Assembly: GCA_905236755.1 (NCBI GenBank)
Contig: CAJOCR010000007.1
Location: 35,882 to 99,881 of the forward strand
Direction of reading: 5' to 3'
From: an uncultured Prevotella sp.
GTDB taxonomy: Bacteria; Bacteroidota; Bacteroidia; Bacteroidales; Bacteroidaceae
Length of the DNA: 64,000 nt
Shown: positions 1 to 64,000 of the stretch, one piece after another
Position numbering within the stretch: the stretch's first letter is position 1
Layout: each line of letters begins with the position of its first letter
Position numbers and translations under genes: made by a program
Notes under the pieces: generated by a model
Databases searched by the model: none
Told to the model about the DNA's origin: nothing
Seen by the model: only the letters and a program-made list of their open reading frames with translations

Positions 1-274
1 CGGTTCTCTGGCGTTGCATCTTGCTCAGATGGTTCAGAGCCAAATGCATGGCTATAGCATTTATCCATCCACCAAGGGCTCCGCCTCGCCACGTGTCGAG
101 ATTTGAATAGGCACGAATGAAAGCCTGCTGAGTGATGTCTTTTGCCATGTCGGGCTGCTTCACCAGTCTGAGCACCTTAGAATATATTGTGCCAGAATAG
201 CGCTTCACAACCTCGGCATAGCATTTGGTATCACCATGCTTAAGTATCCGCTCTATGATTTCGTTGTCTTCCAT
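1..274 (-). CDS. ECF-type sigma-70 family RNA polymerase sigma factor (3' part cut by the window edge)
   Basis: Translated by eye from the minus strand: MEDNEIIERILKHGDTKCYAEVVKRYSGTIYSKVLRLVKQPDMAKDITQQAFIRAYSNLDTWRGG..., typical sigma-70 region 2. Confidence 0.85.
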   Translation of the reverse strand, partial: MEDNEIIERILKHGDTKCYAEVVKRYSGTIYSKVLRLVKQPDMAKDITQQAFIRAYSNLDTWRGGALGGWINAIAMHLALNHLSKMQRQRT

Positions 275-457
275 TTATAATTATTTAGTTTCAGTTTATA
301 GACAAACAAATATACGTAATTATTACAAAACAATTCTATTTTTTTTGAAATAAAACTATTATCAAAGTTTTTTTGTATCTTCGCAAAACAAAAAAAACAA
401 CTAAAAAAATGATTAGTAGCTTAGTTTTTTAGAAAGTTGAATTGTATTAGTAGTGTT

Positions 458-949
458 ATGAATCAGAAAACAGACATAGAAAAGCTCTTCAGAAGTCATT
501 ATGAAAGGATGTATAATCTGGCCAGATGCATTCTTTATGATGAGGATGAAGCAAAGGATGTTGTTAGCGACGTGTTCACAAGAATCATCAAAGACAACAT
601 TTGTCTGTTGCCTGCTACGCAAGAGGGTTATCTGCTGAGAGCTGTTCGTAATGAATGCCTAAACAGAATAGCTCACAAAAGCATTAAGGAACAGGTATGC
701 AAGATGCTCATAGCCACTACCGAGATTCTAACAAGCGAAAAGGAAGACGAACGCTGGAATATAATCCAACAGATTATAGACCACCTTGAGCCTCCACTTC
801 GCAAGCGCATTCTTGAAGAGAGATTTCTACAAGAGATGTCGTATCAGGAAATAGCGCAACATGAGGGAGTGAGTAAGGTAACGGTATATAACCACCTTTC
901 GCAGGCAATGGACTTTATTCGTAAACAATTTAACCAGACAAAGAAATGA
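458..949 (+). CDS. ECF-type sigma-70 family RNA polymerase sigma factor
   Basis: ORF 437..949, likely start MNQKTDIEKLF at 458; region 2 'ARCILYDEDEAKDVVSDVFTRI' and region 4 'LQEMSYQEIAQHEGVSKVTVYNHLSQA'. Confidence 0.85.
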   Translation: MNQKTDIEKLFRSHYERMYNLARCILYDEDEAKDVVSDVFTRIIKDNICLLPATQEGYLLRAVRNECLNRIAHKSIKEQVCKMLIATTEILTSEKEDERWNIIQQIIDHLEPPLRKRILEERFLQEMSYQEIAQHEGVSKVTVYNHLSQAMDFIRKQFNQTKK

Positions 950-1644
950 AACAACTAAGCAAAGAAGAAAAGCGCGAATTGCTATTCAAGATGCAGGAGC
1001 ATCCTGAAAACTATAGCGAACAACAGTTTAAAGAGTTGCTTGAGGACGAAGATATTAAGATTCTAATTAAGGAAATGGCTTATGTGAAACAGGCCATAAA
1101 AAACAGTAAAAATACTTGTGCAAATATAGACGAAGAATGGCAGAAGTTCTCTCGAGAACATCTCGAAGGCATCCCGAAGGCATCCCGAAGGGAAAGCGAA
1201 ACCGAGAAGGCCGTTACAAGACAAAGAAAAAACTGGACAAAGATGGCTGCCTCTTTCATAGGTATTATTCTTATTTCGGGCGTGGCTCTTGCTGCTGTTA
1301 TTGGTTTAAACATCATAAACAACCCTTTTGCTACAAAGAAAGCCGTGGTTTCTGAACAGAAAGAAAACATAACCACTAATAACGTTTCTGAGAAACCAAT
1401 CGAGAAAACAGATTCCATAAATCAAAAGCCTGTAACCTTTAACGAGGCTGAACTACAGACCATACTCAAGGAAATGGGCGATTTCTACAACAAGGAAGTG
1501 GTATTCAAAAACAAGGACGTAAGACGCATACGCCTATATTTCGTGTGGAACAAGCAACTTTCGCTTGAGCAGAATACGGAATTGCTTAACGCTTTTGAGC
1601 GTATTAATATCATCATTTCAGAAAATCAAATCATAGTAGAATAA
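946..1644 (+). CDS. Anti-sigma factor-like / FecR-type protein with DUF4974-like C-terminus
   Basis: Overlaps the sigma gene by 4 nt; single TM segment (MAASFIGIILISGVALAAVIGL) and C-terminal 'ELQTILKEMGDFYNKEVVFKNKDVRRIRLYFVWNKQLSLEQ..'. Confidence 0.65.
   Translation: MKQLSKEEKRELLFKMQEHPENYSEQQFKELLEDEDIKILIKEMAYVKQAIKNSKNTCANIDEEWQKFSREHLEGIPKASRRESETEKAVTRQRKNWTKMAASFIGIILISGVALAAVIGLNIINNPFATKKAVVSEQKENITTNNVSEKPIEKTDSINQKPVTFNEAELQTILKEMGDFYNKEVVFKNKDVRRIRLYFVWNKQLSLEQNTELLNAFERINIIISENQIIVE
1151..1194 (+). repeat. 11-nt period imperfect tandem array (4 units) inside a CDS
   Basis: ctcgagaacat|ctcgaaggcat|cccgaaggcat|cccgaagggaa. Confidence 0.85.
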
Positions 1645-1648
1645 ACAC

Positions 1649-4204
1649 ATGAAGAAACTAATATTATTGTTGATGTGTATGCTGAGTCTTCAACTATCGG
1701 CACAGAGAATCAACAAGCACTATATTAATGTGTCTATGTCGCAGGCACTCAAAGAGCTGAACAGCTTACAAAGCAAATATATAATAAACTTCATCTATAA
1801 TGATCTGGAAGATTTTCGTGTATCTGCAAACATCAAAAACAAAACTGTTCCTGAAGCAATTATGCAGATAATAGCTTTCTATCCTATAAAGATGACAGAA
1901 AGAGAAAACAACACCTTATTTGTGGAATGTACTCACAAGACAAGCCGACACCTGACAGGTAAACTTATAGACGAGCACAAGCAACCTTTAGAGTTTGCAA
2001 ATATAGCCCTCTATTCGCCTGCCGACACCACCCTATTATCAGGCGGAGTGAGCAACGAAAGCGGAGTTTTCGTTATTCCATACGAAACATCAAAGGTTCT
2101 TGCAAAAATTAGCTACGTTGGCTATAAAACTATTTGGCGCACCTTTACTTCAGAGGACGCTGGAACTATACAGCTTTCTCCTGAACAGCACACGCTTTCT
2201 GCCGTAACCGTAAAAGGGCATCAAACACAATATCGCATGAGCAAAGACGGCATAACCACAAATGTAGAAAACACACCTCTAAGCCAACTTGGGTCAGCCG
2301 ACGATGTACTTCAGCATGTTCCAATGGTAAACAAAAATGCCGAAGGAGAATTCTCGGTATTTGGCAAGGGCACTCCACTCATTTACCTTAATGGACGAAA
2401 AGTATATGATAACAACGAGCTGAAAAGACTCAAATCAACAGATATGAAGAATGTAGAGGTAATCACCACCCCTGGTGCACAATATGATGCAAGTGTGCAG
2501 TCGGTTATCAAAATACAAACCAAGAAAAAACAAGGCGAAGGTTGGGGCTTTGACGCTAAGGCTGAATATTCACAAGGTAAAAAGTGGAGAAGCGATAATG
2601 AATTTAACTGGACTTTCAGCAACGACAAGCTTCAATACTTTGGAATGGTGGGCTATGAGCATAGAAGTAATAGCGTACAAAATAATGTTCTCTCAACAGT
2701 AAATGTAGACACTCTTTGGCAAGAGAAAACACATATTCAACTTGAAGAACAAATAAACTATTTATCTAACAAAATGGGTGTTAACTACGCTATAAACGAG
2801 AATAATACAATTGGAGCAACATACGATTTTGAGTTTATTCTTGCAAGCAACCATAACCCTTACTCCACAACAAACGATATTACAGCCAACGGAAGCGCAT
2901 ACGACCATCTTGAAAACCAATTCAACTATGTGCGACACAGCAGCCCATACATAAAGTTCAACACTTTCTATATAGGTAAAATCGGAAGCACAACCGTTGA
3001 CTTCAACATTGACTACCTATACAAGAAAGAAGCACGAAGCGCTTTCTATTACGAAAAGAGCGAAAACAAGGAAGATAGAGAGTTCAATACATACAGCCCT
3101 ATACACAACCGCATGTGGGCAACAAAGTTGATTGTTTCTCATCCTGTATATGGAGGTAACCTGTCATTAGGAGCAGAATATTCAAATACCTATCGTAAAG
3201 ACGACTATATCTGTAGCAACAATATTATTGCCAACAGCTATAATACGATAAAGCAGAATAAAATAGCGCCATTCATAGAGTATAACAAAACAACAGCTAT
3301 CGGCATTATTACCGCAGGACTTAGATACGAAAACATAGCTTTGAACTATTATGAGAATAACAAACTGATTGACGAACAAAGCAGGAAATACAATAATATA
3401 TTCCCAAGCATAAGTCTTGCAACCCAACTTGCAGGAATAAACTTACAACTGGGTTACTCTGTTAAAACAAAACATCCTACCTATGGGCAGTTGAGAAGTA
3501 ATGTAGCCTATGCCAGCAGATTTCTTTATCAATCGGGAAATCCAATGCTTAAAGACGAGATTATTCACGACATCACTCTTCAGGGCGTATGGAAATTCGT
3601 ACAATTCAGCTTTAGTTTCAAACATCATAAAGACGCCATCCGATATGATGCTTATCAGCATGAAAGCAATAATGCCATTACTGTCTTCACACAATATAAT
3701 GAACCCTCTGTTAATAAATTCTCAGCCTTCATGAGTGCTGCTCCAAAGATTGGAATATGGAATCCTATGTGGAGTGTTGGTATGATAAAGCAATGGCTAA
3801 ATATCTATTATAACAACGTTGCATATAAATTAAACAACCCTGTAGGAATAATCAATTTAGACAATAGCTTTAGATTTAGCCCAACCCTTTGTGCCAATAT
3901 TGACTTCAGTCTACAAACGAAGGGACACACCATGAATGTTAAGCTGACAAGAAACATATTCCAATGTCATTTTAGCATAACAAAGACCTTACTTAACAAT
4001 CATCTTAGCATGATTCTTAAGGCAAACGACATTTTTCATGGTATGAAAGACGGTAACTTGCTTTACAATCAAAAGATGACACATGATCAAACCAATATTT
4101 ACGACACACGTAGAATATCTTTAACCATGCGTTATAACTTCAACCTTGCAAAGAATAAGTACAAAGGAAAGGGTGCTGGTAATGATGAGGTGAAACGTTT
4201 ATAA
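1649..4204 (+). CDS. TonB-dependent receptor / outer-membrane beta-barrel protein with STN-like and carboxypeptidase-regulatory-like domains
   Basis: Signal peptide, 'GKLIDEHKQPLEFANIALYSPADTTLLSGGVSNESGVF' CarboxypepD_reg-like region, plug and barrel. Confidence 0.8.
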   Translation: MKKLILLLMCMLSLQLSAQRINKHYINVSMSQALKELNSLQSKYIINFIYNDLEDFRVSANIKNKTVPEAIMQIIAFYPIKMTERENNTLFVECTHKTSRHLTGKLIDEHKQPLEFANIALYSPADTTLLSGGVSNESGVFVIPYETSKVLAKISYVGYKTIWRTFTSEDAGTIQLSPEQHTLSAVTVKGHQTQYRMSKDGITTNVENTPLSQLGSADDVLQHVPMVNKNAEGEFSVFGKGTPLIYLNGRKVYDNNELKRLKSTDMKNVEVITTPGAQYDASVQSVIKIQTKKKQGEGWGFDAKAEYSQGKKWRSDNEFNWTFSNDKLQYFGMVGYEHRSNSVQNNVLSTVNVDTLWQEKTHIQLEEQINYLSNKMGVNYAINENNTIGATYDFEFILASNHNPYSTTNDITANGSAYDHLENQFNYVRHSSPYIKFNTFYIGKIGSTTVDFNIDYLYKKEARSAFYYEKSENKEDREFNTYSPIHNRMWATKLIVSHPVYGGNLSLGAEYSNTYRKDDYICSNNIIANSYNTIKQNKIAPFIEYNKTTAIGIITAGLRYENIALNYYENNKLIDEQSRKYNNIFPSISLATQLAGINLQLGYSVKTKHPTYGQLRSNVAYASRFLYQSGNPMLKDEIIHDITLQGVWKFVQFSFSFKHHKDAIRYDAYQHESNNAITVFTQYNEPSVNKFSAFMSAAPKIGIWNPMWSVGMIKQWLNIYYNNVAYKLNNPVGIINLDNSFRFSPTLCANIDFSLQTKGHTMNVKLTRNIFQCHFSITKTLLNNHLSMILKANDIFHGMKDGNLLYNQKMTHDQTNIYDTRRISLTMRYNFNLAKNKYKGKGAGNDEVKRL

Positions 4205-4221
4205 AGAAACAAATAAAGATA

Positions 4222-4257
4222 AAAAAAGCCTGACTGCGAAAGCAATCAGGCTTTTTT
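4222..4257. terminator. Bidirectional Rho-independent terminator
   Basis: aaaaaagcctgactgc-gaaa-gcaatcaggctttttt stem-loop with flanking A and T tracts. Confidence 0.8.
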
Positions 4258-4260
4258 AGG

Positions 4261-4331
4261 TTGTCCCAGGCGGATTCGAACCACCACTGACAGAACCAAA
4301 AACTGTAGTGCTACCATTACACCATAGGACA
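4261..4331 (-). tRNA. tRNA-Gln (anticodon UUG)
   Basis: Minus strand TGTCCTATGGTGTAATGGTAGCACTACAGTTTTTGGTTCTGTCAGTGGTGGTTCGAATCCGCCTGGGACA(A): full cloverleaf, GGTTCGAATCC T-arm, TTG anticodon. Confidence 0.92.
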
Positions 4332-4447
4332 ATCAATTGCTGAAACGAATTTCAACTGTGCAAAGGTAGTGGATTTTTAGGCCACTACCAAATGTTTTTT
4401 CATTTTTATTGCGTTTTGTTGGATGAAATCCAACTATTTTTTCCTAT

Positions 4448-5746
4448 TTACTTAACAGTAATGAGGTAATAGTTCTTCTTACCTCTCTGAACAAGCAGAT
4501 ACTTACCATCAATAAGGTCATCGGCTGTTACAGGCTGGTCGAAAGCTGTAAGCTTCTCTTTATTAAGACTAACACCATTTCCCTTTACAAGCTTACGCAT
4601 TTCGCTCTTACTTGGGAAGATGTCCCAACCTTCCTGACAGAATACGTCAACGGCTGGCTGACCAAGCTGATCTTTTGAAAGGTCGTAATGAGGAACATCC
4701 TTAAACACGTCGTTAAGAGTAGCCTCATCGAGAGCAGCAAGAGAGTCTTTTGTAGCCTTACCAAACAGGATGTTTGAAGCAGCAATAGCCATATCAAGAT
4801 CTTCCTGTGAGTGTACCATTACTGTTACCTCTTCAGCCAAACGCTTCTGAAGGATACGACGTCCTGGGTCTTGCTTGTGCTCTGCGATAAGAGCCTCGAT
4901 TGTTGGCTGGTCAAGGTCGGTAAAGATCTTGATGTAGCGCTCAGCATCATCATCGCTAACGTTGAGCCAGAACTGGTAGAAAGCGTAAGGAGTGGTACGG
5001 TTGCGGTCGAGCCATACGTTACCGCTCTCGGTCTTACCAAACTTCTTACCATCGGCCTTTGTGATAAGTGGGCATGTGAGGCAGAATGCTTCAGCATCGT
5101 TACCAAGGGTACGACGGATAAGCTCTGTACCTGTGGTCATGTTACCCCATTGGTCGTTACCACCAAGCTGCAGGCGCACGCCATACTTCTGATACTGGTA
5201 AAGGAAGTCGTATCCCTGAAGCAACTGATATGTGAACTCAGTGAATGACAAACCATCACGAGCCTCACCATTCAAACGCTTCTGAACAGAATCCTTAGCC
5301 ATCATATAGTTTACTGTGATGTGCTTACCTACCTCACGTGCAAAGTCGAGGAAGGTGAAGTTCTTCATCCAGTCGTAGTTGTTTACGAGTTCAGCCTTGT
5401 TAGGCTCTGTGCTATCAAAATCAAGGAACTTGCTTACCTGTTTCTTGATAGCCTCCTGATTGTGAAGGAGAGTAGCCTCATCAAGAAGATTGCGTTCCTG
5501 ACTCTTACCTGAAGGGTCGCCAATCATACCTGTTGCTCCACCAACGAGGAGATAAGGCTTATGTCCACAACGCTGGAGATGACGAAGCATCATGATACCA
5601 CAAAGGTGACCTATGTGAAGAGAATCGGCTGTAGGGTCAGTACCTAAATAAGCTGAGACAAGATGCTCTTGCAGATACTCTTCTGTACCAGGCATGATTT
5701 GTGCCAGCATACCACGCCATTTCAATTCTTCAACAAAATTCTTCAT
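4448..5746 (-). CDS. tyrS: Tyrosine--tRNA ligase
   Basis: '[16 protein letters not shown]' HIGH motif; '[13 protein letters not shown]' KMSKS-equivalent; S4 C-terminus. Confidence 0.96.
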
Positions 5747-5833
5747 TTTTTCTTATTTTTCAAAAATCTTATTATAAAAAAAGACTTTCTGAGTTTTTAT
5801 ATAAAGTTATTGGGGCGCCTTTAAAAGGACAAC

Positions 5834-6085
5834 TTACGGAACTGGGTCGTAACCACTTCCACCCCATGGATTACATCTCAAGATTCGCCAGATAGACAAG
5901 AGCAGGCCTTTTATAGGCCCGTGTTTGAGTAATGCCTGACGAGCATATTCCGAACATGTAGGTGTGAACCTGCACGAAGGAGGGGTATAAGGAGTAATGA
6001 ACTTCTGATAGAACAGAATAGGCAGCACGAGTGCCCATGTAAAAGGCAAGCCTATATAATGAAATATCTTCTTCAGGATATTCAT
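5834..6085 (-). CDS. yidD: Membrane protein insertion efficiency factor YidD
   Basis: '[58 protein letters not shown]'. Confidence 0.95.
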
Positions 6086-6471
6086 AGTTTTTCTGCTATA
6101 CGAGTTAGCAAACGAGTCACGCAAGATTCAATCTCTGTACTATCATGAAGATTATCATCAAGCCATATAAACGAGAGCAAGAGTGCTTTATCGCCTTCAA
6201 GAATCTTTTGCCAAAGAATTTGCTTATGCTGGCGATAGGCTTCACGTATCTGCCTTTTTACTCTATTACGCTTTACAGCCCGCTTGAAATGTTTCTTAGG
6301 AACACTTACCAGCATCTGCACCTGAGCCATATCAGGCTGCTGGTCAACAAGACGATATACAACCCTAATAGGAAAAGCCGACATAGAACTGCTGCCTCCC
6401 CCGGTAAAAAGCGTGTCAATAGCTTTCTTGCTATTAAGTCGCTCAGCCTTTCTTAGAGTTATTGCTGTCAA
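6082..6471 (-). CDS. rnpA: Ribonuclease P protein component
   Basis: '[26 protein letters not shown]' signature; adjacent to yidD. Confidence 0.93.
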
Positions 6472-6490
6472 CGAGTACGTAAAATTTGTA

Positions 6491-7240
6491 TTATTTATTG
6501 TTCTTCTTCAAGAAATCCTTGAGTGCCATAGTCATAGATGGGAACTTCTGTGATGGTGCCTCAAGATCAAGACGCAATCCCTGAGCAACAACCTCTTTAG
6601 CTGTAGCAGGACCAAAGGCTGCAATCTTGATATCTCCCTGCTTGAAGTCTGGGAAATTCTGGAATAGAGCCTTCACACCAGTAGGGCTGAAGAATACGAG
6701 CATATCATAATCGAAAGCAGCCTTCTCTTCGTCTGAGAAGTCGTTGCTTACCGTGCGATACATAACACACTCGGTATGATTAATCTTCTTTGCATCGAGC
6801 ATATCCTTGATATCGTCGTTGTGCACACTACTTAGTGGAACGAGATATTTCTCGGTTTTATGCTTAGCCATCAAAGGAACAAGGTCCTGAATCTTACCTG
6901 TTTCGCCAAAGAATACTTTGCGCTTACGGTACTGAACATACTTCTGGATGTAAAGCGCAATAGTCTCTATAGGACAGAAATACTTCATGTCCTCAGGAAT
7001 GGTAAGACGCATCTCCTTAGCAAGATTGAAATAGTTATCAATAGCATGACGAGATGTGAAAACTACTGCAGTATGTTCCAGGATACTAACCTTCTGCTGA
7101 CGAAACTCTCTTGACGATAAACCCTCCACCTTGAAGAATGGACGGAATACCAAGTCAACACCAAATTCTTTCTCAATATCGAAATATGGAGAACGTTCGC
7201 TGGTTGGCTTTGGCTGTGACACCAGAATCTTCTTAATCAT
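6491..7240 (-). CDS. hemD: Uroporphyrinogen-III synthase
   Basis: 'VVFTSRHAIDNYF', 'VFFSPTGVKALFQNFPDFK...KIAAFGPATAKEV'. Confidence 0.8.
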   Translation of the reverse strand: MIKKILVSQPKPTSERSPYFDIEKEFGVDLVFRPFFKVEGLSSREFRQQKVSILEHTAVVFTSRHAIDNYFNLAKEMRLTIPEDMKYFCPIETIALYIQKYVQYRKRKVFFGETGKIQDLVPLMAKHKTEKYLVPLSSVHNDDIKDMLDAKKINHTECVMYRTVSNDFSDEEKAAFDYDMLVFFSPTGVKALFQNFPDFKQGDIKIAAFGPATAKEVVAQGLRLDLEAPSQKFPSMTMALKDFLKKNNK

Positions 7241-7250
7241 TGTATGTGTC

Positions 7251-8273
7251 CTAATAATTTACTTTCAAATAACTATTTGCGGTAATCAACGCACCCCACA
7301 AGCTAAGTAAGGGCATGATTTCAAGGGCACAAAAATACAAAATATTTTGCAGAAATTGCCCATTTTGACGGAAAAAGATGATATATGTCTTGAAGAATGT
7401 CAGAAGTTTGGACAAAAAGATAACAACAAGCGCATAAATAGCTACAGTTCTAATCGACAAATCGAAGTATGCAAGGAGCATTACAGCCGGAAAAAGGAGC
7501 AATCCCATGGACGAAATTATAAATAAAAATGATTTCAACCATTGCTCATTTCTGTTCCTGTCGAAGAACACCATATTGGTCAAGGAATAGAGTATAAACT
7601 TGAGCACATAATAGCCTGTGAAGATAGCGCAAAAGATGCCTATTACCTGATATTGTTCAAGAATAAAGGTATCTGAATTTACTGAACTTGTGTAGAAAAA
7701 GAACACAAGAGCCTGCAACAAACATGTTTGAAAGACAAGGAAAAGCTGAAAACGCAATTCGGCTGACGTTTCGGTAATAGCCGTTGTCTTTCCACGTTGC
7801 ACATAAAAGAATTTCCTGATCTGTCGCTCTATAAACCTACGTGAAGCCGAGAAGGCGGTCAAGGCAAGCATTAAACAGCCAAGAAGTATGCTTGTGATAA
7901 GGTTATCACCAGCAATAGTATATGGGATTGGGTCGCCGGAAACACCCTGTCGGCCTCCTGAGATTTCAGGATGGAAAAGTGGCGACTTAGAGAAATACGA
8001 ATGTTTATAGTATTGAGGAAGAGATACATCGCGGAAACTCTTTCCTACCGACTGTCCTGGCAGATGAAGCGTGTCAGGGCGTGTGCTCCAATGAATTTCT
8101 GAAGGCGTGATATTGGCTCTAATAGCCGAATCCTGCTGTTGGGGCGTAGCATTTCTTGGCAGCCAACTCAATACCTGAGCAGGAGTCGGCTGTCGATGAG
8201 CCTTTGGATTCTGCACATGAACAGAATCTGAAGCTCCCCAAGAAGTATGTGATATAGAATCTGTTTGAAACAT
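7251..8273 (-). CDS. DUF4271 family membrane protein
   Basis: Polytopic C-terminal half, adjacent to hemD as is common in Bacteroidota. Confidence 0.6.
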   Translation of the reverse strand: MFQTDSISHTSWGASDSVHVQNPKAHRQPTPAQVLSWLPRNATPQQQDSAIRANITPSEIHWSTRPDTLHLPGQSVGKSFRDVSLPQYYKHSYFSKSPLFHPEISGGRQGVSGDPIPYTIAGDNLITSILLGCLMLALTAFSASRRFIERQIRKFFYVQRGKTTAITETSAELRFQLFLVFQTCLLQALVFFFYTSSVNSDTFILEQYQVIGIFCAIFTGYYVLKFILYSLTNMVFFDRNRNEQWLKSFLFIISSMGLLLFPAVMLLAYFDLSIRTVAIYALVVIFLSKLLTFFKTYIIFFRQNGQFLQNILYFCALEIMPLLSLWGALITANSYLKVNY

Positions 8274-9529
8274 TAGAGAGCGAATGCCTCCTTGATTTCA
8301 TTAACCTTATCGAGTTTTTCCCAAGTGAAAAGCTCTACATTCATAACCTTTGTCTCGTGATAGCGGCTTGTGAAGGTCTTGGCTACAACCTCGTTCTTAC
8401 GGCCCATATGACCATAAGCAGCCGTTTCAAGATAGATAGGCTGACGAAGCTTCAAAGTGCGCTCTATAGCCTTTGGACGAAGGTCGAAATGGTTCTTTAT
8501 CCATTCAGCTATCTCGCCATTACTCATCTTCACGTTGCTACGTCCGTAGGTATCAACGAACACGCTTACTGGCTCGGCTACGCCGATAGCATAAGCCAAC
8601 TGAACGAGCATCTCGTCGGCAACACCTGCCGCAACCATATTCTTTGCAATATAACGAGCTGCATAAGCTGCCGAACGGTCAACCTTTGATGGGTCTTTAC
8701 CTGAGAAAGCACCACCACCATGAGCACCCTTACCGCCATAGGTATCAACGATAATCTTACGACCTGTAAGACCTGTATCGCCATGAGGACCTCCGATAAC
8801 GAACTTACCTGTAGGGTTAACGAAATATTTGATATCGTCGTTAAACAAAGCAAGAACCTTATCTGAGAGCTGAGCCTTCACACGTGGCATAAGGATATTG
8901 AGAACATCTTCCTTGATTTTTGCGAGCATAGCCTCATCATCGTCCATAAACTGGTCGTGCTGTGTAGAAACAACGATTGTGTCTATGCGCAGTGGAATAT
9001 TGTCGTCGCTATACTCTATTGTTACCTGGCTCTTTGAGTCTGGACGCAGGTATGTCATCTCCTTGCCTTCCTTGCGGATGTCGGCAAGCACACGCATGAT
9101 GAGATGGGCAAGATCAAGAGTAACAGGCATATAGTTCTCTGTTTCATTACAAGCATAACCAAACATCATACCCTGGTCGCCTGCACCCTGGTTTTCTTCC
9201 TCATCACGAGAAACGCCACGATTGATATCGTCGCTCTGCTCATGAATAGCGGTAAGAATACCACAACTATTGCCATCAAACTGATATTCAGCCTTTGTAT
9301 AACCAATTTTGTTGATGGTTTTACGAGCGATGGTCTGCAAATCAATATATTCCTTTGAGCGCACCTCACCCATAATAACCACCTGACCTGTAGTATCGAA
9401 AGTCTCTATAGCACAATGAGACTCTGGATCGTAAGCCAAGAACTGGTCGAGCAAAGCATCGGAAATCTGGTCGGCAACCTTATCAGGATGTCCTTCTGAA
9501 ACTGATTCTGAAGAGAACAAATATGACAT
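8273..9529 (-). CDS. metK: S-adenosylmethionine synthase
   Basis: '[19 protein letters not shown]', '[12 protein letters not shown]', '[19 protein letters not shown]'. Confidence 0.97.
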
Positions 9530-9612
9530 ATATATAATCTTAAATTGTTATGAATACATTTTTGAACGTGCAAAGTTACTACTTATTTTTGATTGCACAA
9601 AGGGAAAAGACG

Positions 9613-9648
9613 AAAAAAGGTGGATATCGTGCTGATATCCACCCTTTT
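9613..9648 (-). terminator. Rho-independent terminator downstream of the M16 peptidase gene
   Basis: ggtggatatc-gtgct-gatatccacc perfect 10-bp stem with T run on the minus strand. Confidence 0.75.
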
Positions 9649-9667
9649 ATATGATTTCCAACTGCTT

Positions 9668-12481
9668 TTATTTTGCCTCTTCTGGAAGCATAGCAATAGT
9701 GATTTTGTTGGCTGTCTTAAGGAACTCTTTTACGAAAGCGCTGATCTTTTCAGGTGTCTGGCTTTCGATAAGAGACTTACAGTTGCTATTCATATCCATA
9801 CCATAGCGGTCGTAAGCGGTAATAACGCTAAGCCAATAGCCATTGGTCTTAAGACCGTCGTCGAACTGCTTAAGCATAGCTTTCTTTACCTTGTCAAGCA
9901 TCTCAGCGTCACACTTCTGAGCAAGGTTTGGAACTTCCTCTGACATAATCTTCATAGCAAGTTCTTTCTTCTCAGGCTTCATAGGACATGATGCAAGGAT
10001 GTATGCACGTGAGCCTTCCTCGTCATAACCAAATGAGCCCTGAGCGCCACAAGAGTAAGCGGCACTTGCCTCTTCACGAATCTGCTTCAGGTAAACCATA
10101 GAGAGGATTTCGCCAGCGATGATTGCCTGAATCTCACGTTCCTGGTTCCACTCCATCTTGTTTGTTGTCCACACCATCAAGCCGTTAGCCTTTGGTGTTT
10201 CCATCTTACGTGTGAAGATGTTCTCAACATTCTTGTTGGTCATGTCAACAAGACGATGGCCCTTAGCAATCTTCTTCTTTGTAGGAAGAGCAGCCAGATA
10301 CTGGCAGATAAGAGGACGGATGGTCTTCTCGTCGTAGTTACCGATAATGGTGAATGTCCAGTCTTTAGCTGTGGCTGTACTTTCCTTAGCTATCTGCAGA
10401 ATACGGTCGTAAGAAACCTCGCCAAGACGCTCAAGTGTGATTGGAGCCACACGTGGGTTGTGCTCGTAGATTGTAGCTGTAACAGTATCCTGATAAGCTA
10501 CCTCTGGTGAGAGGTCACGGTTCTTCAGGCTTATCTCTGTTGACTTCATGAGGTTGTTGAACGACTCCTGGTCTTTGCTGATATTAGTAAAGTAGAGGTA
10601 CAACAACTGCAACATAGTCTCTACGTCTTTTGGAGTAGAAGAGCCTGAAGCATTCATAGAGCTACCGCCCAAAGAGATGCCTGCTGAAGCAATCTTGCCA
10701 GCAAGAGCCTTTCTGAGTTCGGTACTTGTGAAATTACCCAGGCCGCTTGTGCCAATAACGCTATTGAACATCTGCAGGTTTACATAATCGTTAAGACCGT
10801 AGAGTGAGCTACCGCCGTTTCCACGACCCGAAAGAATTACCTGGTCTTTCTTGTAATCAGTCTTCTTAAGAATAACGCGAACACCATTAGAGAGTGTAAG
10901 CTCGGTATAACCAAACTTATCGTTCTTCTTCTCGCTCTTTATCTTGCCTGCCTTAGGAAGTTTAGGCATGATAGGTTCGTTCTTCACATTATCTACGTAA
11001 GCAGAAATCTTCTCTGCGCGAGCCTCGTTCAAAGCGTTTACAAGCTGCTCCTTTGTTGGATAAACATTTCCTTCCTTCTCGTTGTTGAAGTTAAGGATAA
11101 CGATATTGCTGTCGTTCTTAAGGTACAGACTCTTCATAACCTCGTTAACTGCCTCTACAGGAATAGCAGGAACAATCTGCTTGTAAGCCTGGTATTCAAA
11201 CTCAAGACCTGGCATAGGCTCGTTGTTAAGGAAGTGAGCAAGACATTCGCTATAGAACTGGCTGTTATAACGCTTGTCCTTGTTGCTATACAACTTCTCA
11301 AGAGAGCTCATGAAAGACTCTTTGTAACGGTCGTACTCTGTTGCTGTGAAACCAAACTCTGCAGCACGACGAGCCTCTACGGTTACAGCCTTGAGAGCTG
11401 CTGCGGTAAGACTCATGTCTTTTGGAGTAGCGCTCAGGCTGAATGCGTTCTTTGTCTTTGCAAAGATATACTGACCGTCGCCTGCACCTGCATCTACATA
11501 AGGGCAACCTTCTTTCTTAGCTGCCTCAGCCAAACGCTGGTTGAGCATAGAGTTGGCTGCGCCAAGAGCAAACTGATAAACGAAATAGTTGACTTGGCCT
11601 TTCAAAGAATCAGGATAAACATCGTGCTTCATCATCAAGTCAACTGATGAGTTCTGACATTCCTTATCCTTGTCGATAATCACGATTGGTTCAGCTGTAT
11701 CAGGCACTTTCTCTTCAACAATAGGAGCCTCGTTAGCTGGGTTCTTTATTCCGCCGAAGAGTTTCTTTATTTCAGCCTCTACATGGTCAACATCAACATC
11801 ACCAACAACGATAATACCCTGATGTGAAGGGTGATACCACTTGTGGTAGTAGTCAACAAGTTCCTTACGGTTGAAGTTGTCAACAACGCTCATCAAACCG
11901 ATTGGGTAACGAAGACCATACTTGCTGCCTGGATAGAGAGCAGGAAGGTTGCGCTCAAACATACGGCTTGAAGCACTTGTGCGAAGACGCCATTCCTCGT
12001 GAATAACACCACGCTCCTTCTCTATCTCATCGCCTTCAAGACTAAGACCTGTTGACCAGTCACGAAGAATGAGCAAGCAGCTGTCAAGAGCTGTCTGGCG
12101 TGTTGTAGGAACATTATCAATATTGTAAACAGTCTGATCGATACTTGTATAAGCATTCAAATCATTACCAAATTCAACACCAATAGAACGGCACCACTCA
12201 ATAAGCGAATTGCCCTTGAAATTGTCACTACCATTAAAAGCCATGTGCTCAAGGAAGTGAGCCAAACCACGCTGGCTTTCCTCTTCCTGAATAGAACCAA
12301 CCTTCTGCGCAATATAAAAATTGGCACGATGCTCTGGCCAATTATTATAACGGATGTAATAGGTCAGGCCATTAGGCAGTTTTCCGGTTCTAACATCATT
12401 GTCAAATGGTATTGCCATCTGAGCTTGCGCTGCACTTGTCAGCACAAGTAGAGCAGCAATTAAGATGTTTCTAAGTCTCAT
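9668..12481 (-). CDS. M16 family zinc metallopeptidase (insulinase-like, two-domain)
   Basis: 'GLAHFLEHMAFNGSDNF' HxxEH motif; likely start MRLRNILIAALL with signal peptide. Confidence 0.92.
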   Translation of the reverse strand: MRLRNILIAALLVLTSAAQAQMAIPFDNDVRTGKLPNGLTYYIRYNNWPEHRANFYIAQKVGSIQEEESQRGLAHFLEHMAFNGSDNFKGNSLIEWCRSIGVEFGNDLNAYTSIDQTVYNIDNVPTTRQTALDSCLLILRDWSTGLSLEGDEIEKERGVIHEEWRLRTSASSRMFERNLPALYPGSKYGLRYPIGLMSVVDNFNRKELVDYYHKWYHPSHQGIIVVGDVDVDHVEAEIKKLFGGIKNPANEAPIVEEKVPDTAEPIVIIDKDKECQNSSVDLMMKHDVYPDSLKGQVNYFVYQFALGAANSMLNQRLAEAAKKEGCPYVDAGAGDGQYIFAKTKNAFSLSATPKDMSLTAAALKAVTVEARRAAEFGFTATEYDRYKESFMSSLEKLYSNKDKRYNSQFYSECLAHFLNNEPMPGLEFEYQAYKQIVPAIPVEAVNEVMKSLYLKNDSNIVILNFNNEKEGNVYPTKEQLVNALNEARAEKISAYVDNVKNEPIMPKLPKAGKIKSEKKNDKFGYTELTLSNGVRVILKKTDYKKDQVILSGRGNGGSSLYGLNDYVNLQMFNSVIGTSGLGNFTSTELRKALAGKIASAGISLGGSSMNASGSSTPKDVETMLQLLYLYFTNISKDQESFNNLMKSTEISLKNRDLSPEVAYQDTVTATIYEHNPRVAPITLERLGEVSYDRILQIAKESTATAKDWTFTIIGNYDEKTIRPLICQYLAALPTKKKIAKGHRLVDMTNKNVENIFTRKMETPKANGLMVWTTNKMEWNQEREIQAIIAGEILSMVYLKQIREEASAAYSCGAQGSFGYDEEGSRAYILASCPMKPEKKELAMKIMSEEVPNLAQKCDAEMLDKVKKAMLKQFDDGLKTNGYWLSVITAYDRYGMDMNSNCKSLIESQTPEKISAFVKEFLKTANKITIAMLPEEAK

Positions 12482-12575
12482 AAAATGTTCATTTAATATT
12501 TTAGATTTAATAAATTGCCACAAAGGTACTAAAAACTTGTCGTTTTTTTATATCTTTGCCATAAAGATTATTAAA

Positions 12576-13493
12576 ATGAATAAGAAAAATACGCCGACAG
12601 ATATATTGGTAAAACAATACATAAGATACCTGAAACTGGAGCGCAACTATACTATTAACACTATTGAAGCCTACCAGCACGACCTGGATTGGCTGCTAAG
12701 ATATTGCAAAGACAACAGCATAAAGGTGCTGGATGTCAAACTTGAGGATTTGGAAAACTTCGCAACCACATTTCACGAATTTGGAATAACACCTAAATCG
12801 CAAGCAAGAATTCTAAGTGGAGTGAGGTCGTTCTATCGCTATCTGGTTCTCGACGGATATTTGGAACAAGACCCAACAGAACTTCTTGAGTCGCCACAAT
12901 TAGCAAAATACCTGCCAGAGGTACTTTCAACCGAAGAAGTTGACAAGCTCGAGGCAAGCATAGACCTTAGCAAACCCGAAGGCCAACGCAACAAAGCAAT
13001 CATAGAAGTGCTCTTCAGTTGCGGACTGCGAGTATCAGAACTCATAAACATGAAACTCTCGCAGCTATATCTTGACGAAGAGTTCGTAAGAATAATGGGA
13101 AAAGGAAACAAAGAGCGACTTGTGCCCATATCGCAACGAGCAATCAAGGAACTAAAACTGTGGTTCTTAGACAGAGTGCAGCTTAATGTAAAACCAGGAG
13201 AAGAAGACTACGTGTTTCTTAACCGACGCGGGCACCATCTCACACGCGTGATGATTCTAATCATGATAAAGCGACAGGCTGAAGAGGCAGGCATAAAGAA
13301 AACCATCTCGCCACACACACTAAGACACAGCTTTGCTACCGCCCTGCTGAAAGGAGGAGCAAGCCTTAGAGCCATACAAGATATGCTGGGGCACGAAGAT
13401 ATTTCAACTACGGAAATATACACTCACATAGACAACACAACCCTCAGACAAGAGATTCTGGAGCACCACCCAAGAAATATAAAAGATTTTTGA
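12576..13493 (+). CDS. xerD: Tyrosine recombinase XerD
   Basis: 'LFSCGLRVSELINMKLSQL', 'SPHTLRHSFATALLKGGASLRAIQDMLGHEDISTTEIYTHI'. Confidence 0.92.
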   Translation: MNKKNTPTDILVKQYIRYLKLERNYTINTIEAYQHDLDWLLRYCKDNSIKVLDVKLEDLENFATTFHEFGITPKSQARILSGVRSFYRYLVLDGYLEQDPTELLESPQLAKYLPEVLSTEEVDKLEASIDLSKPEGQRNKAIIEVLFSCGLRVSELINMKLSQLYLDEEFVRIMGKGNKERLVPISQRAIKELKLWFLDRVQLNVKPGEEDYVFLNRRGHHLTRVMILIMIKRQAEEAGIKKTISPHTLRHSFATALLKGGASLRAIQDMLGHEDISTTEIYTHIDNTTLRQEILEHHPRNIKDF

Positions 13494-13504
13494 TAATCAC
13501 AAAC

Positions 13505-13570
13505 CTTCGAGATTCCTTCGAGATGAGTCTTAGATGCGTTCGAGATGAATTCTGCATGAATTCGGGCTTT
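13505..13570. repeat. 11-nt period imperfect tandem array (6 units)
   Basis: cttcgagattc|cttcgagatga|gtcttagatgc|gttcgagatga|attctgcatga|attcgggcttt. Confidence 0.85.
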
Positions 13571-13614
13571 TATGTAAAGCCTTTTCGTTAAAAAGATACA
13601 ACTTCTAACTTCTT

Positions 13615-14844
13615 TTATTCGAGCAAACGACGGCTAAGATATCTTACTGGATACCACACGGCAAGCCAACCAACGGCAACAACCGTTAAAAATACTACCG
13701 CAACATCAGAATAATGCACGCTAACGGGATAAGCATTCACAACAAACGTGCCCGAAGCATCGCCCATAGCCACAAGACCATAGCGTTGTTGCAGCCAGCA
13801 TAATAGCAATCCAAGCAAGATTCCTATCACAGCACCAATAAGCGAAATCAAGCGTCCTTCAAAAAGAAACACACGAGATATTTGCTTGTCGTTAGCACCA
13901 AGATTGCGCAAAGTAACCACATCGTCTTTCTTGTCGATGATAAGCATAGACAACGAGCCTATGATATTGAAGCAAGCCACAACAAGAATAAAGGTTAGGA
14001 AAAGATAAGCAATAATCTTCTCAATCTGCATAATCTTGAACGTGTCAGCCTGCTGCTCAAAACGGTCGAGCACCTGATATTTGTCGCCAGCAATCTGCTG
14101 CATCTCTTTCTTCACAGCTTCAAAATCAGAGCCGTCCTTCAAGCGTATTTCAAGAGACGAGAGCATACCCTGCTGTCCAAACAGATTACGGGCAAAAGCT
14201 ATTGGGGCTATGATGTAGTTCTTGTCGTATTTGCTTTGGTTTACAGCAAACACAACACCTGGCGAAAGAAGCGAGTCAACAACAAAACCTTCCTGAGCGT
14301 TACTAACATCAAACTGTCCCTCACGTTGTGGAGCATAGATACTGAGGTAATCGCCGAAGTTGGCACCAGTTCCCAACGTCTGAGCCAAACGAATGCCCAA
14401 CACGCCATATTGCAAAGGACCGGCATGAAGGCTGAATTCACCCTCGCCATAAAGAATATCCTTTATGTGAGTCAGTTGGTCGAAATTATCGTCAACACCC
14501 TTAACAATCACCATAGCCTGATGATCTTTATACATAGCCAAAGCCATATCCTGCACACACTCAGTAGCCACATCCACCTGAGGCAGCTGGCGAATCTTGG
14601 TAAGCACAGGGTCGTCGCAAGGAGCCGTCTTTCCTTTCACAGGCACAACCTCTATTTGCGGGTCGAAATTAGTAAAGAAAGAAGCCACCATATCGTGAAA
14701 GCCATTAAACACACTCAGCACAATAACCAGAGCTGTTGTAGCCACAGCCACACCAACAACAGATATTAGCGAAATGACGTTTATGGCATTAGTACTCTTC
14801 TTCGAGAAGAGATATCGCTTTGCTATGTATAAAGGGAAATTCAT
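13615..14844 (-). CDS. FtsX-like ABC transporter permease (LolC/LolE family)
   Basis: 'LYIAKRYLFSKKSTNAINVISLISVVGVAVATTALVIVLSVFNGF'. Confidence 0.85.
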   Translation of the reverse strand: MNFPLYIAKRYLFSKKSTNAINVISLISVVGVAVATTALVIVLSVFNGFHDMVASFFTNFDPQIEVVPVKGKTAPCDDPVLTKIRQLPQVDVATECVQDMALAMYKDHQAMVIVKGVDDNFDQLTHIKDILYGEGEFSLHAGPLQYGVLGIRLAQTLGTGANFGDYLSIYAPQREGQFDVSNAQEGFVVDSLLSPGVVFAVNQSKYDKNYIIAPIAFARNLFGQQGMLSSLEIRLKDGSDFEAVKKEMQQIAGDKYQVLDRFEQQADTFKIMQIEKIIAYLFLTFILVVACFNIIGSLSMLIIDKKDDVVTLRNLGANDKQISRVFLFEGRLISLIGAVIGILLGLLLCWLQQRYGLVAMGDASGTFVVNAYPVSVHYSDVAVVFLTVVAVGWLAVWYPVRYLSRRLLE

Positions 14845-15179
14845 TATTTCTTCAACAATTCGTCAATACGGTCAATATAGTCGAGACTGTCGTCAATAAA
14901 GAAACGAAGTTCTGGAATGATACGCAACTGATTACGCACACGACGACCAAGGTCGAAACGTATAGCCTTATCATTAGCCTGAATATTCTTCAGCAGCTCT
15001 TCAGCCTTTTCTGAAGGGAAGATGCTAAGGTAGGCTGTACATATACTGAGGTCTGGGCTCACACGAACACGTGTAACGCTAACCAGCACGCCATGCATCT
15101 GACGTGTCTGACCTTCAAAAATTTGAGCCAGCTCTTTCTGGAGCAGGCGTGATATACGAGCTTGTCTTGTTTCTTGCAT
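14844..15179 (-). CDS. rbfA: 30S ribosome-binding factor
   Basis: 'TRQARISRLLQKELAQIF...VSVTRVRVSPDLSICTAYLSIFP'. Confidence 0.93.
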   Translation of the reverse strand: MQETRQARISRLLQKELAQIFEGQTRQMHGVLVSVTRVRVSPDLSICTAYLSIFPSEKAEELLKNIQANDKAIRFDLGRRVRNQLRIIPELRFFIDDSLDYIDRIDELLKK

Positions 15180-15198
15180 ATTATCTTTGTTTTATTTA

Positions 15199-15837
15199 TT
15201 ATTTCTTTCTTATTATCGTTAGACCGTCACGAAGAGGCAAGATAACCTTCTCCACTCTTTCATCGGCAGCCACATGATCATTGAACTTGCGAATACCTAT
15301 TGTCTGGTGGTCGTGGTCATAGGCTTCCTCAACCACATGACCGTCCCAAAGCGTGTTGTCGGCAAGAATAAAACCACCTGGGCGAAGAATCTTCATAACC
15401 ATCTCATAGGTTTCAACATAGGTACGCTTGTCGCCATCAATAAAAGCCATATCAAACACAACACCCAGTTTTGGTGCCAGTTCGTTGGCGTCGCCTATAC
15501 GGAAATATATCTTGTCGGCTACCGCAGAACCCTCTATCCACGGACGAGTAAAATCCTCCATCTCGTCGTTTATCTCAAAGGTATATAGCTTACCGCCGTC
15601 AGGCAAGCCCTCAGCCAGACATATAGCACTATAACCGCTAAACGTGCCCACCTCAAGAATATTCTTAGGCTGGAACATCTTTACGAGAAGCCTTAGCAAA
15701 CGACCTTGCAGATGACCACTTGCCATACGCCCATGAATAGTGTGTATGTTTGTAGCCCTGTAAAGACGGTACAGATAATCGCCCTCAGCATCTATATGCT
15801 CAGCAACATAACTATCGAGTTTCTCGGTTTCTGTCAT
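15199..15837 (-). CDS. Class I SAM-dependent O-methyltransferase
   Basis: 'ILEVGTFSGYSAICLAEGLP', 'FDMAFIDGDKRTYVETYE..LRPGGFILADNTLWDG'. Confidence 0.9.
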   Translation of the reverse strand: MTETEKLDSYVAEHIDAEGDYLYRLYRATNIHTIHGRMASGHLQGRLLRLLVKMFQPKNILEVGTFSGYSAICLAEGLPDGGKLYTFEINDEMEDFTRPWIEGSAVADKIYFRIGDANELAPKLGVVFDMAFIDGDKRTYVETYEMVMKILRPGGFILADNTLWDGHVVEEAYDHDHQTIGIRKFNDHVAADERVEKVILPLRDGLTIIRKK

Positions 15838-16284
15838 TTACTTATTTGCGATGATTCCACGAATAGCAAGTTCATAGCCAGCAAGGCCAAAGCCTGCAAT
15901 AACGCCCAAGCAAGCACAACTAATCATGCTCTTATGGCGAAACTCTTCGCGCTTGTGAACATTTGAAATATGAACCTCTACAACAGGACATTTCAACGAA
16001 CGGATACAGTCTTGAAGAGCCACACTCGTATGAGTGTAGGCACCAGCGTTAAACACAACTCCATCATAGCTGAAACCCACCTCCTGAAGCTTATCAATAA
16101 GTTCGCCCTCGATATTACTCTGATAATAATCAATCTCTATATCAGGGAAAACAGCCTTCAACTGAGGAAGATAACTTTCAAACGAATTACTGCCGTAAAT
16201 ACCTGGTTCTCGCACACCAAGGAGATTCAGGTTTGGACCATTGATAATCTGTATTTTCATCTTTCTGCTATATTTAGAATTCAA
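15838..16284 (-). CDS. aroQ: 3-dehydroquinate dehydratase, type II
   Basis: 'IINGPNLNLLGVREPGIYG', 'VVFNAGAYTHTSVALQDCI', 'VEVHISNVHKREEFRHKS'. Confidence 0.96.
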   Translation of the reverse strand: MNSKYSRKMKIQIINGPNLNLLGVREPGIYGSNSFESYLPQLKAVFPDIEIDYYQSNIEGELIDKLQEVGFSYDGVVFNAGAYTHTSVALQDCIRSLKCPVVEVHISNVHKREEFRHKSMISCACLGVIAGFGLAGYELAIRGIIANK

Positions 16285-16295
16285 GAAGCCTATTC

Positions 16296-17138
16296 TTAAT
16301 CTCCAAGATCAATATGTTGCACATTAACATCCTCATGAAGGAATATCCGTGCACTCTCCTTGAACTTATTAGGGTTTTCTGTTGTGAAATAGTTGCAAGA
16401 ACCACCTTGAGTACATTTGCGTTCCATCTCTGGGTGACGAGCAAGATAATCTTTCAAGCTACCAGCAACATACTCGCCTTGTGCTACTATCTTTATGCTT
16501 GGATCAACATACTTCTGAATCTTAGGCATAAGAATAGGATAATGCGTACAACCCAATATGATAGTATCAATATCTGGGTCTTTCTGCATCAATTCATCAA
16601 CACGCTTCTTAACAAAATAGTCGGCTCCAGGACTATCAGCCTCATTATACTCAACAAGAGGTACCCAGAACGGGCATGCCTCGCCTGTAACCTTTATCTC
16701 AGGCCATAGCTTCTTAATTTCAAGATCATAGCTATGGCTTCTCACGGTTCCCTCAGTAGCAAACAAACCAACGTGATTGTTACGGGTAAGCGTACCTATA
16801 ATCTCTGCCGTAGGACGAATAACACCCAGAACACGACGCTCTGGGTCTAAACCAGCAAGGTCACGTTGCTGAATACTACGCAAAGCCTTAGCCGAAGCCG
16901 TGTTACAGCCTAAAATAACGAGATGGCAGCCCATCTCAAACAGTTTTACTACCGCCTGACGAGTAAACTGATATACAACATCAAAACTACGTGTACCATA
17001 AGGCGCACGAGCATTATCACCCAAATACATATAATCGTATTGAGGCAACAGCTTACGTATTCCATTAAGGATTGTCAACCCGCCATAGCCAGAGTCGAAA
17101 ACACCAATAGGTCCTGGATTTTCAGGAAGAGAAAGCAT
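16296..17138 (-). CDS. murI: Glutamate racemase
   Basis: 'IGVFDSGYGGLTIL', 'ILGCNTASA', 'IILGCTHYPIL'. Confidence 0.95.
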   Translation of the reverse strand: MLSLPENPGPIGVFDSGYGGLTILNGIRKLLPQYDYMYLGDNARAPYGTRSFDVVYQFTRQAVVKLFEMGCHLVILGCNTASAKALRSIQQRDLAGLDPERRVLGVIRPTAEIIGTLTRNNHVGLFATEGTVRSHSYDLEIKKLWPEIKVTGEACPFWVPLVEYNEADSPGADYFVKKRVDELMQKDPDIDTIILGCTHYPILMPKIQKYVDPSIKIVAQGEYVAGSLKDYLARHPEMERKCTQGGSCNYFTTENPNKFKESARIFLHEDVNVQHIDLGD

Positions 17139-17177
17139 AACTATTTTCTATTTAAGCTTCGCTTGTTCAGACTTTAA

Positions 17178-17684
17178 TTATCTCAAAGCATCTATCACAA
17201 CAGATGTGATATTCTCACCCATAGAGCTATCTACATAAGGCACAGCTTCACCATCTGTATTTAGAATAAAAGCATAACCTCTTTCTGCTCCAATACGCTT
17301 CAACGCTTGGCTCAGTTTAGCCTTCAAAGGATTAATGGCATCAGCCTCAGCCTGCTTGAGCAAGCGTTCCGATTCCTTCTTGAAAGCTATATTTTTCTCC
17401 ATCAATTCCTGCAATTCTGCCTGACGCTTCTGTAGAATAGATGGAGCAAAATCACGCTGTCCATCAAGGAACTGCTCATACTTGGCATTAAAATCATCCT
17501 CTGAGCGTTTTGCTTCAGCAGCATACTTGTTACGAAGATCAGCCATATTACGCTGAACAACAGCATAATCAGGCATAGCCTTCAACGCCTCATCAAAACT
17601 GAGATAACCAAACTTAAAAGCTGTCTGAGCGCTTGCCATAATAGGCAAAAGCAGCATCAAAAATAAGAATATACCCTTCTTCAT
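17178..17684 (-). CDS. OmpH/Skp-family periplasmic chaperone
   Basis: Start at MKKGIFLFLMLL..; 'FGYLSFDEALKAMPDYAVVQRNMADLRNKY'; coiled coil. Confidence 0.85.
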   Translation of the reverse strand: MKKGIFLFLMLLLPIMASAQTAFKFGYLSFDEALKAMPDYAVVQRNMADLRNKYAAEAKRSEDDFNAKYEQFLDGQRDFAPSILQKRQAELQELMEKNIAFKKESERLLKQAEADAINPLKAKLSQALKRIGAERGYAFILNTDGEAVPYVDSSMGENITSVVIDALR

Positions 17685-17802
17685 TGTTGTTGATTTCGTT
17701 GTGCTATAGAAAATATAGTGAGGCCACCATGAAAGAACAACGCCCATCCATGGTGACCTCACCCTCCCCTCTCCTTGTGGAGGAGAGGGCTGATGTATGT
17801 TT

Positions 17803-18288
17803 TTATTTCAGCTTAGCCTGCACCTCTGCTGTAACGTCCTTGACGTTAGCGCCGGTAAAGATAGCTGCACCCTCTTCGAAGATATATGTGTAACCACCAG
17901 CCTGACCTACAGCATTAATAGCGTTACGAACCTTTGTAAGGATTGGCTGCATGAGCTCATTACTCTTGTCCTGCAAAGCCTTCTGGTTGTCCTGATAGGT
18001 CTGCTGAATCTTGTTGTACATGTTCTGCAACTCTGTTTCTGTTTCCTTCTGCTTTGTTGCGTTCATGGTACTCTGATTCTTCTGATACTCTTCGCTCTTA
18101 CGCTGAAGTTCGTTCTGCATAGCCTGCAAATCGTTAGCATACTGCTTCTGCTGAGCCTCGAGCTCACCATTAGCCTTAGAAACTTCAGGCATAGACTGCA
18201 TGATTGCCTGGGTGTTTACCTTACCAAACTTCTGAGCCATCATAGTCATTGGCGCAAGAAGCATCAACATTAAGATAAATTTTTTCAT
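17803..18288 (-). CDS. OmpH/Skp-family periplasmic chaperone
   Basis: 'FGKVNTQAIMQSMPEVSKANGELEAQQKQY..'. Confidence 0.88.
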   Translation of the reverse strand: MKKFILMLMLLAPMTMMAQKFGKVNTQAIMQSMPEVSKANGELEAQQKQYANDLQAMQNELQRKSEEYQKNQSTMNATKQKETETELQNMYNKIQQTYQDNQKALQDKSNELMQPILTKVRNAINAVGQAGGYTYIFEEGAAIFTGANVKDVTAEVQAKLK

Positions 18289-18359
18289 TTTTAAAATCGA
18301 TTTTATTAGTTATTATTATTTTTCTTATTTCTTATCTGCTGACAAGTCAACAGAAATAT

Positions 18360-18914
18360 TTATTTCACACTATAGCCCAGCTTTTGAAGCACCTCATTTG
18401 AAATGTCAATCTTTGGACTTCCGAAGATTATACCGCTATTGCTGGCACGATCAACAACAAGACTGTAACCACGAAGTTCTGAAACCTCCTTAACAGCAAT
18501 ATAAATCTCTTCCTGAATAGGAGCCATCAAGCTTTCGCGCTTTTTAAACAGCTCACCTTCTGGACCAAAATATTTCTTCTTCAAGTCAGAAGCCTCTTTC
18601 TCTTTCTTCATGATAGCCTCCTGCTTGATTTTCTTCTGCTCCTTAGAAAGGAATACCACCTCGTTCTGGTAGTTCTTATACATGGTGCTTGCCTCAGTAT
18701 TAAGAGCCTCCACCTCAGCCTGCCATTTTTTGCTTGCCTGATTCAACTGTTCGTTGGCACGTTCATAAGCAGGAATATGCTGCAGCACATAATCCATATC
18801 AATAAGTGCAAACTTCTGTGCGCTTCCTGTTACAGGCAACAAGACAAACATACATACAAGCACGATGCCTTTCAGCATTACCTTTCCTATTGTGTTAGTT
18901 CTATTTTTCATCAT
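18360..18914 (-). CDS. OmpH/Skp-family periplasmic chaperone
   Basis: 'FALIDMDYVLQHIPAYERANEQLNQASKKWQAEVE'. Confidence 0.85.
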   Translation of the reverse strand: MMKNRTNTIGKVMLKGIVLVCMFVLLPVTGSAQKFALIDMDYVLQHIPAYERANEQLNQASKKWQAEVEALNTEASTMYKNYQNEVVFLSKEQKKIKQEAIMKKEKEASDLKKKYFGPEGELFKKRESLMAPIQEEIYIAVKEVSELRGYSLVVDRASNSGIIFGSPKIDISNEVLQKLGYSVK

Positions 18915-19006
18915 AATGATTTTTTTATATTTTGACGAAGTAAGAGGGTAAAGGTTTCAAAAGAGAAGCTTTTTTAACTACTTTTTCACCCTCTTATACT
19001 TCTAAA

Positions 19007-21631
19007 TTAGAACTCCTGACCAAGGATGAAATGGAAGTTGCTTCCACCTCTGTTCCCTTGTGTGTTGTCCTTATCAAATCCGTAAGCCCAGTCAATACCC
19101 ATCATACCAACCATAGGCAAGAAGATGCGCACACCAACACCAGCTGAACGCTTCATGTCGAATGGGTTAAACTTCTTTGTATCGTTCCAGGCATTACCAC
19201 CCTCGAGGAATGCAAGACCGTAGATTGTTGTATTACCCAACATGAAAGGATAACGAAGTTCAAGAGTATAACGGTTGTAAGCATAGCTTGTGTAACCAAG
19301 AGAACCATTCTCGTAACCACGAAGACCAATAGTCTCCTCTGCATAACCAGTAGAGTATCCACTCATACCATCACCACCAACATAGAATGTCTCGAATGGA
19401 CTCTTCTTATACTTGTTGTAGCTACCCAGCAAACCAAGTTCTACACGAGTCATCAGCACAAAACATTTCTGACCTTCGGTAAGAGCGGTATAGGTCTTTG
19501 CCTTAAACTTCCATTTGTGGTATTCTATCCAACGGAACTTCTCCTGCTGCTCCAAATCGTATGTTGGTGAATAAGGGTCTGTTGCCAGGTTCTTGTAGTC
19601 TTTCTTATCCCAAGCACTCCATGGTGGAGTAACGGTTACGCTTGCCGAGAACTCAGAACCACGACGTGGGAACAACTGGTTATCTGTTGATGTACGGTTC
19701 AGAGACAAACCAAGGTTAATGTTGTTAGCCGCACCATTCTTCATCAAGAAATAATTCCAGTTCTTCAACTCATAACGCTGGTATGCCAACTGTAAAGACA
19801 AGGTAAAGTAGTCGTCAGGCCAACGAAGACGCTTACCCCATCCAAGGCTCACACCATACATCTGTATGTACTTATCTGGATCATAGTAGTTTTCGTAATT
19901 ATTATAAGCGTAGTTACCATAACCATAATAGTAGTTATAATAATTATTTGCATAAGAGCTATAGTATGTGCTTGACACATCTGACTGCTTACTATAGTAA
20001 ACACCTACACTAAACTGTACAGGACGCTTGCCACCAAACCAGTTTGTAGAGTAGCTTGCATTATAGCTCTGGTAGTAAGTACCATTGGTTTGTGCACCAA
20101 TAGAGAGAACCTCACCATCACCAATAGGCATGATACCACGATGTTCCTTATTTTTATTGAAGAGGTTGGCAATAGAGAAGTTGTTCAACTTCAAACCAAT
20201 ACGACCGATAACACCTGTCTGTCCCCAACCTAATGAGAACTCTATCTGGTCGTTACTCTTCTGTTCAAGATTCCAGTCAATATCTACTGTTCCGTTTTCT
20301 GCATCAGGAACAACGTTTGGATTAACCTTCTCTGGGTCGAAGTGTCCCATAGATGCCAACTCACGAGCTGAACGCATGATGGCCTCCTTAGAGAAAAGAT
20401 CACCTGGTTTTGTACGAAGCTCACGACGAACAACATTTTCATACAGACGATCATTACCATTAATACGCACATGGCTAAGATGAGCCTGCGGACCTTCAGT
20501 TACACGCATCTCAAGGTCGATAGAGTCGCCATCAATATTTATTTCTGTAGGAAGAACCTGTGAGAACACGTAACCATTGTTGTAATACAAGTTCCATACA
20601 GCATCATCATCTTCCTTAACACGCTTATCAAGCTTCTTCTGGTCGTAAACATCACCCTTTTTCATATTGAGCAACATCTGAAGACGTTCTGTTGGATAAA
20701 CGGTATTACCTACCCATTGTACATTACGCAGGTAATATTTCTGACCTTCCTCAAGCTTGACATAAATACTAACATGCTTATCGTCAACATTCCAAACAGA
20801 ATCAGCAAGGATTACAGCATCACGATAACCATTCTCATTGTATTTCTCAATAAGTTTCTTCTTGTCTTCGCTCCAACGCTCAGGAGTAAACTTCTTTGAC
20901 TTCAGGAAAGAAGAAAGCTTTCCTGCCTCATGAGTCTTGGCAAAAGCACCTTTGCGGAACAAACCACCTTTAATTTTTACTTTCGAAAGAGCACTATTAC
21001 CTTCAATAATGATGTCGCGAACCTTCATCTTCTCCTTTTTGTCAATATCAACATCAAGGATTACCTGATTCTTAGCAGTTACATCATCTCGCTGACGGAT
21101 CTGGATATCAGCGTTCTTGAAACCCTTATCATCAAAATACTTCTTTGCAAGAATCTTTGCACGGTCTATAATGTTAGGTGTTAGCTGCATACCCTTCATC
21201 AATCCGAGTTTCTGTTCCATATCCTCGCGCTCCTTCTTCTTCAGACCGAGGTAATTAATGTCTGAGATACGTGGACGAGTCTTTAATGCAATATGAAGAT
21301 AAATCTTACTACCTACGATAGAGTCTGCCGAGATAGCTACATCAGAGAATAAACCGTTCTTCCAATAGCGTTTCACAGCATCAGTAATCTGAGTACCTGG
21401 AACAGTAATTGTCTGTCCCACAGATAAACCAGAGATACCAGCTAAGACATAATCTTCGTAGCCTTCAACACCCGACACATTTATACCTCCGACTATCAAG
21501 TTCTGCGGAGTACCAGCATACGAGATATCGGGGTTAACTATCTTGTCCTGTGCAGAAGCACTAAGAGAAAACGCTGTTGCCAGCAGTAAGAGAAACTTTC
21601 GTATATTATTCATCTTCATGTGTAATTTCAT
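19007..21631 (-). CDS. bamA: Outer-membrane protein assembly factor BamA
   Basis: POTRA repeats and C-terminal Omp85 barrel 'RSAGVGVRIFLPMVGMMGIDWAYGFD...FHFILGQEF'. Confidence 0.93.
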   Translation of the reverse strand: MKLHMKMNNIRKFLLLLATAFSLSASAQDKIVNPDISYAGTPQNLIVGGINVSGVEGYEDYVLAGISGLSVGQTITVPGTQITDAVKRYWKNGLFSDVAISADSIVGSKIYLHIALKTRPRISDINYLGLKKKEREDMEQKLGLMKGMQLTPNIIDRAKILAKKYFDDKGFKNADIQIRQRDDVTAKNQVILDVDIDKKEKMKVRDIIIEGNSALSKVKIKGGLFRKGAFAKTHEAGKLSSFLKSKKFTPERWSEDKKKLIEKYNENGYRDAVILADSVWNVDDKHVSIYVKLEEGQKYYLRNVQWVGNTVYPTERLQMLLNMKKGDVYDQKKLDKRVKEDDDAVWNLYYNNGYVFSQVLPTEINIDGDSIDLEMRVTEGPQAHLSHVRINGNDRLYENVVRRELRTKPGDLFSKEAIMRSARELASMGHFDPEKVNPNVVPDAENGTVDIDWNLEQKSNDQIEFSLGWGQTGVIGRIGLKLNNFSIANLFNKNKEHRGIMPIGDGEVLSIGAQTNGTYYQSYNASYSTNWFGGKRPVQFSVGVYYSKQSDVSSTYYSSYANNYYNYYYGYGNYAYNNYENYYDPDKYIQMYGVSLGWGKRLRWPDDYFTLSLQLAYQRYELKNWNYFLMKNGAANNINLGLSLNRTSTDNQLFPRRGSEFSASVTVTPPWSAWDKKDYKNLATDPYSPTYDLEQQEKFRWIEYHKWKFKAKTYTALTEGQKCFVLMTRVELGLLGSYNKYKKSPFETFYVGGDGMSGYSTGYAEETIGLRGYENGSLGYTSYAYNRYTLELRYPFMLGNTTIYGLAFLEGGNAWNDTKKFNPFDMKRSAGVGVRIFLPMVGMMGIDWAYGFDKDNTQGNRGGSNFHFILGQEF

Positions 21632-22377
21632 TATATCTTATTTTCGGCACCCTCTACCTGTGCCTCGGTCTTTCCAAAACGACGCTGACGACTCTGATAA
21701 TCAGCAATAGCCTTATGAAGGTCTTCTTCCATGAAATCAGGCCAATATGTATCACAGAAATATAGTTCTGAATAAGCAATCTGCCAAAGCAGATAGTTAG
21801 ATATGCGCAACTCGCCACCTGTACGGATAAGCAAATCAGGGTCAGGCATAAACGAGGTCTGCATGTGTTTGCTCAGCAACTCTTCTGTTATATTTTCAGT
21901 CGAGAAATCAGCTTGTTCTTTCTTTTCTTCTATTATATTCTTGACAGCTTGTGTTATTTCCCAACGAGAACTATAACTCAAAGCCACAACCATAGTCATA
22001 GCTGTATTGTTCTTAGTATGCTCCTCGGTTTCACGCAATTTCTGCTGAACCTCTTTTGGCAAGCGGTTCATGTCACCAATAACTCGAAAACGAACATTAT
22101 TCTTCTGGAAAATTTCATCCTCCAGATTGGCAAGAACAAGTCCCATAAGAGCACTAACCTCAGCCTCTGGTCTTTTCCAGTTTTCTGTTGAGAAAGTATA
22201 AAGTGTGAGGTATTTAACACCCAAGCGTGTACATTCTGAGGTTATACGACGCACGGTATCAACTCCTGCCTGATGGCCGTAGCTTCTATCCTTTCCCCGT
22301 TCTGTTGCCCAACGTCCATTACCATCCATGGTGATGGCTATATGAGTTGGAATTCTGTTCATATCAAGTTCTGTCAT
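21631..22377 (-). CDS. uppS: Isoprenyl transferase (undecaprenyl diphosphate synthase)
   Basis: '[12 protein letters not shown]', '[15 protein letters not shown]', '[27 protein letters not shown]'. Confidence 0.95.
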
Positions 22378-22381
22378 TTCT

Positions 22382-23053
22382 TTAGTCTTTATTACATGTC
22401 TTACACTTTGCTGCAAAACTATATGTCAACGACAGTTGCAACGTTGTGAAAGCATCTTTGTTCTTAAAAGCTCCAGAGCTTTTAATTGTATATGGGTCAA
22501 CAACTCCGTCGAGCTTATCGCTCATAGCGAAATGAATTCCCCATTCCAAGCCGAGATTTAATCTCTCAGCAATTTTATATTTAACACCTAATCCCAGAGG
22601 AATATTCATGGCAAACGTGTTGTTTGAGTCGCCTGTTACATAAGTGCCTCCAAGACCTATATATATATAAGGTGTAAATCGTTGGGCACCCCGATAGTCA
22701 AATCCTGTACCATAAGGCCAGAAATTATACTCATAGGAAACACTCACATCAACCATTGAACGACTGAAAGAATATTCAGTATTTTCTGGGTAGTATGTTT
22801 TCTCGTCCTTATAACTTCCCTTGAGCTTACCAACTGTTCCTGTTAGTTTCAAACCCATATAAGGGTTGAAGTTTCTACGAAGAACAACCGCTCCAGAAGG
22901 TTGAAGACATTTGGTGATGTTACTGTTGTAATCTCCAAGATAACCAACCAAGCCTGTACCTACTCCTACCTCCATGCGATACTCGTCATCAATCTGCGCA
23001 TTCATTTGAAGTGCAGCAACAAGCATTGTTATAAGCAAGAGTATTCTACGCAT
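22382..23053 (-). CDS. Outer-membrane beta-barrel protein (DUF6089/porin-like)
   Basis: Signal peptide, '[35 protein letters not shown]'. Confidence 0.7.
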
Positions 23054-23077
23054 AGTTCATGGTTCTTAGGGTGTATA

Positions 23078-24469
23078 TTACTTAGAGTTAGTCCAAGTGA
23101 ATTTACATAGGCGACCTCGCCACACCTGTCCACTCTCACCACATATGAGCCACAGATAATTCTTACTATCAGCAGCAATAGTGAAAGTTGTTTTGCTTGA
23201 AGTGAACTTTGGCACAGTAACAGATGATTTTTGCCAGCTGATACCTCCATCAACACTCTGATAGAACTTATCAAATGCCTCATTGGTGCATGCCCCTTCG
23301 CCATCGCCACCGAAAGCTAACAGCATATCTCCATAACGAATAACCTGAAGATTAGCCAATCGAGGCAGCAGATTCTTTTTCTTACCATCAGTATAGCTGA
23401 ACCAGCTATTGGCAGGGGAATTTTCTGAGTTCTCCTCTACCTTACCGAGTACGGTAGCGAACCCATCTATAGCGTTGCTCTCTGAAGGATTTCCCACGAG
23501 AACAAGATGATTAGTATTATCATTTACGCGGGCAGCCTCGCTAACCAGAGCAACATCCTTTGAAGGCAGAGCAACATCTCCGTCAATAGTCTCTGCAGTC
23601 CACTCACTACCATCAATAGAAGACACAAGTGCATCATCTGTCAAGGCATAGAACTTTTCAGAACTTGCCCCAACAAGCTGCTTCACATTAGCATCAGCAA
23701 CAGTTGTCCAGTTCTCACCATCGGTAGATTTCAGCAGTTTACCCTCATTCAACAGATAAGCAACGTTGTTTCTTACGATAACGTTCTTATAAGCATCGAC
23801 AGCAAGAGCAACGTTAGGAGTAACCTCCTGCCAAGCAGCAAAATTATTTTCGCTGGCAGCATATACCTTTGCCTCTGTGCCGTCATTACCGAAAACAAAC
23901 ATTTTTCCGTTCAGGCTCACAGCCTTCATGCTCGTAAGAGTTGTCAACTTATCAACATTAGCATAAGTGTTGCCCCATGCAAAAGAGTCGGCTTTCTCCT
24001 TGTGCACATTCACCTTAACGTTGTAAGTACGATACGACATACCGTCCTGTGAATAAACAGTCATCTCACGAGGATTAGTGAAGTCAATACCCTGAGAAGT
24101 GCTGTAATAGAATATAGAATCGCTATCATCATCCTTATACACCACAACGCCACTGTTCTTAGTACCAACAGAAGGCAATACAGCAGTAACCTTCACATTT
24201 GAAGGCAAAGAATCAGAATTATAGATCAAGCCATTAACCTGATCAATATAAAAACGATACGCACTAACAGAAATAGTACCAGAATAAATGCTATCTGAAC
24301 CATCATGAGCTGTAGTGGTCAGATCAGCATTAATTGTACTTATCGAAAAACTTGTTATGGCTGTATCGCCATAATAAGTAGTATTATTATCATCATCATT
24401 TCCCAGACATGAGGCAAAAAGCACAACAGTCAACAAAAGGGTGGTTAAGGATAAAATATTCCTCTTCAT
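23078..24469 (-). CDS. Lipoprotein with DUF6242-like beta-propeller domain
   Basis: Lipobox 'VVLFASCLGNDDDN'; WD/sialidase-like repeats 'LLKSTDGENWTTVADANV'. Confidence 0.6.
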   Translation of the reverse strand: MKRNILSLTTLLLTVVLFASCLGNDDDNNTTYYGDTAITSFSISTINADLTTTAHDGSDSIYSGTISVSAYRFYIDQVNGLIYNSDSLPSNVKVTAVLPSVGTKNSGVVVYKDDDSDSIFYYSTSQGIDFTNPREMTVYSQDGMSYRTYNVKVNVHKEKADSFAWGNTYANVDKLTTLTSMKAVSLNGKMFVFGNDGTEAKVYAASENNFAAWQEVTPNVALAVDAYKNVIVRNNVAYLLNEGKLLKSTDGENWTTVADANVKQLVGASSEKFYALTDDALVSSIDGSEWTAETIDGDVALPSKDVALVSEAARVNDNTNHLVLVGNPSESNAIDGFATVLGKVEENSENSPANSWFSYTDGKKKNLLPRLANLQVIRYGDMLLAFGGDGEGACTNEAFDKFYQSVDGGISWQKSSVTVPKFTSSKTTFTIAADSKNYLWLICGESGQVWRGRLCKFTWTNSK

Positions 24470-24683
24470 TATTTCGTTAAAATTATTTTTGCTTGCAAAT
24501 TTAAGGAGAATTCCTCAAATTGGGATAAAATTCCACCTATTATTATGCAAAATAATGATTATTCGTTGTTTTTTTAAGTTTGTTTTACGTTATATTCTTT
24601 GTTTTTCAAGAGTATTGATAAATAATTGCATAAAAAAAGGGTGACGCGAATCGCTCGCACCAACCTTTATCTCTCAATTTTCA

Positions 24684-24779
24684 TTAACGCACATTGCTAT
24701 TTTTCAAAGCTATAATGCTCAGTATTGTCAACGCTGCGGCAAACAAGAGCAATATACCTGTTTCCTGATCTACTAACAT
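24684..24779 (-). CDS. 31-aa predicted single-TM small protein
   Basis: Minus strand ORF MLVDQETGILLLFAAALTILSIIALKNSNVR*; upstream AAGAAGG RBS-like sequence and consensus promoter; missed by the 60-aa ORF cutoff. Confidence 0.55.
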   Translation of the reverse strand: MLVDQETGILLLFAAALTILSIIALKNSNVR

Positions 24780-24845
24780 AACTTTTACCTTCTTTCTTTC
24801 TATAAAACCAATCCACTAACGAAAAATCGTTATTAAAACGAGGTG

Positions 24846-24878
24846 CAAAAGTAATTATTCCAGTCATTTACAGCAAAA
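24846..24878 (-). promoter_or_regulatory. Bacteroidota-type promoter for the 31-aa ORF
   Basis: Minus strand TTTTG-N20-TACTTTTG. Confidence 0.6.
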
Positions 24879-24966
24879 TAAGCCACGTATTTTCACCAAC
24901 AAACACTATTTTTTTGACCTAAATCAAAGACGCAATTAATTTTACTTTCACAAAACAACATCTCAA

Positions 24967-25010
24967 TATAGACGCATTATAGAGGCATTATAGAGGAAAT
25001 ATAAAGGCAC
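24967..25010. repeat. 11-nt period imperfect tandem array (4 units)
   Basis: tatagacgcat|tatagaggcat|tatagaggaaa|tataaaggcac. Confidence 0.85.
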
Positions 25011-25074
25011 AACACCCGACTTTTGTACAGAAAAACTCATCAACCCACAAATTCACAAACTCATAAACTCACAT

Positions 25075-25112
25075 AAAAAAAGAGTTCACTCCGTAATGGA
25101 ATGAACTCTTTA
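25075..25112. terminator. Rho-independent terminator downstream of pckA
   Basis: aaagagttcactcc-gtaat-ggaatgaactcttt stem-loop. Confidence 0.75.
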
Positions 25113-25162
25113 TATTTATCTCTGTAAGCAATTGCCAGAGGCAATCACCTGTAGAATCGAGA

Positions 25163-26764
25163 TTAGAGCTGTGGACCAGCAGCAACGAGAGCCTTACCAG
25201 CCTCGTTTGTCTCGTACTTCTTGAAGTTCTTGATGAAACGAGCAGCAAGATCCTTAGCCTTCTCTTCCCACTCAGAAGCGTTAGCGTATGTATCGCGTGG
25301 GTCGAGGATAGCTGGGTTAACGTTAGGAAGAGCTGTAGGAACCTCGAAGTCGAACATAGGGATCTTCTTAGTCTCAGCCTTCAAGATAGAACCATCGAGG
25401 ATAGCGTCGATGATACCACGTGTATCAGGGATAGAGATACGCTTACCTGTACCGTTCCAACCTGTATTTACGAGGTATGCCTTAGCACCACTCTTCTCCA
25501 TCTTCTTAACGAGCTCCTGAGCATACTTTGTTGGGTGAAGCTCGAGGAATGCCTGACCGAAGCAAGCAGAGAAAGTAGGAGTTGGCTCAGTAATACCACG
25601 CTCTGTACCAGCAAGCTTAGCTGTGAAACCAGAGAGGAAGTAGTACTGTGTCTGAGCAGGTGTCAGAATAGATACTGGAGGCAATACACCGAATGCATCA
25701 GCTGAAAGGAAGATAACGTTCTTAGCAGCTGGAGCAGATGAACCTGGCTGGATGTTGTTGATGTGGTTGATTGGATAAGAAACACGAGTGTTCTCAGTAA
25801 CAGTCTTATCTGCGAAGTCGATAGTACCATCAGCAGCAACAGTTACGTTCTCGAGAAGAGCGTTACGCTTGATAGCACCATAGATATCAGGCTCGTTTTC
25901 CTTAGAAAGGTTGATAACCTTAGCATAGCAACCACCCTCGAGGTTGAATACGCCTTCATCATCCCATCCGTGCTCGTCATCACCGATAAGGCGACGCTTT
26001 GGATCAGTTGACAAAGTAGTCTTACCTGTACCAGAGAGACCGAAGAAGATAGCTGTATTCTCACCGTTCATATCGCAGTTAGCAGAGCAGTGCATAGAAG
26101 CGATACCCTGAAGTGGCAAGAAGTAGTTCTGCATAGAGAACATACCCTTCTTCATTTCACCACCATACCATGTGTTGATGATAACCTGCTCACGAGAAGT
26201 AGTGTTGAAAGCAACACAAGTCTCTGAGTTCAAACCAAGCTCCTTATAGTTCTCTACCTTAGCCTTAGAAGCGTTGTAGATAACGAAGTTTGGCTCGAAG
26301 TTAGCAAGTTCTTCCTCTGTTGGCTGGATGAACATATTTGTAACGAAGTGAGCCTGCCATGCTACCTCAACGATGAAGCGAACAGCAAGACGAGTAGCCT
26401 TGTTAGCACCGCAGAAAGCATCAACTACGTAAAGGTTCTTATTGCAAAGCTCCTTAACAGCGAGGTCCTTAACCTTACCCCAAACTTCTTCGCTCATTGG
26501 GTGGTTATCGTTCTTATACTCCTCAGTTGTCCACCATACCTTATCGTGAGACTGTGCATCGTCAACGATGTACTTGTCCTTGGGAGAACGACCTGTGAAG
26601 ATACCTGTCATTACGTTAACAGCACCGAGTTCTGTTACCTGACCAACCTCGAAACCTTCGAGACCTGCCTTTGTCTCCTCCTCGAACAATTTCTCATAAG
26701 AAGGATTGTGAGCGATTACTGTAGAACCAGTAATGCCATACTTTGTCAAATCCAAATTTGCCAT
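25163..26764 (-). CDS. pckA: Phosphoenolpyruvate carboxykinase (ATP)
   Basis: '[43 protein letters not shown]'. Confidence 0.97.
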
Positions 26765-27071
26765 TGTTTTAAAAATGTATTTAAGTTGTGAACTAATTCC
26801 TTTTACCTGAGTGATAAAACATCACTTTTCTATTTACCGCCCGCAAAGATATAGAAAAAGTGTCGAAACACCAACTTTTGCAAATAGAAAAAAGCAAGAC
26901 TAAAACCTTTTTTGGTTAAAGAATACAAAATAATAAAACTATCCAACTCATTTGCAAAACTCACTTTGCAAAACGCTGTTCATATTTAAATAGGTGGTAT
27001 TAAAACGCATATTTATTTTGATATTTCACCATTTTACAGTAATTTTGCGCCGAACAAACGCTATTTTTTGT

Positions 27072-27731
27072 ATGAAAGTTATTAATTTTTCCGAACAAAA
27101 CAGCATCATCAACCAGTACATGGCAGAGATGCGTGATGTTGAATATCAAAAGAATCGTCTTCTTTTCCGTAACAACATTGAACGCATTGGCGAATTCGAA
27201 GCTTTCGAGATTTCTAAAACCCTGGATTACAAGGCAAAAGATATCGCTACCCCTCTTGGTATCGCAAAGGTAAATGTACCTACCGACAAGGTTGTATTAG
27301 CAACCATTTTCCGTGCAGGTCTTCCTTTTCACAATGGCTTTCTGAAGATTTTTGACAATGCCGGCAACGCTTTCGTTTCTGCTTATCGTGAATACAAAGA
27401 CGAAGCACACCACGAGGTAGGCATTCACGTTGAATATCTTGCCACACCAAGCATCGATGAAAAAACTCTCATCATCGCCGACCCAATGCTTGCAACTGGT
27501 GGCAGCATGGAATTAGGTTATAAAGCTTTCCTTACAAAAGGAACACCTAAAAAAATACATGTTTGTTGCGTAATAGCTACACCTGAGGGTATTGAGCACA
27601 TCAAGAAAACCTTCCCTGAGGACAAGACAACTATCTGGTGTGCAGCCATAGACCCAGGCATGAACGAACACAAATATATCGTTCCTGGCTTTGGCGACGC
27701 AGGCGACCTTTGTTATGGAGATAAGCTATAG
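27072..27731 (+). CDS. upp: Uracil phosphoribosyltransferase
   Basis: 'TIFRAGLPFHNGFL', 'LIIADPMLATGGSM', 'VPGFGDAGDLCYG'. Confidence 0.9.
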   Translation: MKVINFSEQNSIINQYMAEMRDVEYQKNRLLFRNNIERIGEFEAFEISKTLDYKAKDIATPLGIAKVNVPTDKVVLATIFRAGLPFHNGFLKIFDNAGNAFVSAYREYKDEAHHEVGIHVEYLATPSIDEKTLIIADPMLATGGSMELGYKAFLTKGTPKKIHVCCVIATPEGIEHIKKTFPEDKTTIWCAAIDPGMNEHKYIVPGFGDAGDLCYGDKL

Positions 27732-27842
27732 TAAATGTGGAATTAATAATAAAGCGCAAAGCGCAAAAAAACAAAAAATTCTTCATTAAAGAATCGCACG
27801 AAGTACGACTAATTTAAAATTCATAATTCGTAATTCATAATA

Positions 27843-27884
27843 AAAAATATTCCCCTCCCATTACAAACGGGAGGGGAATATTTT
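27843..27884. terminator. Bidirectional terminator between upp and korB
   Basis: aaaaaatattcccctccc-attacaaac-gggaggggaatatttt. Confidence 0.8.
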
Positions 27885-28890
27885 ATTCTACTGTCCATAC
27901 ATCATTCGTTTCGAGAAGTTCGGCAAATGTGTGGTAGTTCTTCTTTTCTTTCACTTCATTCAACTGCATATTCAGCGCTTCATCGTAAGTAGGAGCGGCT
28001 ACATCACGAATAACACCTAAGGCTACAGGGAAACCATGTTCATTATCCATCATGGCTAATTTCAGTTGCAAGGTATCATCTTCGCAATGAGCATCGTGAA
28101 CAAGAATATCATCTATCGTCACACCATTTTCGCCTATCTTAACCACTTTTAAGCCAAAGCCTTCCTGCATGAGTCCAAACTCATTATTCTCGCCAAAGAC
28201 TAGAGGCTTTCCATGCTCAACATAAATAGCATTCTTAGCACGTCCTTCCTTGGTATAAATAGGCTCGTAACAGCCATTATTGAAAATCATACAGTTCTGT
28301 AACACCTCAACAACCGAAGCGCCCTTATGATGATAAGCTGCCTTAAGCACCTCTATCGTATGATTACCATCGTTAGCCACAGTACGCGCAAAGAAATGGC
28401 CTCGTGCGCCAAATGCCAGCTCGGCTGGGCGGAACGGATCTTCTACTGTACCATAAGGACTCGACTTTGACACGAAGCCACGAGGACTTGTTGGCGAATA
28501 CTGTCCTTTTGTAAGACCGTAGATACGGTTGTTGAGCAATATCATATTGATATCTATATTACGGCGGTTGGCGTGAATAAAGTGATTACCACCAATAGCC
28601 AAACCGTCGCCATCGCCTGAAATCTGCCACACGGTAAGATTTGGATTCACCACCTTCACACCTGTAGCTATTGCTGCTGCACGACCATGAATAGTCTGCA
28701 TGGCATAAGTATTCATGTAATAAGGCAGGCGACTTGAACAGCCAATACCGCTGATTACCGCTGTCTCATAAGGAGGAACGCCCAGTTCCGCCATTGCTTT
28801 CTGTAAGGAAGCAAGAAAAAAATGATCTCCACATCCAGGACACCAGCGAGGCTGTCCCTTCTTGAAATCTTTTGCTGTATATTCTGACAT
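27883..28890 (-). CDS. 2-oxoacid:ferredoxin oxidoreductase beta subunit
   Basis: 'RWCPGCGDHFFLASLQKAMAELG', TPP motif 'WQISGDGDGLAIGGNHFIHANRRNIDINMILLNN'. Confidence 0.92.
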   Translation of the reverse strand: MSEYTAKDFKKGQPRWCPGCGDHFFLASLQKAMAELGVPPYETAVISGIGCSSRLPYYMNTYAMQTIHGRAAAIATGVKVVNPNLTVWQISGDGDGLAIGGNHFIHANRRNIDINMILLNNRIYGLTKGQYSPTSPRGFVSKSSPYGTVEDPFRPAELAFGARGHFFARTVANDGNHTIEVLKAAYHHKGASVVEVLQNCMIFNNGCYEPIYTKEGRAKNAIYVEHGKPLVFGENNEFGLMQEGFGLKVVKIGENGVTIDDILVHDAHCEDDTLQLKLAMMDNEHGFPVALGVIRDVAAPTYDEALNMQLNEVKEKKNYHTFAELLETNDVWTVE

Positions 28891-28910
28891 TGTATTATTC
28901 TTTTTCTATT

Positions 28911-30767
28911 TTACTTTTCAATTACCTTCTTAAATACCTTAACAAGATTCTCAACCTTGAAAGGCTGACCTTTCACCTCATTAAACTTATAAGGTATAAA
29001 GCCATCTATCTTAGCACGAAGATAAGAAGCAAACTGACCAAGATTCTCTTCACATACAATTACCTTCTTGTAGCGTTTAAGCACCTCTTCAGTGTTACGT
29101 GGCAATGGGTTGATAAACTCGAAATGAGCCAAAGCCACACGATAATCCTCAGCACGAAGCACCTGCATGGCAGTAAAGAGATGACCGTAAGTACCTCCCC
29201 AACCAACAATAAGCAAGTCGGCATCATCCTCATCGCCCTCAACACGTAGATTAGGCACCTCAATACGCTCCACCTTCTCTCTACGCTCGTGAACCATAAG
29301 GTCATGATTCTCAGGATTATTGCTTATAGCACCTGTGCGCTCGTCTTTTTCAAGACCGCCCAAGATATGCTCATAGCCCTCTGTTCCTGGCACAGCCCAA
29401 TAGCGAGCCAACGATGCGGGGTCGCGCTCATAAGGTGTGTATCTGTCTTTCATCTGTGGAGTAACAAAATGAGGATGTATCTGTCCAAGTTCGCCCTTGA
29501 TAGGAAGTCGCCATGCAGCTGAACCGTTAGCAATAAAAGCATCGGTAAGCAGCACAACAGGAGTAATATGTTCAAGAGCTATCTTACAAGCCCAGAAAGC
29601 AGCTGTGAAACAGTCGGTAGGACTCTTTGGAGCTATGACAGGCATTGGACTCTCACCATTTCTACCATATAGCACCTGCAAAAGGTCGGTCTGTTCAGCC
29701 TTTGTAGGCAAACCAGTAGAAGGACCACCACGCTGCACATCAATAACCACAAGAGGAAGCTCGTCCATAACGGCAAGATTTATAGCCTCAGACTTCAAGC
29801 ACACACCCGGTCCTGATGTAGAGGTAACGCCCAAGGCACCAGCAAAGCTAGCACCAATAGCCGACGCACAAGCTGCAAGTTCGTCTTCAGCCTGAACAGT
29901 AATAACCCCTAATGACTTATGCTTTGCCAGCTCATGAAGAATATCGGTAGCTGGTGTAATAGGATAAGAACCCAGATACAGTTTCAACCCTGCCGCCTCG
30001 GCAGCAGCAATAAGACCATAAGCTGTAGCCTTATTACCAGTAATATCCATGTATCTTCCAGGGTGCTTCTTACGTGCCTCAATACGATAGGTAGCAGGCA
30101 CCGATGCCTGAGTATTCTCGCCATAATGCCATCCAGCTTCGAGCACGGTAATATTTGCTTCAGCCACCTGAGGCTTCTTCTTGAATTTCTTTTTCAGGAA
30201 TTCTCTTCCTAATTCCAGATCACGATTGAAGAGCCAGCACACAATACCCAAAGCAAACATGTTTCTGCTCTTGAGCATGGTCTTATTGTCGAGCCCTGAG
30301 TCTTTCAAAGCCTCCTTAACCATATTAGTGATAGGACAAGCCACCACATGGTCGCTGTCGATACCCAACTCAGCAAGATAATCATAACTTTTGAACTCAG
30401 CCTTCTTCAAGTCGCTTTCCTCAAACGAGTTTGTGTCGATGATGATAGTTGCTGTAGGCTTTGTGTTCTTAATCTGTGTTTTCAAAGCAGCGGCATTCAT
30501 AGCCACCAGCACATCGCACTTATCACCTGGTGTAAGAGCCGTTTCAAGATCACCAGTAACATTAACCTGATAACCGCTCACACCCGTCAGCGAGCCTTGC
30601 GGGGCTCTGATATCTGCAGGATAGTCAGGGAAAGTTGAAATACCGTTTCCTACCGTTGCTGAAATAGTAGAAAAAATGTTTCCGGCAAGTTGCATGCCGT
30701 CACCAGAATCACCAGAGAAGCGGACTACCACTTCATCCAGTTCCTTTACACTAATTCCTTCTGCCAT
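28911..30767 (-). CDS. 2-oxoacid:acceptor oxidoreductase alpha subunit
   Basis: 'RFSGDSGDGMQLAGNIFS', 'GASFAGALGVTSTSGPGVCLKSEAINLAVMDELPLVVIDVQRGGPSTGLPTK'. Confidence 0.93.
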   Translation of the reverse strand: MAEGISVKELDEVVVRFSGDSGDGMQLAGNIFSTISATVGNGISTFPDYPADIRAPQGSLTGVSGYQVNVTGDLETALTPGDKCDVLVAMNAAALKTQIKNTKPTATIIIDTNSFEESDLKKAEFKSYDYLAELGIDSDHVVACPITNMVKEALKDSGLDNKTMLKSRNMFALGIVCWLFNRDLELGREFLKKKFKKKPQVAEANITVLEAGWHYGENTQASVPATYRIEARKKHPGRYMDITGNKATAYGLIAAAEAAGLKLYLGSYPITPATDILHELAKHKSLGVITVQAEDELAACASAIGASFAGALGVTSTSGPGVCLKSEAINLAVMDELPLVVIDVQRGGPSTGLPTKAEQTDLLQVLYGRNGESPMPVIAPKSPTDCFTAAFWACKIALEHITPVVLLTDAFIANGSAAWRLPIKGELGQIHPHFVTPQMKDRYTPYERDPASLARYWAVPGTEGYEHILGGLEKDERTGAISNNPENHDLMVHERREKVERIEVPNLRVEGDEDDADLLIVGWGGTYGHLFTAMQVLRAEDYRVALAHFEFINPLPRNTEEVLKRYKKVIVCEENLGQFASYLRAKIDGFIPYKFNEVKGQPFKVENLVKVFKKVIEK

Positions 30768-31093
30768 AATTCTGTTTTCCTCGCCAAGGCTAACTTCTTT
30801 AGTGGAAGATTTCTACATTCATAATGTGCTCTTGGTTTTCAGAGGCATAGATTTTTTATCGTTATTTTGTTAGTTAAAAATTCTTTTTCACGGCTTTCAC
30901 ACCTTAGTTATAAAAACAAGATGAGTTTTTTCTTCGAGAAAATGGGAGATTTTGCGCTTCCCGTTATGCCCTTTAGCGTTTTTTTTATTATTTTTGCACC
31001 GGAAAGGTAATCTCTGTTATATCTCGATTGCGAGGCCAAAGATAACAAGTTTTTTACTAACCACCAAAATATGTCATTACAAATAATTAAAAT

Positions 31094-32800
31094 ATGACTA
31101 TTCTTCTATTGAAAATCGTAGGCGCCCTGGCTCTATTGATGTTTGGTATGAAAACTATGAGCGATGCCCTACAGAAGATGGCAGGTCCACAATTGCGTCA
31201 CGTGTTGGGAACAATGACCACCAACCGTGTAACAGGCATTCTTACTGGTACATTCATCACCTCTGCCGTACAATCGTCAACAGCAACAACGGTGATGACC
31301 GTCAGCTTTGTAAATGCCGGACTCCTTACATTGGCTCAGGCTATTTCAGTCATCATGGGTGCCAACATTGGTACAACCTTAACGGCTTGGATTATGTCGG
31401 CTGGTTTTTCATTCAACATCACCGATTTTGTATGGCCAGCATTCTTCATCGGCATCATCCTTATTTATTCAAAGAAAAGAAAACTAATCGGAGACTTCCT
31501 GTTTGGTATTTCCTTTATGTTCCTTGGCTTGGGAACACTTCGTCAAACAGGTATCGACATGGATCTCGGCCACAATCAGGCAATACTCGATTTCCTTGGT
31601 ACCTTTGATCCAAATAGCTTTATCACCACCATTACCTTCCTACTCATTGGTAGTGTGCTCACAATGGCAGTACAGTCTTCAGCAGCAATCATGGCCATAA
31701 CCATGATTCTATGCTCTACAGGTGTTTTGCCTATCTATCAGGGCATAGCCTTGGTAATGGGTGAAAATATTGGTACCACCGTTACCTCTAACCTTGCAGC
31801 CCTTACCGCCAACACTCAGGCTCGTCGTGCTGCTATGGCTCACATGCTGTTCAATATCTTTGGTGTTATATGGATATTGTGCTTGTTCAAGCCATTTATT
31901 AATGTAGTATGCGGATGGGCAGGCTACGATGTTGACATGCAGAAGAGCTCACCTGATTTTCTTGCAAACGCAGCTAAGTTGAGCTTTGTTCTTGCAGCCT
32001 TCCACACTGCCTTCAACGTTTCCAACACATTAATATTAGTGTGGTTCATTCCACAGATTGAGAAACTCGTAACCCTCATCATCAAGCCTAAAGCAAACAA
32101 AGACGAAGACGATTTCCGTCTGCGTTTCATTCAGGCTGGTATCATGAAGACTCCAGAGCTTTCTGTACTTGAGGCACAAAAAGAGATTGCCAGTTTCTCT
32201 GAGCGCATACAGCGTATGTTTGGCATGGTTCAAGAACTCATGGGAGAAACTGACGATGATAAGTTCATAAAGCTATATACCCGCATAGAGAAATATGAGG
32301 GAATAAGCGATAATATGGAAATTGAAATAGCTAAATACCTTAACCAGGTGAGCGATGCCCACCTGAGCGACGAGACAAAAGAAAAGGTACGTGCTATGCT
32401 TCGCGAGATTAGCGAGATTGAGTCTATCGGCGACTCTTGTTTCAATATTGCCCGCACGCTCAACCGCAAGAAGAGCATCAAGCAAGATTTCACCGACGAC
32501 CAGTACACACACATTCACCAGATGTTTGCTCTCACCGACGATGCTCTTAGTCACATGAATGTGATGTTCATTCACAGTCGTGACAACATCGACGTGAACC
32601 GTAGTTTCAACATCGAGAATGAAATAAACAACTATCGCAATCAGTTAAAGAACGAGAATATCAACGACATCGAAGAAGGTCTCTACGACTACAACCTTGG
32701 TACCATGTATATGGACATTATCCAAGAGTGTGAGAAGCTTGGCGACTATGTCATCAATGTTGTTGAAGCTCGAATGGGTACACGACAGCGCGAGGCTTAA
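31094..32800 (+). CDS. Na/Pi cotransporter family protein with PhoU-like C-terminal domain
   Basis: 'TSAVQSSTATTVMTVSFVNAGLL', 'AVQSSAAIMAITMILCSTG', 'GENIGTTVTS'. Confidence 0.92.
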   Translation: MTILLLKIVGALALLMFGMKTMSDALQKMAGPQLRHVLGTMTTNRVTGILTGTFITSAVQSSTATTVMTVSFVNAGLLTLAQAISVIMGANIGTTLTAWIMSAGFSFNITDFVWPAFFIGIILIYSKKRKLIGDFLFGISFMFLGLGTLRQTGIDMDLGHNQAILDFLGTFDPNSFITTITFLLIGSVLTMAVQSSAAIMAITMILCSTGVLPIYQGIALVMGENIGTTVTSNLAALTANTQARRAAMAHMLFNIFGVIWILCLFKPFINVVCGWAGYDVDMQKSSPDFLANAAKLSFVLAAFHTAFNVSNTLILVWFIPQIEKLVTLIIKPKANKDEDDFRLRFIQAGIMKTPELSVLEAQKEIASFSERIQRMFGMVQELMGETDDDKFIKLYTRIEKYEGISDNMEIEIAKYLNQVSDAHLSDETKEKVRAMLREISEIESIGDSCFNIARTLNRKKSIKQDFTDDQYTHIHQMFALTDDALSHMNVMFIHSRDNIDVNRSFNIENEINNYRNQLKNENINDIEEGLYDYNLGTMYMDIIQECEKLGDYVINVVEARMGTRQREA

Positions 32801-35800
32801 CACCTCGGCTGTCTTCTTTTCTATAAGACACATTAACCGTCTTGCTCTCGCCAGGCATAAGGCTGAAATAGTTATCGCTATAGATAATGGGCAGGATTTG
32901 TTCGCCGTCGGTGCCCTTTACACTTATACGAATCATTAATGCAGGTGAGCTTCCAACGTTGCTCACCTTTATTGTGCCCTTATATTCCTCACCACTAAGC
33001 ACAAAGTCCGATTGTTCCATCTTTATTTCAGCTTTAGGCAATTGTTTCAAAGCCTGCAGGTTATCGGCTTCACACCCCTCTACATAGAAATTCTCAGAAA
33101 CTGTTTTACCGTTTTCTATAAGGGCAAGACGAATATAATACACATCTTCGTTAGGCTTACTTAAACTCATAACCTGCAACGTTTCGTCATTCTTTATGCT
33201 CACATCAGCACTTTGTTCATCAATCACCTTACCCCACATATTTAGTAGCTGAGCTTTTGCCAGCAAAGAAGCATGAGCTTTATCCACATAATTCACCACT
33301 TCTACAGACTTCTTAGCTGCATTATACTGAATATGCAGAGGTTCGCAAGCCTTTTTCACACCAAAATAGGCGGCTGTTGGATCAAGATAATAGTCGTATG
33401 TACACCATACCATACTTGGCCAACACGAATGACTCATCCATATCAACAAGCCCATACGGTCTTGTTCTGCCGACTCATACATAGCACGATAACCATCATA
33501 ATTCAACCATTGTGCCCATGCCGCAAACTGTTCAGCACTCTTTGGTTCCCCAAAATGCCTTTTCATTATTTCGTTGAACGACTCACCTCTTTGAGCACCC
33601 TGTAATGTAAAGTCGTGCTGTCCCCACGCCTCGCCCTGAGGCCACAAGTTCTCAGGCTTCAGCATTCGCTTGATGCTCTCTATATTTGGCACGTTAGGCA
33701 TGCCTCGCTCAGAATGAAGCAAGTGAGTTTGATGACTGAAATAATATTCTGCTGACATCATACGATAAGGGCCATGACCGCTAACACCCATATCTGCCGA
33801 ACTCGGAATATAGCCCAACTGTGGATGCAGCCCCTTTATCTGCTCACGCAAAACCTTATCTATAGTAGTTGGAGGAAAGCCCTCGTTACGTCCAACGTAA
33901 ATAGCAATGCTTGGATGGTTGCGAATACGTGATATATAGTCGGCTGAGTTTCTTAGGAACATATCCTCATAATAAGGATTAGGTCCGTCCCATGGGTTGG
34001 CAAGCCAAAAGTCCTGCCATACCATAATACCATATTTATCACAAGCCTCATAAAACTCTTCATCGCCTATCTGTCCCACCCAGTTGCGAATCATAGTATT
34101 GTTCATCTCTTTATGATAGCGCACAGCGGCATCATACTCACGCCCACGATAGTTGAGGTTTGTTTCCGAGAATCCCCAGTTACCACCCAGCGGGTTCAGT
34201 CGTTTACCATTTATATATAAGGTAGTACGACTGTCAAGGTCTTTATAGCTCATCTCACGAATACCAGCCTTATAGGTCACCTGCGAAAGGCACTCGTTGT
34301 GCTCGTTGTATACTTCAAAGCCTGCATCATAGAGATAAGGCTCACCATAACCATTTGGCCACCACAGACGCATTTTTTGATTCTTTAGCTGCGCAAAATC
34401 AGCTGGAGAGAAAGTAATTTCCTTGCCTTCCATAGCCTTCAGCTCAATCCATTTCTCAAAACGGATATCGCCAACAAAGCCCATAACCTTTACCTTCTTT
34501 GCTATTGCATCCTGATTCTTCACCATCACAGACGGGGTAATAGTAGCCAGCGTGTCGGGATGGTTCAGTTGGGTGGTTATCAATGGGTCGCTGACACTCA
34601 CGCCACCATCTTCGGTTAGATAAACATCGTTCCAGATGCCCACCTCACGACCAGGCACGCTGGTTATCCAATCCCAGCCTATTGACGCGTGAAAAGTAGG
34701 ATTGTCGGCTCCTAATATACCGCCATTAGTATCGGTATTCTGAGCTGTTTTTATCTTCACGGCACCAATGTGTTCGTTCTTTATCACACGCACCTGAAGT
34801 TGGTTTTCACCTTCTTTCAGCTTATCTGTTATATCAAATCGACCACGCATGAAAGCACCATCTATACGGCCTATCATCTCGTTGTTTAGCCACACTTCAG
34901 CTTTCCAGTTTATACCGTCGAAATTAAGATAGATATGCTTTCCACGATTAACTGATAACTGATGATTGATAATTGTGCGATACCAGAAATCGGAATTGAA
35001 AAACGATTCCGAAATCTCACGCATATTGTTGGCATAGCAGTTGTCGGGCACGGCACCTATATTCATATAGCTTGTGAGAACCGTTCCTGGTACAGTAGCC
35101 TCTATCCAGCCTTCAGAGCCGTCACGACGCAACTGCCATTGGTTTAGCATTAGTTTACCATTGCTACCATCAAGAGTATTGGCTGACTCAGCATGAATGC
35201 CACCACGTCCCCATACCTGCATTTCGCTCAGAGCATAATAACCTGAGACATTAGGTTGGGTGAGCAGTAATCGCACATAACGCCCATGGGTATTGCATTT
35301 CACATTATTAATATTAGAGGCTTTAAGCTGAGCCACATCCTCCCATTTCTTTGCATCAGAAGATACTTGAATCTTACCCGCCTTTGGTTTCTGTAGCCAA
35401 TTAAGCACCACCTTATCTATATCTGCTTCTGTACCCAAATCAACATAAGCCCATTGAGGCTCGTTGCTCTTTGCTGACTTCCATACGCTGGAAAAATGCA
35501 TTGATGGCAACCAACTGGTATTGTTCTCCTTCCATCTCAGGTTGTCCATACTGAAACGTTCCTGATTAGGCAGCAAGGCACCATGATCAATCTCGTACAG
35601 ACGCCACCAAGCAGCCCCCTTAACATTAAACTCCACACGAACATGCTTATATCGTCCTGCCCTTTTAAGCGGAATCTGCATCTTTACCATTCGTAATGGC
35701 AAGCGCACAGCATCAAGTTGCTTATTGGGGTCGGAGCTAACAAACTGCTTTGAGGCAAAGCCAGGCAAATCACTACCCTTAACCACACCCATTTGTTGCC

Positions 35801-36290
35801 ATTTACGTCCATCAGCCGACACCATAACCCTGATAGCATATCCATTTACTGCCTTAGTTTCGTGATAAGCCATCTCGCCCACAAAACGCAAAGTGTCGAG
35901 ATACACGTCCATACCACTCCAGTTGTATTCTATAAATGCATTTTCGCCTTTCAACACCTGCGAAGAATGAATGTTTCCGTCGATTAGTTTCTCGCGGTCT
36001 CTGCCACTCACCTCGCCCTCGTTGGTTCTCACGCTCAGAAAAGCAGGCTCGTTCTTTGTTACCAAGCCATCAGTTATGAGTTGTCCTGTAAGGTTGAAAT
36101 CGGCATTCGACGATGTGAACACCATACGATTCAAGGCTATATTACGATAATCGTAATCCTTAACCATGCGAGGGGCAGTAAACTGCGAAACCCTACCTGG
36201 ATAACGGCCTATGCCACGAGTAAAAACATTGTCAGCAAACGAATAATGAGAAGAACAGGCTAATAATAATGCCATAAAAAATTGCTTCAT
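32754..36290 (-). CDS. Glycoside hydrolase family 2 protein (exo-beta-glucosaminidase/mannosidase-like) with discoidin-type domains
   Basis: 'NPLGGNWGFSETNLNYRG', 'MIRNWVGQIGDEEFYEACDKYGIMVWQDFWLANPWDGPNP', 'HPSIAIYVGRNEGFPP'; F5/8-type N-terminal segments. Confidence 0.85.
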   Translation of the reverse strand: MKQFFMALLLACSSHYSFADNVFTRGIGRYPGRVSQFTAPRMVKDYDYRNIALNRMVFTSSNADFNLTGQLITDGLVTKNEPAFLSVRTNEGEVSGRDREKLIDGNIHSSQVLKGENAFIEYNWSGMDVYLDTLRFVGEMAYHETKAVNGYAIRVMVSADGRKWQQMGVVKGSDLPGFASKQFVSSDPNKQLDAVRLPLRMVKMQIPLKRAGRYKHVRVEFNVKGAAWWRLYEIDHGALLPNQERFSMDNLRWKENNTSWLPSMHFSSVWKSAKSNEPQWAYVDLGTEADIDKVVLNWLQKPKAGKIQVSSDAKKWEDVAQLKASNINNVKCNTHGRYVRLLLTQPNVSGYYALSEMQVWGRGGIHAESANTLDGSNGKLMLNQWQLRRDGSEGWIEATVPGTVLTSYMNIGAVPDNCYANNMREISESFFNSDFWYRTIINHQLSVNRGKHIYLNFDGINWKAEVWLNNEMIGRIDGAFMRGRFDITDKLKEGENQLQVRVIKNEHIGAVKIKTAQNTDTNGGILGADNPTFHASIGWDWITSVPGREVGIWNDVYLTEDGGVSVSDPLITTQLNHPDTLATITPSVMVKNQDAIAKKVKVMGFVGDIRFEKWIELKAMEGKEITFSPADFAQLKNQKMRLWWPNGYGEPYLYDAGFEVYNEHNECLSQVTYKAGIREMSYKDLDSRTTLYINGKRLNPLGGNWGFSETNLNYRGREYDAAVRYHKEMNNTMIRNWVGQIGDEEFYEACDKYGIMVWQDFWLANPWDGPNPYYEDMFLRNSADYISRIRNHPSIAIYVGRNEGFPPTTIDKVLREQIKGLHPQLGYIPSSADMGVSGHGPYRMMSAEYYFSHQTHLLHSERGMPNVPNIESIKRMLKPENLWPQGEAWGQHDFTLQGAQRGESFNEIMKRHFGEPKSAEQFAAWAQWLNYDGYRAMYESAEQDRMGLLIWMSHSCWPSMVWCTYDYYLDPTAAYFGVKKACEPLHIQYNAAKKSVEVVNYVDKAHASLLAKAQLLNMWGKVIDEQSADVSIKNDETLQVMSLSKPNEDVYYIRLALIENGKTVSENFYVEGCEADNLQALKQLPKAEIKMEQSDFVLSGEEYKGTIKVSNVGSSPALMIRISVKGTDGEQILPIIYSDNYFSLMPGESKTVNVSYRKEDSRGVKPRAVVYPFELQQH

Positions 36291-36644
36291 GAGTTGAAAT
36301 TCACTGTGTTATATTATGATTCGAGTATATGCAAAGATAAACAAATTCTACTAAAACTAACCTCTGATACGTTGAAAAAATTTCCGTATTATACAATTTT
36401 GCTTGATTCATATCAATTAACTTGTAATTTGAAAGTAGAAAAAATGCGCATAAATATAGGTCTAATAAGAGGTAATAGCAATTTTTTTACACATTTTGCA
36501 ATTAACTACTTACAAATCGAAAGTAATATAAATATACAAAAATCACAGTTTTCTAAAACTTTATTTCAGCCATCTTGTACTAAATGTCGTATTTTACACT
36601 CAAAAAGCGCAATATTTGAGTTTCTTTTGTAAAAAAACCTACGA

Positions 36645-36680
36645 TTTTCTTGCAGCATTAAACCATTATGTATATATTTG
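36645..36680 (+). promoter_or_regulatory. Bacteroidota-type promoter
   Basis: TTG (36650-36652)-N20-TATATTTG (36673-36680). Confidence 0.6.
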
Positions 36681-36685
36681 CAGTC

Positions 36686-36909
36686 GGATTTGAGTCGTAA
36701 ATTAACAGAGAGCATTTAAGAATATTGATATCCATATAACAAGTTTACATTTATAATTTCTGAGCTGTAAAGACTAAATAGCTGTGTCCTTATGTGACTA
36801 AGCGATTTATAGTTTCGGAATACTAAGATACTTGAAGATTTACTTATTTACTTGAGTCAATTAGAGTTTTGGGCGCAACCGGCTGTGAAGTTGGTTGCGC
36901 TATTTTTTT
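36686..36909 (+). ncRNA. Candidate small RNA transcription unit (about 220 nt)
   Basis: Consensus promoter, no ORF of note, terminated by gcgcaacc-ggctgtgaagt-tggttgcgc + tatttttttcc. Confidence 0.45.
36872..36909 (+). terminator. Rho-independent terminator
   Basis: gcgcaaccggctgtgaagttggttgcgctattttttt. Confidence 0.8.
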
Positions 36910-36910
36910 C

Positions 36911-37711
36911 CTAATCTTCGGCATACATCTGAGGGTCAATCTTCAGTTCACGATAAGACACATTAAAGTCTTCACGCTCAATCTGAATATCACGATCAAC
37001 CTCACGTGGAGAGTCTTTTAGCGAATGAGCAATCAGCCAATCGTAGGTCTGCTGCAGGTAGAAAGCACGAGCCAACAAACCATGACTGCCTCCTGGCACC
37101 CAAAAATAGCGAAGCAAATGGTCTTTATTCTGTTCCTTCAAACTATCAACCACACGTTGTGACTGCTTCACCGATACTGCCGTATCGCCTGTTCCATGCA
37201 TAATCCAAAGTGGCAATTCGCCCAATTTCTGCACATCTTTATAGCTACAACCACCACAAAGAGCCATCGCAGCAGCTATTTTTTCAGGGTAAGTAGCAGC
37301 AAAATCCATTGTTCCGTAGCCACCAAGACTCATTCCAAGCACATACACTCTGTTTTTATCAACCTTATAATGAGCTTCCATCCATTCCAAAAGATTCAAT
37401 AGTTTTTCTGGGTTCCACGCACCACCTGGATTTTGCGGAGCTACCACCAGCATAGGCACATCAAGACCTTTCTCTATTGCGTCAAGAGTGCCATATCGGC
37501 GCACCCTATCAAGGTTGTTTCCACACAAACTGGCTCCGTGCAAAAAAATTATTAGAGGTAGTTCGTGATTGTCTTGAGCATACTCATGAGGGGTATAAAC
37601 CCAAAAATTATAATCCGACTCACCTTTCTTTGCTTCAAAGACACCACTCATCTGTGCCGAGATATGTAGATAAAAGCCTAAAAATATCAGTATAAAAAAA
37701 AGTTTTTTCAT
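36911..37711 (-). CDS. Secreted alpha/beta hydrolase (PHB-depolymerase/dienelactone hydrolase-like)
   Basis: Signal peptide; 'LPLIIFLHGASLCG', 'VYVLGMSLGGYGTMDFA' nucleophile elbow, 'PLWIMHGTGDTAV'. Confidence 0.85.
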   Translation of the reverse strand: MKKLFFILIFLGFYLHISAQMSGVFEAKKGESDYNFWVYTPHEYAQDNHELPLIIFLHGASLCGNNLDRVRRYGTLDAIEKGLDVPMLVVAPQNPGGAWNPEKLLNLLEWMEAHYKVDKNRVYVLGMSLGGYGTMDFAATYPEKIAAAMALCGGCSYKDVQKLGELPLWIMHGTGDTAVSVKQSQRVVDSLKEQNKDHLLRYFWVPGGSHGLLARAFYLQQTYDWLIAHSLKDSPREVDRDIQIEREDFNVSYRELKIDPQMYAED

Positions 37712-38157
37712 CGTTTTCGCATTTTTGGTTTCTCACTTCAGATTGTAAAGATACGAAAAGAATGTGGATTTTGGAATGTGGAATTAGGAATTATTCGCAC
37801 TTTGTGCGATGTTGAGTTATTGAATTAAGAATTAAAAGCGTACAGAACTTCTATTTTTCATTATTTAACCCACGGGAAGTATTCGAAAAAGTCACACATC
37901 TATCTAACGATATCAATATGAAACAGTCTTAATTCCTCATTATTCATGCGAGCCCAATTACCCCAGTCGTCGTATAATACTTTTAGCATTTGACTATCAC
38001 GATGTTTTTTATCTTTTTCATCGTTTTTCGATTAATAAGTTTAAGTGACTAAATATTATAATTTATGAGAATTCGCGTTTTATTTTCGATAATTTGCGTC
38101 TGCGTAAGCAACTACATAACAATAATCTCACGAATAATAAAAATAGCAAGCGATTGT

Positions 38158-38279
38158 CCTAAAGGAATCCTAAGGGAATCCTAAACAACAGCCTCCCCAT
38201 CCCCTCGATGGGAGAGGACTAACTAACAGACAGAAACGGATTAGAATCTCGAACGGATCTCGAAGGCATCTCGAAGACA
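38158..38279. repeat. Two 11-nt period arrays flanking a GC-rich palindrome
   Basis: cctaaaggaat|cctaagggaat|cctaaacaaca (38158-38190) and tctcgaacgga|tctcgaaggca|tctcgaagaca (38247-38279). Confidence 0.8.
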
Positions 38280-38439
38280 AGAGCAGAGCAATATTTTAAT
38301 TGAATCCTCAAATTTTCTAATTCGAGTTAAAAGTCGAATCAACACATCGAGTTATATAATATACCGAGTTCTGGGCGAGTTTAACAAAAGTTATATCAGA
38401 TATCAGTTAATCAGATAAAAATGATTGTAATTTTGCAGT

Positions 38440-40077
38440 ATGATATTTCATTTGCTACACGGAAACTACGATGTGCCCCAGGGCATGAACAACCCATTCG
38501 ACTATGCCCCCGATGAACTGGCGCTGGCTGCTGTTAACGATCTGCAGAAACAATTGCCAACAGAACCATCGGAAGGAAAAATGTATGGCGTGCTCGTGGC
38601 TGAACACAACGGACAAATAGGATACCTCGCTGCATACAGCGGACAGATTACGTTCAACGTTCAACGTCCTTTCGTTCCTGCTGTCTTCGACTACCTGCAA
38701 CCCGACGGGTATTTCAAGACGCATGAGGCGGAGATAAGCGATATAAACAAACAGATTGCTGAGTTGAAAAAGGCAGAGAAATACCAGCAACTGAAGGAAG
38801 AAATAAAGAAGATTGAGGCTGCACGCAAGGCAAAGATCGACATAGCAAAGAAATATTTGAAAGAGGCTAAGGAGAAGCGTGATAAGCGAAGAGCCGAAGG
38901 CAACATAAGCGAGGAGGAAAGCGAGGCTATGACTCGTGAGAGTCAGTTTATGAAAGCCGAGGTGCAACGCATAAAGAAAGCATACAACAATAAACTGGAA
39001 CTGGCTACTCAAGCCCTTGAAGATTATGAGGAAAGGATTGTAAAGCTGAAGCTGCAACGCAAAAGCAAGAGCGATGCCCTACAGAAATGGCTGTTCCAAC
39101 AGTTTTATTTCCTAAACGCCAAAGGCGAGAGCCGTAATCTCGTTGACATTTTCAAAACCTATTGGAAGGAAGAAAACTCGTTGCTTCGTAATGTAGATGT
39201 TCGTTCGGCTATTCCTTCAGGAGCAGGCGAGTGTTGTGAGCCAAAGCTGTTACAATATGCTTTTGCTAACGGCTACAAACCATTAAGCATGGCTATGTTC
39301 TGGTGGGGACCGTCGCCAAAGACTGAGGTGCGTCACCACAAACATTTCTACCCTGCCTGCAACGGCAAATGCAAACCTATTCTTCGATGGATGCTCAGCG
39401 CAACTACTCTTCGTGACAACGCCGTTATAAGCAACAAGCAACTATCGTTGGAAACAATATATGATGATGCCGATATTGTAGTGGTGAACAAACCATCAGG
39501 AATGCTCTCAGTACCAGGCAAGGGAAATCGTCCTTCGGTACTATCAATAATAAAATCCACACACCCTGAAGCCACAGGACCTATGATGGTGCATCGCCTT
39601 GATATGGCAACAAGTGGACTCATCGTTGTGGCTAAGAACGAAGCTGCCTACATCAATCTGCAAAAGCAGTTTGCCGAGCACAGCATAAGAAAAAGATACA
39701 AAGCTATACTGTGTCCGATAGACAACAAGGCTTATCACAATATGCCTGCCAGCGGCACAATATCACTACCGCTTGCCCCCGACCAGAGTGACCGTCCCCG
39801 ACAAAAGGTTGATTACGAACAAGGCAAGACAGCCATAACAGAATACAAGGTGATAAAGAAACGCGAGAATGGCGAAGTGGAAATAGAGTTCTATCCGCTA
39901 ACAGGTCGCACACACCAGCTGCGTGTGCATAGTGCTCATCCCGACGGATTGAACGCTCCAATAAAAGGCGACACGCTATATGGCACAAAGGCCGACCGCC
40001 TGTACCTTCATGCCGAGTATCTTGAGTTTACGCATCCAAGAACTAAGAAACGTTTAACGTTCAACGTTGAATGTTGA
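38440..40077 (+). CDS. RluA-family pseudouridine synthase with long coiled-coil N-terminal extension
   Basis: 'MMVHRLDMATSGLIVVAKNEAAYINLQKQF', 'LTGRTHQLRVHSAHPDG'; N-terminal 330 aa with coiled coil. Confidence 0.9.
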   Translation: MIFHLLHGNYDVPQGMNNPFDYAPDELALAAVNDLQKQLPTEPSEGKMYGVLVAEHNGQIGYLAAYSGQITFNVQRPFVPAVFDYLQPDGYFKTHEAEISDINKQIAELKKAEKYQQLKEEIKKIEAARKAKIDIAKKYLKEAKEKRDKRRAEGNISEEESEAMTRESQFMKAEVQRIKKAYNNKLELATQALEDYEERIVKLKLQRKSKSDALQKWLFQQFYFLNAKGESRNLVDIFKTYWKEENSLLRNVDVRSAIPSGAGECCEPKLLQYAFANGYKPLSMAMFWWGPSPKTEVRHHKHFYPACNGKCKPILRWMLSATTLRDNAVISNKQLSLETIYDDADIVVVNKPSGMLSVPGKGNRPSVLSIIKSTHPEATGPMMVHRLDMATSGLIVVAKNEAAYINLQKQFAEHSIRKRYKAILCPIDNKAYHNMPASGTISLPLAPDQSDRPRQKVDYEQGKTAITEYKVIKKRENGEVEIEFYPLTGRTHQLRVHSAHPDGLNAPIKGDTLYGTKADRLYLHAEYLEFTHPRTKKRLTFNVEC

Positions 40078-40427
40078 ACGACATTTAAGCGCATTTTCCT
40101 TTTTAGTTGTCGTCCATCAAGAGTATCACATACCATTACCATGGCATTATCTATAGTTTTAAAAAATGCCACAAGTATAGATACAATAGTATCTCCTATT
40201 CTTTTGTCAAGTGGCGTTTTTTGTGTTGATGGTATTTCTTGCTCAATATTAAAGATGAATGTATTCTTGAAATTTGGATGATACACGTGTGCATCTAAAA
40301 AATAGACATGATATATTATACCATGTCTTGTTGTAAAAATATATGTATCATCAATTTTACTAAAGCTATAGGGGTGTAGAGAATTTAATTCCACGTTCTT
40401 CTGCCAGATTTTTAAGGTTTCCGCCAT
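40008..40427 (-). CDS. DUF6169-like protein, probably C-terminally truncated
   Basis: 'HPYSFSKIDDTYIFTTRHGIIYHVYF...MVMVCDTLDGRQLKRKMRL' resembles the ORF at 54456..54944, then runs into the rluA 3' end; true start uncertain. Confidence 0.4.
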   Translation of the reverse strand: MAETLKIWQKNVELNSLHPYSFSKIDDTYIFTTRHGIIYHVYFLDAHVYHPNFKNTFIFNIEQEIPSTQKTPLDKRIGDTIVSILVAFFKTIDNAMVMVCDTLDGRQLKRKMRLNVVQHSTLNVKRFLVLGCVNSRYSA

Positions 40428-40517
40428 TCTGGATGCAATTGCGAATAGCAGCTTTATCCTCCAACATACGTTGGAAGATAGATTTCTTCTTATCGTTTTT
40501 CTTTGTATCCATAGCTT
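40371..40517 (-). CDS. Small Lys-rich protein preceding the DUF6169-like gene
   Basis: MDTKKNDKKKSIFQRMLEDKAAIRNCIQNGGNLKNLAEERGIKFSTPL within ORF 40366..40560; ends approximate. Confidence 0.5.
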
Positions 40518-40605
40518 TTTCTTTACTTTTTCTGCTACAAATATATGTATTACTATTCAATAATACAAATTTTCGTGCTTATTTTGTATTATTTAGCTAT
40601 GAACG

Positions 40606-42264
40606 TTACACAAAGAACATAATTATCATTTGCGCTATGACTACACGTATAAACATTCCAAGAGGATAAACAGTAGCATAGCTGATAGAGGCTGTATCGC
40701 CCTTCAGAGTGTCGTTGGCATAGCCGAGAGCCATTGGGTTTGCCATAGAGCCACAGAGGATTCCACACACGGTACCAAAATCGTACTTCTGACTCTTCAA
40801 CGCTATAAGACCGATGATGATAACAGGAACAATAGTTATAAGGAAACCAATACCTACCCACGCTATACCCTCGGGGCGCACCACAGTAGCAAAGAAGTCC
40901 TTACCTGCATCAAGTCCGAGGCAAGCAAGATAAAGACTCAAACCCAACTTACGAAGCATGAGCGAAGCCGAACGGGTGGTGTAGGAAATGAAATGCATCT
41001 TTGGTCCCAAAGCACCAACGATAATACCCATGATGATTGGTCCGCCAGCAATACCCAAACGGATAGGGCTATCCATACCTGGCAGATGGATAGGTATGGT
41101 ACCAAGCATCAAACCAAGGATGATACCTGTGAAAATACTACCTATATTAGGTTCATTCAGCGTCTTTACTGAATTACCAAAAAACTCTTCAACGTTATTT
41201 ACAGCATCGTGACTACCAACAACGGTCACACGGTCGCCATACTGCAAACGAAGGTCGTCGGTGGCAAGAAGCTTGATGTCGCCACGAATAACACGACTGA
41301 CATTAACACCATAGCTCTGACGCAGATGAAGCTGACCAAGACGCTGGCCATTTAAGCGGGTGCGGGTAACAACAAGAATGCGACTCTCCACATTTGCATC
41401 AATAGCATTCCAGTCTATATCATGACTATAATCCTTCTGCACACGACGGCCAAAAAGAATCTCCATAGCAGCCTCATCGTCCTTATTGGTGATGATAAGC
41501 ACATTATCGCCCTGTTGCAGCTGAGTGCTTGCCATAGGCACAATAACCTGATCGGCACGCCACAAACGCGAGATAATGAACTTTACATGAGTCATGCGCC
41601 CAAGCTCAGCTATAGTCTTGCCTGCAACGGCAGGATTAACAATAACAAACTGAGCAATACAGGTGTGGTCGTCTTCGGTGAGCGGACGTACCTCAAGGTC
41701 GCGAGGACGCACAAAGAGCTTGCGTATGAACACCATAGCAAGAATAACACCAAGCACACCAAGAGGATAGGTTACAGCCGTAGCCAATGCCACAGAACCA
41801 CGCGACACACCAACATGCTCCAAAGCCTGAGTGGCAGCACCCAGAGCAGGGGTATTGGTTGTTGCACCACAAAGCAAACCTACCATGTCGGGCAGATTGA
41901 CTCCTGTAATAGGCACAAGGACAAGAGCAAACAAAGTGCCAACAACGATAACAGCCAGACTCCATAGGTTGAGAGCCATACCCTCATGTCGAAGCGAGCC
42001 AAAGAAGTTGGGGCCAACATGCAAGCCTAAGCAATACACAAACATAGCAAGGCCAAATGTTTCGCAGAAGTTAAGAGCCACAGCATCGATGCTCAATCCT
42101 ATATGACCAGCAAGAATACCCATAAAGAAAACAAAGGCTACTCCCAGCGAAATGCCCATAACCTTTACTTTTCCCAAAGCAAGGCCAATAGAAATAATTA
42201 AAGAAACGATAATTACTGTCTGAATAGACGAGTGAATATCAAACAGTCCTGCAAACCAGTCCAT
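40606..42264 (-). CDS. AspT/YidE-family putative transporter with TrkA-C domains
   Basis: Polytopic; 'NTPALGAATQALEH', 'RITVVGSHDAVNNVEEFFGN'-type RCK_C domains, 'SMANPMALGYAND'. Confidence 0.9.
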   Translation of the reverse strand: MDWFAGLFDIHSSIQTVIIVSLIISIGLALGKVKVMGISLGVAFVFFMGILAGHIGLSIDAVALNFCETFGLAMFVYCLGLHVGPNFFGSLRHEGMALNLWSLAVIVVGTLFALVLVPITGVNLPDMVGLLCGATTNTPALGAATQALEHVGVSRGSVALATAVTYPLGVLGVILAMVFIRKLFVRPRDLEVRPLTEDDHTCIAQFVIVNPAVAGKTIAELGRMTHVKFIISRLWRADQVIVPMASTQLQQGDNVLIITNKDDEAAMEILFGRRVQKDYSHDIDWNAIDANVESRILVVTRTRLNGQRLGQLHLRQSYGVNVSRVIRGDIKLLATDDLRLQYGDRVTVVGSHDAVNNVEEFFGNSVKTLNEPNIGSIFTGIILGLMLGTIPIHLPGMDSPIRLGIAGGPIIMGIIVGALGPKMHFISYTTRSASLMLRKLGLSLYLACLGLDAGKDFFATVVRPEGIAWVGIGFLITIVPVIIIGLIALKSQKYDFGTVCGILCGSMANPMALGYANDTLKGDTASISYATVYPLGMFIRVVIAQMIIMFFV

Positions 42265-42268
42265 TAAA

Positions 42269-43087
42269 TTATAAGATGTTTAAGTATTGTTCAAGAGGAA
42301 TACCACGATTCTTGTCGTCATTATCCTTATTGAGGTCAATGAGTTTGTAAACACCATCCATGGCAGCCTGAATAGCATCCTTCAGCGATTCGTCATTAAG
42401 CAGATGGCCAATGAGAATAGCCGAAAACATATCACCCGTGCCAGGGAAGTGAACAGGAATCTCGGTGTAAGGAAGGGTGAAATATTCACCGTTAAAATGA
42501 TTGAAACAAGCAACAGAAGATTGCCCGTCGATTAAAATACTCGTAATGATAACAGACTGAGCACCTATCTTGCGCAGATGATCGAGAAGCGAGAAAGCCT
42601 CCTCACGGGTAACACCCTCTGGATTATACTCACGACCAGTAAGATAGCAAGCCTCAGTATAGTTTGGATAGCAAAGATGAGCCACAGAAAGCATCTCGCG
42701 CATACTCTTGATAGTATCAGGAGTGACACCATTATAGAGCTTTCCCTCATCACCCATGATAGGGTCAACAAAGATGGTGGTGCCCAATGCTGCCTGTTCC
42801 TGACAATAGCGACTAACAATGGCAGCCTGACGCTCAGAAGCAATAAAACCTGTAGCTATGGCGTCAAAGCTGAAACCCAATTCTTTCCATACTGGGAAAA
42901 CACCCTTTATATAATCGGTAGTATCAAGAATGTTAAACTTACCATAATCAAGAGTGTTTGACACCAATGCTGTTGGCAGATTATACGTAGGAATACCGAA
43001 ATACGACAAGATTGGCAACATAGCCGCTGTAGCCACCTTACCATATCCAGCCATATCGTTAATCAAAAGTATCTGCTTCTTATTCAT
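42269..43087 (-). CDS. Pyridoxamine/pyridoxal kinase
   Basis: 'LLINDMAGYGKVATAAMLPILSYFG', 'FVDPIMGDEGKLYNGVTPD', 'VHFPGTGDMFSAILIGHLL'. Confidence 0.88.
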   Translation of the reverse strand: MNKKQILLINDMAGYGKVATAAMLPILSYFGIPTYNLPTALVSNTLDYGKFNILDTTDYIKGVFPVWKELGFSFDAIATGFIASERQAAIVSRYCQEQAALGTTIFVDPIMGDEGKLYNGVTPDTIKSMREMLSVAHLCYPNYTEACYLTGREYNPEGVTREEAFSLLDHLRKIGAQSVIITSILIDGQSSVACFNHFNGEYFTLPYTEIPVHFPGTGDMFSAILIGHLLNDESLKDAIQAAMDGVYKLIDLNKDNDDKNRGIPLEQYLNIL

Positions 43088-43198
43088 CTTTTACCTTATT
43101 TTATGCGTGCAAAGTTAATAAAATATTAATAAACTCATACAAGGTGCAAACTTTTTCTTAACTTTTTGTACCTTTACACCCATTAAAAAAGATTGATA

Positions 43199-44083
43199 AT
43201 GAAAGATGTATGCAGTATAGGGCACATCACCCGTGATAAAATAATAACCCCCGACAATACAGTATATATGTCGGGTGGCACATCATTCTACATGGCTCAC
43301 GGCATGAGTGCTCTGCCACATGATGTAGATTTCCAACTGGTTACAAAAGTGGGAAAAGACCAGCTGGAAGAGGTGGAAAAGATAAGAAACAAAGGCATTG
43401 ACACTATTTGTTTTGATAGCGCCAACACGGTGTTCTTTGAAAATAAATACGAAGAGGATAGCAACAAACGCACACAAAGAGTGTTGGCAAAGGCCGACCC
43501 TTTCACCATTGACGAGATGAAGAAGATTGATGATGCCAAGGTGTATCACCTGGGTACTCTTCTTGCTGATGATTTTCCTACCGACGTGGTGAAATACCTG
43601 TCGAGCAGAGGAAAGGTATCTATCGACGTGCAAGGCTATCTGCGCGAGGTGCAAGGCGAGAGTGTGCGTGCCGTAAACTGGAACGATAAAGAAGATTTAT
43701 TGCGTTTCACAAATATACTGAAGCTCAACGAACACGAGATGCAGGTGATTACCAATTCGCACAACCCTCGCACGGTGGCTATGCAGCTACACGCTATGGG
43801 TGTTGAAGAGGTGATTATCACCCTTGGAAGCTACGGAAGTATTATCTATGCCGACAACAAATTCTATAATATACCTGCTTATAAGCCCAACAGAGTTGTA
43901 GATGTTACAGGTTGTGGCGACACCTACTCAACAGGCTATCTCTATATGCGTGCGCAAGGAGCAGGATATGAAGAAGCAGGAAAATTTGCAGCCGCCATGT
44001 GCACATTAAAATTAGAGCACAACGGTCCCTTCGATGGCACTATTGATGATGTGATGAACATCTGCAGGCGTAACGAGCTTTAA
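43199..44083 (+). CDS. PfkB family carbohydrate kinase
   Basis: 'CSIGHITRDKII', 'NRVVDVTGCGDTYSTGYLYMRAQGAGYEEAGKFAAAMC'. Confidence 0.9.
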   Translation: MKDVCSIGHITRDKIITPDNTVYMSGGTSFYMAHGMSALPHDVDFQLVTKVGKDQLEEVEKIRNKGIDTICFDSANTVFFENKYEEDSNKRTQRVLAKADPFTIDEMKKIDDAKVYHLGTLLADDFPTDVVKYLSSRGKVSIDVQGYLREVQGESVRAVNWNDKEDLLRFTNILKLNEHEMQVITNSHNPRTVAMQLHAMGVEEVIITLGSYGSIIYADNKFYNIPAYKPNRVVDVTGCGDTYSTGYLYMRAQGAGYEEAGKFAAAMCTLKLEHNGPFDGTIDDVMNICRRNEL

Positions 44084-44734
44084 GCCCGTTTCGTCCATTT
44101 GCCAAAGACTGTCGGCAAGACGGGCAGCCAACTCAAGGTCGTGAGTGGAAAGAATAATGGTCTTATCTGTTTCCTTAGCCAAATGCCCAAGAAGCTTCAA
44201 GATTTCAACCTTACTTGGAAAATCGAGGAAGGCAGTAGGTTCATCAAGCAGAATGATTGGTGTTTGCTGAGCAAGAGCCTTAGCTATCATCACTTTCTGG
44301 CGCTCACCATCGCTAAGAGTGTGTATCTTACGTTCAGCCATGCTCTCTATGCCCACAAGACGAAGAGCCTCAGCAACAATAATCTTATCGGCATCGTGGA
44401 GAGCGCCCCAGAAACCAGTATAAGGCGAACGTCCCAAGCCCACCATCTCGGTAACCGTGATATTCTGCACATCAGGCTTTCGCGTAAGCACAATACTCAA
44501 CTTACGAGAAAGCGAGTGAATAGAATAATCGGTTAGTGGCTTTCCTTCTAAGAGAACCTCACCCGACAAAGCAGGCTGAAACATGGCAAGCGTGCGCAAG
44601 AGCGTTGACTTACCAATACCGTTGCGCCCCAAGAGGCACACCAGCTTTCCGCTTTCAAACGTAGCATTCAGATTTTTCTGAACCACCTTGTCGGCATAAC
44701 CAATATCGAGTTTCTCCAGTTTTATTGTTTCCAT
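44012..44734 (-). CDS. ABC transporter ATP-binding protein (iron-siderophore/FecE-like)
   Basis: Walker A 'LLGRNGIGKSTLLR', signature 'LSDGERQKVMIAKALAQQTPIILLDEPTAFLDFP'. Confidence 0.92.
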   Translation of the reverse strand: METIKLEKLDIGYADKVVQKNLNATFESGKLVCLLGRNGIGKSTLLRTLAMFQPALSGEVLLEGKPLTDYSIHSLSRKLSIVLTRKPDVQNITVTEMVGLGRSPYTGFWGALHDADKIIVAEALRLVGIESMAERKIHTLSDGERQKVMIAKALAQQTPIILLDEPTAFLDFPSKVEILKLLGHLAKETDKTIILSTHDLELAARLADSLWQMDETGLKLVTPADVHHIINSAIEGTVVL

Positions 44735-44783
44735 ACTGCTACAAAAGTAAAGTAAAAAAACATAAGCACAAAGATTTTTTTCA

Positions 44784-44825
44784 GTTTATTGTTTACTGTT
44801 TATAGTTTACGGTTTACCGTTTATA
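44784..44825. repeat. Tandem heptamer array, 6 x GTTTAYN
   Basis: gtttatt|gtttact|gtttata|gtttacg|gtttacc|gtttata. Confidence 0.85.
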
Positions 44826-44927
44826 AAAACTCTCCCCCTCTCGAGGGGAGTTGGAGGGGTCTTTCCCTTTCTCGAGGGATGGGAGAGGCTTTCTTTTTCC
44901 CTTTTTTTTATTACCTTTGCACGTATT

Positions 44928-46844
44928 ATGACACAGACATCACCCATACAGGAGCTGCAAAAGCAAAAGATGCTGTTGCAGATAGAATATTATTCAGAGA
45001 AAGAAGCCTTTCGCAAACAAACCGAAGCTATTGGTCTGCAACGAAAGGTGAAACGTGGTGATGCCTGGTTTCCGCTTCAGATAGGAAAGAGCTACTACAA
45101 CTCATTAAATCAGATGGCCATAGAGGTTACACGCACCTCAGACCAAGAGATAGAACATAACTTTGAGTTTTGTCGCCCAGTAATCTTCTTCACAACTAAA
45201 CAAGATACAACACCTCCCCTACCGGGGAGGCAGGGAGGGGCTGTTTCCTATTTCTCCTTCACTGGCACAGTAAGCTATGTTGATGGCGACCGTATGGTAG
45301 TGGTTATTCCCGATGGAGGCCATGTGCTTGAGTTGCAGAGCTGCGAAACACCTGTTGGCTGTCAGCTGTTCTTTGACGAAACAAGCTACAAACTAATGTT
45401 TGACGCTCTCGACAGAGTGATAAAAGCAAAGGGCACAAGTCGGTTAGGACATTTGCGCGACTTGTTCTATTCCAATATGAAAGCCGAGCATTTCTCTTTC
45501 AACGCCTTACGATTACCATGGCTCAACCCATCTCAGGAAAAAGCTGTCAACGAAATTATGTGGGCTAAAGATGTGGCTGTTGTTCACGGACCTCCTGGAA
45601 CAGGCAAGACAACAACCCTTGTTGAAGCCATCAACGAGGTACTCATGCGTGAAAACCAAGTATTGGTGTGTGCACAAAGCAATATGGCTGTTGACTGGAT
45701 ATGTGAAAAACTGGTTGACAGAGGCATTAACGTGCTACGCATTGGTAACCCTACAAAGGTTAACGACAAGATGCTATCATTCACCTATGAACGCAGATTT
45801 GAGGCACACCCTGACTATCCACAACTATGGGCTATACGCAAGGCTATTCGCGACTTGAGAAAAGGCAAGAAACGTAGCGACGGCTATCACCAGAAACTCG
45901 ACAGACTGAAATCGCGTGCCACAGAGATAGAGATACGAATAAATGCCGAACTCTTTGGCGAAGCACGTGTGATAGCCTCAACACTCGTAGGCTCAGCCAA
46001 CCGACTACTTGATGGACAAAAGTTTGGCACACTCTTCATAGACGAAGCAGCACAAGCACTTGAAGCTGCATGCTGGATTCCTATCCGAAAAGCTACAAGA
46101 GTGGTGCTTGCTGGCGACCATTGTCAGTTGCCTCCAACAGTAAAGAGCATTGCAGCCCTTAAAGCAGGATTAGGCAAAACGCTAATGGAGCGAATAGTAG
46201 AGAATAAGCCCGAGGTGGTTACTTTGCTGAAGATACAATACCGCATGAACGATCAGATTATGCGTTTCTCAAGCAACTATTTCTATCATGGCGAGGTGGA
46301 GACAGCACCACAGATAAAACACCGGGGCATTCTTGACTACGACAACCCAATAGAATGGATTTCACCAAGCGAGGAAATTGCCGACGAGCCACAGTTCAAG
46401 GAAGAGTTTATTGGCGAGTCGTTTGGACGTGTTAACAAGGCTGAAGCAGAGCTTACCTTGCAAACGCTAAAAGACTATTTCACAAAGATTGGCAAGGGAA
46501 GAATCCTTGACGAGAGTATTGACGTGGGTATTATCTCGCCTTATCGTGCTCAGGTGCAATACCTGCGCAGGCTCATTAAGAAAGATGAATTCTTTAAGCC
46601 ATATCGCAAACTCATTTCTGTGAATACCGTTGACGGATTTCAGGGACAGGAACGCGATATTATACTCATATCTATGGTGAGAAGCAACGATGAAGGTCAG
46701 ATTGGCTTCCTTCGCGACCTGCGAAGAATGAACGTGGCCATCACCCGAGCACGAATGAAACTCATCATCTTAGGCAACAAAGAAACACTCACTCAGCATC
46801 CGTTTTATAAGAAGCTGTGGGAGTATGTTCAGGAGATTAAATAA
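44928..46844 (+). CDS. SF1 (IGHMBP2/UPF1-like) AAA-domain helicase
   Basis: Walker A 'VHGPPGTGKTTTLVEAI', 'FIDEAAQALEAACWIP', 'VNTVDGFQGQERDIILISMVRSN'. Confidence 0.93.
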   Translation: MTQTSPIQELQKQKMLLQIEYYSEKEAFRKQTEAIGLQRKVKRGDAWFPLQIGKSYYNSLNQMAIEVTRTSDQEIEHNFEFCRPVIFFTTKQDTTPPLPGRQGGAVSYFSFTGTVSYVDGDRMVVVIPDGGHVLELQSCETPVGCQLFFDETSYKLMFDALDRVIKAKGTSRLGHLRDLFYSNMKAEHFSFNALRLPWLNPSQEKAVNEIMWAKDVAVVHGPPGTGKTTTLVEAINEVLMRENQVLVCAQSNMAVDWICEKLVDRGINVLRIGNPTKVNDKMLSFTYERRFEAHPDYPQLWAIRKAIRDLRKGKKRSDGYHQKLDRLKSRATEIEIRINAELFGEARVIASTLVGSANRLLDGQKFGTLFIDEAAQALEAACWIPIRKATRVVLAGDHCQLPPTVKSIAALKAGLGKTLMERIVENKPEVVTLLKIQYRMNDQIMRFSSNYFYHGEVETAPQIKHRGILDYDNPIEWISPSEEIADEPQFKEEFIGESFGRVNKAEAELTLQTLKDYFTKIGKGRILDESIDVGIISPYRAQVQYLRRLIKKDEFFKPYRKLISVNTVDGFQGQERDIILISMVRSNDEGQIGFLRDLRRMNVAITRARMKLIILGNKETLTQHPFYKKLWEYVQEIK

Positions 46845-46880
46845 AAAAACATCGACAGAACGAATTCTGTCGATGTTTTT
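46844..46880. terminator. Bidirectional Rho-independent terminator
   Basis: aaaaaacatcgacagaa-cgaa-ttctgtcgatgttttttt. Confidence 0.85.
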
Positions 46881-46881
46881 T

Positions 46882-49071
46882 TTATTCTATCACTAAGCTT
46901 TTTTCTTGATTGGCTTCCCAGTAAGGGATCGTAAGGGGAGTAGTGGTATTTTCCAACACAAAGGCGTGGGCTGCATCATCCCAATAGCTTAATGTCTCTG
47001 TATCTATATGCAGTTGAATAGTTTTCTTTTCGCCTTTCTTTATCATCTCGCGTGTGAAGGCACAAAGCTTTTTCTTTGGGCGTTCAACCTTTGACTTTGG
47101 GAACGAAGCATATACCTGTACGACCTCGTCACCATCGTATTTTCCTACGTTCTCTACATCAACACTTATCACCCACTCTTTTTTGTTTTTCTTCAGCACC
47201 TTAGCATTAGTATAGCTGAAAGTGGTGTAGCTAAGTCCGTAGCCAAAAGGATAAAGAACTGGCTTATCGTTATACATATAAGTACGACCATGAGTGATGT
47301 CGTAATCCATCATGGTAGGAAGGTCGAGAATATCCTTTGGCCATGTCTGTGTGGTACGACCTGCTGGGTTCACCTTTCCAAAGAGCACATTGGCAAGAGC
47401 CGTACCCTGTTCCTCGCTACAATGGGTGATATGAAGAATGGCTGGCAGATGTTCCTGACTCCAGTTGATGGCATAAGGGAAACTGCTGACAAGAACCAAT
47501 ACGGTATTGGGGTTAGCAGCATAAAGTTGACGAATAACATCTTCATCAGGCAACTGAAGAGAACGGCGGTCGTTGGCTTCTCGACCATCACTTGGTACAG
47601 GACAGAATTTCCAATCGGGCTTGGTGCCATAAGGATGATTACCTGTACAAACTATAACCACATCAGCCTTGCGAGCCATCTCTACCGCATTATCACAATA
47701 ATTATCCTTGATATATGTTACATCAGCACCTATATTCTTCAAAGCCTCATAAAGAGTTATAGCCTTGTCAGGTGCACCACTATACCAGTCGTAAACCACC
47801 TCATCAGCATAAGGACCAGTAAGCAAAATCTTCTTGCTAAGATCTAAAGGCAGTAAACCGCTATTCTTTAGCAACACAATAGATTTCTCGGTAACCTCAC
47901 GAGCTAAGGCACGTGCCTCAGCAGTCATAAACGGAGGAGTAAGAGTGGTGTCCTTACCTATTTCGAGATAAGGATTCTTACTGTCTTTGCCGTCAAGAAG
48001 TCCAAGTTTTAATGCAACATATATGTTTCCACGAATGGCATTATCAATGTCTTTCTCGGTAATAAGTCCCAGTTCAAGAGCCTTGCGCACATAAGGTTCG
48101 TACCTATCAAGGAACTGACTCGTTTCGGCCTTGATAACAGCAGCAGCTCCCTCCTCCATGGTCTTGAAAGCATGATGAGCATTAACAAGTAATTGATAGG
48201 CACCACCATCGGTACATATAATACCATTATTGCCCCACTCCTTACGGGTAACCTCTTTCAGGCAAGGATGAATACACATTGGTGTGCCGTTCCACGAATT
48301 ATATGAAGCCATGAAAGCACGACTACCACCGTCAACAATACCACGATAGAAAGGATAAGAATAGTATTCTCTGAAAAGACGGTTACAGAAATTACTTGAT
48401 GACGAATCACGACTGTCTTCATTACTGTTGGCAAGGAAATGCTTCATCAAAGAGGCTGCCTTCCAATAACGGGGATTATCGCCTTGAATACCTTTCACCA
48501 TAGCTACGGTCATACATGAGGTGAGGAAGGCGTCTTCACCGAAGCTCTCCTCTGTACGTCCCCAACGAGGATCGCGAGCCAAGTCGGCATTAGGCGCAAA
48601 GATAACCAGACTCTTACGTGGAGAAAGACCGCTTTGATAATAATATCGAGCTTCTTCAGCCATCTGCTTGCCCACTCGCCTTACACACTCTGGCGACCAT
48701 GTTTCGCCCAAACCATAAGCCTGTGGGAAAGTGGTGGTGAAACATTCACGAGGATTCTCAGAACCATAGAACCGCTTCATCATCTCTTTCTGTTCTGGAG
48801 TGGCGTTCTTTATTCTATGGCGCATCTCAACGGTATTGAGAGCAAGACCATGCAGACCTTCTACCGAGCCTACATTAGGTATTCCCAAACGAGGAATGCC
48901 GAGATTACTCGAGAGCAAGGCTATCTTCTCATCAAGAGTAAGCTGATTCAAAACAATATCAACTCTTTTTTCGTCCTTCAGCTTAGTATTGTGAAAGGAA
49001 TAGTCTATGGCAGAAGCCACACCGAAAAAAAAGAATGACTCAACAATAACAAATAACAATCGCTTGTTCAT
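46882..49071 (-). CDS. Glycoside hydrolase family 3 (beta-xylosidase/glucosidase-like)
   Basis: 'KSLVIFAPNADLARDPRWGRTEESFGEDAFL', C-terminal Fn3-like domain. Confidence 0.9.
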   Translation of the reverse strand: MNKRLLFVIVESFFFFGVASAIDYSFHNTKLKDEKRVDIVLNQLTLDEKIALLSSNLGIPRLGIPNVGSVEGLHGLALNTVEMRHRIKNATPEQKEMMKRFYGSENPRECFTTTFPQAYGLGETWSPECVRRVGKQMAEEARYYYQSGLSPRKSLVIFAPNADLARDPRWGRTEESFGEDAFLTSCMTVAMVKGIQGDNPRYWKAASLMKHFLANSNEDSRDSSSSNFCNRLFREYYSYPFYRGIVDGGSRAFMASYNSWNGTPMCIHPCLKEVTRKEWGNNGIICTDGGAYQLLVNAHHAFKTMEEGAAAVIKAETSQFLDRYEPYVRKALELGLITEKDIDNAIRGNIYVALKLGLLDGKDSKNPYLEIGKDTTLTPPFMTAEARALAREVTEKSIVLLKNSGLLPLDLSKKILLTGPYADEVVYDWYSGAPDKAITLYEALKNIGADVTYIKDNYCDNAVEMARKADVVIVCTGNHPYGTKPDWKFCPVPSDGREANDRRSLQLPDEDVIRQLYAANPNTVLVLVSSFPYAINWSQEHLPAILHITHCSEEQGTALANVLFGKVNPAGRTTQTWPKDILDLPTMMDYDITHGRTYMYNDKPVLYPFGYGLSYTTFSYTNAKVLKKNKKEWVISVDVENVGKYDGDEVVQVYASFPKSKVERPKKKLCAFTREMIKKGEKKTIQLHIDTETLSYWDDAAHAFVLENTTTPLTIPYWEANQEKSLVIE

Positions 49072-49283
49072 GGCTATAAGTATTTTGGGTTATAAATCTA
49101 CACTTGGGTTACAAAGCATTTTATGCAACAAATATATAGAAAATATCCAGACGTTGTCTGAATATTCAATGTTTTTTGCCTTCAATAATCAAATAGACAC
49201 GAAAATGAAACGAATAGCAACACTTACGTATGTTGAGTAGATAGAAGAAGAACCAAGAAAACACCTCTATGCGCGCTTCGCGC

Positions 49284-49318
49284 TAAATGATAAATGAAAA
49301 ATGATAAATGATAAAGCT
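49284..49318. repeat. 7-nt period imperfect tandem array (5 units)
   Basis: taaatga|taaatga|aaaatga|taaatga|taaagct. Confidence 0.8.
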
Positions 49319-49338
49319 GTAACTCAAACTGTTTGATC

Positions 49339-49556
49339 TCCTTCCCTACTGGGGAGGATGGGAGAGGCTTCTTTAAAGCAAGCTTTCATTAGCATCTTTC
49401 AATCACAAGCCTTACGGCTGAACCTTTTCAGAGAAAAACATGGGAGCCTCTCCCATCCCTCCCCAAAAGGGAAGGGCTAACCAACTAGCAGAACTGCAAG
49501 GAATTTCAAGCAGATTGTTCTCCCCTCCTTTTGGAGGGGGCGGGAGAGGCTCTGTT
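49339..49556. repeat. Three copies of a GC-rich palindromic element
   Basis: ctccttccctactggggaggatgggagaggct; gcctctcccatccctccccaaaagggaagggct; ctcccctccttttggagggggcgggagaggct. Confidence 0.8.
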
Positions 49557-49561
49557 TTTCT

Positions 49562-50653
49562 TTAATCCTTAAAGTCGAGAAAGCCCTCTATCCATTCTGG
49601 CTCACTATCAGTAATTTCATCTTCTGATGGTTTAGATACAGAAAGTCCCATAAGACGGATAGGGTGGTCAAACGAGTATTCTATCACACCAAGTAGTTGC
49701 TTGGCAAGAGGCAGAATATCGTCTTTCTTTCTTAGCACCTTTCGTTGGGTAACGCTGCGTGTAATCTGTGTGAAATCGCCATATTTAATCTTCAACGTAA
49801 GAGTCTTACCCTCGAAATCAGCCTTTTCTATTCTGCGAACAAGCTCTAACGTAATATGATATAGTTCTATTATAAGCTTTGACTTCTGACTTATATCCTT
49901 CATAAACGTGGTTTCACAACCCACCGACTTACGCACCCATTCGGTAATAACAGGACGATCGTCGATGGCACGCGAGAAATTATAGAATATAGGACCAGCC
50001 TTACCAAACACCTCTATAAGATGATTCAACGACACCTTACGTAAATCAGCACCTGTAAAAATACCAATATGATGCATGCGCTTGGCTGTCTTCGGTCCTA
50101 CGCCCCAGAACTTCTCTACAGGCAACTGAGCCACAAAGTCGAGAGCCATATCAGGATGAACGGTACACAAGCCATCAGGCTTACGATAGTCGGAAGCTAT
50201 CTTTGCAAGAAACTTATTATACGACACGCCAGCCGAAGCTGTAAGGTTTAGCTCTGCCTTTATACGTGCCTTAATCTCTTTGGCAATGTCAACCGCCAGT
50301 TCTATCCCCTTCTTGTTATTAGTAACATCAAGGAAAGCTTCATCAAGACTTATTGGTTCTATGATATCGGTATAGTCATGAAAGATATTATGTATCTGTG
50401 CCGATACCTCCTTGTACTTATAATAATTTCCACTAACAACAATTAGGTTAGGACAACGACGCTTGGCTATAGACATAGCCTGAGCCGAATGAACACCATA
50501 CTTGCGAGCCTCATAGCTTGCTGTAGATACTACTCCACGCTCACCATCATAGCCCACAGCTATTGGTTTGCCACGAAGTTCGGGATTATCTCTTTGCTCA
50601 ACACTTGCAAAGAAAGCATCCATATCCACATGTATGATCTTTCTTTCAATCAT
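49562..50653 (-). CDS. dinB: DNA polymerase IV
   Basis: 'IIHVDMDAFFASVEQRDNPELRGKPIAVG', 'EPISLDEAFLDVT'; start MIERK. Confidence 0.95.
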   Translation of the reverse strand: MIERKIIHVDMDAFFASVEQRDNPELRGKPIAVGYDGERGVVSTASYEARKYGVHSAQAMSIAKRRCPNLIVVSGNYYKYKEVSAQIHNIFHDYTDIIEPISLDEAFLDVTNNKKGIELAVDIAKEIKARIKAELNLTASAGVSYNKFLAKIASDYRKPDGLCTVHPDMALDFVAQLPVEKFWGVGPKTAKRMHHIGIFTGADLRKVSLNHLIEVFGKAGPIFYNFSRAIDDRPVITEWVRKSVGCETTFMKDISQKSKLIIELYHITLELVRRIEKADFEGKTLTLKIKYGDFTQITRSVTQRKVLRKKDDILPLAKQLLGVIEYSFDHPIRLMGLSVSKPSEDEITDSEPEWIEGFLDFKD

Positions 50654-50657
50654 AGCT

Positions 50658-51575
50658 TTATTCAGGTTTCTGATAACCACCATTAACTTTAACAGGCTCT
50701 ACATGCAAGCCTATATGGGTGGAAGAGCCAAACTTGCTGCGCAAGCGTTTCTCTATCTCTGTGGCATGACAATGTGATTCATAGAGCGATATATTACCAG
50801 GCATACGCACATGCATCTCTATAGCTATGTTATTTCCTATACGACGAGTGCGCAAGTGATGAACCTCGCTCACAACAGGATCGTTTTCAACAACAGTCAC
50901 TATCTCGTTCTCAACATCATCAGGAAGACTTTTTTCGAGCAACTCATCCAAAGCCTGCCTAATAAGCTGATAAGCTGTGTGCATGATAAAGAAACTAACA
51001 ACAACAGCAGCTATGGGGTCGAGAACAACCCATTGATGACCTAAAAGAATAGCAAAACCAATACCCACGGCAGCACCTATTGACGAGAGAGCATCGCTAC
51101 GGTGATGCCATGCGTTGGCAACAACAATATGCGAACCGATGCGCTTACCTGTTTTTACCGTGAACTGATAAGCCCACTCTTTAAGAGCTATACTTACTAA
51201 AGCAGCAACCCAAGCAAGCATTCCTGGACTTTCAAGTTCATGTCCGCTTAATACCATAAAAATCTTTAAAGCGCCTGATATTAGAATATAGATGCCAACA
51301 GCAAAAAGAGCCATACCAATAAGGGCTGTAGCTAAGGTTTCATACTTGCCATGACCGTAATCATGATCCTTGTCTTGTGGTTTATTGCTGATGCGCACAA
51401 ACACAATAACCACAATATCCGTAAGAAAATCGCTCAGAGAATGAACACCATCAGCTATCATTGCAGCTGAATTTCCAAGGAATCCTGCCACCAGTTTGAA
51501 CAGAACCAAACCAGCATTTATTGCACTACCAGCCAGGGTTACACGATAAACCTCTTTTTCATTTGTACATTCCAT
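50658..51575 (-). CDS. Cation diffusion facilitator family transporter
   Basis: 'NSAAMIADGVHSLSDFLTDIVVIV', 'NAWHHRSDALSSIGAAVGI'. Confidence 0.93.
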   Translation of the reverse strand: MECTNEKEVYRVTLAGSAINAGLVLFKLVAGFLGNSAAMIADGVHSLSDFLTDIVVIVFVRISNKPQDKDHDYGHGKYETLATALIGMALFAVGIYILISGALKIFMVLSGHELESPGMLAWVAALVSIALKEWAYQFTVKTGKRIGSHIVVANAWHHRSDALSSIGAAVGIGFAILLGHQWVVLDPIAAVVVSFFIMHTAYQLIRQALDELLEKSLPDDVENEIVTVVENDPVVSEVHHLRTRRIGNNIAIEMHVRMPGNISLYESHCHATEIEKRLRSKFGSSTHIGLHVEPVKVNGGYQKPE

Positions 51576-51872
51576 GTTCCAACACCTGTGATTACTTACT
51601 GAAGTTTCGCTTGTAGCTCAACTTTTTAGAATTCAAGAAGATTGCGCTTCGCTTAACGTAAATTACCGAAATTGACGAGAATTTTTCGAGAATTATTTTT
51701 GCCATGATAAAATTTATAATAATTCGCGTTTAATTCTCGATAATTTGCGTCTGCGTAAGCAAGCGTAGCTGTTTTACCTCAATTACTTACAAAAGTACAA
51801 GTTTTCTGCGATATAATTACACTTTCATCAGTAATTTGATTACCTTTGCATAAAATTAATTCTATTCATATC

Positions 51873-52979
51873 ATGAAACAAATCGCAACAATTATTTTAA
51901 TGGCTTGTAGCTATTTTCCTTGTGCACAGGCACAAAGTATGCCTAACATTGACAATCTACCTGTTCAACGTGAACTTCCTAATCCACTACTCATGGCCGA
52001 TGGAAAACACTATGCTAAAAACCTGAAGCAATGGGGAAAACGTCGCAAGGAGATTGCGCAGATGATTCAACATTACGAAATAGGAGAGATACCTGCTGTT
52101 GACAAGAAAAACATACAAGCACGAATGGATGGTGACACGCTAAAGGTAAAGGTTACCGTTAACGGACAAAGCATAGAACTATCATCAAAGATAACATACC
52201 CAAAGGGCAAAGGACCATTCCCGCTAATGATTGGTACAAGTCACATTTCTCTTCCTAAAGAAATATTCGACAACCGCCCGATAGCCCTCATGACCTTTCA
52301 CGAGTCGCAAGTAAACAACTACTCGCAGTTTATGGGCAAAGCAGCAGGAAGAGGAAACTATCCTTTTGACAAACTATATCCTCACCTTAAAGACAATGGG
52401 GCTTACAGCGAATGGATATGGGGCTTTCAACGCCTTCTTGACGGATTAGAGATTCTTGGTGAAGAGAAAACCAAGATCGACATGAAGCATATTGGAGTAA
52501 CAGGCTGTAGCTATGCTGGAAAAATGGCTCTGTTCTGCGGGGCTTTCGACGAAAGAGTTGCTCTCACCATTGCCCAAGAACCAGGCGGAGGAGGTGTAGC
52601 CAACTGGCGCACATCACACACCATGCAAGGAGTAGAAGACCTTGACCACACCGATTACCATTGGTTTAAGGAAAGCCTAAGAGAACAGTTTCATGGTGAT
52701 AGCGTCTATCGCCTACCCTACGATCATCACGAACTGGTAGCAATGGTATGTCCACGTGCCTTCCTCATGTTAGGCAATACCGACTACCCTTGGCTTGCCG
52801 ACCCTTCTGCCGAAATATCTATGAAAGCCGTCATTCCTGTTTGGAAACAATTCGGATTAGATTCTAAAGTTGACTACAGCATTCGTGGCGGTCATCCTCA
52901 TTGCCAACTGCCCAAAGAGCAATACGGCATCGTGGAAGATTTCATCGACCGCTTCTTATTGAAAAAAGGGATGCAATAA
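51873..52979 (+). CDS. CE15-like glucuronoyl esterase family protein
   Basis: 'IGVTGCSYAGKMALFCGAFDERVALTIAQEPGGGGVANWR'; signal peptide. Confidence 0.8.
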   Translation: MKQIATIILMACSYFPCAQAQSMPNIDNLPVQRELPNPLLMADGKHYAKNLKQWGKRRKEIAQMIQHYEIGEIPAVDKKNIQARMDGDTLKVKVTVNGQSIELSSKITYPKGKGPFPLMIGTSHISLPKEIFDNRPIALMTFHESQVNNYSQFMGKAAGRGNYPFDKLYPHLKDNGAYSEWIWGFQRLLDGLEILGEEKTKIDMKHIGVTGCSYAGKMALFCGAFDERVALTIAQEPGGGGVANWRTSHTMQGVEDLDHTDYHWFKESLREQFHGDSVYRLPYDHHELVAMVCPRAFLMLGNTDYPWLADPSAEISMKAVIPVWKQFGLDSKVDYSIRGGHPHCQLPKEQYGIVEDFIDRFLLKKGMQ

Positions 52980-53019
52980 CGCACCCCTTTTTTCATATAT
53001 CAAGACATTGCTTTTGCTA

Positions 53020-53352
53020 TTACAACATAAACATAAGCTTTTCAAAGTTTCTTTGTCTGGTAGTATCCATTATAAGAAACAAATCAATTATCCACCATAT
53101 TCCTGCACCACCGCAAGTGAGCAGTTTTACAACACCCAAGCCTATATCTCCCACATAAAAGCGATCAACACCATATGCACCAATAAGCAAGGAGAGAATC
53201 AAGGAGATTGTTGGATCTTTTAATTGACTCAAGCATACAACTGCTGTGTCGTAATCAACTGTTTCAAGTTTGCGTTTAACACTCTGAAGGTGTTCAAAAG
53301 GCAGTTTTGAGCCATACATAGCCATTAACTGATTTACCTGATTCTGTTCCAT
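53020..53352 (-). CDS. TM2 domain-containing protein
   Basis: 'ISLILSLLIGAYGVDRFYVGDIGLGVVKLLTCGGAGIWWIIDLFLI'. Confidence 0.9.
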   Translation of the reverse strand: MEQNQVNQLMAMYGSKLPFEHLQSVKRKLETVDYDTAVVCLSQLKDPTISLILSLLIGAYGVDRFYVGDIGLGVVKLLTCGGAGIWWIIDLFLIMDTTRQRNFEKLMFML

Positions 53353-53354
53353 AT

Positions 53355-53726
53355 CTATAGATTAAAATAATTTCTAACTATTAGCCATATAAAAAACGAT
53401 GCGATGAAGAAATTAACAAGATACTTGTTATTTAGAAATCGCGTCATTCGTTGTTTTGCTTGGGACTCGGGCATGAAATAGAGTACTATGAACGACAGAG
53501 CATAAGGGCCAGCGAACACAAGGAAGTAGTTGTAGCCTATAGCTTTCCTAACATCACCCATGAGCAAGGCATGTATAGCCCTTTGAATACCACATCCTGG
53601 GCAGCTCAGTCCTGTTAATATTTTAAACGGACATTTGGGCATCACCCAATACTGCTCAGGATTAAAGAAATACAATATTCCAATTACCAGAACTATGCCT
53701 ATGGCAAATAATACTTTTAGTTTCAA
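53355..53726 (-). CDS. DUF2752 membrane protein
   Basis: 'CPFKILTGLSCPGCGIQRAIHALLMGD'. Confidence 0.88.
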   Translation of the reverse strand: MKLKVLFAIGIVLVIGILYFFNPEQYWVMPKCPFKILTGLSCPGCGIQRAIHALLMGDVRKAIGYNYFLVFAGPYALSFIVLYFMPESQAKQRMTRFLNNKYLVNFFIASFFIWLIVRNYFNL

Positions 53727-53733
53727 TTTTTAT

Positions 53734-54060
53734 TTAGCTCAAAGACAAAAGGGTACCTGTGAACCACAAGATAGCATAAATGATATCGAAAAAGATACCA
53801 CAGCCCATGCCTATCAAAGCCCATTTCTTGGCATCGTCGGCAGATTTCTGAGCAGCAGCATATTGCTTTGCCATGTATAGACTACTAACCTGGCTTGCCT
53901 TTATAACAGCTACAATTCCTAATGGCAGACAGCAACATACTGTTGTTAGTATAGCCAAAATCATATTGTTATTAGGCATCATAGGAACTTGTTCTGGTTC
54001 GTTTACACGATTCTGTTCTGTTTCAATCTGAACTGGATTTTCAAGGTTTGTTTCTTCCAT
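53734..54060 (-). CDS. CD225/dispanin family protein
   Basis: 'NNNMILAILTTVCCCLPLGIVAVIKASQVSSLYMAKQYAAAQKSADDAKKWALIG'. Confidence 0.9.
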   Translation of the reverse strand: MEETNLENPVQIETEQNRVNEPEQVPMMPNNNMILAILTTVCCCLPLGIVAVIKASQVSSLYMAKQYAAAQKSADDAKKWALIGMGCGIFFDIIYAILWFTGTLLSLS

Positions 54061-54455
54061 TTTTCTTTTTTTAGAGGTAAACTAAATTTTCGCAATTGCA
54101 TTAACAATCACATTTCCGAAACAAAGATATGAATAAATATTGAGACCTCCAAACCTCAAAGTAATAAATTGTTACAGCAAGTAAATAAAATATAGAAATT
54201 GGATTATTCCCAAACTATCCACTTTCAAAATCACATTACTCATAGCCTTCATTCAATATAGTTATATAAATAAAATGTTTTTGGAATATTTGTTAGAATC
54301 CTCATCAAAATAATTGTTCCTTGCCAATTAATTGACTTTGGAAGATTTACATATTTCTCTTCTTCTCCAAGATACAATCTATGGAAAGCACTTCCAGAAA
54401 GCATAAAGAAAGAACCACCTATTCCATGAACAAGAGCCCTTTTGCTTATATGTAA

Positions 54456-54944
54456 TTATTTCTCAAGAGCCTCTTTTTGTTCATTAAAGTCTTGTAGGAT
54501 TTTCTTAATATTCGGATGACTATTTTCAACAATAATGGCCGTATATAAAACTTCACCTTCAATATTAGCCTTAGCCGTTTTTATTGTAAACCTTCCAGGA
54601 GTTGCATCTTTTTCAAACCACGAAATAAACAGACGGTTTCTCGCAGCTTCTCTTCCATCGGATGTATCGCAAATATACAACAATACATTTTCGTTTAGTC
54701 TAAAAAACTCATAGATGATTGAAAGGATTGTCTGTTGCACCTTTGAGTCATGACCAGAACGTTCTGTATCTACTTTTTGAATTATGAATTGATAAGTTTC
54801 TGTACCTCCCAATACAATATCTTCTTTCGAGAAACTTATACTATAGTGTATATTGTTTTCGGTAACAAACCGAAAACTACTCCCTGTAAGCTCTATTTCA
54901 TAAGGAGCATTATTCTGTATTTTGCTAAGAGAAAACCGTATCAC
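54456..54944 (-). CDS. DUF6169-like protein
   Basis: 'GSSFRFVTENNIHYSISF...VLLYICDTSDGREAARNRLFISWFEK'; GTG start overlapping the upstream TGA. Confidence 0.6.
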   Translation of the reverse strand: MIRFSLSKIQNNAPYEIELTGSSFRFVTENNIHYSISFSKEDIVLGGTETYQFIIQKVDTERSGHDSKVQQTILSIIYEFFRLNENVLLYICDTSDGREAARNRLFISWFEKDATPGRFTIKTAKANIEGEVLYTAIIVENSHPNIKKILQDFNEQKEALEK

Positions 54945-55072
54945 AAACAGATAACTTTTCCCTTAACACCTTCTTTTGCCCACTGGGCTTCCGTTTGCTC
55001 ACATAGCTCTTTCTTATGCTCTACGGCTTTCTTCAGAGCTTTTATGATTTCTTCTTTATTCATCTTTTTCAT
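54941..55072 (-). CDS. 43-aa small protein translationally coupled to the DUF6169-like gene
   Basis: MKKMNKEEIIKALKKAVEHKKELCEQTEAQWAKEGVKGKVICL*; AGGAG RBS; GTGA overlap with the next gene. Confidence 0.6.
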   Translation of the reverse strand: MKKMNKEEIIKALKKAVEHKKELCEQTEAQWAKEGVKGKVICL

Positions 55073-55446
55073 TTTCAACTCCTTTCTTTTTAAGGCAAAG
55101 ATATAAGTTTATATTCAAAACACCAAATCTATTATATTTAATTTTAAATTATATTTAAGTTTCTCAAGTGAATATTTCATTTCAAGACGTCTTGTCCTAC
55201 ATTTAATGAAAACTATTAAATACTCGGTACTGATACTGAAAACGAGCGATTGAGAAAAACTAATATTATCCCGAAAACACGAAAAACACGAAAACGATAC
55301 GAAAATCATGCAACTCATAAATCAAAAGACGTTATATTACAAAACTATGATAATCAATCTCTTGCGTTAAAAATAATTATTTTTTATTGGAGGTCAAAAT
55401 AAAATCTGTACATTTGCAATGTTATAACAATAAACGTACGTAAAAA

Positions 55447-55629
55447 ATGGCAAGACCTATCAAAGAAACACCAATTCTTTTTGGTGAGGATGCAAGACGT
55501 TTCGAGGCTCGAATGCAGGAAAAGCGTCGTATTTCTCAGGAAGAGCGGGCAAGAATAAATGTCCACTACGAGGCAGGTATGGCCATGCTGGAACGTGGAT
55601 TGAGAAGAAAACATGCAACAAAAGTTTGA
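55447..55629 (+). CDS. Small protein typically encoded upstream of a GNAT acetyltransferase (antitoxin-like)
   Basis: MARPIKETPILFGEDARRFEARMQEKRRISQEERARINVHYEAGMAMLERGLRRKHATKV. Confidence 0.6.
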   Translation: MARPIKETPILFGEDARRFEARMQEKRRISQEERARINVHYEAGMAMLERGLRRKHATKV

Positions 55630-55732
55630 TTTTAACAACACTTCTCTTGTTATTGCACGACTTGAGAAAGAAGAAACCGTGAAAACATTTGATTGTGGCG
55701 ACTCTGATTTAAACGATTTGGACGAAGACTAA
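55613..55732 (+). pseudogene. Truncated GNAT N-acetyltransferase (first about 37 codons only)
   Basis: MQQKFDFNNTSLVIARLEKEETVKTFDCGDSDLNDLDED*: FxCGDxDLND is the N-terminal motif of TA-type GNATs; the rest of the domain is missing. Confidence 0.6.
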
Positions 55733-55736
55733 AATA

Positions 55737-55782
55737 AAGCCCACTGATCTTTTGCTTTCCTGCAAAAACAGTGGGCTTTATA
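55737..55782 (+). terminator. Rho-independent terminator
   Basis: aaagcccactg...cagtgggcttt inverted repeat. Confidence 0.65.
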
Positions 55783-55893
55783 ATTATTCCAAGATTGAAA
55801 CTTCTACCATTCCTAAAAAGACGAAAACTATTCGAAAATGTGATTCAGCATTTCAACAAAGAAAACACCATCAAGATAGAATTAATATAAATT

Positions 55894-56523
55894 CTATTCT
55901 TCAAACGGATAGGTTTCGTCGTAAATATCACTTAGAAGTTTGTCTTTATAAAGCCAATGAGGACCAGGGGCTATATGTTTTACGTTATAGCCTTTTAGTC
56001 TTGCAGAAAGTGCACTAATAGATGTTTCTTCACCTTTGTAGCTTATTTTACGCTCAGAAAGAATTGTAACAGTTATAGAAGGGTCGTCTTTCCATTCAAG
56101 AATATCGCCTTTCTGCATCCCCATTTCAAAGAAGTTAAGAGATGGACGAGATTTCTTTGCATTTACAGATGCTGCCTTATCATCATCAGTTAGATCATTT
56201 TCTATTTCATCGCTTACTTCTTCCGTTACATCGGTATGATGGAAAAGTTCAAGAATAGCCTTTGCCTGCTCCACTTGAATACGAAAGAACTCACGATTAG
56301 CATTTATCCGCTGCGGTGAGAAAGCCCTATGCAAGGCTTTCTCAATTTTGGCACAATCACCTTTCTTTACCTTACAAGCAAATTGACACTCAAAAGGAAC
56401 AGGGACTCCAGTTGTATAGAGTTCCTTCATCCTCTTGTCTATATCCTCCTGTGCTGTCATACCTATCTTCACAAGACCTGGCATTACAGGATTGGTTAAA
56501 AGATAAACTATTCCGTATTCCAT
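55894..56523 (-). CDS. GIY-YIG (T5orf172-type) nuclease, possibly with a RAMA-like C-terminal domain
   Basis: 'GIVYLLTNPVMPGLVKIGMTAQ..DKRMKELYTTGVPVPFECQFACKV', 'EKALHRAFSPQRINANREFFRI'; C-term 'KGDILEW..SITVTILSERKISYKGEETSISALSARL..HWLYKDKLLSDIYDETY'. Confidence 0.8.
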   Translation of the reverse strand: MEYGIVYLLTNPVMPGLVKIGMTAQEDIDKRMKELYTTGVPVPFECQFACKVKKGDCAKIEKALHRAFSPQRINANREFFRIQVEQAKAILELFHHTDVTEEVSDEIENDLTDDDKAASVNAKKSRPSLNFFEMGMQKGDILEWKDDPSITVTILSERKISYKGEETSISALSARLKGYNVKHIAPGPHWLYKDKLLSDIYDETYPFEE

Positions 56524-56526
56524 AAA

Positions 56527-57267
56527 TCACTTGCTATTATTTTTAATTTCGTTCATTTCATACAACTTTATTGGACTAAGTTTTTTGCCATCCAAACCGC
56601 CCACACACAATAATGAAATCATTTTGGGATTCTTAACTATACTACTAACAGATTCTAATGTTATATTATCGTCTCCTAAGACATATACTGAAGTTATTGC
56701 ATCTGAAATATCAAGGCTCTCACAGTCCTTGCTGATATAACGATATTCATTTTCTGCCATCCAATGAGGATGCTTAAGAAAAAACAATTTATCAATATTG
56801 TTGACAACAAAATCTTGCTCTGCACCTTCTTTATCCAGATCAACTCCGAAAACAACTGTCTCAGGAAGTTTACTCTCATATTTAACATTATCTTGATAAA
56901 ACATAGCTTCTTTCTTATCAGGTCTAATCTTATGACTATCAAGTTCTATACAAACACCACTTCTTTTATAATCTCTTGCATAGTGTCCCCACATCATTGG
57001 CGAAAGACACCCTTTCATATCATCATAATCTGTACAAAAACTAACTTGTTTATATGCCTCCAACTCCTTAAATACCTTTTTTATAAAATCATTCAGAACT
57101 TCTGCAGAAAACTTCTTTTCTTCATACTCTGCACTCAATCGACTTATTCTCAAAGTCTTCTCCCTTTCGTATACATCATTACATTTCATCCATTCTGAAA
57201 ACATTATTTTTTTTTGTATCCAGATTGAACAAAAATTTGTAAACGTAGTATAATGGTATAGTTTCAT
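56527..57267 (-). CDS. DUF2971 protein
   Basis: 'LYHYTTFTNFCSIWIQKKIMFSEWMKCNDVYE', 'MWGHYARDYKRSGVCIELD', 'FFLKHPHWMAENEYRYI'. Confidence 0.8.
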   Translation of the reverse strand: MKLYHYTTFTNFCSIWIQKKIMFSEWMKCNDVYEREKTLRISRLSAEYEEKKFSAEVLNDFIKKVFKELEAYKQVSFCTDYDDMKGCLSPMMWGHYARDYKRSGVCIELDSHKIRPDKKEAMFYQDNVKYESKLPETVVFGVDLDKEGAEQDFVVNNIDKLFFLKHPHWMAENEYRYISKDCESLDISDAITSVYVLGDDNITLESVSSIVKNPKMISLLCVGGLDGKKLSPIKLYEMNEIKNNSK

Positions 57268-57269
57268 AA

Positions 57270-58454
57270 TTACTTATTCCCTTTCGCTCTATTATGTGTT
57301 TTACAAAGCATTTGGCAGTTGTCAATAGTTGTTGAGCCTCCTTTGCTCCATGCCGTCACGTGGTCAGCATCCATTTCATTAAGTTTCCAAATACGCTTAC
57401 TATTAGCATCGTGTCCGATGGCACAATATGGGCAGTTAGATATGCCTTCTGCTTTTGCCTTTTCTGTCTGCTCTTGATAAACCTTGCGCATAGTTGGTTT
57501 GTCAAACAAACGCACATTTAACAGCTTTGTATCTTGACAATTACCAAGCACATATTCAAAGATACCTCTGCGATTAGTAACAAAGTCATCTTTCATAAGT
57601 TCGCTTACCTTTTCCGACAATTCTGTATGGTCATAAGGATTTTTATGGAAACGCTCATAAAGTTCACCCCAATTCAAACCTTGCATCTCGTCGTAAACAT
57701 CATCAAACTTACTATCCACCCAATCAATAACCGTATTGAAATAAGTCTTTATCTCGTTAATGTTATTATCTCTGCGGTGGGCACTCATATATGCGCTAAC
57801 CTTGTCTTTTGCATCCATATTACGACTTACCCATTCTAAAGCCGTTGCCAAGAACATTTGTCGGTTAGCTGGTCCTTTCACATACGATTCCCATTTTTGA
57901 ATATTTGCATTTTGTGAATTGCTAAACTCAGCCTTACAAAGTGTTACAAACTCACCACTAAAGATTGCATTCAGTTCCTCTTGATGGTTCAAAGGAATAC
58001 CAGCTATATTGATAGTTTTAAACCACTCTTTTATTTCTTCTTCTGCATGTTCACCCTCCCCTTCACAAACATAAACCAATAGTTTTGTCTGCAATATCTT
58101 TTGTTGTTTGCCTTTGTCTAATCCGTCAAAAATCTGTTCCATGCCGTTTATCATAACGGCAAACTTATTTTTTAGAAAACGACCTAAAGAGGTTATTCGC
58201 TGCTGACCATCAAGAACTTCCAAGTGCCCTCCATCCACTTTGTTAAAGTAGATAAGTCCAAGCGGATAACCTTTCAACACAGATTCTATAACAGCCACAT
58301 CTTTCTTACCATCAGCATAGATGTAGTTACGTTGATATTCTGGCTGAATAGTTAATTGTCCAGCCAAACCATAAAGACCTTTGCCTTCAAGCTCATTATA
58401 TTCGAAGCCGTCGCAAATCTGCTCAACGGTATAGATTTTAAGTTCTGTTTTCAT
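57270..58454 (-). CDS. DUF262 + HNH endonuclease (GmrSD-like) protein
   Basis: '[55 protein letters not shown]'; C-terminal HNH '[52 protein letters not shown]'. Confidence 0.92.
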
Positions 58455-58456
58455 GT

Positions 58457-59650
58457 TTATTGCTTTTTACGGATTAATAACCTTTTATACTCTGAATAAA
58501 CCATACGACCTTCTTTATTCTTGTAGTACGTCTTCTTTGTACCTTTACCTAATATTACAGCATTTTCATTGGTTTTTGCTCCAGAAGAACCAGTTTCCAT
58601 ATCTCCTATAGTACGAAATTCTTTATAATCGTTATACTTCTTTGTATCTGGAATTTCTTCATGACAACCAAATTGAGTTAGTCCTAATACTTCAAACTGT
58701 TCTGGGCAATACTTATCTATAAAAGAAATAGGAACACCCATCACGCCATCGTAATCAGAAGGAATTGCATCAGTATATGGAACTTCTATTGCATCATAAT
58801 TATCATAATGCATATATCCTTTTTGTCCTCTGATTTCTTTATGCTTACTATGTTTTAGGTTTTCTGCCATTGTCATTAGTTTTAAAGGTTGATGACGACG
58901 GCCATGATCGATATTTGTGTACCATCTAACTCCCTTTACTCGTATATATTTGTTTCCAAGTTCATCAACACGCCAACCTGCTGCTTCAAGAGGATACGAC
59001 GCAGGCACACAAAATTCTCGGTCCCCACTATGAATACTTACCCCCATCCACATTTTGTTTTCTTTTATTAATGGAAATATCTCCTTATATGTAATAGCAT
59101 TCATATTTCCAATAATAATAAACTGTTTTTCTGAGTCCATTAACCAAGCCACAAACTCACGGAACAGAGAGAAAGGAGGATTGGTAATAATTATATCCGC
59201 TTCATCACGTAGCTTTGTTACTTCTTTACTACGAAAATCGCCATCACCTTTTAAATACTGCCATTCTAAATCGTTTATGTCTATACGATTATCGCCAGTA
59301 ACATCACGTTCTAAAACGAAGATTTTGCCATTAGTACGACTTTTATCTGCATCGTAATAAGGGCTTTCTGTTTCAAAGAGTGTAGGTTGCCAGCTTTTTA
59401 TCTTCTTTGATTCAACGGCATAACTGGTACTAATTAGTTTCTTTAATCCGAAGTTCTCAAAGTTTTGTGCAAAGAACTTTGTAAAATTGCTCCATTCAGG
59501 GTCGTCACAAGGCAGAAGTATTGTCTTATCACGAAACACATCAGGATTATAATCAAGATAAGCGTTTATTTCTTTTTGTATATCAGCATATTGCGTATAG
59601 AATTCATCATTCTTAGCTTCCTTTGCCTTTGCCAAATTAGTATTTGCCAT
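58457..59650 (-). CDS. EcoRI-family adenine-specific DNA methyltransferase
   Basis: '[22 protein letters not shown]', '[20 protein letters not shown]', '[20 protein letters not shown]'. Confidence 0.9.
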
Positions 59651-59655
59651 TATTA

Positions 59656-59689
59656 GATTGATAGTTTTTAGCGCACTCTACTATCAATC
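59656..59689 (-). promoter_or_regulatory. Inverted repeat just upstream of the methyltransferase start
   Basis: gattgatag-N16-ctatcaatc, 6 nt from the ATG. Confidence 0.6.
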
Positions 59690-59704
59690 ACTAACGGTCA
59701 ATTT

Positions 59705-59940
59705 AGCTCATAGCTAAACAAAAAGAAAGGCATGATGCACCTTATTGCGTTCAGCTATGAGGCAGCCTCGGAATAGGAAACCCCACCAAATCAACAAGTA
59801 TGCACCACACCCTATGGCGTGTATGCATTGCTATATATGATTTGGTAGGATATACCTTTCCAAGATACCCTATATCACATATTATTTCTATGCGTTTTAT
59901 TTCCAATAAAGTTTCCGAGGCTTTTGGCTGAACGCAAAAT
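59705..59940 (-). ncRNA. Candidate structured leader/ncRNA upstream of the methyltransferase-DUF262 operon
   Basis: Nested complementary segments: TTGCGTTCAGC/GCTGAACGCAA, AGCCTCGGAA/TTCCGAGGCT, (cc)taccaaatca/tgatttggtgg, ATGCA..ACGCC/GGTGT..TGCAT, TTTATT/AATAAA; G-U wobbles occur only in the minus-strand RNA. Confidence 0.55.
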
Positions 59941-60019
59941 AATAGCGAATGCTATGTTTTACCCACAAAAATTTTAGTGATTGAGGCAACTTTAATTAGC
60001 GCCTTTCAAACCACCATTG

Positions 60020-60050
60020 CAAAGATAATACAAATAAGAATAACTTACAA
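60020..60050 (-). promoter_or_regulatory. Bacteroidota-type promoter for the leader/operon
   Basis: Minus strand TTG-N20-TATCTTTG. Confidence 0.65.
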
Positions 60051-60136
60051 CAAAACGAGGAAATAATTAAAATAAACATTAAGTAAACACGATTTCGACT
60101 TCTCTTGAGTATAATATATAAAGGGGAGGAGCGAGA

Positions 60137-60440
60137 AGTGGCTACTTCAATCGTGAAGAAACAATATTGCTTCAGGAAGCCAACCAGCCTTATCAACAAA
60201 CCGTTGATTTCGCAGCTATGACAGAGACTTGTTTTCGCAAGCCGAAAGAAAACGGAACAGATAACGCCTACTATCGCTACCGACATTCTTGAAGAATTGT
60301 CGTGCCACTATCCGCAGGTTCTGCCTACTCAAAAAACAAAAATTGCTATTGTTGTTGCATTAAAATCACTTGGCTACAAAAGCACTCATACCCATAAAGG
60401 CAGCGCTTATTATGTAGTTCAGATGAAAATCAAAGCATAA
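60137..60440 (+). pseudogene. C-terminal remnant of a VapE/DUF3874-type protein
   Basis: SGYFNREETILLQEANQPYQQTVDFAAMTETCFRKPKENGTDNA.. then frameshift to ..TPTIATDILEELSCHYPQVLPTQKTKIAIVVALKSLGYKSTHTHKGSAYYVVQMKIKA*. Confidence 0.55.
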
Positions 60441-60463
60441 AACATTTTTGAAATAAATCTCAA

Positions 60464-60664
60464 AAAGACTGTCACCAAACATACTAACACGCTGTATATC
60501 AAAGAAATAAGTCCCCAAAGACTGTCACCAGACTGTCACCAGACTATCACGCTTTTGAACGAAAATCAAAAATATGATGGTGACAGACCGTGACAGTCTG
60601 GTGACAGTCTTAAACAGCTTAACAATTTGTATATCAACACTTTAACCTGCAACGTGACAGTCTT
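60464..60664. repeat. Iteron-like cluster of about 8 GACTGTCAC units in both orientations
   Basis: gactgtcacca|gactgtcacca|gactatcacgc ... ggtgacagaccgtgacagtctggtgacagtctt. Confidence 0.8.
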
Positions 60665-60938
60665 GGCAAAAAACTTTTTTTGTTTTTTCAAACGCAAATT
60701 ATCGAATAATTAAACGCAAATTTTCATTAATTCTATTATTGATCATTAACGAATAATTGGTGATAATTAATGTTGAAAAAAAGCGTAAATTATTTTCAAA
60801 CTACCTATATTTTTTCCTTAGTTAGCCAATTTTTATTTCCTGCCCAGGAAAAATTTCCTACCTGCCCAGAAACTTAAAATTTTAGTTTTTAGTGGTTTTA
60901 CAGAGCTTACGAAAACTGTAAGCCCTTTTTATCATTTC

Positions 60939-60971
60939 TCCTATATGAGTCCTAATTGGCTCCTAAAAGAA
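60939..60971. repeat. 11-nt period imperfect tandem array (3 units)
   Basis: tcctatatgag|tcctaattggc|tcctaaaagaa. Confidence 0.75.
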
Positions 60972-61013
60972 ATATGAAAAAATTGAAAGAATGAAATATT
61001 GAAAGATTTAAAA

Positions 61014-61154
61014 ATGGAACCGAAGATCACTGACCGAGTGGATGCAGTTCTTAACGTTGACGATCATTTTCGTGAGGTCACGAAAATGTTAGAATTATCC
61101 AAGGGAGCACAGCGTGAAGTACAAGATTTTATGCTTACTCGATATGCTAGTTAA
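61014..61154 (+). CDS. 46-aa small ORF of unknown function
   Basis: MEPKITDRVDAVLNVDDHFREVTKMLELSKGAQREVQDFMLTRYAS*; no strong RBS seen. Confidence 0.35.
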   Translation: MEPKITDRVDAVLNVDDHFREVTKMLELSKGAQREVQDFMLTRYAS

Positions 61155-61194
61155 TAGTTTATTATCGTTTCTATTTTTCTCATGGATCATGTAA

Positions 61195-62073
61195 CTATCT
61201 TGATATCTGCAAACCAATTTTAATATTAGGATACTTTCCGTTCAGATACTCTTGTACAATGCGCTTTATTGAATCAACATCTTTAATCAATTCCCACTTA
61301 CCTGATTCATTAGTATACGTTTGAACATTTGAGGTCTGTAAGGTGCCCTTTATTCCGGCATTAGTAACGTCGTTACGACTTTTGCCAGGACAAATCCATT
61401 CTATAGTAACAAAGACTCCTTCTTTTGGGAAAACGATGGGATGAGATAAAGGAATAGTTTTTAGTCCAGACTTCTTTTTGCCTTTATATACGACACCTCC
61501 ATTAATATACGATTGGTTTCCTGGCAAACGCTTTCCATTTTGAAACGTGCAGTTTCTTATATCAAAACGTAACTCAGCATCTATGACGTTTCTGTTTTTT
61601 ATCTTTTCGTTGATATAGTCTAAACATGCTTGAATCGAATGAATATAGGATGTTTCGTTTACATTGTCATGAGCTATATATAAAGCCATCATCATTCCAT
61701 TTTTACCACCAAAGCCGAACTTAGTTTTGCTGTTTGCAAGCCCAACGTTCTTTAGTTTTAGCTTTTTACAACTCTTAGCACATATTTCAACATTATCAAG
61801 AGTATATGACTTAGGAGTAACAAAAACTTTCTGAGAACTTTTTGCTATACTTATAATCGTATCGTTATAACAGATGTGTGAAAATTTTATTTGCTTCACA
61901 CTTCCAGAACCAAGTACTATTGTACCAGTTTCATCGGTAAATGTACTCTCGCCATTCCAACTAACAGTTGCATAACTTACAGGTAAGTTGTTCAATTTAT
62001 CAATAAACTGAATCGTTTGAGCCTTAGCACAAACGTAGAATGTAGATAGTATAATTAATATCGCTGTTTTCAT
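61195..62073 (-). CDS. Secreted hypothetical protein with carboxypeptidase-regulatory-like N-terminus
   Basis: Signal peptide; 'FIDKLNNLPVSYATVSWNGESTFTDETGTIVL'. Confidence 0.6.
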   Translation of the reverse strand: MKTAILIILSTFYVCAKAQTIQFIDKLNNLPVSYATVSWNGESTFTDETGTIVLGSGSVKQIKFSHICYNDTIISIAKSSQKVFVTPKSYTLDNVEICAKSCKKLKLKNVGLANSKTKFGFGGKNGMMMALYIAHDNVNETSYIHSIQACLDYINEKIKNRNVIDAELRFDIRNCTFQNGKRLPGNQSYINGGVVYKGKKKSGLKTIPLSHPIVFPKEGVFVTIEWICPGKSRNDVTNAGIKGTLQTSNVQTYTNESGKWELIKDVDSIKRIVQEYLNGKYPNIKIGLQISR

Positions 62074-63095
62074 TTTGTAATAGAAAGAATTAGCCCAACT
62101 ACCTCGGAATAGCTGTGGATGCCACTCTTAACGTTGTTGGATTTAAGATAGCTGTCAAGGAGGAAGTTCTGTATTCCGCCTATAATGCGGCTATATTTTG
62201 CTTGCCAATAAGCACGATGCTCGTTATACAGCTGCTTTATTTCTGGACGGAGAGCAGCAACAAAGGCCTCGCCTGCTTTCTCATCGGTTAGATATAATTC
62301 ACGAAGGATATAAGGCAAAACAGACATATATCCGCTAAAACGAATAGCCTTATCATTACTTGACGTACAAGCAAGATAAGCATAAAAGGTGGCTTCTCCC
62401 TCACGGGCAATACCCAGGGAATGAGCATATTCGTGTGCCCAACAGTTGGCATATTCATAAGGAAGTAAATCGCCATTCAAAGTAAACTCACTCCAGAAAG
62501 GTCCCATAGAACCAAGCACACCCACCTTTGAATAAAGAGGGGTGAGAAGCATGGTCTTTGCCTTTGGCGAGTTGCAGAAAGGGGCATGAATACCAGCTTT
62601 TCTGCTTAATGCTTTATAGGCGTTTACTGTTTCTCTACTTATCTTTGCTTCGTCTATAGTGTTTATCTTGCAATACGACTCGTTTAGTTTCACCAGATAA
62701 TCGTTAGCAAAGGCTTTTAGCTTCTGAGAATCATATTTTGCTGGCTTTATACCTGTACGATGATAGAAATCAGGAGCCATATAGTTAATGCCCCAAGCAA
62801 GATTAAACCACACATAGAGCCACAGGATGGCTCTTAGTTCCATGAAAAGCACTATCTTTTTCTTAGTATGATACTTAGCTATTGCAACTATGGGATATAG
62901 CACCAATAAACATGATACTAACACATAGAAAACACCAGAGATAGAAAAAGGGAATATGCTTGACACACCTCCCAATATTTTTGCCACGAGGGGATAGAAT
63001 GAAGAGAAATACCACTCACCACCTCCTGGAATGAGTCGCAGAGCCAACACCAAGAGGAAAAGAAGTGCCAAAATATAGTCGTGTCGTTTCATCAT
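62070..63095 (-). CDS. DUF3810 membrane protein (zinc-peptidase-like HExxH variant)
   Basis: 'ANCWAHEYAHSLGIAREGEATFYAYLAC'; N-terminal TM segments. Confidence 0.82.
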   Translation of the reverse strand: MMKRHDYILALLFLLVLALRLIPGGGEWYFSSFYPLVAKILGGVSSIFPFSISGVFYVLVSCLLVLYPIVAIAKYHTKKKIVLFMELRAILWLYVWFNLAWGINYMAPDFYHRTGIKPAKYDSQKLKAFANDYLVKLNESYCKINTIDEAKISRETVNAYKALSRKAGIHAPFCNSPKAKTMLLTPLYSKVGVLGSMGPFWSEFTLNGDLLPYEYANCWAHEYAHSLGIAREGEATFYAYLACTSSNDKAIRFSGYMSVLPYILRELYLTDEKAGEAFVAALRPEIKQLYNEHRAYWQAKYSRIIGGIQNFLLDSYLKSNNVKSGIHSYSEVVGLILSITK

Positions 63096-63183
63096 GCCGC
63101 AAAGATACAAAAGTTTTTCGTACCTTTGCAGCAATATATAAAAGATGATAGTTAAAACTGCTATCTTCTAACTCAATTACGCT

Positions 63184-63678
63184 ATGGATAAGGTTACAAG
63201 TAAAGACAAGACAAAACTTCTTTTCATCTGTTTAGGCAACATCTGTCGTTCGCCTGCTGCTCATGCCGTGATGCAGAAATATGTGGAGGACGCAGGAGTA
63301 GAAAACAGATTTGAGATTGATTCAGCAGGCATAGGTCCGTGGCATGTGGGCGAACTGCCCGACAAACGCATGCGCAAACATGGGGCTATGCGAGGGTATG
63401 ATATAAGTCATATTGCCCGTCAGTTTGATCCAAACTACGATTTTGCTCGCTTCGACTATATCGTTGTTATGGACGAAGATAACTATGCGAATATAACCCG
63501 TAGAGCACATAATGACGAAGAACGCAAAAAGGTTATTCGTATGGCTGATTATTTCACTAAGCATACAAATGCCACATCGGTCCCTGATCCATATTACGGA
63601 GGTCCAGAAGGCTTTGAGCTCGCCCTCGACCTGATAGAAGAAGGATGCAGAAGAATGCTGGCAGTCTTCAAAGAATAA
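63184..63678 (+). CDS. Low-molecular-weight protein tyrosine phosphatase
   Basis: 'LLFICLGNICRSPAAHAVM', 'VPDPYYGGPEGFELALDLI'. Confidence 0.95.
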   Translation: MDKVTSKDKTKLLFICLGNICRSPAAHAVMQKYVEDAGVENRFEIDSAGIGPWHVGELPDKRMRKHGAMRGYDISHIARQFDPNYDFARFDYIVVMDEDNYANITRRAHNDEERKKVIRMADYFTKHTNATSVPDPYYGGPEGFELALDLIEEGCRRMLAVFKE

Positions 63679-64000
63679 AGAACCGAAGGTCACTGACCGA
63701 AAGGAAGCAAACAGTTGCCCTACGGGCAATTATGAATTACTGAACTTTAGTAAGCGAATGTTTATTCTAAAATACTAAAAAATTATCAAGAATTACAGGA
63801 ATTAGAGAATTTTAGGCATACGCCCTTGCTTTATATGTATGACTGAATTATTAAGAATTAAATGTGACACTCCTGTCCATAAATTAATTCTTACTTAACT
63901 TTCTCAAGTGAATATTTATTTAAGGAAAATAGAGAGCAAAGACTCTGGTGAGTCTTATGATGTACTTGATATACACTCTTTTATAAATGCAAGCATTTAA

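Follow-up and report, generated by a model that had tools for sequence, protein, structure and literature searches.

What does a long structured leader do in front of a restriction-modification operon, and does it belong to that operon alone? This question is raised by the minus strand of a 64,000-nucleotide stretch of DNA from an uncultured Prevotella sp. (the window). The comparative analysis carried out here indicates, with a probability of about 0.7, that the leader belongs to a large Bacteroidales family of riboswitch-like RNAs that act in cis as attenuators.

The locus and its downstream operon

The elements of the locus are the following:

60050-60020, minus strand: promoter TTG-N20-TATCTTTG, of the Bacteroidota sigma type as read from the sequence
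60015-59651, minus strand: whole leader, from the presumed transcription start to the ATG, about 365 non-coding nt
58457..59650, minus strand: EcoRI-type adenine methyltransferase (PF13651), first gene after the leader (Pfam E 2.8e-133)
57270..58454, minus strand: GmrSD_N (DUF262)-HNH nuclease (Pfam; PADLOC REase_II 4.4e-81)

Both the promoter string and the methyltransferase ATG (59650) were located where the first-pass annotation of this DNA had put them. In 35 of the 47 relatives of class A, the leader class of the window, a TAnnTTTG box lies no more than 150 nt upstream of the RNA (4.2 predicted by shuffles). The gene order after the leader is methyltransferase, GmrSD_N-HNH nuclease, DUF2971 protein and GIY-YIG-like T5orf172 protein, and the last two proteins (55894-57267, minus strand) match the candidate defence families PDC-S31 and PDC-S57. 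The promoter and the first ~60 transcribed nt of the leader are 90% identical to the region upstream of another locus of the same genome (L003, G000:C28:56000-63000; positions 3699-3613, minus strand), which has no RNA core and carries a Fic-like fragment (recognised by eye); loci of this kind seem to have exchanged the promoter.

Fold of the leader

The minus-strand leader (363 nt) folds at -118.7 kcal/mol, compared with -86.6 kcal/mol (sd 6.1) for shuffled sequences (z -5.3, with 0 of 100 shuffles folding as well), in agreement with the structured leader proposed earlier. The full-length class A model, R2, matches 59955-59655 at 157.9 bits, the window itself being among its training sequences. 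The parts of the fold are listed below, with z scores from own-versus-swapped tests; all of them lie on the minus strand.

59938..59952, minus: conserved 5' strand GCATTCGCTATTATT, with either the internal strand H1b or the start-codon hairpin region (P0) as partner
59927..59937, minus: P1 5' strand TTGCGTTCAGC
59927-59924/59906-59903, minus: CCAA/TTGG stem closing the hairpin around the P2 5' strand (z -5.8)
59915..59921, minus: P2 5' strand GCCTCGG, in the loop of this small hairpin
59880..59887, minus: H1b (AAATAATA), internal partner of the 5' strand (z -6.7)
59838..59847, minus: P3 5' strand (P3 z -22.9)
59800..59828, minus: P4 apical hairpin ATGCATACACGCC/GGTGTGGTGCAT (z -9.3)
59784..59793, minus: P3 3' strand
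59765..59771, minus: P2 3' strand CCGAGGC, which in most relatives is looped out by hairpin P5
59745..59755, minus: P1 3' strand GCTGAACGCAA
59761-59749 with 59719-59707, minus: alternative helix CTCATAGCTGAAC/GTTTAGCTATGAG, 13 pairs including G-U, -17.9 kcal/mol
59720..59743, minus: terminator-like hairpin AAGG-TGCATCATG-CCTT with T-rich tail, weak in the window
59656..59689, minus: start-codon hairpin GATTGATAGT..ACTATCAATC, directly before the ATG

The two long-range pairings of the first-pass annotation, TTGCGTTCAGC/GCTGAACGCAA (P1, duplex of -17.4 kcal/mol) and AGCCTCGGAA/TTCCGAGGCT (-17.3 kcal/mol), lie at the coordinates given there, and the pairs of P1 and P2 covary across the 47 relatives. 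The stems taccaaatca/tgatttggtg (P3) and ATGCA..TGCAT (P4) also held, each co-varying with its partner. The TTTATT-GGA-AATAAA hairpin is not kept in that form, the conserved local stem being CCAA/TTGG. The GCATT of the 5' strand is invariant in all 47 aligned class A sequences, and for the window P0 is a sequence-only assignment. In a pairing specific to the window, CAAUCACUAA (59976-59967), within the 5' part that seems to have been exchanged, complements UUAGUGAUUG (59693-59684, in the start-codon hairpin) without a mismatch, and this pairing is present in the predicted minimum-energy fold of the leader.

Covariation in class A leaders

The class A alignment comprises 47 sequences, including the window. 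For P1, P2, P4 and the terminator hairpin (T), 87.7% of the cells are paired versus 28-55% in slid alignments, and 148 double changes are found versus 42±5. The cells are paired in 93.9% of cases in P1 and 96.9% in P2, with double changes in 6 of 7 and 7 of 7 pairs, respectively. The own-versus-swapped tests, which are of our own making and take no account of the tree, gave z -14.6 for P1 and also favoured own partners in H1 (-6.7), P5 (-7.4) and PX (-8.5), P3 (-22.9) being both the most divergent and the best co-varying helix; in two unrelated control pairings own partners were no better than swapped ones. Because both P2 strands sit in hairpin loops, P2 is probably a kissing-loop helix.

The terminator hairpin columns are 86.5% paired in the 47 sequences, and a simple terminator criterion is satisfied by 28 of 46 class A leaders, a count with no shuffled control behind it. 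The last 50 nt before the ATG fold at a mean of -11.7 kcal/mol (shuffled, -6.6), and the start-codon region folds better than its own shuffled mean in 43 of the 46 leaders. For the 5' GCATT and the start-codon hairpin loop the test gave z -1.2, both strands being nearly invariant. Co-variation between the P1 strand and the terminator loop was sought in class A and not seen (z -0.5), and this pairing was dropped. The earlier proposal that the minus strand is the transcribed one, made from several mismatches that are G-U in the minus-strand RNA where the plus strand would have C-A, is borne out in P4, the one helix rich in one-sided changes (75 G-U versus 10 A-C), but P1 and T have no clear excess.

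The alternative helix 59761-59749/59719-59707, in which the first-pass annotation saw a possible switch or attenuator, is real and stands at the proposed coordinates; it encloses the terminator-like hairpin and competes with P1 for its strand. However, its 3' arm lies within a ~20-nt insertion that none of the other 46 class A relatives in the alignment has, and as a conserved switch it was ruled out, the insertion being private to the window copy. P1 in the window does not overlap the terminator-like hairpin.

Extent and classes of the leader family

Searches at the DNA level in 393 Bacteroidales genomes and at the protein level in 84,980 species genomes yielded many operons in which this leader lies ~50 nt ahead of the ATG. 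Relatives of the leader stand before EcoRI-type methyltransferases with as little as about 40% protein identity, and in six of the operons, found through the RNA alone, the methyltransferases are only 40-51% identical. Two further leader classes, B and C, precede the same EcoRI-type methyltransferase family. Covariance models were built from leaders only, with no coding sequence in them: R2, and R3, a class C-only model from eight leaders of EcoRI-type genes. The class A 5' core was also made into a sequence model, R1, with which the 393 Bacteroidales genomes were scanned. R3 found 69 places in 47 of these genomes, and the union of R1 and R3 covers about 55 of the 393. Two R1 matches, L160 and L161, were judged false.

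R3 recognises class B leaders (E 3e-8 to 1e-3), and therefore classes B and C belong together. R2 gives only sub-threshold matches on class B and C leaders, yet at the correct position. The assignment of class A to the same putative family rests on the shared 5' motif and on the architecture common to the classes, namely the 5' strand, P1, the loop-loop helix P2, the P3/P4 arm and the start hairpin.

The genome of the window holds two further copies of the RNA, one at C25:29710-29946 (L221) before a lipoprotein-like gene and one at C16:97523-97735 (L222) before a SNF2/ResIII helicase. Cultured carriers include Prevotella ruminicola KHT3 (L082, NZ_FRBD01000015.1) and Prevotella sp. ne3005 (L076, NZ_FOCK01000002.1). 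The check proposed earlier, whether the element always precedes this methyltransferase family, has a negative outcome: the RNA also occurs elsewhere and is missing from roughly 20 of about 60 loci with EcoRI-type methyltransferase operons; in L077 the core has decayed, leaving the 5' segment and the start hairpin beside an intact methyltransferase gene.

A phylum-wide search with the class A model returned only the window's own genome and one weak flavobacterial-type match, and the leader gave no match in phage and plasmid collections; pattern matches in viral contigs were not this leader RNA. This flavobacterial-type relative (L170, 4664-4880; genome G722, of the same taxonomic class as the window and another order) is also matched by R3 with E 4.5e-7, near a tyrosine-recombinase-like gene and before small secreted proteins, which suggests that the leader family is older than Bacteroidales, or more mobile. 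In horse-gut MAGs labelled Fibrobacter (L047, L050, L051 and L071) the methyltransferase leaders look structured and are matched by no model; they have an internal GAATAAGAC strand resembling class C and constitute a possible fourth leader class.

Competing helices in class C

Among 71 distinct class C relatives, in an alignment fitted to the R3 model and thus favouring it, 90.6% of the cells are paired (35-43% when slid) and 856 double changes are found (251±13 when shuffled), all 10 helices of the model showing double changes. With class A (47 sequences), these 71 relatives supply the strong covariation in homologs by which the first-pass annotation had asked to be judged.

In class C the strand that closes P1 doubles as the 5' arm of an intrinsic terminator with a T-run, and both pairings covary. 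A three-strand test on 42 sequences of class C and its relatives gave z -17.3 for P1 and z -9.2 for the terminator on the same strand, against -1.3 to +0.1 for control pairings, the two partners of the shared strand being unrelated to each other (z -0.1). The terminator and the helix that excludes it (P1 -17.3, T -9.2) are thus both conserved, as illustrated by the three strands of L049, CACTCTGA / TCAGAGTGTGGA / TCCATGCTCTTTTT, and this sharing is a signature of transcription attenuators. The mutually exclusive helices of the first-pass annotation were consequently right in kind, being attenuator-like with an exclusivity that covaries in sister classes, although the helix named there is private to the window.

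The class C 5' strand also co-varies with two partners, H1 (z -4.9) and P0, just before the start codon (z -7.0), and a strand before the terminator pairs with one after it (z -14.8). The start-codon hairpin, which precedes or in some classes includes most start codons, gave a weak test in class C (z -2.7). Class B leaders have no clear T-run. In L221 (7947-7711) and L222 (7736-7524) the P2 3' strand can alternatively pair with a strand located after the terminator, e.g. CAAGCACCC/GGGTGCTTG, and because both helices use the P2 3' strand they are mutually exclusive.

Genes located behind the RNA

The leader lies directly upstream of its gene, on the same strand and with a near-constant start-codon position: the distance from core to ATG is 229-319 nt in 46 class A leaders, and for about half of the R3 matches no more than 6 nt separate the ATG from the end of the model. 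Strong R1 matches stand about 230-320 nt ahead of their gene: EcoRI-type operons, a D12 methyltransferase with HNH and N6/N4 methyltransferase, MmeI twice, Tsp45I and its methyltransferase, type III mod-res twice, an N6/N4 methyltransferase, a ResIII-HNH helicase, three sulfatase/EptA-like proteins, an acyltransferase and a GDSL lipase. Behind R3 matches are N6/N4, C5, HsdM, HSDR_N-N6 and MmeI enzymes, a DarT-domain protein, a dynamin, SNF2/ResIII helicases, genes of MBOAT, acyltransferase, PAP2 and fucosyltransferase type, BspA-type leucine-rich proteins, T9SS-secreted proteins and unknowns.

The enrichment in restriction-modification genes is not built in, because the models hold no coding sequence. 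Since the lower-scoring R3 matches precede secreted or unknown proteins and no background was computed, the defence link is only an enrichment. The tie to the methyltransferase-nuclease operon did not survive: the same RNA precedes unrelated restriction-modification systems, other defence genes and surface-modification genes, and is a putative portable module. Proteins without a Pfam match stand directly behind five RNA copies (L184, L195, L197, L203 and L218) and are candidate defence or surface genes.

Proposed mechanism and alternative explanations

As in riboswitches, the leader combines a conserved folded core, some of whose unpaired bases are invariant, with an expression platform set apart from it. 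The core consists of the 5' strand, P1, two hairpins with mutually pairing loops (P2) and the P3/P4 arm. Beyond the structure, conservation, covariation, competing partners, near-fixed spacing and range of downstream genes, which are read directly from the sequences, we infer transcription, termination, control of translation and the existence of a signal, for which a metabolite, an ion, a protein or an RNA would be candidates. In one state P1 would form together with P0, the closing pairing of 5' and 3' ends; in the sister class the terminator would then lose its 5' arm and the start-codon hairpin would open, so that the gene would be expressed (P1/P0 as the ON state). In the other state the 5' strand would have its internal partner (H1), both the terminator and the start-codon hairpin would form, and the gene would be off. 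A more speculative extension, which we consider possible but doubtful, is that the RNA senses an infection or stress signal and switches on a scattered regulon of unrelated defence and surface genes in Bacteroidales as their shared controller, in place of a protein.

About as tentative as this extension is a passive, ligand-free attenuator, in which competing folds would set a low, delayed or heterogeneous expression of costly genes, for instance when a defence island enters a new cell. It is a sub-case of the attenuator family favoured here, differing only in lacking a signal, and its weight is not to be added to that of the main reading. Covarying exclusive helices require no ligand, the alternative helices vary between classes and every gene type found is costly or variable, but the conserved unpaired GCATT and AAAC and the kissing-loop junction would seem to be more like a core for binding than like a simple timer. 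That the transcript ends after ~290 nt and acts in trans, or as a guide, with the nuclease or methyltransferase is improbable. In favour of such an RNA are the elaborate and conserved fold, with unpaired bases that do not vary, and the terminator-like hairpin in which it ends on the 3' side; however, the start-codon hairpin is conserved, and many operons that are otherwise intact have lost the leader, lack it or keep it in decayed form. Since the proteins encoded downstream have no relation to each other (membrane acyltransferases and sulfatases included) and the distance from RNA to start codon is nearly fixed, the separate ~290-nt ncRNA considered in the first-pass annotation is unlikely, and an obligate partnership with a single reverse transcriptase or RNA-guided nuclease, the mark of retron ncRNAs and guide RNAs, was not found among these proteins.

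Two further explanations are given very little weight. Inverted repeats acting as DNA, for inversion or recombination (phase variation) or as a transposon end, would suit restriction-modification and surface genes, which are classical phase-variable types, and the promoter and 5' segment 90% shared with another same-genome locus; against this stand the ratio of 75 G-U to 10 A-C in P4, the independent covariation of many small helices, the loop-loop helix included, and the orientation of the element towards the gene in the loci read. Binding of the methyltransferase protein to its own leader, equally remote, would account for the frequent position of the RNA before methyltransferases, but the same RNA precedes acyltransferase, MBOAT, sulfatase, dynamin and DarT-domain genes.

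Relation to known systems

No Rfam 15 family was found above the gathering threshold for the leader (best, L13_leader, 22.3 bits versus 44) or for five relatives, and the whole window yields only a tRNA; relaxed-threshold matches were chance only. The earlier statement that no known RNA family is recognisable therefore stands. The open-access literature, to which our search was confined, gave no description of the family. The candidate structured RNAs from human microbiomes (PMC8040213) and those of Rfam 15 are comparable objects, some of them from the same phylum; the main text of PMC8040213 uses none of the words methyltransferase, restriction and defense.

If the main reading is true, one leader RNA family joins restriction-modification types, other defence genes and surface enzymes into one regulon, the leader becomes a sequence signature for finding new defence genes among the unknown proteins behind it, and the question of the inducing signal becomes directly testable. 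To our knowledge, how bacteria time the expression of costly defences is a largely open question.

Purine-type riboswitches have kissing hairpin loops and are closed by P1; similarly, the junction that P1 closes in the leader carries two hairpins that pair through their loops and, as in ON-type purine riboswitches, the P1 strand overlaps a terminator in the sister class. Unlike them, the RNA is larger (~250 nt), has an extra P3/P4 arm and a 5' strand pairing, lacks Rfam-level similarity and precedes very different target genes. With intrinsic-terminator attenuators it shares the antiterminator/terminator strand, as the three-strand covariation in class C indicates, and it differs from classical attenuators by an added start-codon hairpin and by having no leader peptide or anticodon-type element that was noticed. 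Restriction-modification systems are controlled by controller (C) proteins and antisense RNAs, and RNA-level control is known mostly as antisense transcripts. The leader is likewise placed to control restriction-modification genes, but as one cis RNA module across unrelated types and surface genes, and no C protein gene was noticed beside it. In kind it would be a cis-regulatory attenuator, and its family, architecture and gene set appear to be new.
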